33,443 nt of DNA from a virus. Under the pieces are notes generated by a model. It was not told the DNA's origin. It saw only the letters and a program-made list of their open reading frames with translations, and did not search any database. The DNA lies in the IMG/VR virus record IMGVR_UViG_3300035182_002588, positions 1 to 33,443 of that record, one strand, 5' to 3'. This document shows positions 1-33,443 of this stretch, one piece after another. Every line of letters starts with the position of its first letter. Position 1 is the first letter of the stretch. The position numbers were made by a program, and so were the translations under genes.

Positions 1-225
1 ATGCCCGAGCTGCTCGCCCGGGTCCGCCGCGATCACCCGGAGCTCATCGCCGTCGACGGCGACGAGCTGCTCCAGCGCCTCCGCGCCGGCGAGCTGCCGG
101 ACTACGTGGAGGTCCTCGGCGAGGAGCTGCCCGCGGTCGAGGCCATGAACCGGCGCGACCGCCGGGCGTGGGCGGCCCAGCGGCGGCGCGAGCTGCGGCC
201 CCGACCCAAGGCGGGCGGGCGATGA
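1..225 (+). CDS. hypothetical protein, 74 aa (possibly partial)
   Basis: The frame opens at the first base with ATG and encodes 74 residues rich in Arg, Glu and Leu, with a very basic C-terminus. I do not recognise a family. The stop overlaps the ATG of the next small gene as ATGA, the linkage used throughout this early cluster, which supports it being translated. No upstream sequence is available, so neither a ribosome binding site nor a longer N-terminus can be excluded. The charge pattern suggests a small soluble helical protein, but no function can be assigned. Confidence 0.55.
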   Translation: MPELLARVRRDHPELIAVDGDELLQRLRAGELPDYVEVLGEELPAVEAMNRRDRRAWAAQRRRELRPRPKAGGR

Positions 226-335
226 ACCATTTCGCAAAATCGACGCCCCCCCCCGGAATGAATTCGGCCGGCGACGCCGATGAGGAAATGACCATGCCCG
301 CGTTCTCCTTCCAGCCCGCGAGCACGGGGTCATGA
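222..335 (+). CDS. very small coupled ORF, 37 aa
   Basis: An ATG at 222 overlaps the preceding TGA (ATGA). The frame runs 37 codons to a TGA at 333, which itself overlaps the ATG of the next gene at 332. The product begins MNHFAKS and ends QPASTGS, with a Pro run and an acidic centre, and no recognisable domain. Double ATGA coupling fills an otherwise empty 106-base gap, which is the main support. The stretch is less GC-rich than its neighbours and carries a run of nine C, so it could instead be a leader or a regulatory spacer. Confidence 0.4.
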   Translation: MNHFAKSTPPPGMNSAGDADEEMTMPAFSFQPASTGS

Positions 336-673
336 CCGCCGCGGAGACACGCGCGGCCGTGGCAGCCCTGGACGAGGCCTGCCTCGCGCTGGTGCGGCTC
401 GGGGCGGCCCGCCGGCGGGCCTGCAGCACGGAGGCGCCGGCCCTGGAGAGCACCCGCGTTGCCACCCGGCGGGAGGCGGCGCGGGTGGCGCTCCGCGGGC
501 TCTGCGACCACGGCCCCACGCGCGACATGCGCGAGCTGCCACGCATGTACGCGCTCCTGACGGTGGGTGCGGAGGACGAGCGCGACGATGCCCGGTGGGC
601 GGACGCGCTGGCGGAGATCGCCGAGCTGCTCGAGCTGGCCAACGGCGAGGGAGCGAGCGCATGCGCGACCTGA
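332..673 (+). CDS. hypothetical early protein, 113 aa
   Basis: This 113-aa protein is strongly helical by composition, with heptad-like Ala/Leu/Arg spacing (residues about 5-60) and an acidic C-terminal third. I recognise no catalytic motif and no family. The start overlaps the preceding TGA and the end overlaps the next start by 13 bases, so it sits in a translationally coupled chain of small genes leading to the replication proteins. A small DNA- or protein-binding accessory factor is possible, but nothing in the sequence proves it. Confidence 0.65.
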   Translation: MTAAETRAAVAALDEACLALVRLGAARRRACSTEAPALESTRVATRREAARVALRGLCDHGPTRDMRELPRMYALLTVGAEDERDDARWADALAEIAELLELANGEGASACAT

Positions 674-918
674 CCACGACGCGGATCCCGCCCACGCGCT
701 GCGCCTGCGGGGCGGTGCTCGATGCCTCGTCCGGGCGCCCCGGGACCGTCCCCACGGCGGGGGACCTGTCGCTCTGCTTCGCGTGCGGTGCGCTGGCCCA
801 GTACGACGCCGCCCTGGCGCTCGTCCCCGTCGCGCTCGACGCGCTCCGCATGGCCCCGATGGAGCGCGCCAAGATCCTGCGCCTGCAGGCGACCATCCGG
901 CGGGGGAGGACGAACTGA
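661..918 (+). CDS. small zinc-ribbon protein, 85 aa
   Basis: The protein has an N-terminal CACG motif (about residues 13-16) and a CFACG motif (about 38-42). Together they give two cysteine pairs in the spacing of a zinc ribbon, followed by a helical Arg/Leu-rich tail. Such ribbons in phage early regions usually bind nucleic acid or protein partners; the partner here is unknown. The ATG at 661 overlaps the preceding gene, and the stop overlaps the next start as TGATG. The start was chosen because an earlier in-frame ATG lies deep inside the previous gene. Confidence 0.65.
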   Translation: MRDLTTTRIPPTRCACGAVLDASSGRPGTVPTAGDLSLCFACGALAQYDAALALVPVALDALRMAPMERAKILRLQATIRRGRTN

Positions 919-1400
919 TGAAGGCCTCGCGCGGCAGCCGGGGGCCTTCCGTGGCCGGGCGCGCGCCCGTGGAGCAGCTCGCGATCCCCGTGATGGGGCT
1001 CGCCGTGGCCAGCTCGGGCGCGGTGGCGGCGCCGGCGGCCCGGGAGCGCCAGGCCACCGCGCCCGCGGTGCCCGTGAAGGCCGCGCTGGCGCCGTTCGTC
1101 TTCAGCGCCCTGCGCGGCCGCGCCGACGTGCACAACCGCGGCCGGGGCCTCTACCTCCGCCAGCTCGGGGACGGGCGCACCTGGCTCGACGTGCTCGGCC
1201 GGGCCTGCCTGCACCAGCTCGTGTCGCTGGAAGGGGTGCTCGCCGGCGAGCGGTCACCGGGGGCGCGCGCCGCCCGCGAGGCCGCGCTGGCGGAGCTGCT
1301 GCAGCTCGCCGCCGGCGAGGAGCACGAGGTCGCCGCCGCGCTGGGCATCGCCGACCACAGGGCGCGCCGCGAGCGCGACCGGACGGGAGGCACAGGGTGA
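918..1400 (+). CDS. degenerate DnaA domain IV-like protein, 160 aa
   Basis: Residues about 86-155 resemble the DnaA domain IV-like gene at 2235-2732. Both have RTWL-D/E-VL, then L-E-x-VLAGE/D-R, an Ala/Arg-rich helix, and a helix-turn-helix-like end. Here the HTTV signature is lost: the equivalent segment reads EVAAALGIADHRARRERD. The first 60 residues are Ala/Pro-rich and probably disordered. The two proteins may be paralogues from a duplication, with this one diverged. A DNA-binding or dimerising accessory role in replication is inferred from the context. The relationship was judged by eye and needs a profile search. Confidence 0.55.
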   Translation: MKASRGSRGPSVAGRAPVEQLAIPVMGLAVASSGAVAAPAARERQATAPAVPVKAALAPFVFSALRGRADVHNRGRGLYLRQLGDGRTWLDVLGRACLHQLVSLEGVLAGERSPGARAAREAALAELLQLAAGEEHEVAAALGIADHRARRERDRTGGTG

Positions 1401-1891
1401 GCGCCCCCCTTCCGGCCTGCGTGCACCACGTCCGGCAACTCGGGCTCCAGGAGGCCCGGCGCCTCGGCCTGATCTCGGCGGTCGAGGAGGCGGAATACTA
1501 CGCGCCCCCGCCTCCGCTTCCGCGGCCCGTCCAGCCCGCCGCGCGCCGCCTCGGGAGGCTGGTGCGCGTGAACTTGATCCGCGACCCCCTCACGGCGCGG
1601 CCGACCTGGAGCGAGGTGGTGAAGCACCTCCGCCTCAGCACGCCGCAGTGGAGCGCGATGACCTACTTCGCGACGCCTCCCGACATCCGCAGGGGGAAGC
1701 GCCCGAGGGAGCAGGTGCTGTGGTCCCTGTGCGAGCGAGGGCTCCTCGCCGAGCTCACCGCGCCCGAGCCTGCCTGGACGGCGAAGGCGTGGCCGCTGTT
1801 CGAGGCGTTTGGGCGCTTCCCCCAGCGCTGGAGCGGCCCGTCGCAGCCCGGGCGCACGTTGTTCGAGGCGCTGTCGCAGGGGGGAGCATGA
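1397..1891 (+). CDS. hypothetical protein, 164 aa
   Basis: A GTG start overlaps the previous stop as GTGA, and the stop overlaps the next ATG as ATGA. The protein has a short helical N-terminus, a Pro-rich hinge at about residues 37-48, and a conserved-looking core with many Trp and Arg residues (about 58-145: TWSEVVKHL, PQWSAM, VLWSLCERGLLAEL). The core could hold a winged-helix fold, but I do not recognise a family. Its place between the two DnaA domain IV-like genes suggests a part in DNA replication or early control. That is context only. Confidence 0.6.
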   Translation: MSAPLPACVHHVRQLGLQEARRLGLISAVEEAEYYAPPPPLPRPVQPAARRLGRLVRVNLIRDPLTARPTWSEVVKHLRLSTPQWSAMTYFATPPDIRRGKRPREQVLWSLCERGLLAELTAPEPAWTAKAWPLFEAFGRFPQRWSGPSQPGRTLFEALSQGGA

Positions 1892-2238
1892 GGATCCCGA
1901 CGCTGCACGAGTGCGTCGTCGCCGCTCGCAGGGCCGCCGTGCCGCTCGCGGTGGTGCAGCCGCACGGGAGGATGGACGTGACCGAGCCCGCCGCCGAGGA
2001 CCGCTGCCCTTCCTGCCTGATGACCGGGTTCGAGGCGCTCGTCCTGCCGTGCGCGCACTGCGGCATCGGCGGCTGCGACCTGTGCATCTTCGACGGCGAC
2101 CCGGTGTACAACGACCCCACCTGCTGCGCCGCGGCGCGGGCGCAGTCGGAGGCGTGGTGGGCGATGTCGGGCGCGGAGCGGCGGACGCACGACCGGTGCA
2201 CCGCGGCCGCCGCGTCCCTCGCAGGAGGCGCTCCATGA
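1888..2238 (+). CDS. cysteine-rich zinc-binding protein, 116 aa
   Basis: Residues about 41-80 hold an ordered cysteine set: CPSC, then CAHCGIGGCDLC, then a CC pair. This is compatible with one or two zinc sites of treble-clef or RING-like type. The N-terminal 35 residues and C-terminal 35 residues are helical. ATGA overlaps link it to both neighbours. In its family context such proteins bind nucleic acid or protein partners. No enzyme motif is visible, and the role is not known. It is one of several zinc-ribbon proteins in the window. Confidence 0.65.
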   Translation: MRIPTLHECVVAARRAAVPLAVVQPHGRMDVTEPAAEDRCPSCLMTGFEALVLPCAHCGIGGCDLCIFDGDPVYNDPTCCAAARAQSEAWWAMSGAERRTHDRCTAAAASLAGGAP

Positions 2239-2732
2239 GGAAGACCCAGCCCCGGCTCCGGCAGATGCCGCTCCTCCTGTCCCCCGAGCTCGAGCGCAGG
2301 GTGGCCGCGCTCCCGGCGGCGCTCCGCGACCTCGCCCACGGGTTGCACATGCTCATGACCGACGACGACCGGACCTGGCTCGAGGTCCTGGTCGCCGCCG
2401 TGGCGGCCGAGGTGGGCGCCGACCTCGAGGCGGTGCTCGCCGGCGACCGGCGGCGCCCGAACGCGGGGGCGCGCCACGCGGGCTGGCACGCCATCCGCGC
2501 CGGCACCAACGGGCGCGCCTCCCTCCCGGACATCGGGAAGGCCTTCGGCGGGATGCACCACACCACGGTCCTCTCGGGCCTCAGGAAGCACGAGCGGCGT
2601 CTCGCCGGCGACCGCTTCGTGGCGGAGGCCGTGGAGCGGTACCAGGCCGGCCAGGCCGGGCAGGCCGGCCAGGTCGGGCACGGCGGCCAGGCCGGCCAGG
2701 CCGTGGCGGACGAGAAGGACCGCGCCGCATGA
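2235..2732 (+). CDS. stand-alone DnaA domain IV-like DNA-binding protein, 165 aa
   Basis: Residues about 46-136 match the C-terminal DNA-binding domain of DnaA: a helix (VAAEVGADLEAVLAG), a basic helix, then LPDIGKAFGGMHHTTVL-GLRKHE. The known signature is IG-x-x-FGG-x-D-H-T-T-V, so the HTT core is kept but the usual RD pair is MH here, which may change base recognition. There is no AAA+ domain: the whole protein is only 165 aa. The C-terminus is seven Q-A-G-like triplets from a 9-bp tandem repeat. It is coupled (ATGA) to the next gene, which carries a DnaA domain I-like region. Likely role: origin recognition for phage replication. Domain assignment is good; the role is inferred. Confidence 0.8.
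   Translation: MRKTQPRLRQMPLLLSPELERRVAALPAALRDLAHGLHMLMTDDDRTWLEVLVAAVAAEVGADLEAVLAGDRRRPNAGARHAGWHAIRAGTNGRASLPDIGKAFGGMHHTTVLSGLRKHERRLAGDRFVAEAVERYQAGQAGQAGQVGHGGQAGQAVADEKDRAA
2643..2705 (+). repeat. seven-unit 9-bp tandem repeat (CAGGCCGGC-like)
   Basis: Seven consecutive 9-bp units of the type CAGGCCGGC run in frame at the 3' end of the DnaA domain IV-like gene and encode Q-A-G triplets (one V and one H variant). The unit length keeps the frame, so copy number could vary without destroying the gene. It probably forms a flexible tail, but repeats just before the initiator gene could also bind a protein. Confidence 0.8.
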
Positions 2733-4504
2733 CCTCGATGGGCGCGCTCTCGACGCCGGCGTCGCGCTCCGAGATGGAGCGCGCGGCCGACGGCGTGCGC
2801 CCGAAGGCGCTCAAGACCGATACGGGCGCGAAGCTCACCGTGCTGGATGACATCCGGCGCGGCGTGCTGGAGCAGCGGTGCTGGACGGCGAATGAGCGCC
2901 TGGTGATCGCGCTGATCCGGCTGCTCACGGACAACGGCACGCTCTGCACCCCCCGCATCTCCGTGCGCCAGATCTCGGACAAGCTACGAGGCGAGCCGGG
3001 GCGCGGGCCCTCCAAGCGGACGATCCAGCGGATCCTGCGCATCCTCAAGCTCGCCGGGGTGATCACGATCCACGGGGCGAAGGTCGCGGGGACGCAGATC
3101 AACGACCGGAGCATCTACGAGTTCCACCCCAAGGTGCTCCTCGAGTGGAGCGGCGCGGCGCGCCCGCCAGAATGGGACGCGGCGGCGGCCCCCGAGGATC
3201 ACGCCGGGGAGGACGAGGCCTGCCTGTCGCTCCCTCCGTCTCTTGCCGACGCCGTCGAGGCGGCTCGGCTCCTCGGCGGCCGGCCGACCCACGACCCCGT
3301 GTTCACGCGGGCGGCGAAGGACTCGCTGCAGGTCGACACGCGCCGGCGCAACCAGGCGCGCGCCCGCGCTCGCATGGCGGCGCGGGACGCGCGCATCGCG
3401 CGCAGCGCCGCGGACGTCATCGCTCGGGTGACGGCCGCGGTTCCGGAGGCCTCCTCGCTCCCTGCGTTCTCGCCCGCCGCCCCGGACGCGGCCCCGCCCA
3501 GCACCGCCGAGGGGGTGGTGACACGGCCAGAGGGTGGTGACAGCGTGACGCCACCCCCCTCCCCCCAAGAGCCCACTTTTAGCGGCATTTCTCCAGGTCC
3601 GGCACCGAGCGGAGGTGGTGACACGGCAGGGGGTAGCGACAGCGTGTCACCACCCCACCACCTTGCCCCGCCCGTCGTGCTCGCCCTCGAGCGGCCTCCC
3701 GGCGGCGCGGTCGAGGTCGAGGTCGAGCTCGTCGACCAGGCCGGCGAGGATGACGAGCTCGTCGTCCTCGAGGAGCCCCCGCTCACGCCCCAGGAGATCC
3801 GGGCCTTCGACGGGGAGATCCTCTCCATCCTGTGCCGCTACCCCTGCTTCAGGCCGATCGCGACCAGGCCAGCCGCGGCGAAGGTCGGCTGGAGCGCGCG
3901 CAAGCGCGGGACGCCGCTGGAGCGGTGCGAGGTCGCGCTCGAGCGGTTCGCCTTCAAGCTCGGCCGCGGGCTGCTCCCAACGGCAACCACGCCGTTGGAC
4001 CTCCTCCGGCTGGCCCGCGCCTTCGTGAAGCGCGATCGGGGCGTCGATCCGGATGCGCCGGTGCCGGACATCCTCGCACAGATCCCGCGGCCGCCGACGG
4101 AGGCGGACGTGCCCGATCCCACCGCGGAGGAGATCGCCGAGATGAACGCCCACCTCGGCCTGACCCTGGAGAGCCGCGCCGAGCTGCGCGCGCGGGTCGA
4201 GCGCTGGTCGCTGTTCGACCGGGCCGCCCAGGTCCTGCGCGCCCGGGCGCCGCAGCAGTTCGACATGTGGCTCCGCGGCGCGCAGTACGAGTCGCTGGCC
4301 GAGGACGGCGCGCTCGTCTTGCGTGTGCAGAACGACTTCATCCTCGACTGGGTGAAGGCCAATTTTCAGACGGCGATCGTCGTCGCGCTCGCCGAGCTGC
4401 TCGGTGTCCCCGTCCGGGTGACCTGGGTGGTGAACCCGCGCATCGACACGCCCGTCCCCCTCGGCGTCTGCCCGACTCGTCTCGACCCACCCCACTCCAG
4501 CTAA
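2729..4504 (+). CDS. replication initiator: winged helix plus DnaA domain I-like C-terminus, 591 aa
   Basis: Residues about 45-135 form a helix-turn-helix/winged-helix of the kind found at the start of phage and plasmid replication proteins (ISVRQISDKL, SKRTIQRILRILKLAGVITI). Residues about 150-350 are a charged, Pro/Gly-rich linker. Residues about 491-570 closely match DnaA domain I: LFDRAAQVLRARAPQQFDMW, then LVLRVQNDFILDWVKANF and a final beta strand. In DnaA this domain binds the DnaB helicase and other partners. No Walker A/B motif is seen, so it is not an ATPase. It is coupled by ATGA to the DnaA domain IV-like gene. Proposed role: bind the phage origin and recruit host DnaB. The repeats at 3513-3663 lie in its linker-coding part. 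Confidence 0.8.
   Translation: MTSMGALSTPASRSEMERAADGVRPKALKTDTGAKLTVLDDIRRGVLEQRCWTANERLVIALIRLLTDNGTLCTPRISVRQISDKLRGEPGRGPSKRTIQRILRILKLAGVITIHGAKVAGTQINDRSIYEFHPKVLLEWSGAARPPEWDAAAAPEDHAGEDEACLSLPPSLADAVEAARLLGGRPTHDPVFTRAAKDSLQVDTRRRNQARARARMAARDARIARSAADVIARVTAAVPEASSLPAFSPAAPDAAPPSTAEGVVTRPEGGDSVTPPPSPQEPTFSGISPGPAPSGGGDTAGGSDSVSPPHHLAPPVVLALERPPGGAVEVEVELVDQAGEDDELVVLEEPPLTPQEIRAFDGEILSILCRYPCFRPIATRPAAAKVGWSARKRGTPLERCEVALERFAFKLGRGLLPTATTPLDLLRLARAFVKRDRGVDPDAPVPDILAQIPRPPTEADVPDPTAEEIAEMNAHLGLTLESRAELRARVERWSLFDRAAQVLRARAPQQFDMWLRGAQYESLAEDGALVLRVQNDFILDWVKANFQTAIVVALAELLGVPVRVTWVVNPRIDTPVPLGVCPTRLDPPHSS
3513..3663 (+). repeat. iteron-like repeats inside the initiator gene (candidate replication origin)
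   Basis: The 10-mer GGTGGTGACA occurs at 3514-3523, 3533-3542 and 3614-3623. A variant GGTAGCGACA lies at 3632-3641, and an inverted copy TGTCACCACC at 3645-3654. They form two blocks of about 36 bp exactly 100 bp apart (3513-3549 and 3613-3647), both also containing GACAGCGTG. The sequence between has a less GC-rich patch near 3568-3592. Iterons inside the initiator gene are the known layout of lambda-type phage origins. Repeat structure is seen directly; the origin function is inferred. Confidence 0.6.
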
Positions 4505-4563
4505 TCCGCCCCGGCCGACGGCCGTGGCCGCGATACCGCGGGTCGCCCCACTGCGTCCTTGGT

Positions 4564-4592
4564 GGCGTCCGTCTGTCACTATCTGTGACGCC
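4564..4592. promoter_or_regulatory. nested inverted repeats GGCGTC/GACGCC and GTCAC/GTGAC
   Basis: GTCAC-TATCT-GTGAC (4575-4589) is a perfect 5-bp inverted repeat. It sits inside a wider GGCGTC (4564-4569) and GACGCC (4587-4592) pair. It lies about 70 bases after the initiator stop. The GTGAC element is shared with the iterons in the initiator gene and with the inverted repeat before the repressor gene, which suggests one protein may bind all of them. Binding is not proven. Confidence 0.4.
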
Positions 4593-4687
4593 GCGCCGTC
4601 ATGGTCGGTGGCGTCTCACTGGCACGCCGTGGCGCCGAGCGGGCGTGGACCTGGCGGCGCTCCGGCGTGCCGTGGTGTCCGGCTGGC

Positions 4688-4714
4688 GCAGATCTGATCT
4701 GCTTCCGGATCTGC
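4688..4714. promoter_or_regulatory. 15-bp palindrome with an extra direct half-site
   Basis: GCAGATC-T-GATCTGC (4688-4702) is a perfect 7-bp inverted repeat around one base. A third GATCTGC half-site follows at 4708-4714, 12 bp after the second. This is typical of an operator for a dimeric regulator. It is in non-coding DNA upstream of the zinc-ribbon gene. The regulator is unknown. Confidence 0.4.
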
Positions 4715-4906
4715 CTCCGGAGACTGCTGATTTTTCTGCTGTAGAGCGCGAGGCCTCCCGCGAGGTCTCCCCGCGGTCGCGCTCCGGCGGAGCCCCGCCC
4801 AGCCCCGGGCATTACAGGGATAAAGTTGGGTGGGAGGCCGGACCCGGAAATAGGACGCTGGGTTTCTTGGCCCGAGTCGCCCAGGTGAGCGACTGCGTTT
4901 CACGTG

Positions 4907-5263
4907 ATGACGACGCCCGCCCTCGACGCTTCGCCCGCCTCCGCCGACATGCCCCGAGACTACGGCCCGCGGACAGCGGTGGACGAGCCGCGGCGCTGCA
5001 AGCGGTGTCGCCGGCCGGTCCCGGCGGGCTCTCGTCGTCACGAGTGCCCTCGGTGCGTGGTGCAGGCCTCTCGGGGGGTCGCGGCGAGCTCGCCCTGCGC
5101 CGTCTGCGGGTGCGGCGACGTGCGGGTGCTGGCGCTGGTCGCCCTGGCCGACGGCCCGGTCTCGCTCTGCGCCAACGACCGCGTCCTCGCCGGCCGGCTG
5201 AAGCTCACGCTCGCCGAGCTGCGGCACGAGGCGGCCGCCGGCGCCGCCGGCGCCGCGGCCTGA
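4907..5263 (+). CDS. zinc-ribbon protein, 118 aa
   Basis: Two cysteine clusters are visible: CKRC with CPRC (residues about 31-52) and CAVCGCGD followed by a later Cys in the form SLCANDR (about 65-93). These suit one or two zinc ribbons. The C-terminus is Ala/Gly-rich and probably disordered. An in-frame GTG directly precedes the chosen ATG; I prefer the ATG. No good ribosome binding site is close, and the start region overlaps a CACGTG palindrome. A hairpin terminator follows 30 bases after the stop, so it may be a one-gene unit. Function unknown; nucleic acid binding is plausible. Confidence 0.6.
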   Translation: MTTPALDASPASADMPRDYGPRTAVDEPRRCKRCRRPVPAGSRRHECPRCVVQASRGVAASSPCAVCGCGDVRVLALVALADGPVSLCANDRVLAGRLKLTLAELRHEAAAGAAGAAA

Positions 5264-5293
5264 CCCCGCCTCCCCTCGCCCGAGGGCCGACCT

Positions 5294-5332
5294 GGCCCGC
5301 TGCCATCGATGGCGGCGGGCCTTCGTCATTTT
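5294..5332 (+). terminator. rho-independent terminator
   Basis: A near-perfect hairpin spans 5294-5321: GGCCCGC and GCGGGCC arms closed by the inner palindrome GCCATCGATGGC, with one mismatch pair. It is followed by a T-rich stretch ending in TTTT (5329-5332). It would end transcription from the replication/zinc-ribbon genes before the integrase gene. Confidence 0.65.
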
Positions 5333-5364
5333 GGCGGCCCCAGGCCCCCGCCGCGGCGTCCCGT

Positions 5365-5421
5365 GATCCTCTCCGGATCGTGGCGATCCTGTCCGGATCG
5401 TCCACCGCCTCTCCAGTTCGT
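5365..5421. repeat. three direct repeats with exact 20-bp period upstream of the integrase
   Basis: The 14-mer CCTCTCCGGATCGT (5368-5381) recurs as CCTGTCCGGATCGT (5388-5401) and, more diverged, as CCTCTCCAGTTCGT (5408-5421). The first two extend to 17 bp with GATC in front. The 20-bp period puts all three on the same DNA face, two helical turns apart. They lie between the terminator and the integrase ribosome binding site, so they may be operators for the integrase promoter or arm-type integrase/excisionase sites. Confidence 0.7.
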
Positions 5422-5443
5422 CACCCTCACGAAGGAGTCGACC

Positions 5444-6466
5444 ATGTCGTCGAGCAGCTCGTCGCGCGCGCCCCCTGCCCTGCCCTGCCCGCTCGCCGTC
5501 GCGGCCGCGCCCTCGCCGTCGGCGCTGGCGGCGCTGGCGCCCACGGCGGAGCGGGCGCGCGCCTACGCCCGCGCCGGGCGCGCCACCAACACGAGGCGGA
5601 TCTACGCCAGCCGCTGGCGGGGGTTCGTGGCCTGGTGCGGCGCGCGCGGGGTTTCGTCGCTGCCGGCCGCGCCGGAGATCGTGGCGCTGTACATCACCGA
5701 GCTGGCGGACAGCGGCCGGGCTGCGGCGACGATCGAGCTGTCGCTCACCGCCATCGCGCAGGCGCACGCGCTCGCCGGCGAGGCCTCGCCGCGCGGCGAC
5801 GCCGCTGTGCAGCAGGTGCGCGCCGGCATCCGGCGCACCATCGGCACCCGGGCGCACGGCAAGGCCCCGCTGCTCGCCGGGGCCGTCCGGGTGGCCCTCC
5901 GCGCGCTCGGCGAAGGGGCGCTGCCGCTGGCCGCGGCGCGGGATCGCGCGCTGGTGCTGGTGGCCTGGTTCGGGGCGCTGCGCCGGTCGGAGCTGGTGGC
6001 GCTCGACGTGCGGCACGTGCGGTTCGTGGCGGAGGGGCTGGAGGTGCTGCTCGAGCGGAGCAAGACCGACCAGGAGGGCGCGGGGCGCACCGTGCCCTTG
6101 CCGCGCGGCCGCGACCCGGAGACCTGCCCGGTGCGGGCGCTGCGGGCCTGGCTCACCGCCGCGACCATCACCGAGGGCGCCGTCTTCCGCTCCATCACCA
6201 GGTGGGGCCGCCTCGGGCCGCGGCTCTCGGGGCACGCCGTGGCCGTGGTGATCAAGCGGGCCGCGGAGGCGGCCGGCGTGGACCCGGCGACCATCGGCGC
6301 GCACAGCGCGCGCATCGGCCTGGTGACCGAGGCGGCGCGGCAGGGCCGCGGCGAGGCGCGGATCATGCGGATCACCGGGCACACGAGCGTCGCGATGTTG
6401 AGGCGGTACATCCGCGACGCGGAGCAGTGGCGGGACGTGGCGAGCGAGGGGCTGCTCGACGTGTAG
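5444..6466 (+). CDS. tyrosine recombinase (integrase), 340 aa
   Basis: This is a site-specific recombinase for phage integration and excision. Residues about 36-135 form the core-binding (SAM-like) domain (TNTRRIYASRWRGFVAWC). The catalytic domain shows Arg180 (FGALRRSEL), Lys207 (RSKTDQ), His287-x-x-Arg290 (AHSAR), His313 (ITGHTS) and the nucleophile Tyr322 (LRRYIRD). All expected residues are present. The ATG at 5444 follows a good AAGGAG. The first 35 residues are Ser/Ala/Pro-rich. Its presence makes the element temperate by integration, not by Mu-type transposition. The gene runs the same way as all others, unlike many integrases, which face away from the lytic genes. Confidence 0.9.
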   Translation: MSSSSSSRAPPALPCPLAVAAAPSPSALAALAPTAERARAYARAGRATNTRRIYASRWRGFVAWCGARGVSSLPAAPEIVALYITELADSGRAAATIELSLTAIAQAHALAGEASPRGDAAVQQVRAGIRRTIGTRAHGKAPLLAGAVRVALRALGEGALPLAAARDRALVLVAWFGALRRSELVALDVRHVRFVAEGLEVLLERSKTDQEGAGRTVPLPRGRDPETCPVRALRAWLTAATITEGAVFRSITRWGRLGPRLSGHAVAVVIKRAAEAAGVDPATIGAHSARIGLVTEAARQGRGEARIMRITGHTSVAMLRRYIRDAEQWRDVASEGLLDV

Positions 6467-6467
6467 G

Positions 6468-6502
6468 GCGCCTCGCGTCGCACCTGGCCCACGACGCGGC
6501 GC
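6468..6502 (+). terminator. GC stem-loop just after the integrase stop (terminator-like)
   Basis: GCGCC-TC-GCGTCG (6468-6480) pairs with CGACGC-GGCGC (6492-6502). This gives an 11-bp stem with a two-base bulge and an 11-base loop, starting two bases after the stop codon. There is no T-run, so it may be a weak or rho-assisted terminator or only an mRNA-end stabiliser. Confidence 0.4.
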
Positions 6503-6576
6503 GTCCGCGTGCTACACGATCGGCTTGACTCCAGGGTCGGGAAACGTCCGAGCGACGGCGTTGACGGCGATCGATT

Positions 6577-6608
6577 GTGACACCTGTCACGGCCCGGGAA
6601 AGTAGAAT
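6577..6608 (+). promoter_or_regulatory. inverted repeat plus -10-like element before the repressor gene
   Basis: GTGACA-CC-TGTCAC (6577-6590) is a perfect 6-bp inverted repeat. TAGAAT (6603-6608) resembles a -10 box and lies 7 bases before the ATG at 6616. If it is used, the transcript would be leaderless or nearly so, and the inverted repeat would cover the -35 zone. That fits autoregulation by the XRE protein. The repeat is seen; promoter use is inferred. Confidence 0.45.
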
Positions 6609-6615
6609 TCCGACC

Positions 6616-6879
6616 ATGGCCAGAGTCGCGGGCCTGCGGCACAACGCGGGGAGCTGGGAGCTCTGGAAGGTGCTCCAGAACAAAACCCAGGAGGTGTTCG
6701 CCGCCCTCCTGGATGTCGACCGCTCCACGATCTCGCTGTGGAAAAACGGCAAGCGCCGGCCCGCCCACGAGGCGCGCTGCAAGCTAAGCGAGCGCGTGGG
6801 CATCGATCCGAAGGCGTGGGACCAGCCCGCGCCGGCATCCGCGCCCGGCCACGACTCGGACCCACCGATTCCCGCGTAG
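6616..6879 (+). CDS. XRE-family helix-turn-helix regulator (repressor candidate), 87 aa
   Basis: Residues about 21-65 have the Cro/CI-type helix-turn-helix pattern: KTQEVFAALLDVDRSTISLWKNGKRRP. The tail is Pro-rich and short, with no peptidase or dimerisation domain. The ATG at 6616 was chosen over the upstream in-frame GTG at 6577 because that GTG lies inside an inverted repeat. It stands alone between the integrase and the next gene, with a different inverted repeat on each side. Probable role: control of lysogeny or of early promoters. It could equally be a Cro-like switch protein. Confidence 0.7.
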   Translation: MARVAGLRHNAGSWELWKVLQNKTQEVFAALLDVDRSTISLWKNGKRRPAHEARCKLSERVGIDPKAWDQPAPASAPGHDSDPPIPA

Positions 6880-6891
6880 GCGCGATGGCCC

Positions 6892-6933
6892 ATTACAGGG
6901 GCTTTCGTCACCTGCGATAATCTTCAATTATCG
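6892..6933 (+). promoter_or_regulatory. promoter with overlapping palindromic operator
   Basis: CGATAAT-CTTCA-ATTATCG (6915-6933) is a perfect 7-bp inverted repeat, unusually AT-rich for this DNA. Its left arm contains GATAAT, a good -10 box. ATTACA at 6892-6897 is a 4/6 match to a -35 box at 18-bp spacing. The ATG of the next gene follows at 6940. The -35-like element is part of CATTACAGGG, which also occurs at 4810-4819. A dimeric regulator bound to the repeat would block this promoter. Confidence 0.5.
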
Positions 6934-6939
6934 ATCCTC

Positions 6940-7431
6940 ATGCCAATGGCCAGTTTGGAGAATGCCGTGGATGCACCGAAGTCTGCGAGGTCCTTGGTGG
7001 AGCTGGGCACGGAGCTGATCGAGCTCCACGTCCGGCTCTCCGCATTGAAGGCGGAGCTGCTGGCCCGGATGGAGGCCCCCGAGTCCCGGGACCTCCGGCG
7101 GGTCGAGGTGCCCGGCCTCGGCAAGATCTCCTACGTGAGCGGGTCGGAGTCCGACTCCGTTGACGGGCGGGCGGCCGCTCGCAAGCTGACGGACGTGGGC
7201 GCTACCCTTCGGCGGGTTCGGGCCGACATCCTCCTCATCGTGGAGCTGCTCCAGGGCGTGCCCGGGATGAGCCTCCGCGAGGCGGGCCCGGCCGTGGAGG
7301 CGCTCGTCGAGCAGCTCCGCGGCCTGGCCGAGGTCGACGTCGACGACGAGATCCCGACGGACCACGCCACCCGCGGGGCGTCGCTCCGGGTGACGCCGGC
7401 GAAGGGGCGCGCCGCGGCCGCCGCCGCGTGA
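6940..7431 (+). CDS. hypothetical helical phage protein, 163 aa
   Basis: Residues about 10-45 form a long amphipathic helix. A beta-rich piece (VEVPGLGKISYVSGSESDSVDG, about 55-76) is followed by another helical region and an Ala-rich end. Small phage proteins with a coiled coil and then a short beta segment exist, but I cannot name a family. It is the first gene after the palindromic promoter at 6892-6933 and is coupled by GTGA to the next gene, so those two probably form one regulated unit. The start follows the promoter closely with no clear ribosome binding site. Confidence 0.6.
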   Translation: MPMASLENAVDAPKSARSLVELGTELIELHVRLSALKAELLARMEAPESRDLRRVEVPGLGKISYVSGSESDSVDGRAAARKLTDVGATLRRVRADILLIVELLQGVPGMSLREAGPAVEALVEQLRGLAEVDVDDEIPTDHATRGASLRVTPAKGRAAAAAA

Positions 7432-8675
7432 TCAGTTCCTCGCGTGGGGATCTCCCGCGGGCAGACGAAGGGGTCGAGGCAATGGCATCTCCTGAATCGG
7501 TCGAAGGCCAGGCGAGCGACGAGACGAGCGGCGGCGAGCCCGAGGCCGTCGTCCTGCGCCGGCGCGGGAGCTGGGCGGCCCGCTGCCCCTCCTGCCGGTG
7601 CCTCGCCGAGTTCGTGCGGGGTGCCCTGGAGTGCGCCTGCGGCACCGTGGTGCGCCCTCTCTACCACGGGCCGCGGCCGACCCACGCCACCGGATCGTGC
7701 CATCCGAGCTGGGAGGACGACCACCGCCTCGACGACGGCACCTGGGATCGCTACTCCCGGGCCGGCCGGCTGGAGCGCCGCCTCCAGGAGCTCGAGCGGC
7801 GCCTCGACGCCGACGCGGCCGAGAACGTGGACCGCATCCAGGAGATCGCCGCGACGCTGCGGGGCATCCGGGAGGACCTGCGGCGGCACGGTGGGATCGG
7901 CCGTCGCCAGCGGCCGTCGACGGCGCCGGCCACGACGGTGACCGCCATGCGCGAGACCTGGATCACGCTGCTGTCCTGGCTGGCCATCGAGCTGGACAAC
8001 GCCCGCCTGCGCCGCGGCGGCCGCGGCGACGAGATCACCAAGGTCCGGGGGTACCGCGCGGAGCCGTTCGGCGGATACCGCCATGCCCTCGCCGCGGCCT
8101 TCGGCACCACGGACGAGCGGCACGCGTCGTCCCTGCCCGGCGGCGCCATCGCGACCCACCGCCTGCCCCGGGGCGTCCAGTTTGGCCGCATCGCGGTACG
8201 GCCGACGCGCGCGTCGGCGGGTTCCCGGAGCCCGGCGCTCGAAAGCTTCGACGCGCAGGACGCGATCGACGCCGCCCGCATCGGGGTGCGCACGCGGTGC
8301 GAAGGCGGCCGGATCCTCCGGGAGCCCGGCCGCCCCCTGACCCCGGCGGAGCGCGAGCTCGTCCGCCTGGTCGACGCCGGCGAGGCCTTCGCGTCGGCGA
8401 AGGCCTCCACCAAGAACGGCGTGCAGGTCATCTCGCGGGACGCCGTCGAGTACGTGCACCCCCGCGAGGCCGTCCGGCGCGTGCAGGGCCTGGAGGGCGC
8501 GCCGCGCACCGAGCGGGAGGCGCGCCTGGTATTGAAGGCGGCGCGCCACGCCATCGCCCTGCAGCTGGAGGACCGCGGTCTCATCCCGCCCAGGTCGGGC
8601 CCGCGGCGGACGCCCGCCTCGAGGGCGAGCTCGCCGAGGGTCGACCCCTTCGCGGGGATCGGGGGCGCGTCGTGA
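7428..8675 (+). CDS. zinc-ribbon/coiled-coil protein of unknown function, 415 aa
   Basis: A CPSC motif and a CACG motif (residues about 53-70) make a zinc ribbon. It is followed by a Trp/His-rich piece and a coiled coil (about 112-165, RLERRLQELERRLDAD). The C-terminal half has an Arg-rich helical domain (about 275-400). I know no family with this layout. The GTG at 7428 overlaps the previous stop; an ATG at 7482 with a purine-rich leader is an alternative start. Placed just before the packaging genes, it could be a late-gene regulator, but that is position only. Confidence 0.6.
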   Translation: MISSSRGDLPRADEGVEAMASPESVEGQASDETSGGEPEAVVLRRRGSWAARCPSCRCLAEFVRGALECACGTVVRPLYHGPRPTHATGSCHPSWEDDHRLDDGTWDRYSRAGRLERRLQELERRLDADAAENVDRIQEIAATLRGIREDLRRHGGIGRRQRPSTAPATTVTAMRETWITLLSWLAIELDNARLRRGGRGDEITKVRGYRAEPFGGYRHALAAAFGTTDERHASSLPGGAIATHRLPRGVQFGRIAVRPTRASAGSRSPALESFDAQDAIDAARIGVRTRCEGGRILREPGRPLTPAERELVRLVDAGEAFASAKASTKNGVQVISRDAVEYVHPREAVRRVQGLEGAPRTEREARLVLKAARHAIALQLEDRGLIPPRSGPRRTPASRASSPRVDPFAGIGGAS

Positions 8676-8935
8676 CGCCGGCGGACGGCCGCATCGTCGG
8701 CTACGAGGCGATCGCGCACGCAGCGGGTGTCGCGATCCGCCAGTCCGTCAGCGTCTCGACGGCCAAGCGCTACGCGCGGCACGGCCACCCACGCCGGCCG
8801 CGTCTGCCCGTGCAGATCTACCCGAACGGGCGTGCCTACGTGGTGCGCGAGGACCTGGAGTTCTGGGCGCGGGCGTGGCTGGCGCCGCGGCCCTCGGGTG
8901 CCTGCCTGCCAGGCGTCCGCAGGGCGGCCGCCTGA
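8672..8935 (+). CDS. excisionase/terminase-like helix-turn-helix protein, 87 aa
   Basis: The start is GTG in a GTGA overlap with the previous gene. The protein reads as a small winged helix: a first helix (GYEAIAHAAGV), a recognition-like helix (VSTAKRYARHG), a Pro-rich turn, a beta hairpin (VQIYPNGRAYVV) and a closing REDLEFW. This pattern is common to excisionases, MerR-like proteins and small terminase DNA-binding domains. Its place just upstream of the terminase genes suggests DNA recognition for packaging or late control. Excisionase is less likely, because the integrase is more than 2 kb away. Confidence 0.6.
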   Translation: MTPADGRIVGYEAIAHAAGVAIRQSVSVSTAKRYARHGHPRRPRLPVQIYPNGRAYVVREDLEFWARAWLAPRPSGACLPGVRRAAA

Positions 8936-9086
8936 CCCGACCTGACACCGAGTGAGCCTGGCCATCGCGGCGGCAGCCGATTTGAAGGGTTTTGTTCCAT
9001 GACGATTGCAACCACCTGGCACCGGATCGTGCGTCATCCTCAACGCGCGTCCAGACGAGCGCCCGGTGGCTGGAGGCCCCTGACCC
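8936..9086 (+). promoter_or_regulatory. gap before the packaging genes, possible late promoter
   Basis: This 150-bp non-coding gap is the first real break before the long head-tail block. It holds a less GC-rich patch around 8980-9010 with TTGAAG (8982-8987) as a possible -35 box. The matching -10 position is poor. GGAGG near 9072-9076 is the ribosome binding site of the small terminase gene. A late promoter is expected here by position, but the sequence support is weak. Confidence 0.3.
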
Positions 9087-9935
9087 ATGAGCCGGCCCTG
9101 CACCGTCTGCGGCCGCGCTGACCAGGACGAGATCGACGACGCGCTCCGCCGGGGCGAGTCGAACCGCTCGATCGCGCGTCGCTTCGCCGGCACGTCGAAA
9201 GACTCGATCGCGCGGCACGCGGCCCACGCCATCACCGCGCCGTCGCCCGGGCCCCCGCCGGCGCCGCCCGAGGGCAGCGCCCCGCCGGCCGCCCTTGGCG
9301 CGCCACCTCAGCATCCCGCGCCAGCGCCTCCAGCTGGCGCGCCACCGCCCGCGCCGGCGCCTCCTCCCCCGGAACGGGACGAGCCGCCGCCGGCGCTCCT
9401 GGACCCCGCCCAGGCGCCGAGGACGCGCGAGGAGCGGGTCCGGTGGGTCATGGGCATCATGGCCAGCAACCGCTGGGAGACCGGCAAGACCGGCCGAGAG
9501 CTGGCCCTCGCCTGGGGGCTGTCCCCCGGCACCCTCGACCACGTCGCCGCCGAGGCCTCCCGCCGCGTGAAGGCTGTCGGCGAGGCCGACTACGTCCGGA
9601 CCCGGCTCGCCGCGGCGCTGGACGAGGGCCTGAACCACGCCCTCAACATGATCCGGCCGCGGCTCGTGGCCGACGGGGAGATGCAGGTGGAGGAGCCCGG
9701 CGACCCCCGCGCCCTTTCCGGCCTCGCCCAGCTGGTGAAGACGTACGGCGAGCTCGCCGGCGTCGCCCGGCCCTCGGCCGTCCCCGAGCGCCCCGAGGCC
9801 CCGCCCGTCTTCCGGGTCGACCTCGCCTCCCCCGAGCGCCCCGAGGCCCCTCCGCTATGTCCGTCGTCTGGCAGTTCAAGCCCGCCAGAAGGCGCCCCGG
9901 CAGCAGGCTCACCTGGTTCCAGTCCTGGCTCCTGA
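9087..9935 (+). CDS. terminase small subunit candidate, 282 aa
   Basis: Residues 1-50 hold a CTVC pair and a helix-turn-helix (ESNRSIARRFAGTSKDSIARHAAHAI), a pattern frequent in small terminase-like phage proteins. Residues about 51-110 are a Pro/Ala linker. Residues about 112-205 form a second helix-turn-helix-like domain (TGRELALAWGLSPGTLDHVAAEASRRV) and a helical oligomerisation-like part. The small subunit selects phage DNA for cutting by the large subunit encoded next. The C-terminal 27 codons overlap the large-subunit gene and are low-complexity with a duplicated PERPEAPP. GGAGG precedes the ATG. Confidence 0.7.
   Translation: MSRPCTVCGRADQDEIDDALRRGESNRSIARRFAGTSKDSIARHAAHAITAPSPGPPPAPPEGSAPPAALGAPPQHPAPAPPAGAPPPAPAPPPPERDEPPPALLDPAQAPRTREERVRWVMGIMASNRWETGKTGRELALAWGLSPGTLDHVAAEASRRVKAVGEADYVRTRLAAALDEGLNHALNMIRPRLVADGEMQVEEPGDPRALSGLAQLVKTYGELAGVARPSAVPERPEAPPVFRVDLASPERPEAPPLCPSSGSSSPPEGAPAAGSPGSSPGS
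9783..9850 (+). repeat. 20-bp perfect direct repeat at the small/large terminase junction
   Basis: CCCGAGCGCCCCGAGGCCCC occurs at 9783-9802 and 9831-9850, 48 bp apart and in frame, giving the peptide PERPEAPP twice. The second copy ends 6 bases before the large-terminase ATG. It may be a simple in-frame duplication. Packaging initiation sites of many phages lie in or beside the small terminase gene, so a site function is possible. Confidence 0.6.
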
Positions 9936-11284
9936 CGCGCCAGACCCGCCACCTGGTGGCCGTGGCCGCGAGGCGCTCGGGCAAGACCGTCTCCACGCGG
10001 GCGCTGGCCATCGCGGCCGCGCTCGACCCGGGCCCGGGCGACGTGGGCTACATGGCCCCGACCCTCGGCCAGGCCAAGCGCCTGCTGTGGAGACCGCTCA
10101 TGGAAGACCTGCGCGACCCCGCGGCCAAGCACTTCATCAACGGCCGGCCCAACGCCTCGGACCTCTTCATCGAGTTCCGGACGGGCTGCCGCCTCATGCT
10201 CTACTCGGCCGAGGCCGCGGAGCGGGTGCGCGGCGACGGCTTCAAGCTCTTCATCACCGACGAGAGCGACGACCCGCGCTTCACGGACGACGTCTTCGAC
10301 GAGTGCGTGTGGCCGGCCCTCGCCGACAACCGCGGTCGGCTCGTCCAGTTGGGCACACCCAAGGGCCGCGGACGGCTGTACCGGGAGTTCCGGAAGGGGC
10401 AGGCGGCGAGCCCGGCCGACATCCGCGACCCGGATTACGAGTCCATCCAGGTCACGTCCCTCGAGGCCGGCATCATCGACCGGGCCGAGATCGAGCGCGC
10501 CCGGCGCACCCGCCCCAAGCGCGCCTTCGCCCAGGAGTACCTCGCGACGTTCAACGCGCCCGAGGGTCTGGTCTACGACGAGTGGAACGACGACCGGCAC
10601 ATCGTGTCGGCCGCCAAGGTCCCGAAGCGAGAGGACCTGGACGAGGTCATCTGCGGTGTCGACTGGGGCACCGCCAAGCGCGGCGCCATGCTGGTGCTCG
10701 GCATCGACCGGATCTGGGTCCCCGAGACCGAGGACTACGAGGCCTGCGAGATGCCCCGGGTGTGGCTCCTGGAGGAGCACTCCCACGCGGGCATGGCCTA
10801 CGCCGACCGCTCGGGCGACCGGGCCGGCTGGTGGGGCATCGCCCGGCAAATCCAGCGGCAATGGTGGCCGACGCGGTGGTACTGCGACCCCGCCGGCGGC
10901 GAGGCCGAGGAGACGGAGGCCGAGACCGCGGGCTACCTGCTGCAGCTGCAGCGCGTGCTCGCCCAGGTCGACAACCGCGCCCTGGTGGTACCGGGCGACA
11001 ACCGGGTGAGCCTCGGCGTGAGCGCCCTGCAGGGCTTCGTGCACTTCGACGACGTCTTGCTGGAGGCGCCGCGGCTCCACGTGCTGGACACCTGCCCGAT
11101 CACAGTCGGGGAGTTCCAGGGCTACCGCTGGGCGACGACACGGATCGAGGGCGAGTACGAGGACAGGCCTGTGAAGAGCAACGACCACTGCCTCGACGCG
11201 CTCCGGTACGCCGTCTACACGCACTTCTTCGGCGGCCGCCGCCGCGGCGGGCGCAACGACGCGCACCACGAGGACCGCCGATGA
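9857..11284 (+). CDS. terL: terminase large subunit, 475 aa
   Basis: This is the packaging motor ATPase and nuclease. The Walker A-like motif is AARRSGKTVS (residues about 36-45) and the Walker B is KLFITDES (about 129-136). A C-motif-like LVQLGTPKG follows near residue 165. The RNase H-like nuclease domain shows GVDWGTAKRG (about 267-276), YCDPAGGEAEE (about 342-352) and DHCLDALRYAVY (about 443-454), which supply the metal-binding aspartates. Length is normal for the family. The ATG at 9857 overlaps the small-subunit gene by 79 bases and lacks its own clear ribosome binding site, so translation is probably coupled. ATGA links it to the portal gene. Confidence 0.92.
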   Translation: MSVVWQFKPARRRPGSRLTWFQSWLLTRQTRHLVAVAARRSGKTVSTRALAIAAALDPGPGDVGYMAPTLGQAKRLLWRPLMEDLRDPAAKHFINGRPNASDLFIEFRTGCRLMLYSAEAAERVRGDGFKLFITDESDDPRFTDDVFDECVWPALADNRGRLVQLGTPKGRGRLYREFRKGQAASPADIRDPDYESIQVTSLEAGIIDRAEIERARRTRPKRAFAQEYLATFNAPEGLVYDEWNDDRHIVSAAKVPKREDLDEVICGVDWGTAKRGAMLVLGIDRIWVPETEDYEACEMPRVWLLEEHSHAGMAYADRSGDRAGWWGIARQIQRQWWPTRWYCDPAGGEAEETEAETAGYLLQLQRVLAQVDNRALVVPGDNRVSLGVSALQGFVHFDDVLLEAPRLHVLDTCPITVGEFQGYRWATTRIEGEYEDRPVKSNDHCLDALRYAVYTHFFGGRRRGGRNDAHHEDRR

Positions 11285-13521
11285 ACGCCTCCGCCCTCGC
11301 GCCGGGCGTCGCGCCGGACTACTTCGGCGCGCCCGAGCGCATCGCCGCGACGCGCCGGTCCCAGGAGATCGCGCGCCTCCGGCACTACTACCTGGGCACG
11401 CAGTACGACGGGCGGCCCGACTGGTTCACCGGCAAAGGCAAGGGCGGCGAGGTGGTGCCGCTCCGCGAACGGAAGCCCTGCATCGTCTACCCGTTGCCCA
11501 AGGCGGCCTGCAACCAGGCCACCCGCTTCACCTTCGGTGAGGGCCGGTTCCCGCAGATCGCTGTCCCCGAGACCGACAGCGACGACGCCACCACCACGGT
11601 GAGCGGGGACGAGGGCAAGGTCCTCACGAAGTACCTGGCCAACGTCATCGAGTCCGCGCGGCTCAAGAGCGCGATGCGCCGGCTCCTCCGGGTCGGCCTC
11701 TCGCAGCGCACGGCCGTGGCGGTCCTCGGCGTCCGGCGCGGGCGCTTCACGGTGGACATGCCGCGGCCGCAGGACTGCTTCCCGCGGTTCATCGACGACG
11801 ACCCGGAGGGCGACGTCGCCTCCATGGTCTGGTGCTACGCCTTCGAAAAGGAGGTCGAGCGCGGCCAGGCCATCGTCACCGAAACGCACCTCTTCCGGCG
11901 CGACTACACCGAGACGGAGATCGTCTTCTACCAGGACGCGCTGGTCGTCCCCGGCAAGGCGGTCGAGTGGGTGCGGGACGAGACCCGCACCACGCCGCAT
12001 AAGCTCGGCTTCTGCCCCGTCCTCTGGATCCGCAACCTCCCCGCGGAGGACTGCCAGGACATCGACGGGATGGCCCTGTTCGAGGGGCTGGAGGACGAAT
12101 TCGACGCGCTCAACTTTGCGCTCAGCCAGCGCCACCGCGGCATCGTCTACTTCGGCACGCCGCAGGCCTACGAGACCGGCGTCGGCGAGGACGAGCAGCC
12201 CGGCGCCGTCGCCCGCACCGAGCGGGCCGCGAAGACCACGACGGACGCCCGGGCCGCCGCTAAGGACCCCTACCAGAAGGCCGCCGGCGGCGCCGCGCGC
12301 AAGACGGCGCCCGACCAGATCTGGAGCTACCGCAGCTCCGACGCCAAGCCGGGCATCATCGAGACGACCGGGGTGGCCTTCGAGGTCGCCTCCAAGCACG
12401 TGCTCGACGTGCGCGCCCGCATCCTGGAGGCCATCGACGTCGTCCTTCTCGACCCGATGACGGTCGCGGGCAAGGGCGAGCTGAGCGCGAAGGCGCTGGC
12501 GATGATGTACGCGCCCCTGTTGGCGCTCGTCGACGAGCTGCGCGACTGCTGGTGGAGCACCGGCCTCGCGCGCCTTCTGTCGATGGTCCTGCGCATCACC
12601 GTGGCCCTCGGCGGCCGCGGCATTCTGGTGCCGCAGGCCGGCGCCGTCGCCAAGCTCTGCAGCCGCTTCCTGGTGGCGTTCGAGGGCGTGACGCTCTGGG
12701 TGCCGCCGAAAATGCTCCCGAGCTGGGGCGGCTACTTCTCCCCGACGAGCGCCGAGGTTGGCGAGCTCGTCGACGCCACCTGCAAGGCCAGGGACGGCAA
12801 GCTCATCAAGGACGCGACGGCGCGCCGCAACGTGGCGGCCGCCTTCGGCGAGGGCGACACCGATGACGACGAAGACGCTCCGGAGAGCGACCGGCGGCCG
12901 CGCGCCGGCGGGCGCGACGACGGCGGCCACATGAGCCCCCTCCACATGAAGGTGCGCGACGACGCGCGCCGCATCGTCCTGCCCCCCGCGTTCCTGGCCA
13001 AGCTGGGCCGGGTGCGCCTCGGCGAGCTCGACGCCCACACGGTCTACGCCGTCGACGGCGCCGCCGTCCGGGCGCTGGACACCTGCTTCGCCGACTCCGG
13101 CAACCCCTCGTTCTACGTCTACATCCCCGACGGCGAGCTGTGGATCGACCGGCGTCTCGCCGAGAACCCGGCCGACCTGGCGGCGACCGCGCTTCACGAG
13201 GCGATCGAGTGCGCCGTCGGCGCCGACGGCGAGGTCGAGCACAACGACGCCGACCAGGCCGCCCACGCGGCCGAGGAGGTCGCCCGCAAGATGCTGGCGG
13301 TGCTCCCGGCCCCGTCCGGCCCAGCCAGCGCCCTGCAGCTCGCCGCGAGCTGGCTTCCGGCCCTCCGGCCCTTCGCCGAGGCCCTGGCCGCGGACGAGGA
13401 GGAAGACGAGGCGGCGGCCCCTGCTTTCACTTCTGCAACCTTTGCCACCCCTGCCACCCCCAAGCGCCCTGCCCCGGGCGCGCAGCAACAGCCGCCCGCG
13501 GCCGAGACCGAGACCGAGTAG
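11281..13521 (+). CDS. portal protein with a C-terminal zinc-protease-like domain, 746 aa
   Basis: The N-terminal 530 or so residues look like a phage portal: starts near the terminase end by ATGA overlap, a YYLGTQYDGRPDWF beginning, a long alpha/beta body, and an acidic end of the domain (DDDEDAPESD). It forms the DNA entry ring of the head. Residues about 551-675 look like a second domain: VYAVDGAAVRALD, FYVYIPDGELWID, HEAIE (639-643) and AHAAEE (661-666). I recall a similar pattern in a small phage-associated protein family with HE-x-x-E and AH. Such motifs suggest metal binding. Fusion to a portal is unusual. The end is Ala/Pro-rich. An internal ATG at 12931 could give a separate product. 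Confidence 0.75.
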   Translation: MNASALAPGVAPDYFGAPERIAATRRSQEIARLRHYYLGTQYDGRPDWFTGKGKGGEVVPLRERKPCIVYPLPKAACNQATRFTFGEGRFPQIAVPETDSDDATTTVSGDEGKVLTKYLANVIESARLKSAMRRLLRVGLSQRTAVAVLGVRRGRFTVDMPRPQDCFPRFIDDDPEGDVASMVWCYAFEKEVERGQAIVTETHLFRRDYTETEIVFYQDALVVPGKAVEWVRDETRTTPHKLGFCPVLWIRNLPAEDCQDIDGMALFEGLEDEFDALNFALSQRHRGIVYFGTPQAYETGVGEDEQPGAVARTERAAKTTTDARAAAKDPYQKAAGGAARKTAPDQIWSYRSSDAKPGIIETTGVAFEVASKHVLDVRARILEAIDVVLLDPMTVAGKGELSAKALAMMYAPLLALVDELRDCWWSTGLARLLSMVLRITVALGGRGILVPQAGAVAKLCSRFLVAFEGVTLWVPPKMLPSWGGYFSPTSAEVGELVDATCKARDGKLIKDATARRNVAAAFGEGDTDDDEDAPESDRRPRAGGRDDGGHMSPLHMKVRDDARRIVLPPAFLAKLGRVRLGELDAHTVYAVDGAAVRALDTCFADSGNPSFYVYIPDGELWIDRRLAENPADLAATALHEAIECAVGADGEVEHNDADQAAHAAEEVARKMLAVLPAPSGPASALQLAASWLPALRPFAEALAADEEEDEAAAPAFTSATFATPATPKRPAPGAQQQPPAAETETE

Positions 13522-13524
13522 CCC

Positions 13525-14013
13525 ATGCCCTACTTCTGCGACAAGAGCGGCGCGCGCACGTGCGCGCCCGGCATCTCCATCGACGCCGGCGGCGCCGCCC
13601 CGGCCCACGGCGACACGAAGCGCCACGAGCTCGCCGAGGGCGCCGCCGCGATGGTGCTCGCCCACCACGGCGGGCCGCCCACGCCGCAGGTGCTCACCAA
13701 GGCGGCCGCCGCGGCCAGCTCCGTGCTCGGCGCCACCGCCGCGATCGACCAGGCCCTGGCCCGCCTGCCCACGCCGGGCCGCGAGCCCGGCCGCCCGAGC
13801 GGCGCGCGCCCGGAGCCCGAGGAGCGCCGAGGCGGCCGCGGCGCCAGCGCCGTCGAGCGGCCCAAGAAGGCCGACAAGGCGGCGGACAAGGACGCGCCCG
13901 TCGACGCGGCGCCTGAGCAGCTCGAGCAGCCCGAGCAGCCCCCCGCGGCCGATGCGCCGGCCGACGAGACCGACGAGAAGCCCGCGCCCACCGAGACCCC
14001 GGCCGCGGGCTGA
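13525..14013 (+). CDS. hypothetical head-region protein, 162 aa
   Basis: Residues 1-85 are a compact Ala-rich helical part starting MPYFCDKSGARTC. Residues about 85-162 are low-complexity Pro/Ala/Glu/Lys and surely disordered. I recognise no family. It starts three bases after the portal stop and lies between the portal and scaffold/capsid genes, where minor head proteins are usually found. It may be an accessory head or injection protein. The high Ala/Pro/Glu content is normal for this genome. Confidence 0.55.
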   Translation: MPYFCDKSGARTCAPGISIDAGGAAPAHGDTKRHELAEGAAAMVLAHHGGPPTPQVLTKAAAAASSVLGATAAIDQALARLPTPGREPGRPSGARPEPEERRGGRGASAVERPKKADKAADKDAPVDAAPEQLEQPEQPPAADAPADETDEKPAPTETPAAG

Positions 14014-14057
14014 CACGCCGCGCCGCCACCGATCCCTGATCCCTCCACGGAGACCCC

Positions 14058-14462
14058 ATGGCCATCACCCCCGCCGCCATCCTCAGCACCTGCAACGTCA
14101 AGCCCGACCGGGACGAGACCGGCCTCCAGGCCGAACTCGTCCTCGTCACCGTCTCGGGCACCTACGCCCAGGCCAACGGCTCCAAGGCGAGCGCCGTCGA
14201 CGCCGCCATCTCCGCCGGCCGCCGCAACGGCAAGACCGTGACCATCGTCGACGCCGTGCTCTGGCAGCCGGCCTTCGACGGCCTCAACGCCGGCAAGCTG
14301 CTCGGCGCGACCACCGTCGCCGTCAGCGGCTCCGACGTGACCTTCCACGTCACCGAGGGCGCCGCCGGCGTGCTCGACCTGGCCACCGAGTACCCCGACG
14401 CCACGGCGCTCCCCGCGTCCATGTCGCCGATGGGCTTCCTGGTGACCTTCACCGAGAGCTGA
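14058..14462 (+). CDS. hypothetical structural protein (decoration or head fibre candidate), 134 aa
   Basis: The protein is beta-rich with alternating Val/Thr strands (ELVLVTVSGTY, KTVTIVDAVLW, TTVAVSGSDVTFHV) and ends in MGFLVTFTES. No family is recognised. It has its own GGAG ribbon binding site 8 bases before the ATG. Position between portal and capsid genes suits a capsid decoration or stabilising protein. It could also be a small tail or neck part. The assignment rests on position and beta content only. Confidence 0.5.
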   Translation: MAITPAAILSTCNVKPDRDETGLQAELVLVTVSGTYAQANGSKASAVDAAISAGRRNGKTVTIVDAVLWQPAFDGLNAGKLLGATTVAVSGSDVTFHVTEGAAGVLDLATEYPDATALPASMSPMGFLVTFTES

Positions 14463-14510
14463 CCGCCGCTCCAGCCCCGCGCTCCGCCCCGAGCCCGAAG
14501 GAAGATCTCC

Positions 14511-15242
14511 ATGCGCCTGCTGTCCTGCATCGCTCCGCTGCTTCTCATCGCCGCCGCCGGCGACGGTCCCTCCGGGACCGGGCCGGCCCCGGCGACACCC
14601 GCTGGCACCCCGCCGGGTGTCGCCCCGCCGGCGGGCGGGGTGCCCGCGGTCCCCGCCACCCCCGCTGCCCCGCCCGCCGGCGGGGGCGCCGCGGCCGACG
14701 CCGACGCCGCGCAGAAGAAGCGCCTGGAGGACGAGCGCGCCGCGGCCCGCGCCACCCTGCTCAAGAAGCACGGCTTCGACAAGGACGAGGACCTCGGCAA
14801 GGCCCTCGACGAGCTGAAGACCCACCGGGACGCCAAGCTCACCGCCGAGCAGCGCACCGCGAAGGAGCTGGAGGAGGCGCGCGCGGCCGCGGCCGCGGGC
14901 ACCGCTGCCAGCGCGACGCTGGGCACCGCCATCGAGGCGCTGAAAGCCACGATGACGGACGCGCAACGCGCCCACCTGGAGAAGTTCGCGCCGGCCGGCA
15001 CGGCGCCGTCGGAGGTGCTGCGCACCATCCAGCTCATCCGCGACCTCGGCGCCCCGGGCGCCCCGGCCGCGGCCGCGCTGCCGGCCGCGCCGGCGAGCAC
15101 CGCCGCGGCGCCCGGCGCGCCCCGGCCGGGCGGCGATACCCCGTTCGGGCAGTGGCAGAAGCTCGCCGCCAAGGGCGGCCTCGGCGCCGACATCTTCTAC
15201 CAGACCCACAAGGCCGCCATCGAGGCCTCGCGCCCGGCCTGA
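14511..15242 (+). CDS. scaffold-like protein with hydrophobic N-terminus, 243 aa
   Basis: Directly before the major capsid gene. Residues about 70-175 are helical and charged (KKRLEDERAAARATLLKKHG, LDELKTHRDAKLTAEQRTAKELEEAR), typical of phage scaffolding proteins, which guide prohead assembly and then leave. The first 17 residues, MRLLSCIAPLLLIAAAG, look like a signal peptide with an AAA-G cleavage site, followed by a 45-residue Pro/Ala linker. A strong GAAGGAAG before the ATG supports this start. No protease gene is near. The C-terminus (FGQWQKLAAKGGLGADIFYQTHKAAIEA) may bind the capsid protein. The role is inferred from position and composition. Confidence 0.6.
   Translation: MRLLSCIAPLLLIAAAGDGPSGTGPAPATPAGTPPGVAPPAGGVPAVPATPAAPPAGGGAAADADAAQKKRLEDERAAARATLLKKHGFDKDEDLGKALDELKTHRDAKLTAEQRTAKELEEARAAAAAGTAASATLGTAIEALKATMTDAQRAHLEKFAPAGTAPSEVLRTIQLIRDLGAPGAPAAAALPAAPASTAAAPGAPRPGGDTPFGQWQKLAAKGGLGADIFYQTHKAAIEASRPA
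14591..14624 (+). repeat. 10-bp perfect inverted repeat inside the scaffold-like gene
   Basis: GGCGACACCC (14591-14600) and GGGTGTCGCC (14615-14624) form a perfect stem with a 14-base loop in the Pro/Ala linker-coding part. It could form an mRNA hairpin about 80 bases after the start. No T-run follows. It may only reflect the low-complexity codons. Confidence 0.5.
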
Positions 15243-15247
15243 CCTCC

Positions 15248-15341
15248 GGCCGCCCACGCGGCGGCCGCCCCCACATCTTCGACGGCTCGGCGTTCCCGAG
15301 CTGGTGACCCAGCCACCTCGAGGCGGCCCTCGGCGGCCTCG
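15248..15341 (+). promoter_or_regulatory. paired stem-loops in the leader of the major capsid gene
   Basis: Two stems lie in the 122-bp gap before the capsid gene: GGCCGCC/GGCGGCC (15248-15266, 5-base loop) and CGAGGC/GCCTCG (15319-15341). Neither is followed by T-runs. The gap is longer than most here. Structures of this kind before capsid genes can mark RNA processing or stabilise the mRNA of the most abundant protein. GGAG precedes the ATG. Confidence 0.35.
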
Positions 15342-15364
15342 CCACCCCACCCCACCGGAGCACC

Positions 15365-16528
15365 ATGGCCCCGAACGCCAATTTCGTCGGTCTTCAATCC
15401 CTTCCGCAGCAGTTCGTCGAGTCGGTCCGCGCGGGCATGCGCCTGCCGCAGCCCACCCCGCAGTTCTTCTTCGCCATGGCGGCCCTGTCCGCGGCGATGC
15501 GCACGGCGGCGATCGCCGAGGGCGCCGGCACGGCGACCGAGTTCGTCAAGATGATGGCGGGCCCCGGCGCCCCCGTCCCCGCGACGCTCGACACCTTCGC
15601 GCGCACGGCGGACGCCTTCCCCGGCATGGTGCAGTTCGTCAACGGCTTCGGCCTGGGCGAGGGCGACACGGTCAAGATGCGCCGCCCGGTCTACAGCACC
15701 GGCGGGCTCACCGAGGCCTCGCGCCGCGTCAACCCGAGCGTCCCCACCTCGCTCGCGGGCCAGTCCATCACCATGGAGGAGGTGCCCGTCGTGCTCGACC
15801 AGTACGAGGGGCCCTGGGATCCGAAGGGCAACGGCGGCGCCGGCGCCGTCGGCCCCTACCAGATCAACCAGTTCGACGCGCGGTACCGCCGCAGCGCCGA
15901 CAACCTCGCGCAGGAGGTGAGCAATCACCTCAGCTACGACTACGTCGCCTGGCTCGACGCCGTCATCCGCGACCGCTTCCGCGCGACCGCGAACATCACC
16001 TACGCCGACGGCGTCGCCAGCGTGCTGCAGATGACCGCCGGCGCCGGGCACTACACCAACCTCGACCTGGTGCTCCAGGCCCGCAAGGCGGTCTCGGACC
16101 GCGAGCGCAAGCCGTTCGCGAACGGGAGGTACATGGCCATCGTGCCGACGGCCTGGAACACCCAGATGATCCAAGACTCGGCCTACCGGCAGATGGCCGC
16201 GGGCCCGGCCGCCGTCGAGCGCAACATCCTCTTCCGCTACCTGTCGACGGTGGAGGACGTGGACATCTTCGAGTCCACCACGCTCAAGGTCTACGCCGCC
16301 GGCGACACGGTGCCCAACGACGGCAACGCCGTGCCCACCGGCGCGACCGTCTACGAGGGCCTGCTCATCAGCCCCGAGGCCGTCGGCTTCGGCGAGGCCG
16401 AGGGCCCGACGATGTACACCACGGCGGACACCGACTTCCAGAAGAACGTCAAGGTCATCTGGCGCGCCCTGCAGGCCTTTCAGACGCTCGACTCGCGCGG
16501 CGTCCAGCGCTTCCTGTTCCAGGCCTGA
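15365..16528 (+). CDS. major capsid protein, 387 aa
   Basis: Length, position after the scaffold-like gene and composition fit the main head protein with an HK97-type fold. The sequence begins MAPNANFVGLQSLPQQFVESVRAGM and has long helical and strand segments, an E-loop-like region (GDTVKMRRPVY, EEVPVVLDQYEGPW) and a C-terminal piece typical of capsid proteins of the N4 gp56/P22-like groups (RYMAIVPTAWNTQMIQDSAYR). I cannot tell the exact subgroup. GGAG precedes the ATG. No protease gene is near, and there is no obvious cleavage delta domain, so the protein probably assembles at full length. Confidence 0.75.
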   Translation: MAPNANFVGLQSLPQQFVESVRAGMRLPQPTPQFFFAMAALSAAMRTAAIAEGAGTATEFVKMMAGPGAPVPATLDTFARTADAFPGMVQFVNGFGLGEGDTVKMRRPVYSTGGLTEASRRVNPSVPTSLAGQSITMEEVPVVLDQYEGPWDPKGNGGAGAVGPYQINQFDARYRRSADNLAQEVSNHLSYDYVAWLDAVIRDRFRATANITYADGVASVLQMTAGAGHYTNLDLVLQARKAVSDRERKPFANGRYMAIVPTAWNTQMIQDSAYRQMAAGPAAVERNILFRYLSTVEDVDIFESTTLKVYAAGDTVPNDGNAVPTGATVYEGLLISPEAVGFGEAEGPTMYTTADTDFQKNVKVIWRALQAFQTLDSRGVQRFLFQA

Positions 16529-16573
16529 TCGAGGCCGCCACCCACCCCACCCGCTCCGGGAGACCCCTCCAAC

Positions 16574-16954
16574 ATGGCAGCCTCCGGCCCCAACAAAGCC
16601 CTGGTCGCGCGCGCCGCGGCCATCCTCACCACCGCGGAGGTCGCCGGCGCCAGCCTCGACCTCAACGCCGCCTACGCCTCGCGCGTCACCGTCGATCTGA
16701 GCTTCACGATCGGCTTGCTCACCAACGTCATCGTGCGCTTCTACGCGAGCGTCGACGGCGTGACCTGGAAGCCGGTCAGCGCCGGCCTCGCCCTGCTCAC
16801 CGAGACCATCACCGCCAGCGCCGAGCGCTGCTACGCCCTGCCGTCGCTGGCGGGGTTCAAGTTCTTCCGGGCGAGCCTGCAGGGCACCGGCACGGTGACC
16901 AGCTCGAGCGCCACCCTCGCCTACCGCTACCTCCAGGCCGGCTCGCAGCGCTGA
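16574..16954 (+). CDS. hypothetical virion protein, 126 aa
   Basis: This is a beta-rich small protein (RVTVDLSFTIGLLTNVIVRFYASVDGVTWKPV) with an N-terminal Ala-rich helix. The pattern SVDGVTWKP and FKFFRASLQGTGTV recalls small jelly-roll-like phage proteins, but no family is certain. GGGAG lies upstream of the ATG. It follows the capsid gene, so a head decoration or head-completion protein is likely by position. Confidence 0.5.
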   Translation: MAASGPNKALVARAAAILTTAEVAGASLDLNAAYASRVTVDLSFTIGLLTNVIVRFYASVDGVTWKPVSAGLALLTETITASAERCYALPSLAGFKFFRASLQGTGTVTSSSATLAYRYLQAGSQR

Positions 16955-16978
16955 CCGCCGCCGGAGCTGCTCGGACCC

Positions 16979-17599
16979 ATGGCCGCCGTTTTGACCCCCG
17001 CCGAGGTGGAGCTGCTCCGCTTCCACCTCGGCTACGGGAATTTGCAGGTCGGCGCCTACCCGTGGACCCCCGACGGCTTCATGGAGCTGTTCACCAACGT
17101 CATCGCGCTCTACCTGTCCACCGGGCCGGAGACGAGCGCGACGACGGTGGTGGACGCCTCGGCCGGCCCGGTCATCGTCGTGGTCACCCCCCTCGACATG
17201 ACCGGCATCGCGCCCAACGTCCGCCTGCTGGTGGACAACGGCGACGACACCGAGGCCGTGGTGGTCAAGGCCGTCTCGGGCGCGACGTTCACCACCCGCT
17301 TCGCCCTCTCGCACGCCGCTACCGGCTACCCCATCGCCGTCGAGACGGGCACCTCGCGGCTCCGGTACCTCCTCCACCAGGCCGACCGGGTCCACGCGGC
17401 CCTCCTGAGCCCGACCATCACCGCCACGGCCGGCCTCAAGCAGGTGGACAAAGGCGAAATCGAGTGGTTCGGGCCCACCGCCGTCCTCAAGAGCGTGTGG
17501 ACCCAGTACCAGACCATCGTCGGGCAGATCTCCCGGCTCGTCCGCGTCGCCCCCGTGGGCCAGCAGCAGGGGCCCACCACCGCGCTGGAGGCGTACTGA
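16979..17599 (+). CDS. head-tail connector candidate, 206 aa
   Basis: The protein begins with a helix (LTPAEVELLRFHLGYGNL), has a central beta-rich domain (TTVVDASAGPVIVVVTPLDMTG; GATFTTRFALSHAATGYPI) and ends with a helix (LKSVWTQYQTIVGQISRLVRV). The start and end are like head-tail adaptor proteins, here with a beta insertion. GGAG precedes the ATG. Position two genes after the capsid gene supports a connector role. The beta insertion could be an exposed domain. No sure family assignment. Confidence 0.5.
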   Translation: MAAVLTPAEVELLRFHLGYGNLQVGAYPWTPDGFMELFTNVIALYLSTGPETSATTVVDASAGPVIVVVTPLDMTGIAPNVRLLVDNGDDTEAVVVKAVSGATFTTRFALSHAATGYPIAVETGTSRLRYLLHQADRVHAALLSPTITATAGLKQVDKGEIEWFGPTAVLKSVWTQYQTIVGQISRLVRVAPVGQQQGPTTALEAY

Positions 17600-17601
17600 C
17601 C

Positions 17602-17730
17602 ATGAAGACCGTCGCGAGATTCGTGCACCACTGCATCGCGCACCCGATGCTCTTCGTCACCAGCAACGCGCCGGGCGCGAGGTGGTTGCACGACCTGACG
17701 GCGCGCCTCGCCTGGCCTAGGGGCGCGTGA
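17602..17730 (+). CDS. small conserved-looking phage protein, 42 aa
   Basis: An ATG two bases after the previous stop opens a 42-codon frame whose stop overlaps the next GTG as GTGA. The peptide includes VHHCIAHPMLFV and WLHDLTARLAW. A His-Pro pair after Ala and a later LHD-x-T are features I recall from small phage proteins of unknown function. The coupling on both sides and that resemblance support a real gene. The function is unknown; the hydrophobic middle is too short for a sure membrane segment. Confidence 0.5.
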   Translation: MKTVARFVHHCIAHPMLFVTSNAPGARWLHDLTARLAWPRGA

Positions 17731-18179
17731 ACGTCCGCCAGGCCGCCCTCGCCGCCCTCGCCGCGGCCAGAGGCATCGCGCCCGCCCTCGGCATGCACCA
17801 GGTGCGCGTCGTGGTGCGGACGAGGACCTGGTCAAGCGGCAGGCCCCAGACGGGCACGCCGACCGACGTGGACCTTGTACTCGGCGCGCCCGACCCGGGC
17901 ACCGGCCAGATGCTGCAACCGCACGTGAAGGGCCTCGCCGGCGACCCCGAGATCGTCGTCGGGCCGCTCACCCCGTTCGACGCCGCCGCCGCGCCGCGCG
18001 GCTTCACGCCCGCGCAGCTAGCCCCCGGGGACGCCGCCGGCGTTGAGTACTACTACCTGGTCACCTTCCCCGACGGCGTCCCGCGTGCGTACACGGTGGC
18101 ACCGCGCAGCCTGGATACATCGAGCCCGCTGCACTTCACGGTGAAGCTAAAGGCCCTGGACCGGAAAGTGCCCTTCTGA
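17727..18179 (+). CDS. neck/head-completion candidate, 150 aa
   Basis: The start is GTG in a GTGA overlap; the end overlaps the next ATG (TGATG). After an Ala-rich N-terminus the protein is beta-rich (QVRVVVRTRTW, DVDLVLGAPDPGTG, GVEYYYLVTFPDGVPRAYTV, LHFTVKLKALDRKVPF). This is compatible with a small head-closure or neck barrel protein. The position between connector and tail-terminator candidates agrees. Family not recognised. Confidence 0.5.
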   Translation: MNVRQAALAALAAARGIAPALGMHQVRVVVRTRTWSSGRPQTGTPTDVDLVLGAPDPGTGQMLQPHVKGLAGDPEIVVGPLTPFDAAAAPRGFTPAQLAPGDAAGVEYYYLVTFPDGVPRAYTVAPRSLDTSSPLHFTVKLKALDRKVPF

Positions 18180-18958
18180 TGCCCAGCGCGTCCTCGAACG
18201 TCGGCCCCCTGACGCTCCCCCTCGCGCCGGGCGCGCCCGACAGCGCCGTCGACGATCCCACGGTGTCAGGACTGGCCGATTACCTGCGCTTTTGCATCCG
18301 GTTCGACCTCAACGCGAAGCTGGCGAACCTGTCGGGGACGTCGGCCGACGCGGTACCAGCCGGCAACGTCTTCCTCTGGAACCCACTCCAGCCCGGCGCC
18401 CTCTTCACCCGAGGGCGCGGGGACGGCGCGGCCAATCCCTTTCCGGCGCTCTACGTGTGGGGCGGGCGGGGCCGCATGAGCGAGCAAACGCTGGTGTACG
18501 ACGCCGAGGAGCGCGACATCGGCCTCGTCTGGCTGTTCGACGAGCTCCTCCTCCCCGGCGCCTTGGTCGACCGCTCCGGCTTGCGCAACGCGGTCATCAA
18601 GAGCATCGAGCGCGCCATCTCGCGGCGCGCTCACCCCGCCTACAGCTACCAGGGCGGCCCGACGGGCGTCCCCATCGCCGTCTCGCTGGGCCTGTCCGGC
18701 CGCGGCATCCTGCTCACGGCATGCGACCAGGGGATGCTCTCCCCCGTGCCGTCGACGATCGGCGCTGCGCAGGCCAGTGACCAGCCCGCGGTCCGCGCCT
18801 TCCCGGCGGTGATGGCCACGCTCCAGGTCTGCGAGCGGGTCCAGGCGCCCGGGCCGGTACCTGCCGACGTGGGCGATGTCTACTTCACGCCGGCGCTGGG
18901 CGGGCCCGACCCGCTCGATCCGCTCATCCTTCCCACGCGCCTGCTCCCCACGACCTGA
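18179..18958 (+). CDS. tail terminator or neck protein candidate, 259 aa
   Basis: An ATG overlaps the previous stop by one base. The protein has segments FPALYVWGGRGRM, IGLVWLFDELLLPGAL and RAFPAVMATLQVCERVQ. These recall tail-terminator proteins that have a beta sheet with flanking helices and act at the head-proximal end of the tail. It is longer than typical terminators (about 130-200 aa). It ends just before the tail genes. The assignment is tentative. Confidence 0.45.
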   Translation: MPSASSNVGPLTLPLAPGAPDSAVDDPTVSGLADYLRFCIRFDLNAKLANLSGTSADAVPAGNVFLWNPLQPGALFTRGRGDGAANPFPALYVWGGRGRMSEQTLVYDAEERDIGLVWLFDELLLPGALVDRSGLRNAVIKSIERAISRRAHPAYSYQGGPTGVPIAVSLGLSGRGILLTACDQGMLSPVPSTIGAAQASDQPAVRAFPAVMATLQVCERVQAPGPVPADVGDVYFTPALGGPDPLDPLILPTRLLPTT

Positions 18959-18960
18959 CC

Positions 18961-19473
18961 ATGCCCCTCCCCCGCTCGATCTTCGTCGTCTCGACGGTCG
19001 CCGAGCTGCGCGCGACGCCTGGCCCGTGGGCGGAGCGCTACGTCTTCGTGCTGGAGACGGGGCGCGTCTACCGCTGGCTGCGGGGCTCCCCGCTCGTCGA
19101 CGACGGCCGGGCAGTCCTCACCCCCACCGTGGGCGGGTTCGCCGGCGCCTGGCTCCTCGTCCGTGCGCCCGACGCGGGCGCCCCCCTCCCCGCCGGCGAC
19201 GTGACGATCACGCTCGGCCAGGGTGCCTGGCGCACGCTGCCCGCGGGAACGCTCACCGGCGACGCGGTCGCGACGCTCTCCCCCATCAACGCCTCCGCCG
19301 GCGACACCATCGAGATCTCGCGCCTCGACACGGGCGCCTACAGCTACGGGGTGGCGAACGGCGGCCCCGGCGCCGGCACGCTGGTGACGATGCCCCCGTC
19401 GGCGCGCTCCTTCGCTCGCGCCTACTTCGACGGCACCGACTGGCAGCCCCGCAGCTCGGGCCTGATGCTCTGA
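18961..19473 (+). CDS. fibre-like structural protein, 170 aa
   Basis: The first half (STVAELRATPGPWAERYVFVLETGRVYRWLRGSPLVDDGRAVLTP) follows a pattern often seen at the start of phage tail-fibre and spike domains, where a short beta repeat reads out as V-Y-R-W with a following DD-G. The second half is beta-rich with Gly/Thr. It sits before the sheath gene, not with the fibre genes at the end of the tail block, so it could be a neck whisker or head-fibre protein. Confidence 0.45.
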   Translation: MPLPRSIFVVSTVAELRATPGPWAERYVFVLETGRVYRWLRGSPLVDDGRAVLTPTVGGFAGAWLLVRAPDAGAPLPAGDVTITLGQGAWRTLPAGTLTGDAVATLSPINASAGDTIEISRLDTGAYSYGVANGGPGAGTLVTMPPSARSFARAYFDGTDWQPRSSGLML

Positions 19474-19507
19474 CCCCCCTTCCGCGCCCTCCCGCCCGGA
19501 GATTCTG

Positions 19508-19813
19508 ATGCCCTCCCAGCGCTTCCTCCTCGTCGAAGGCGTCGACGGCCACCCCGTCGTCGACCCCCACAACCCCGCCGCCAACCCGGCCCGCTACATC
19601 GGCTGGCGCCTGCGGTCCGCGCCTGCCCTCGACCCCGACCACGTGCTCGAGCACTACGAGCCCGAGCAGCAGGTGGTGCTCGAACACCAGGACCTGCGCA
19701 AGGCCATCGCCGCGGGTCACCTCGCTCTTCGCGGCCAGACGGTGGCCAAGAACCACGAGGCGGCGCGCGCCGCGCTCCTCCCCGCCCCTTCCGCCTCCAC
19801 CCCGGAGCCCTGA
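19508..19813 (+). CDS. small protein upstream of sheath (Mu gp38/DUF2635-like position), 101 aa
   Basis: The protein contains VDPHNPAANPARYIGWRL and a helical part (DLRKAIAAGHLALRG). In Mu-like phages a small DUF2635-type protein with a V-x-DP start lies just before the sheath gene. This gene has the same place and a similar beginning but a longer tail. GGAG precedes the ATG. The relationship is suggestive only. Its role in Mu-like tails is not well known. Confidence 0.5.
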   Translation: MPSQRFLLVEGVDGHPVVDPHNPAANPARYIGWRLRSAPALDPDHVLEHYEPEQQVVLEHQDLRKAIAAGHLALRGQTVAKNHEAARAALLPAPSASTPEP

Positions 19814-19816
19814 TCC

Positions 19817-21361
19817 ATGGCACTCTCTCTCCTCGGCATCCCGGCCGACGATCCCAAGGCGCGCATCGCCCGCGAGTTCCGCTACGCCCAGGGCGAGTCC
19901 GGCACCGGCTCCCCCGGCCGCGCCATCGTGCTCGTCGCCAACAAGACCGCGGCAGGCAGCGAGCCGGTCGAGACGCTCGGCGAGCCGATCCAGGACATCA
20001 ATGACTGCTTTGTGCGCTTCGGGCGCCGGTCCGAGATCGCCCACCAGTACCGCGCTCTGCGCATGGTGGCGCCGAGGGCGACCGTCTACGCGGTGGCGGT
20101 GGCCGAGAACGGCACCGCCGCGGCCTCGACCGTCACCTTCACCTTCGCCACGGCAGCCACCGGGTCCTCGACCCTGCGGATCGACTGGGGCGGTCGGAGG
20201 CTCGAGGTGGGCATCGCCAGCGGCGACAGCGCCAACGCGCAGGCGGCCGCGTTCAACGCGAAGGTCAACGCCGACCCGGATCTGCCGTTCTCCGGATCCG
20301 TCAGCAACGGGGTGGCCACCATCACCACCGCGAACCTGGGCCCGCGCAGCGCGCAGCTGCTCAACGCCCTCCGCGTCTACTATGCGGTCAACGTCGGCAC
20401 CACGGTCTCCAAGGGCTCGGTCACTGCGGGCACCGGGGCGGACGACTACACCAACGCGCTCGCCGCGCTCGGGACCACGTCGATCTACTACCACGCGCCC
20501 GCCTGCACCGCGGTGAGCGGGGTGACCGCCACCGACGGCGGCGTGGGCCAGTACTGCCAGTTCATCCGCGACCAGGCGGCGCCCGCGGTGGGGAAGGACC
20601 AGCAGGTCATCTTCGGGCTCGACTGCACCCAGTCTCAGGGGACGGCGGTGGCCACGTCGAGCGCCGCCAACCTCGTGCGGGCAGGCTTCTACCGCGTCCA
20701 GGCCAACGACTGGACGTCCGCCATGGTCGCTGCGCACATGGCCGGCGTGCGGTGGCTGAAGGAGCAAGCCTATCCCGCCGCCTCGCTCACCGGGTACGCG
20801 AACGGCGACGGGACGCCGTTCGCCATCCCCGACCCCTACGACAAGACCAAGCGCCCGTCGTCCACCGAAGTCACGGCGGACCTCAACAACGGCGTGACCC
20901 CCATCTGCTTCACGCCCCTGGGCGGGCCGAACCTCGACCGAGGCATCACCAGCTACAGCGTCCTCCCCGGCACGGCCAACAAGGACTACCGGGCCCGGGA
21001 GAGCCACATCCCCTCGGCCGAGGACGCGGCCTGGGAGTACCTCTACCAGCGCTGGAGCACCACCCGCCAGCCGAACATCGCCGGCGACCCGCGCCCCGGC
21101 GCCCGCCCCATGAAGGGCTTCAACACGCCGGGCGGCATGAAGCGACTGGTCAACAGCGCCATCGACGTCCTGACCTCCTCGGCGTCGCCCTTCGACAACA
21201 TGCCGATCCTGGACCCGGACCCGGCCGCCGTGCAGCGGATGCGGGACTCGGTCTACGTCGAGCAGCGAGCCGACGGCATCGGCGTCAGCGTGAACTGGGA
21301 ACCCGTCCGCCACGACAACAAGGACGACTTCCTCATCCTCCAGGGCGGCCCCGCGTACTGA
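19817..21361 (+). CDS. contractile tail sheath protein (Mu gpL-like), 514 aa
   Basis: Length and features fit a Mu gpL-type sheath. An N-terminal strand region (GSPGRAIVLVANKTAAGS) is followed by an inserted beta domain (about 95-210), the core (YHAPACTAVSGVTATDGG, QFIRDQAAPAVGKDQQVIFG, WLKEQAYPAASLTGY) and a C-terminal domain (NNGVTPICFTPLGGPNLDRGITSYS, DYRARESHIPSAEDAAWEYL). The last shows the usual sheath pattern in which a shared strand swaps between subunits. It contracts to push the tube into the host. This makes the phage a myovirus type. GGAG precedes the ATG. Confidence 0.85.
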   Translation: MALSLLGIPADDPKARIAREFRYAQGESGTGSPGRAIVLVANKTAAGSEPVETLGEPIQDINDCFVRFGRRSEIAHQYRALRMVAPRATVYAVAVAENGTAAASTVTFTFATAATGSSTLRIDWGGRRLEVGIASGDSANAQAAAFNAKVNADPDLPFSGSVSNGVATITTANLGPRSAQLLNALRVYYAVNVGTTVSKGSVTAGTGADDYTNALAALGTTSIYYHAPACTAVSGVTATDGGVGQYCQFIRDQAAPAVGKDQQVIFGLDCTQSQGTAVATSSAANLVRAGFYRVQANDWTSAMVAAHMAGVRWLKEQAYPAASLTGYANGDGTPFAIPDPYDKTKRPSSTEVTADLNNGVTPICFTPLGGPNLDRGITSYSVLPGTANKDYRARESHIPSAEDAAWEYLYQRWSTTRQPNIAGDPRPGARPMKGFNTPGGMKRLVNSAIDVLTSSASPFDNMPILDPDPAAVQRMRDSVYVEQRADGIGVSVNWEPVRHDNKDDFLILQGGPAY

Positions 21362-21382
21362 CCTTCGCGAGAACGGATCCCC

Positions 21383-21766
21383 ATGTCCCTCTACGACCTT
21401 CCCTTCGTCAAGACCAACGGCGAGCTGCTCGGCGAGAACATCGAAGCCGACGTCACCTTCGAGAGCGACATCGCCCAGGTGAAGACCATCCCCCGCGGCT
21501 TCTCGGGCATCACCCCGGGGAGCCCGGTGGTGATGGTCACCATCAAGAACGCGGTGCCCATCTCGGGGCAGGAGTACAACTTCGCCAAGGCGCTGGTGCA
21601 GTCGATCCCGTTCGAGTTCGAGTTCCAGCTCGGCGGCTCCGGCGAGTCCATCCTCCTCGAGGAGGCCTGGTGCATCGGGCCGGTGAAGATCTCCGGCGCC
21701 GTCGGCAAGGCCACCGAGCAGGACGTGACCATCGTCGGACGCGCCCCCTTCAGCCCCTTCGAGTGA
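21383..21766 (+). CDS. tail tube protein, 127 aa
   Basis: A beta-rich protein directly after the sheath, of the size of a Mu gpM-type tube protein (about 118-130 aa). It shows strands typical of the tube fold (EADVTFESDIAQVKTIPRG, VVMVTIKNAVPISG, SIPFEFEFQLGG, KISGAVGKATEQDVTIVGR). The tube is the inner channel for DNA passage. Position is the main support. A short gap leads to the chaperone-like genes, the normal order in contractile tails. Confidence 0.75.
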   Translation: MSLYDLPFVKTNGELLGENIEADVTFESDIAQVKTIPRGFSGITPGSPVVMVTIKNAVPISGQEYNFAKALVQSIPFEFEFQLGGSGESILLEEAWCIGPVKISGAVGKATEQDVTIVGRAPFSPFE

Positions 21767-21778
21767 TCGGAGAGGCCC

Positions 21779-22360
21779 GTGGAGCTGCGAGCGGCGGCGC
21801 CGCCGGGCGATGAGCCGCCCGAGCGGCTCTTTCGCGCGCTGGCGGCTCGACGTCCGGAGCGGCCCCTTCCGCGCCTGGTCGCGGGCCACCGCCTCACGGC
21901 GCGCGCCGTCCCTGCGCGCGAGGAGTGGGCCGCCGAGGACGCGGCCGCCAGCGAGGAGGTGGAGGAGCTGCGGCCGTCGCTTCTCCAGCGCCAGATTCTC
22001 TGGCGCGTGCTCCGCCTGGGCGACGGGCCCGCCTTCGCCTCACCGGACGAGGTAGGCGCACTCGACGGCGCGGCGCTGGCCTCCCTGGTGGCCGATGTCG
22101 GCGCCGCACTCTGGCGCATCGCCCCGACCTATGCGCGGAGCGACGTGGAGGCCTGGGCACGGGTCCTGGAGCGCGGCGCAGCCCATCCGAGCAACGTGGC
22201 CGACGCCGTCGCGCTGGCCTCCTGCGTCGACATGACGCCCGGCGGCGGGGTGGTGCCGCGCCTGGATCGGTACTGGGGCTGCCCCGTCGTCGAGCTGCTC
22301 GACGGGCACTGGATGGTGTGGAGGGCCGCGCGGACAGCGGTCGAAAGGATCCGGAAATGA
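21779..22360 (+). CDS. tail assembly chaperone candidate, 193 aa
   Basis: Between tube and tape-measure genes, where tail assembly chaperones lie. The start is a GTG at 21779 after GGAGAGG. The protein is Arg/Glu/Ala-rich, mainly helical (EEVEELRPSLLQRQILWRVLRLG; LASLVADVGAALWRIAP), with no clear family. Its last codons overlap the next gene by ATGA, with the next frame at -1. In many phages the two chaperones come from a programmed frameshift, but I see no strong slippery site here. Confidence 0.5.
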   Translation: MELRAAAPPGDEPPERLFRALAARRPERPLPRLVAGHRLTARAVPAREEWAAEDAAASEEVEELRPSLLQRQILWRVLRLGDGPAFASPDEVGALDGAALASLVADVGAALWRIAPTYARSDVEAWARVLERGAAHPSNVADAVALASCVDMTPGGGVVPRLDRYWGCPVVELLDGHWMVWRAARTAVERIRK

Positions 22361-23118
22361 CGGCGAAAGGCTTGGCGGTGGTCGGCGGCGAGGAAAGGAG
22401 CGCGCTCGCGCTCGCGATCGAGGCGGAGGGCCGCCACGTCCGGTGCGTCCCCCTCGACGACTTCTTCGGGCCCGGCCGCAAGCCCATCGGCGCCGTCGCG
22501 TTCCGCGTCGCCGTGAAGAGCGACGAGGACGCCGCCATCATCGCCGCCCACCGCTACGCCGCGGAGGAGGCGAAGGTCGCTGGCTCCGCGGAAATGGCCG
22601 CCCGAAGCGACAGCGACCTCCTCGGCGACGCCAAGAACATCGAGGCGCTCTACCGCGTGTGCATGGCCGCGGAGGCCGTCGCGCCGCGCGGCTGGAAGCT
22701 GAAGACGAAGCCGCGGCCGGACGGCCAGGGCTCCATCACCTCATCGGCCTTCCCCGGGCCGCAGTGGATGCGGCGCAACCTGACCACGGATCAGATCGCC
22801 TACCTCATGAACGCTTACCTCGAGGTGCGCGCCGAGGCCTCGCCCAGCGGCAAGCTCGACCTGGGCGACGAGACGATCGACGCGCTCGCCCAGCTGTGCA
22901 CCGATCACCTGAGCGACGACCTGCCCGAGCTGGCGCTGGCGCGGTTCTCCCGCGTGCACCTCACGCACGCGTTCGTGATGCTCGCCGACAAGTACCGCGA
23001 AGGCCAACGCGCCGTGGAAGCGCTGCTCGCGGAGAAGGAATCCGCGGGCGCACCGTCGGAGCCGACCCCGGACGAGGCGCTGCCGGCGACGGACGATGCG
23101 CCGCCGGCGACGGACTGA
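22357..23118 (+). CDS. second tail chaperone candidate, 253 aa
   Basis: An ATG overlaps the previous stop (ATGA). The sequence includes VRCVPLDDFFGPGRKPIGAV, RVAVKSDEDAAIIAAHRYAAEEA and, later, MRRNLTTDQIAYLMNAYLEVRAEAS, with an acidic, low-complexity end (PTPDEALPATDDAPPATD). The size is large for a chaperone, but position and acidic tail agree. It may recruit tube subunits to the tape measure protein during tail assembly. The first part could be a nucleotide-binding-like fold; not recognised. Confidence 0.5.
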   Translation: MTAKGLAVVGGEERSALALAIEAEGRHVRCVPLDDFFGPGRKPIGAVAFRVAVKSDEDAAIIAAHRYAAEEAKVAGSAEMAARSDSDLLGDAKNIEALYRVCMAAEAVAPRGWKLKTKPRPDGQGSITSSAFPGPQWMRRNLTTDQIAYLMNAYLEVRAEASPSGKLDLGDETIDALAQLCTDHLSDDLPELALARFSRVHLTHAFVMLADKYREGQRAVEALLAEKESAGAPSEPTPDEALPATDDAPPATD

Positions 23119-23121
23119 GCC

Positions 23122-23463
23122 ATGCCCGTCGACCTCGGCACCATCCCCGGGTCCGCGACCCGCTTCGAGCGGACCTACGAGCGCGCGGTCACCCAGATGC
23201 AGCGCACCGTCGCGTCTGCTGCGCGCGAGGAGCGCCAGACGCACGGGTACCAGAACCGGACGGGCGACCTCGAAGCGTCGACCCAGGCCAGCGAGGTCAT
23301 GTCGGTGGGCGACACCGACGTCGTCACCCTGCAGGCCGACACCTCCTACGCCAGCTACGTCAACGACCGCGGCCTAATGCGGCTCGACGAGCTCGCCGCG
23401 ACGGCTGGCGAGGAGCTGGAATACCTCTTCGACGGCGTCGCCGCGACGGCGCGCGTTCTCTAG
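23122..23463 (+). CDS. HK97 gp10-like tail-completion protein, 113 aa
   Basis: Reading RTGDLEASTQASE, then DTSYASYVNDRGLMRLDELAATAGEELEYLF, matches the general pattern of gp10-like minor tail proteins: a basic helix, R-TG-x-L-x-x-S, then A-x-YA-x-YV, and an end helix. Such proteins normally act at the head-tail joint and lie near the connector genes. Here the gene lies just before the tape measure gene, an unusual place. It starts three bases after the previous stop. Confidence 0.6.
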   Translation: MPVDLGTIPGSATRFERTYERAVTQMQRTVASAAREERQTHGYQNRTGDLEASTQASEVMSVGDTDVVTLQADTSYASYVNDRGLMRLDELAATAGEELEYLFDGVAATARVL

Positions 23464-23478
23464 CCCCACCAGCGCGCC

Positions 23479-25644
23479 GTGCCGGAAATTCGCTACCAGT
23501 TCGTCTCCACCGGCGGGCGGGAGGTCGTTGACACCTTCCGGTCCATCGAGGGGGCGGCGAAGGCCTCCGCGGCGGCCATGCGCGAGGTCGACCGGGCCGG
23601 ACGCCTGCGGGCCCCCCGCCGGCCTCGGGGAGGCGGCGGGGACCTCGGCGCCAGCGCCGGCGCGGGCGGACCCTACCGCACCCCTGGCGGCGGGGGCGGC
23701 GAGGCGCCGATGGTCCGCTTCGCGCGCGCCTCGGCCGAGCGCCTCATGTCGGTCGAGCAACGTGCCGCGGAGAAGCGCGGCATGATCGCGCGCCGCGAGT
23801 GGGATCAGCGCCTCGGCATCGTACGCACCAGCACGCGGGCCATCGAGCGGGAGATCCAGCGCGAAGACGCCGCACGGCAGCGAACGACGCGCCGGCGCCT
23901 GTCCGCCATCGGCGGCGCCGTCGCCTCGGTGGGCACCAGCATCCTCGGGGGCGCCACGTCGCTCATCGGGAGCGGCATCGACATGGCCGGCGGGCTGGTC
24001 CGTTCGTCGCTGTCAACCCAGGCCATCGCGAACCGCGTCTCCATCAACGCGCGCGCCGCGGGAGCCGGCGGGGTCGATCCCACGACGCTCCGCAAAGAAT
24101 TCGAGGCGACGGCCATCGCCAACCCGGGGCAGCAGGCGGCCGACATCGGCAAGGCCACCCAGGCGTACGTCGACCTGACCGGCGACCTGAACACCGCGCG
24201 GTCGTCCATGGAGACCTTCGCCACGGTGGCGAGCGCGACCGGCGCCTCCGTCGTCGACGTCGCCACCGCGGCCGCGAGCCTCGGTTCCAAGTTCGACGTC
24301 AAGAAGACGGAGGACATGCGGGCCGTCCTCGCGGGCCTCGCCTTCCAGGGCAAGGGCGGCGCGATGACGCTCAAGGACCTCGCGGCGCAGTTCCAGCGCC
24401 TGGCCAGCGCCGGCGCCGCCTTCGGGCTGGGCAAGGGGCCCGAGGCCGTCGCCAAGCTCGGCGGCATCCTCCAGATCGCGCGGCAGGGCACCGGCGGGCC
24501 GCGCGCGGCCGCGACGGCGGTCGAGAACATCTTCTCCGGCCTCGTGCAGAAGGGCGGCAAGATCGCCGGCCTCAAGGTCTACGACAAGAAGGGCGGCAAG
24601 CGGGACATCAACGAGGTCCTCGCCGACGCCGTGACGCTCGCCGGCGGCAACAACATGCAGCGCAAGGAGCAGTCGCTCCTCAAGGTCTTCGGCAAGCAGG
24701 GCATTCGCGGCGTCAACCCGCTGCTGGCGGCCTACAAGGACGCGGCGGAGGGGAAGACCGGCAAGGACGCGCAGGAGGCTGGCCACGCCGCCGTGCTCAA
24801 GATGTTGCAGGACATGGCGTCCACCGGCGCGCAGTGGGCCGAGATCCAGAAGGACGCCGCCCAGGCGCAGGAGGACACCTCGGCCCGGCTCACCGGCGCC
24901 TGGGAGCAGCTCACCGCCGCGGCCGGCGAGTCGCTCGCGCCCGCCATCGCCGACCTGGCCACCAAGTTCGCCACCAACCGGGGCGCCCTCGACCTGTTCG
25001 CCGCGGCGCTCGCGGGCGCGGGCGCCAGCCTCGAGGCGTTCGCCGACTTCGCGCAGAAGCGCGGATGGATCGACGGGGGGACCCCCGAGGAAAAGAAGGC
25101 CGCCGCGCTCAAGAAGGTTGGGACGTACGAGGCGCAGATGCAGGGCCTCGACCCCAACAGCAAGCAGTACGCCGAGGTCTACAGCAAGCGGAACCGCGCG
25201 ATCGAGGAGGTCGCCGCGGCAAAGCGCGCGGGCGCGGTCGCCCCGCTCTCGCCGACGGTGATGTCGATGTACAGCGACCTCTTCGCCCAGAGGTACGCGG
25301 CCGCGGCGCCCGACAAGAATCAGACCATCCAGGAGGCGAAGGGGCGCACGATCGCGAAGCGCCTCGCCAGCGACTCGAACGACTGGTGGGCGACCTCCGA
25401 CACCGCCAACTTCCGCGAGACCGACGCCCAGCGGGCCGAGCGCCACAAGTTCCAGCACCTCGAGGGCCCCTACGCGCCGCAGGGCGGTGTGGACGCCGGC
25501 GACACCAGCACGAAGGGCATCATCGCCGAGGCCATGGCGGCCCTGAGGGGCGCCGCCGCGGAGCAGAAGGCGGCCTCCACGGAGCTGAAGGCGGCGGCCG
25601 TCTCGCTCAACAAGCGCCCCACCATCGCCGGCGGCACCAAATGA
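23479..25644 (+). CDS. tape measure protein, 721 aa
   Basis: This is the longest tail gene. A GTG start follows the gp10-like gene. The N-terminal 20 residues are beta-like, followed by a Gly-rich stretch, a charged helix (about 75-140), a hydrophobic Gly/Ala segment (RRLSAIGGAVASVGTSILGGATSLIGSGIDMAGG, about 140-172, a membrane-spanning or pore-like piece) and a core typical of tape measure domains (about 185-420: EATAIANPGQQAADIGKATQAYVDLTGD, GKQGIRGVNPLLAAY). The protein sets the tail length. By the usual rule of about 1.5 angstrom per residue the tail would be near 108 nm. This is an estimate only. Confidence 0.85.
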   Translation: MPEIRYQFVSTGGREVVDTFRSIEGAAKASAAAMREVDRAGRLRAPRRPRGGGGDLGASAGAGGPYRTPGGGGGEAPMVRFARASAERLMSVEQRAAEKRGMIARREWDQRLGIVRTSTRAIEREIQREDAARQRTTRRRLSAIGGAVASVGTSILGGATSLIGSGIDMAGGLVRSSLSTQAIANRVSINARAAGAGGVDPTTLRKEFEATAIANPGQQAADIGKATQAYVDLTGDLNTARSSMETFATVASATGASVVDVATAAASLGSKFDVKKTEDMRAVLAGLAFQGKGGAMTLKDLAAQFQRLASAGAAFGLGKGPEAVAKLGGILQIARQGTGGPRAAATAVENIFSGLVQKGGKIAGLKVYDKKGGKRDINEVLADAVTLAGGNNMQRKEQSLLKVFGKQGIRGVNPLLAAYKDAAEGKTGKDAQEAGHAAVLKMLQDMASTGAQWAEIQKDAAQAQEDTSARLTGAWEQLTAAAGESLAPAIADLATKFATNRGALDLFAAALAGAGASLEAFADFAQKRGWIDGGTPEEKKAAALKKVGTYEAQMQGLDPNSKQYAEVYSKRNRAIEEVAAAKRAGAVAPLSPTVMSMYSDLFAQRYAAAAPDKNQTIQEAKGRTIAKRLASDSNDWWATSDTANFRETDAQRAERHKFQHLEGPYAPQGGVDAGDTSTKGIIAEAMAALRGAAAEQKAASTELKAAAVSLNKRPTIAGGTK

Positions 25645-26600
25645 CCATCGACGCCGACATCATCGCCGCGCTGCCGCTCCTCGAGTGGCGCCAGCTCCTG
25701 GCGCCGCCGTACGACCTGGTGACGGGTGAGTGGAAAAACCACCTCGCGCCGCGCCGGGTGCCATACGTGCCCGGGGAGCTCCACGACGCGACCGGCCGCG
25801 GCGCCTTCCCCATGACCGCCCGCCTCTACTTCTGCAACGGGCTGAGCTGGGCGCAGGAAGGCGTGCCGCGCCTCTACCCCGAGTACTGGGAGACCTGGAA
25901 GGCGCAGCTCCTCGATGGCGACGCCGGCGACCTGGTGCACCCCGTCCTCGGGCCCATGCGCGCCCGGGTCGAGGGCGCCAAGTTCGAGCTCAAGGCCTCG
26001 GTCCGGAGCGGCATCATCGTCGACGTCTCCTGGCTGGAGACCGTCGAGGACCCGGCGGACCTCAACGTCAACGGCTACCTCACCAGCGCGGTGCCCGTGG
26101 CCGGCCTGGCCGCCTCGGCCGACGCCGCGGCCGCGGCCTTCGGCATCTACCCCGGCTCGAGCCTGACGTCCGCGGTGCTGACCGCGCGCTACGGCGTGGT
26201 CTTCGACCCGGGCGTCACCGTCACCTCCCTGGTGAACATCTTCAACGCGATCCGGCCGGACATCTTCGCCGGGACGCTCCGGGCCATCTCGCTCCTCACC
26301 TCGCTCCTGGGCGACGTCGCGGCCATGATCGACGCCCTCCAGGGCCGGCGCTCCGTCTTCACGTTCGACGCCTACGACAAGCTGGTGGCGTTCTACCTCG
26401 CGGTCGCGAACATGCGGTTCGGCCTCAACCGCGGCGCGCTCCCCACCGCCACCTTCGTGGCGGACCGGCAGACGACGCTCGACGCGGTGGCCCGGCGGTT
26501 CGGCAACACGCTGCGGCAGGTGATGGGCCTGAACCTCAACCTCCTCCGCCGCCCGGTCGTCGAGCGCGGCACGCCCGTCACCTACTTCCTCGTTACCTGA
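25641..26600 (+). CDS. gpN-like DNA-circularisation/baseplate protein with LysM-like end, 319 aa
   Basis: The first 140 residues match the start of Mu gpN-type proteins (RRVPYVPGELHDATG, PMTARLYFCNGLSW, PEYWETWKAQLL, DLVHPVLGPMRARVEGAKFELKA). The last 50 or so residues (about 270-319) look like a LysM fold (TTLDAVARRFGNTLRQVMGLN). LysM domains bind peptidoglycan, and in phage baseplates they may position the spike or hub at the cell wall. The family name comes from Mu; in tails it is an inner baseplate part. ATGA couples it to the tape measure gene. It is shorter than Mu gpN (about 490 aa). Confidence 0.75.
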   Translation: MTIDADIIAALPLLEWRQLLAPPYDLVTGEWKNHLAPRRVPYVPGELHDATGRGAFPMTARLYFCNGLSWAQEGVPRLYPEYWETWKAQLLDGDAGDLVHPVLGPMRARVEGAKFELKASVRSGIIVDVSWLETVEDPADLNVNGYLTSAVPVAGLAASADAAAAAFGIYPGSSLTSAVLTARYGVVFDPGVTVTSLVNIFNAIRPDIFAGTLRAISLLTSLLGDVAAMIDALQGRRSVFTFDAYDKLVAFYLAVANMRFGLNRGALPTATFVADRQTTLDAVARRFGNTLRQVMGLNLNLLRRPVVERGTPVTYFLVT

Positions 26601-26603
26601 CCC

Positions 26604-27764
26604 ATGGCCCGCGCCCGCGTCGCTCTCCGGTGCTCCGACGGCACCATGCTCGACACCTGGCAGAGCATCACGCTGCGGCAGGCCTTCACCGACCCGCTCG
26701 ACGACGTCACCTTTGTCAGCCGCCCGGTCCGCAGCGACTGGGCGCGCTATGGCCGCCTTCTCGCCAAGGGCGAGCGGGTCACGGTCCTCATCAACGAGGT
26801 CAGCCAGGGCGACTACCTCATCGTCACGAGCGACGACGACGACGGTGCGGAGGGCGTGACCTTCACGATCGCGCTCCGCACGCCGCTCTGCACGCCCTAC
26901 GAGGGCGGCATCGATCCGGACATCGCCATCCAGAGCCCCGCCGACGTCGACGTCACCGCCGTGGTGCTGCGGGCCCTCGGCCCCTACGGGTTCGACCGCG
27001 TGGAGGCCGGGACCCGCGCCTCGGTGAGCGCGTTGACCGGCAAGCCCATTGGCGGGCGGCCGCAGCGGTTCACGCCGGTGCGCGACCTGAAACACCGGGA
27101 CGCCGTGGGACACGAGGGCGAGACCGTGTACGCGTTCGTGGCGCGGATCGTCACCCGCCTCGGGCAGTGCCTGCGCCTGCGCGCCGACGGCGTCCTCTCC
27201 ATCGAGGAGCCCGACTTCGAGCAGGATCCCATCGCCACGGTGGTCCGGACCACCCGGCCCTTCGCCCAGGCCGACTACTTCATCGGCAACCTCAGGGTCC
27301 ACGAAACCAACGAGGGACAGTTCAGCGAGTGCACGGTGAGGGGCCAGCGCCTGCTGGACCCCGACCAGGCCGCGGCGGCCCGCCCGCACGCGGTGGCCGC
27401 CTCCTCGGTGCTGCCGGGGCGGAGCGCGTACCGCTCGCCGTGGGCGCCCTACAAGCCGAAGTTCTTCAAGGACAAGAGCGCGCCCGGCAGCCCGCAAGCG
27501 GCGAACGTGGCGCACTTCGAGCTGGGCATGAGGGCGGCCACCGCCTTCGGCATCGAGGGCGAGGTCGACGGCTGGCTGTCCCGGTCCGGGGCCATCTGGC
27601 AGGTGAACACCGTGGCGCGCGTCTTCCATGAGCGGCGAGGCATCGACGAAGCAATGTGGCTCAGCGAGCTCACGCGACACGAGGACGGCGACGCCGGACA
27701 GCGCACCAGGCTTCACTTCATTCCGCTCGGCGCGCTCATCCTCGGCGACCCGAAGAGGGGCTAG
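26604..27764 (+). CDS. baseplate hub protein (Mu gpP / T4 gp27-like), 386 aa
   Basis: Length and place fit Mu gpP (about 380 aa). Segments VALRCSDGTMLDTWQSITLRQAF, DDVTFVSRPV, GERVTVLINEVSQGDYLIV at the N-terminus, and TVYAFVARIVTRLGQCLRLRADGVLSI in the middle, are typical of hub proteins that form a trimer ring under the tube. The C-terminal part (AMWLSELTRHEDGDAGQRTRLHFIPLG) is typical of these as well. It connects the spike with the tube. The start ATG lies three bases after the previous stop, and the stop is close to the next start. Confidence 0.8.
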   Translation: MARARVALRCSDGTMLDTWQSITLRQAFTDPLDDVTFVSRPVRSDWARYGRLLAKGERVTVLINEVSQGDYLIVTSDDDDGAEGVTFTIALRTPLCTPYEGGIDPDIAIQSPADVDVTAVVLRALGPYGFDRVEAGTRASVSALTGKPIGGRPQRFTPVRDLKHRDAVGHEGETVYAFVARIVTRLGQCLRLRADGVLSIEEPDFEQDPIATVVRTTRPFAQADYFIGNLRVHETNEGQFSECTVRGQRLLDPDQAAAARPHAVAASSVLPGRSAYRSPWAPYKPKFFKDKSAPGSPQAANVAHFELGMRAATAFGIEGEVDGWLSRSGAIWQVNTVARVFHERRGIDEAMWLSELTRHEDGDAGQRTRLHFIPLGALILGDPKRG

Positions 27765-27769
27765 GTCTC

Positions 27770-28363
27770 TTGGAACTCGACATCGTCGACGTCACCTTCT
27801 CCGCCGGCACCAGCGGGGAGGCTCGCATCAACCTGGGCGACATCGCCACGGGCAGGGGCTACGCCGCGTCCGTGACCGTCTGGAGCAGCGGCGATGGCTT
27901 CGTCGGCCTCCCGAACGCGCCGACCGCCGGCGGCCAGGCCGCCCAGGCCCTCATGCTCACCCACGGTAACCAGCGCCTGGCGCTGGCCATCCGCGACACG
28001 CGCTGGGACGGCCAGGCAGGAACGCTCGCGCCCGGCGACCGCCGCATCCTGAGCGACTGCGACGCCGCCCTCCTCCTGAGGCAGGCCGCGAACTCCATCG
28101 AGTTGCTCTCCACCGACGTCGGCGTGCTCGTCGACGGCGAGGCGGGCGCCGTCACCGTCTCCAAGGGCGACAACACCATCACCGTGGACGAGACCGGCGC
28201 GCGCATCGCCGTGGGCACCGGGTGCTCCATCTCTGCGACGGCCGCCGGGATCGTGCTCGCCTTCGGCGCCACGACGCTGACCGTCAACGCGGCGGGCGTG
28301 CAGATCACGACGGTGCCGCCGGTGCCCGGCGCGCTGGTGGTCAACGGGTCGGTGCTGGCGTGA
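27770..28363 (+). CDS. baseplate spike protein (Mu gp45/gpV-like), 197 aa
   Basis: After a short start, an OB-fold-like region (ARINLGDIATGRGYAASVTVWSSGDGFVGLP, GNQRLALAIRDTRWDG) and then a beta-helix-like end (GAVTVSKGDNTITVDETGARIAV, ISATAAGIVLAFGATTLTVNAAGVQITTV) suit the membrane-piercing spike of contractile tails. The tip shows no His-x-His for the iron ion seen in Mu gp45. The start is a TTG at 27770, nine bases after GAGGGG; no ATG or GTG is better placed. The next gene overlaps by GTGA. Confidence 0.75.
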   Translation: MELDIVDVTFSAGTSGEARINLGDIATGRGYAASVTVWSSGDGFVGLPNAPTAGGQAAQALMLTHGNQRLALAIRDTRWDGQAGTLAPGDRRILSDCDAALLLRQAANSIELLSTDVGVLVDGEAGAVTVSKGDNTITVDETGARIAVGTGCSISATAAGIVLAFGATTLTVNAAGVQITTVPPVPGALVVNGSVLA

Positions 28364-28770
28364 GCGGCCTCGGCGGGATGCCCCTGGGCGCCGGCTTCCT
28401 CGGCGGCTGGGCGCCGCCGGCGCCCACCGAGGCGACGACGACGGCGGTCTCCTGTCGGCGGATCGACGCCGTCGCGCACGACTACGTGACCGACGGGGCC
28501 GGCAACCCCGAAGGGATGGATGGAACCGCCAACCGCGTCTACCTCCTCCTGTCCTACGCGGACACGCGCACGGCCATCATCACAGCGACCGGCGTCGCGG
28601 CGCGTGAGAAGGCGGTCCGCGCCGCGCTGGAGCCGCTCGCCCGCGGGCCAGAGCCGGCCATCGCCAACCTGTCCGTGAAGGTGACCGACGCCGGCCGCGA
28701 CCGTGTGTACGGCGAGGTCACCTACCGCAACCTCCTCACCAACACGCTCGAAACCCTGGTGATCCGATGA
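28360..28770 (+). CDS. baseplate wedge protein (Mu gp46 / T4 gp25-like), 136 aa
   Basis: A GTG in a GTGA overlap starts this 136-aa gene, and an ATGA overlap links it to the gp47-like gene. The core (NRVYLLLSYADTRTAIITATGVAAREKAVRAALEPLARGPEPAIANLSVKV; RVYGEVTYRNLLTNTLETLVI) fits Mu gp46 and T4 gp25-like proteins, which connect the baseplate with the first sheath ring. The Gly-rich N-terminal extension is longer than usual. Gene order spike, gp46, gp47, gp48 matches Mu. Confidence 0.7.
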   Translation: MSGLGGMPLGAGFLGGWAPPAPTEATTTAVSCRRIDAVAHDYVTDGAGNPEGMDGTANRVYLLLSYADTRTAIITATGVAAREKAVRAALEPLARGPEPAIANLSVKVTDAGRDRVYGEVTYRNLLTNTLETLVIR

Positions 28771-30257
28771 CGTTGCCGGTGCCCGACGCCGTCTACCCGA
28801 CGCCAGACGAGATCCGCGACTCCCTCCTGCGCGCGGTCCGGTACGAGTACCTGCGCCTGGGGATCGATCGGAACACGCTGCCCGGGAGCGACGACTACTT
28901 CCGGATCGACAAGCTCGCCGGCCGCGTGGGCATCGCCATCGCCAACGGCGAGATCTCGAACGAGGATGCCGACCCGCTGACCGCGACGGGCGACCCGCTG
29001 AAGCGACTCGCCGCCGTCTTCGGCGTCTACGGCCGCCCCGCGGCAGGCAGCGCCGGCGCTGCGACCATCGGCGCCACCGCCACGGTGACGCTGCCGAGCG
29101 GGTGGACCGGCACCGCCCCCAGCGGCCGCAAGTACGTCGCCACCCCCGGCACCTACGCCATCGGCGCCGCCGTCTCGCTCCAGGCGATCTCGACCGGCGC
29201 CAGCACCAACCAGCCCGCGGGCACCATCATCACCTGGGACAGCGCGGCCATCGGCGCCCTGTCCCCCATCGCCGTCGTCACCGCGGCGGGGCTGACCGGC
29301 GGCGCCGACGCCGACGACGACGACGCGCTCCGCACGCGACTCCTGCAGCGCCTCGGCGCCGCCGCAGGCGGCGGCGACTGGCCGCAGGTCGTCCAGTGGG
29401 CCGAGGACGCCTCCGCCAGCATCGAGGCGGCCTACGAGTACTCCGCAGCCCAGGGCGCCGCCAGCTACGACGTGGCGGTCACCAAGAGGGGCGGCGACCG
29501 CACCCTCCCCCTCATCATCGTCCAGGCCGTGCAGGCCTACGTGCTCGCGCGCATGCCCGGGCAGCAGCAGGGCACCTTCACCAGCGTCACCGCCGAGCGC
29601 GTCGACGTCGTCCTCGCCGCCTCGCTGCCTCTGCCCCAGCTCGCCGGCGGCGCCGGCGGCGGCTGGCGCGACACGGTGCCCTGGCCCGCCGAGGACACGA
29701 AGGTCACGGCCTACAACACCGGCACGGGCGTCGCGACCGTCAACGCCACCGCGGCGCCGAGCGTCGGCGCCTCGATCGGCGTCTGGGATCCGACCTATGT
29801 GGACCCCGACGATGCGGCGGTCACCGGGCGCATGCTGGAGTACACCGTCGCGACCGTCGCCGGCAGCGCGGGCGCCTGGACCATCACCGCGCAGAACGGC
29901 TTCAGCATCTCGCCGCTGGGCGCGTACGTCTCCGCGGGGGCCGTCTCGCTCGTCTCCTACGCCCGCACGTTTGCCGACCACGTCGCCCTGCTCGGCCCCG
30001 GCGAGAAGACGGCGCTGCCCGAGCTGCTCCCCCGGGCCTCGAGGCAGCCGGCCCCCGATGTGCGCGCCCCCGCCGCGCTCACCAACCGCGTGCCGGACGC
30101 CGTCATCGTCGCCTACCCCGAGATCCTCGACCTCTTCTACACGAAGCGGGTGGCGACCGGGACGACCACGGCGCGAACGGCGCCCAGCGTCCCGGCGACG
30201 TCGGCGGACCCGCCGCACGTCCTCGTGCTCCAGCACCTCGCCATCCGCGCCGCCTGA
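28767..30257 (+). CDS. baseplate J-like protein (Mu gp47-like), 496 aa
   Basis: The family is supported by LKRLAAVFGVYGRPAAGSAGAATIG, TITWDSAAIGALSPIAVVTAAGLTGGADADDDDALRTRLLQRLGAAAGGGDWPQVVQWAEDASASIEAAYEY, and by the position. These segments are the conserved J-like core, which forms the wedge ring of the baseplate. The protein is longer than Mu gp47 (about 360 aa) because of a beta-rich C-terminal part (about residues 310-430: TKVTAYNTGTGVATVN; GAWTITAQNGFSIS). This may be an extra fibre-docking domain. ATGA couples it to the previous gene. Confidence 0.8.
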   Translation: MTLPVPDAVYPTPDEIRDSLLRAVRYEYLRLGIDRNTLPGSDDYFRIDKLAGRVGIAIANGEISNEDADPLTATGDPLKRLAAVFGVYGRPAAGSAGAATIGATATVTLPSGWTGTAPSGRKYVATPGTYAIGAAVSLQAISTGASTNQPAGTIITWDSAAIGALSPIAVVTAAGLTGGADADDDDALRTRLLQRLGAAAGGGDWPQVVQWAEDASASIEAAYEYSAAQGAASYDVAVTKRGGDRTLPLIIVQAVQAYVLARMPGQQQGTFTSVTAERVDVVLAASLPLPQLAGGAGGGWRDTVPWPAEDTKVTAYNTGTGVATVNATAAPSVGASIGVWDPTYVDPDDAAVTGRMLEYTVATVAGSAGAWTITAQNGFSISPLGAYVSAGAVSLVSYARTFADHVALLGPGEKTALPELLPRASRQPAPDVRAPAALTNRVPDAVIVAYPEILDLFYTKRVATGTTTARTAPSVPATSADPPHVLVLQHLAIRAA

Positions 30258-30270
30258 CCCCCGAGGCTCC

Positions 30271-30780
30271 ATGACCACGCCCCGCACCGTCGCCGACTTC
30301 GGCGCCCCCAAGGAAAATGCCGTCCCGGTCGCCGACCCGCAGAAATACGTGTCCGCCCGCGAGTACGGCCGCCTGGTCGACGACGTCGCGCAGATGTCCT
30401 GCACCAGCCCGAAGGCCTGGGTGCGCTTTCCGACCGCCCTCGCCAACGGCGTGGTGACGCCTGCCGCCGGCGGCAGCCAGATGGGCGCCGGCATCCTGAA
30501 CCTGCCGGCCGTCGCGCGAACCGGCGTCGGCATCTACACGGTGACCTATCCCGCGTCCTGGACCGACAACAGCGGGATCCTCAACCCGGACGGCACCACT
30601 GCCCCCGGCGCGACCGAGGACATCATCTTCAGCGACTCCCACGGCGCCGTCCGCGGCTCCGCCGCCGGCCTCGTGCAGACGTCCGAGAACGCCAGCGTCG
30701 TCACGGTCTACGTCTTCGACACCGACGGCGTCCCCAGCGACCTCGGCGGCAACGTAGGCGTCCGCGTCGAGGCCCGCTGA
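30271..30780 (+). CDS. hypothetical tail-tip or fibre protein, 169 aa
   Basis: A beta-rich, Thr/Gly-rich protein (GVVTPAAGGSQMGAGILNLPAVARTGVGIYTVTYPASW, DIIFSDSHGAVRGSAAGLVQTSENASVVTVYVFDTDGVPSDLGGNVGVRVEAR). The last part reads like the C-terminal domain found in tail-fibre-related proteins with V-x-V-x-V-x-DTDG-P-x-DL-x-x-NVGVRV. It lies between the gp47-like and gp48-like genes, where Mu has none. It may be a baseplate decoration or fibre. Confidence 0.5.
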   Translation: MTTPRTVADFGAPKENAVPVADPQKYVSAREYGRLVDDVAQMSCTSPKAWVRFPTALANGVVTPAAGGSQMGAGILNLPAVARTGVGIYTVTYPASWTDNSGILNPDGTTAPGATEDIIFSDSHGAVRGSAAGLVQTSENASVVTVYVFDTDGVPSDLGGNVGVRVEAR

Positions 30781-30781
30781 C

Positions 30782-31426
30782 GTGATCAACACCCCGCTCG
30801 CCGCCCCGCTCGGTGGCCCCGGCGAGTTCGAGGACGAGCTCGCCGCGCTCCTCGACGCCTACGCGCCGGGCTGGGACGCCGGCACCGAGACCCAGAGCAC
30901 CGCGGAGGCGCGGGTGCTGGCCCTCGCCGTCGCCATCGTCTGGGCCGTGAACCGCCGGACCTCGGGCCGCATGGTGCCCGGCCGGATGCTGGAGACCCTC
31001 ACCACCTGGGAGGCGGCATGCAGCCTCCGGCCCCTACCCGGTGCCACCCTCGCCGCGCGCCGTGCCGCGGTGGGCGCGCGCTTCCTCGGCTTCGCCGGCA
31101 ACACGGTGGCTCAGATCTACGACGTCTGCGCCGTCATGGTCGGCGTCACCTTCCTCGGCCTGGCCGCAGCCGTGTCGCCCACGCACTACGAGCCAGGCCT
31201 CAACCCTGGGCCGCCCGGCGCCGAGTGGTCCTCGGCCCGCGCGGCGCTCGCGGTGCAGCTCCGGCGCGCCGGCCTGCCCGACGCGGTCTTCCTCGACCTG
31301 GTGCGGCGCCTCCGCCTGGAGCTCCACGCGCTCTGCCCCGTCTGGATGACAGTCACGATCGGCACCTCCGAAGGCGCCCCGCTGGCCGGTGTCGCGGTAG
31401 CCGGTCTGACCCTGGAGGCACCATGA
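30782..31426 (+). CDS. baseplate gp48/YmfQ-like protein, 214 aa
   Basis: The start is a GTG one base after the previous stop. Features match gp48-like (DUF2313) proteins: LLDAYAPGWDAGTETQSTAEARVLALAVAIVWAVNRRTSGRMVPGRMLETLTTWE at the N-terminus, and a later LPGATLAARRAAVGARFLGFAGNTVAQIYDV with a C-terminal beta part. The family joins fibres to the baseplate. Gene order (after gp47-like) agrees with Mu. The next gene overlaps by four bases (ATGA). Confidence 0.7.
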   Translation: MINTPLAAPLGGPGEFEDELAALLDAYAPGWDAGTETQSTAEARVLALAVAIVWAVNRRTSGRMVPGRMLETLTTWEAACSLRPLPGATLAARRAAVGARFLGFAGNTVAQIYDVCAVMVGVTFLGLAAAVSPTHYEPGLNPGPPGAEWSSARAALAVQLRRAGLPDAVFLDLVRRLRLELHALCPVWMTVTIGTSEGAPLAGVAVAGLTLEAP

Positions 31427-32037
31427 TCCTCGGCTCGTACACCCAGATGCGCCGCCACTTCGCCGCGCCCGGCGCCGCCACAGCGCCAGACGGGCTGCCG
31501 GCGTGGCCCGGCCCGGCGCTGGGCGATGGGACGGGCGCCGTGGACAACACCGGCGCCTCCGCCCTGCGCGCCGGCGGGTTCTCCGGCACCCTCTACGCGT
31601 TCACGGCGGGCGCCCACCAGTTCCCAGCCACGGTGGTCGGCCCGCTCGTCGACCCGACCAAGCTCCCGAGCGGGGACCCGGTGTGGCCGCTCTACGTCAC
31701 CTGCGCCGCCTTCGTGCAGGACAGCGTCTACGGCGTCCACGAGTACGACTGGTACGTGAGCCAGCGGCGCGACGTCGGACGCTACCCGGCGCTCGGGGCC
31801 ACCGCGCTCGTCGAGCACGCGGCGCAGGCCCTGCTGGTGACGATGAACGACCCGTCGTCTTCGTCGGTCATCGCCATCCGCCCCAACGCGGCCGCGCTGG
31901 CGGTCCTGCTCCCGGGCCTCGCGGGCGCCGAGCTGCTCACCGCCAGCGCGTTCGCCACGCTGTTCCGGCACTGCCACCTCTACGCCCGCCGCCGAAGCGA
32001 TGGCGCCGTGCAGTGGGCGCGCATGTACCAGGACTGA
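31423..32037 (+). CDS. hypothetical tail-region protein, 204 aa
   Basis: An ATG inside an ATGA overlap starts this gene, placing it in the same unit as the baseplate genes. The sequence (GGFSGTLYAFTAGAHQFPATVVGPLVDP; HEYDWYVSQRRDVGRYPALGATALVEHAAQALLVTMN) is not a family I recognise. It has about equal beta and helix content and few Lys. Position after the gp48-like gene suggests a fibre, fibre chaperone or tail-associated enzyme. There is no visible lysis motif. Confidence 0.5.
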   Translation: MILGSYTQMRRHFAAPGAATAPDGLPAWPGPALGDGTGAVDNTGASALRAGGFSGTLYAFTAGAHQFPATVVGPLVDPTKLPSGDPVWPLYVTCAAFVQDSVYGVHEYDWYVSQRRDVGRYPALGATALVEHAAQALLVTMNDPSSSSVIAIRPNAAALAVLLPGLAGAELLTASAFATLFRHCHLYARRRSDGAVQWARMYQD

Positions 32038-32098
32038 TTTTTCGCGACGACGCCCGGCCGATCCGCGGCCCCGTCGAGCCCGACAACCTCCACCCCCA

Positions 32099-32138
32099 GC
32101 GCCCCCGCGGACCTTGCCGTCCGCGGGGCGCCCCTTTT
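32099..32138 (+). terminator. rho-independent terminator at the end of the tail block
   Basis: The arms GCGCCCCCGCGGAC (32099-32112) and GTCCGCGGGGCGC (32119-32131) pair along 13 bp with one bulged C and a 6-base loop, followed by CCC and TTTT (32135-32138). It lies 61 bases after the previous stop and 4 bases before the ATG of the next gene, an unusually tight spacing. Confidence 0.75.
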
Positions 32139-32141
32139 CCC

Positions 32142-32393
32142 ATGGCCAAGCAACCCGACGAAACCATCAAGCCCACCGACCAGGATCTCGCCGCGGCCGA
32201 CGCGCTGGAGGAGGCGATCGACGCCGTGCTCGAGCGCGGACGCACCAGCCCGACCTTCCTCTGCGAGGGCGAACTGCACACGAGCAGCATCGTCGTCCGC
32301 CACCTGCTGGCGGAGCGGTACCGGAAGACCCGCTGGCACGTCTACGACGTTGAGGCGACGGACCTGCCGCTCCGCCTCGAGGCGCCGCGCTGA
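32142..32393 (+). CDS. hypothetical small protein, 83 aa
   Basis: The ATG lies only 3 bases beyond the T-run of a strong terminator, with no ribosome binding site of its own. The protein is helical and acidic at the start (DQDLAAADALEEAIDAVLERG), then basic and hydrophobic (HTSSIVVRHLLAERYRKTRWHVYDVE). No family is recognised. Codon use resembles the neighbours, which supports a real gene. Expression is uncertain because of the terminator; read-through or a leaderless start would be needed. Confidence 0.45.
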   Translation: MAKQPDETIKPTDQDLAAADALEEAIDAVLERGRTSPTFLCEGELHTSSIVVRHLLAERYRKTRWHVYDVEATDLPLRLEAPR

Positions 32394-32404
32394 GGCCCGG
32401 CCGA

Positions 32405-32420
32405 TGTTCCACGTGAAAAG
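32405..32420. promoter_or_regulatory. parS-like site
   Basis: TGTTCCACGTGAAAAG matches the bacterial parS consensus TGTTNCACGTGAAACA except at the last two bases. The CACGTG core and TGTT/GAAA flanks are conserved. It lies in the 87-bp gap before the last fibre-like gene. Host ParB proteins bind such sites. No parA or parB gene is in the window, so use of the host system would be implied. Match by eye only. Confidence 0.4.
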
Positions 32421-32480
32421 CGATCAGCTGCGACACCAAGAAAGTTGACCGCGGGCGATCGCGGGCTGAGAGGCTGATCC

Positions 32481-33443
32481 ATGTTCGCACTGACCCCCGC
32501 CGCACCGTTCACCGACTTCATCTCCGTCATCCCGGCCAGCTGGCTCAACTTCGTCCGCGTCGCGCTGCCCGATACGTTGGATGCAGTTGCGGGCGGCGTG
32601 TACAACCTCATGCCCGGCCACACCGTCGACTTCCCGCCGGGCGGCGGCAACTGGGTCATCGACGCCCCGCTGAGCTTCAGCGACGCCTCCATCCCCGTCG
32701 GCGGCCACCTCATCGCCAACGGCTTCATCACGTGCAACGGCGCCTTCACCACCAACGGCGTCGCCTCCCTGCAGGGGACGAGGAACCTCCTCGCCGCCCC
32801 GACGTACGTCAACAACGGCGCCACGCTCAAGGTCGGCGACGCCACCTACGGCGTCGGCCACCTGGTCGTCGACGGCGCCGGCGGCGGCGACATGCGCCTC
32901 CAGGCCGGGGCGGACTTCGTGGTCACCGGCTCCGGCACCAGCATCCAGTTCCAGAGCGCCGCCGTGCTCAGCATGGCGAGCGGGACGACCGCGAACCTCA
33001 GCGCGACGGTGAACGCCTCGGGCCCGGTGAACCTCGCCGGCCTCGTCCGCTACACGGGCACGGAGCCGGCCGCCACCGCCGACCCGGGTGGGGACAACGC
33101 CATCTTCGGCGCCAACGTCGCCAAGGCCTGGGCGAGCATCACCACGGACGGGGTCGGCGGCATCACCCTCGACGACGGCTACAACATCCAGGGGGTGGCC
33201 TTCGTCGGCGGCGCCATCGAGATCACCTTCGCCCGCCCGATGGCCAACGCTAACTACGCACCGGTTGCCACGGCGATCCAGTCGATCAACGGCATCCACG
33301 CGCAAGCCATCGCGCGCACGACCACGAAGGTCACGGTCGCCGTCTGGTCTGGCCCCTCCTCTCTCGGTGGCCCCTCCGACACGCCCCTCGACACCAACCT
33401 CTCCACCGTCACCACGATGGTGACGATCTACGCGCGGCAGTAA
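32481..33443 (+). CDS. tail fibre/spike-like protein, 320 aa
   Basis: The frame ends with a TAA at the very end of the window. It is rich in Gly, Ala, Thr, Asn and Val with repeated short strands (GVASLQGTRNLLAAPTYVNNGATLKVGD; LSMASGTTANLSATVNASGPVNLAGLVRYTG), the pattern of beta-helical or trimeric fibre shafts. The C-terminal part (KAWASITTDGVGGITLDDGYNIQGVAFVGGAIEITFARPMANANY) resembles a fibre-tip domain found in many phages. It starts after a GAGAGG. Host receptor binding is the likely role. Confidence 0.6.
   Translation: MFALTPAAPFTDFISVIPASWLNFVRVALPDTLDAVAGGVYNLMPGHTVDFPPGGGNWVIDAPLSFSDASIPVGGHLIANGFITCNGAFTTNGVASLQGTRNLLAAPTYVNNGATLKVGDATYGVGHLVVDGAGGGDMRLQAGADFVVTGSGTSIQFQSAAVLSMASGTTANLSATVNASGPVNLAGLVRYTGTEPAATADPGGDNAIFGANVAKAWASITTDGVGGITLDDGYNIQGVAFVGGAIEITFARPMANANYAPVATAIQSINGIHAQAIARTTTKVTVAVWSGPSSLGGPSDTPLDTNLSTVTTMVTIYARQ

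Follow-up and report, generated by a model that had tools for sequence, protein, structure and literature searches.

The initiator O of phage lambda is a winged-helix protein, and the dyad-symmetric repeats of its origin lie within its own gene. Its C-terminal part brings in the DnaB machinery, with the contact running through the P protein. In E. coli DnaA, residue F46 contacts DnaB. Phage replication proteins with a DnaA N-terminal domain are presumably annotated as such in databases, and a literature search returned no paper on them.

Free DnaA domain IV proteins are already known in the form of GafY/HdaB and the N-terminus of GafA, and their published role is the activation of transcription of gene transfer agents (GTAs) (PMC9632790, PMC11150451, PMC9638019). 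GafY, a homologue of DnaA domain IV, activates a prophage-like cluster (PMC9632790, PMC11150451). The GafA N-terminus is DnaA-like, and gafA itself follows a small DnaA-like gene in Hyphomicrobiales (PMC9638019). HdaB and GafY are one and the same protein, and over-expressing it increased the copy number of some loci, as Frandi & Collier (2020) are cited in PMC9632790; Gozzi et al. instead attributed these effects to GTA activation (PMC9632790).

Here we analyse a phage operon that, like DnaA, holds both domain I (PF11638) and domain IV (PF08299). Unlike DnaA, it has no AAA+ domain III (PF00308), its two domains are carried by two proteins in reversed gene order, and the recognition residues of its domain IV are changed. 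The stand-alone domain IV, the phage-like setting and the position directly before a partner gene recall GafY/HdaB and the GafA N-terminus, although the neighbour is a replication-type protein and not GafZ (DUF6456). What is unusual is a DnaA domain I that ends a lambda-O-like initiator carrying its own repeats.

A phage record with DnaA domains on two coupled genes

The window is the whole of IMG/VR record IMGVR_UViG_3300035182_002588, 33,443 bases of linear DNA with a GC content of 73%, which may be a fragment of a longer genome. From the 5' end it carries small genes without assigned function, a domain IV-like gene (918–1400), two more genes without assigned function, the domain IV gene (2235–2732), gene 2 (2729–4504), an integrase and a CI-like HTH gene. 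Genes for terminase, portal, scaffold, major head protein, tail sheath, baseplate and tail fibre follow, and the phage is thus temperate and contractile-tailed. When GTDB genomes were scanned with the terminase, one contig of a Planctomycetota MAG matched, too weak a link to name a host. Frames recovered by a domain IV HMM from 294 Planctomycetota genomes were mostly of full-length size and were taken as host DnaA.

A preliminary description of this DNA had placed a stand-alone domain IV and a domain I on two adjacent, coupled genes with no AAA+ ATPase between them, and proposed searches with the DnaA_N and Bac_DnaA_C profiles. Both profiles matched above their curated cut-offs, and the coordinates and the coupling through a 4-bp ATGA overlap are correct. 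Pfam profiles detected no AAA+ family in either protein, and neither Bac_DnaA (PF00308), the DnaA motor family with the AAA+ domain III, nor DnaB_C (PF03796) has a match across the whole 33,443-base record. As the record is linear and perhaps a fragment, a helicase or loader gene may simply be absent from it.

The domain IV protein has altered recognition residues

The features of the first gene and its surroundings are:

918–1400, + strand: degenerate second domain IV-like protein; aligned part 1128–1358, HTT recognition motif lost
2235–2732, + strand: stand-alone DnaA domain IV protein, 165 aa; Bac_DnaA_C match at 2388–2588
2235–2369, + strand: N-terminal extension (residues 1–45) of this protein; 25 of 45 residues identical in the related phage L003, counted from invariant alignment columns
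2729–2732, + strand: ATGA stop/start overlap of 4 bp, coupling the domain IV gene and gene 2

PF08299 (Bac_DnaA_C) matches residues 52–118 of the 165-aa protein with E 3.1e-10 and 40.4 bits (cut-off 31.5). The alignment with TIGR00362 (DnaA) is confined to the domain IV portion, and the top PDB match by sequence search is 1J1V, E. coli DnaA domain IV. The change of RD to MH in the signature, noticed earlier, is real: GGRDHTT in E. coli reads GGMHHTT here. By alignment, the E. coli contacts made by the arginines around R399 and R407 and by H434-T435-T436 are kept, while R432 and D433 are replaced by M or T and by H in both the window phage and L003. Because these two residues are changed, the protein probably targets something other than the standard DnaA box. 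Standard DnaA boxes were considered as its target, but the window has none in the vicinity of the operon; other phages show a weak, scattered excess of such boxes (23 vs 13 expected). The sole TTTTCCACA DnaA-box-like site of the record is at position 6737, within the CI-like gene, and has a counterpart at position 1879 of a sister phage (L002). The domain IV gene ends in tandem 9-bp coding repeats (2642–2712), which give an AGQ-rich tail.

The 918–1400 protein keeps the first helices of domain IV. It is matched by BLASTP (E 3e-6, single comparison) and by a two-sequence HMM (28.5 bits, E 6.8e-11, single target), and has no Pfam match.

Gene 2 ends in a DnaA domain I

The second gene comprises:

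2729–4504, + strand: putative lambda-O-like replication initiator (gene 2), 591 aa; predicted architecture
2855–3124, + strand: probable winged-helix DNA-binding region, residues about 43–132; sub-threshold HTH_36/HTH_32, low-confidence model
3514–3654, + strand: probable origin repeats within gene 2, unit GGTGGTGACA; half-sites at 3514 and 3614, 23-bp hyphenated palindromes at 3533–3555 and 3632–3654
3788–4027, + strand: middle helical region, residues 354–433; low-confidence model
4223–4393, + strand: DnaA domain I (DnaA_N), from a profile search of the whole record; N-x-F-x-x-D-W kept

PF11638 (DnaA_N) matches residues 501–555 of gene 2 with E 5.2e-9 and 36.1 bits against a cut-off of 24.6, and the excised segment scores 41.2 bits. 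By sequence search its PDB matches are the DnaA domain I structures 4TPS and 2E0G, and the order helix-helix-strand-strand-helix-strand is seen in a model of mean pLDDT 42. This model was built from the single sequence and was excluded from the fold search. The N-x-F-x-x-D-W signature includes the residue matching E. coli F46.

The N-terminus matches HTH_36 (E 0.0025) and HTH_32 (E 4.6e-5), each under its curated cut-off, and the order of helices and strands in the same low-confidence, single-sequence model fits a winged helix. A disordered linker, the helical middle region and domain I follow. With a probable winged helix, internal dyad repeats and a predicted helicase-recruiting C-terminal part, gene 2 resembles lambda O; it differs in that the C-terminal module is a recognisable DnaA domain I, and its similarity to O-like PHROGs stays below threshold (phrog_345, E 0.35). 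Relatives of gene 2 were absent by tblastn from 50,697 phage and 72,556 plasmid records, and single-protein IMG/VR scans with the domain IV protein, gene 2 and domain I alone returned no direct relatives.

Repeats inside gene 2

Suspicion had already fallen on 3513–3663 as a DNA target, and clustered GGTGGTGACA repeats are indeed found there. Four exact copies lie within 141 bp, at 3514(+), 3533(+), 3614(+) and 3645(-), with diverged copies at 3546(-) and 3632(+) and no exact copy elsewhere in the 33-kb record. They form two units about 100 bp apart, in each of which a half-site precedes a 23-bp hyphenated palindrome, with a locally AT-richer patch (CCCACTTTTAGCGGCATTT) between the units. The exact copies occupy three frame/strand settings on both strands; since they differ in reading frame and strand, the constraint on the repeats acts on the DNA and not on the peptide. 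In third-order Markov simulations clusters of two or three arise, but a cluster of four appeared in none of 60 trials. The count of near-matches over the whole window is less striking (five were reached in 3 of 100 shuffles), and it is the clustering of GGTGGTGACA that carries the evidence.

Repeats with dyad symmetry thus lie inside the putative initiator gene, as expected of a lambda-O-type initiator, and this layout suggests that 3514–3654 is probably an origin. The collections searched yielded no relative of gene 2 in which conservation of the repeats could be seen. More GGTGGCGTC-like motifs occur at 4560–4615, in the gap after gene 2, and possibly extend the putative origin.

A related phage keeps the domain IV gene beside a different partner

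Related phages were obtained by terminase searches. A domain IV gene of the window subtype is present in one of these relatives only, L003, whose terminase is 83% identical. Its domain IV protein (gene at 1664–2125) is 49–50% identical to that of the window and shares the HHTT motif; the N-terminal extension (25/45 identical) is conserved to a similar degree as the DNA-binding part (38/80). An ATGA overlap at 2125–2128 joins the gene to one encoding a 581-aa partner. DnaA_N was detected neither in this partner nor, at E<=10, anywhere in the 52.5-kb L003 record, with the proviso that an L003 domain I may have diverged too far for the profile and so been missed. The domain IV gene is thus retained next to a partner that differs, one in which no domain I is detectable. 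The extension is conserved despite the different partners, which argues that it is not a partner-specific dock.

The C-terminal 129 residues of the L003 partner are modelled as seven helices with no strand (pLDDT 71), and a fold search with this part gave nothing significant in PDB or BFVD. A possible homology between it and the middle region of gene 2 was not clearly better than chance, 24 of 200 shuffles reaching the score. BLAST matches between gene 2 and the partner fell in low-complexity linkers and were discarded. Just after the partner gene L003 carries six perfect 22-bp direct repeats (CAAGCGGGCTCGACGACCCTGC) at 4018–4149, and further downstream a ParA gene from 4555, which suggests that L003 1664–5444 is a plasmid-like replicon and L003 a phage-plasmid. 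An integrase-like gene, however, is located at 6031–7131 of L003.

Many phages carry a free domain IV gene

Free domain IV genes were found in three sequenced phages, Bradyrhizobium ppBeUSDA76-2 and ppBjS10J-1 and Microcystis phage Mae-JY35 (75–97 bits). These proteins resemble the window protein in size (about 160–175 aa) and in their C-terminal Bac_DnaA_C, but keep RD or KD where the window has MH before HTT. With a profile-derived scan of IMG/VR, the relatives number at least 488; among the best 80 matches most are in ORFs no longer than 300 aa, and the sample, picked by the [RK]DH pattern, cannot tell how rare HHTT is. Two records labelled as phage, MT839132 (L016) and MT837670 (L017), proved to be bacterial chromosome fragments with full-length dnaA and dnaN and were dropped.

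The preliminary description had also asked whether the two genes co-occur in related phages. The domain IV gene recurs without a DnaA_N partner, both in L003 and in all 50 sampled phage records with a free domain IV; in this the sampled relatives differ from the window. DUF6456 (PF20057), the GafZ family, is over cut-off in one of the 50 and has no match at E<=1 in either the window or the L003 record. The downstream neighbours of 60 free domain IV genes comprise 113 proteins; 16 of them match a single replication-initiation PHROG, and others fall to primosomal, DnaB and primase families. None of these four kinds of family is among the listed top matches of the 86 upstream proteins, a smaller set of shorter proteins. 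Free domain IV is a common and widespread phage protein, probably an independent accessory, and is often encoded just upstream of replication initiators, so that its place beside a replication protein is less novel than had been supposed. In one such phage (L044) the gene downstream of the free domain IV, at 5148–5822, contains a repeat cluster (CACCGGAATTCC, four copies), which looks like an origin inside an initiator gene.

Discussion

The pair had been proposed to be the two ends of DnaA acting as one split initiator. The domain calls and the missing motor hold, and so, on the best reading, does the replication role of gene 2; the single split initiator finds no support in the co-occurrence data. 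Such a two-part initiator, in which the domain IV protein binds the origin and contacts gene 2, whose domain I recruits DnaB with no motor, would agree with two genuine domains on translationally coupled genes and with the frequent position of free domain IV genes upstream of initiators. The repeat strand TGTCACCACC and the DnaA box TTATCCACA also have a CCAC core in common, a weak likeness in a genome of 73% GC. The L003 repeats, however, have no such core, L003 keeps the domain IV gene and the overlap beside a partner with no detectable domain I, DnaA_N is missing from the 50 sampled phages, and the N-terminal extension is conserved though partners differ. We therefore regard a two-part initiator as quite unlikely, and give slightly less credence to its full form, in which the HHTT domain IV binds the GGTGGTGACA repeats and associates with gene 2, leaving helicase loading to domain I with no AAA+ engine.

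The free domain IV might instead be an activator of phage genes, akin to GafY or the GafA N-terminus, with no part in replication. Its kept HTH residues and the activity of GafY on a prophage-like cluster agree with this, as does the small DnaA-like gene that precedes gafA. Against it, the family of GafZ and the GafA C-terminus (DUF6456) is missing from the window and L003 and rare in the sample, and the downstream genes are more often of replication than of regulation; we consider this reading possible but rather unlikely. A protein that takes sites or regulators away from host DnaA, and thereby tilts host replication to the advantage of the phage, would match the role first proposed for HdaB and recall the copy-number effect of its over-expression, as far as the citing paper (PMC9632790) reports it. 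That effect has since been re-explained, and the replacement of R432 and D433 in both phages speaks against DnaA-box binding, which makes a host-directed factor very improbable.

We favour, with somewhat better than even confidence, gene 2 as a lambda-O-type initiator and the domain IV protein as an accessory factor in its own right within the replication operon. The two genes would then be neighbouring modules of this operon and not halves of DnaA. The putative winged helix of gene 2 may bind the palindromic repeats inside its own gene, and its domain I, a profile-supported match, would contact host DnaB and bring it to the origin; the helicase would be that of the host, because the record encodes no DnaB. 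DNA opening could proceed without an AAA+ motor, in the manner of lambda O. The domain IV protein most likely binds phage DNA, tuning operon expression or origin activity, and its HHTT reading head would direct it to sites other than standard DnaA boxes.

On the reading of gene 2 as a lambda-O-type initiator, DnaA domain I would be a portable helicase-recruiting tail, and gene 2 would offer a natural test of whether domain I alone can bring DnaB to an origin with no AAA+ motor. The free domain IV proteins form a large, little-studied phage family, often encoded beside replication initiators, and through them the GafY/GafA regulators are tied to phage replication operons.
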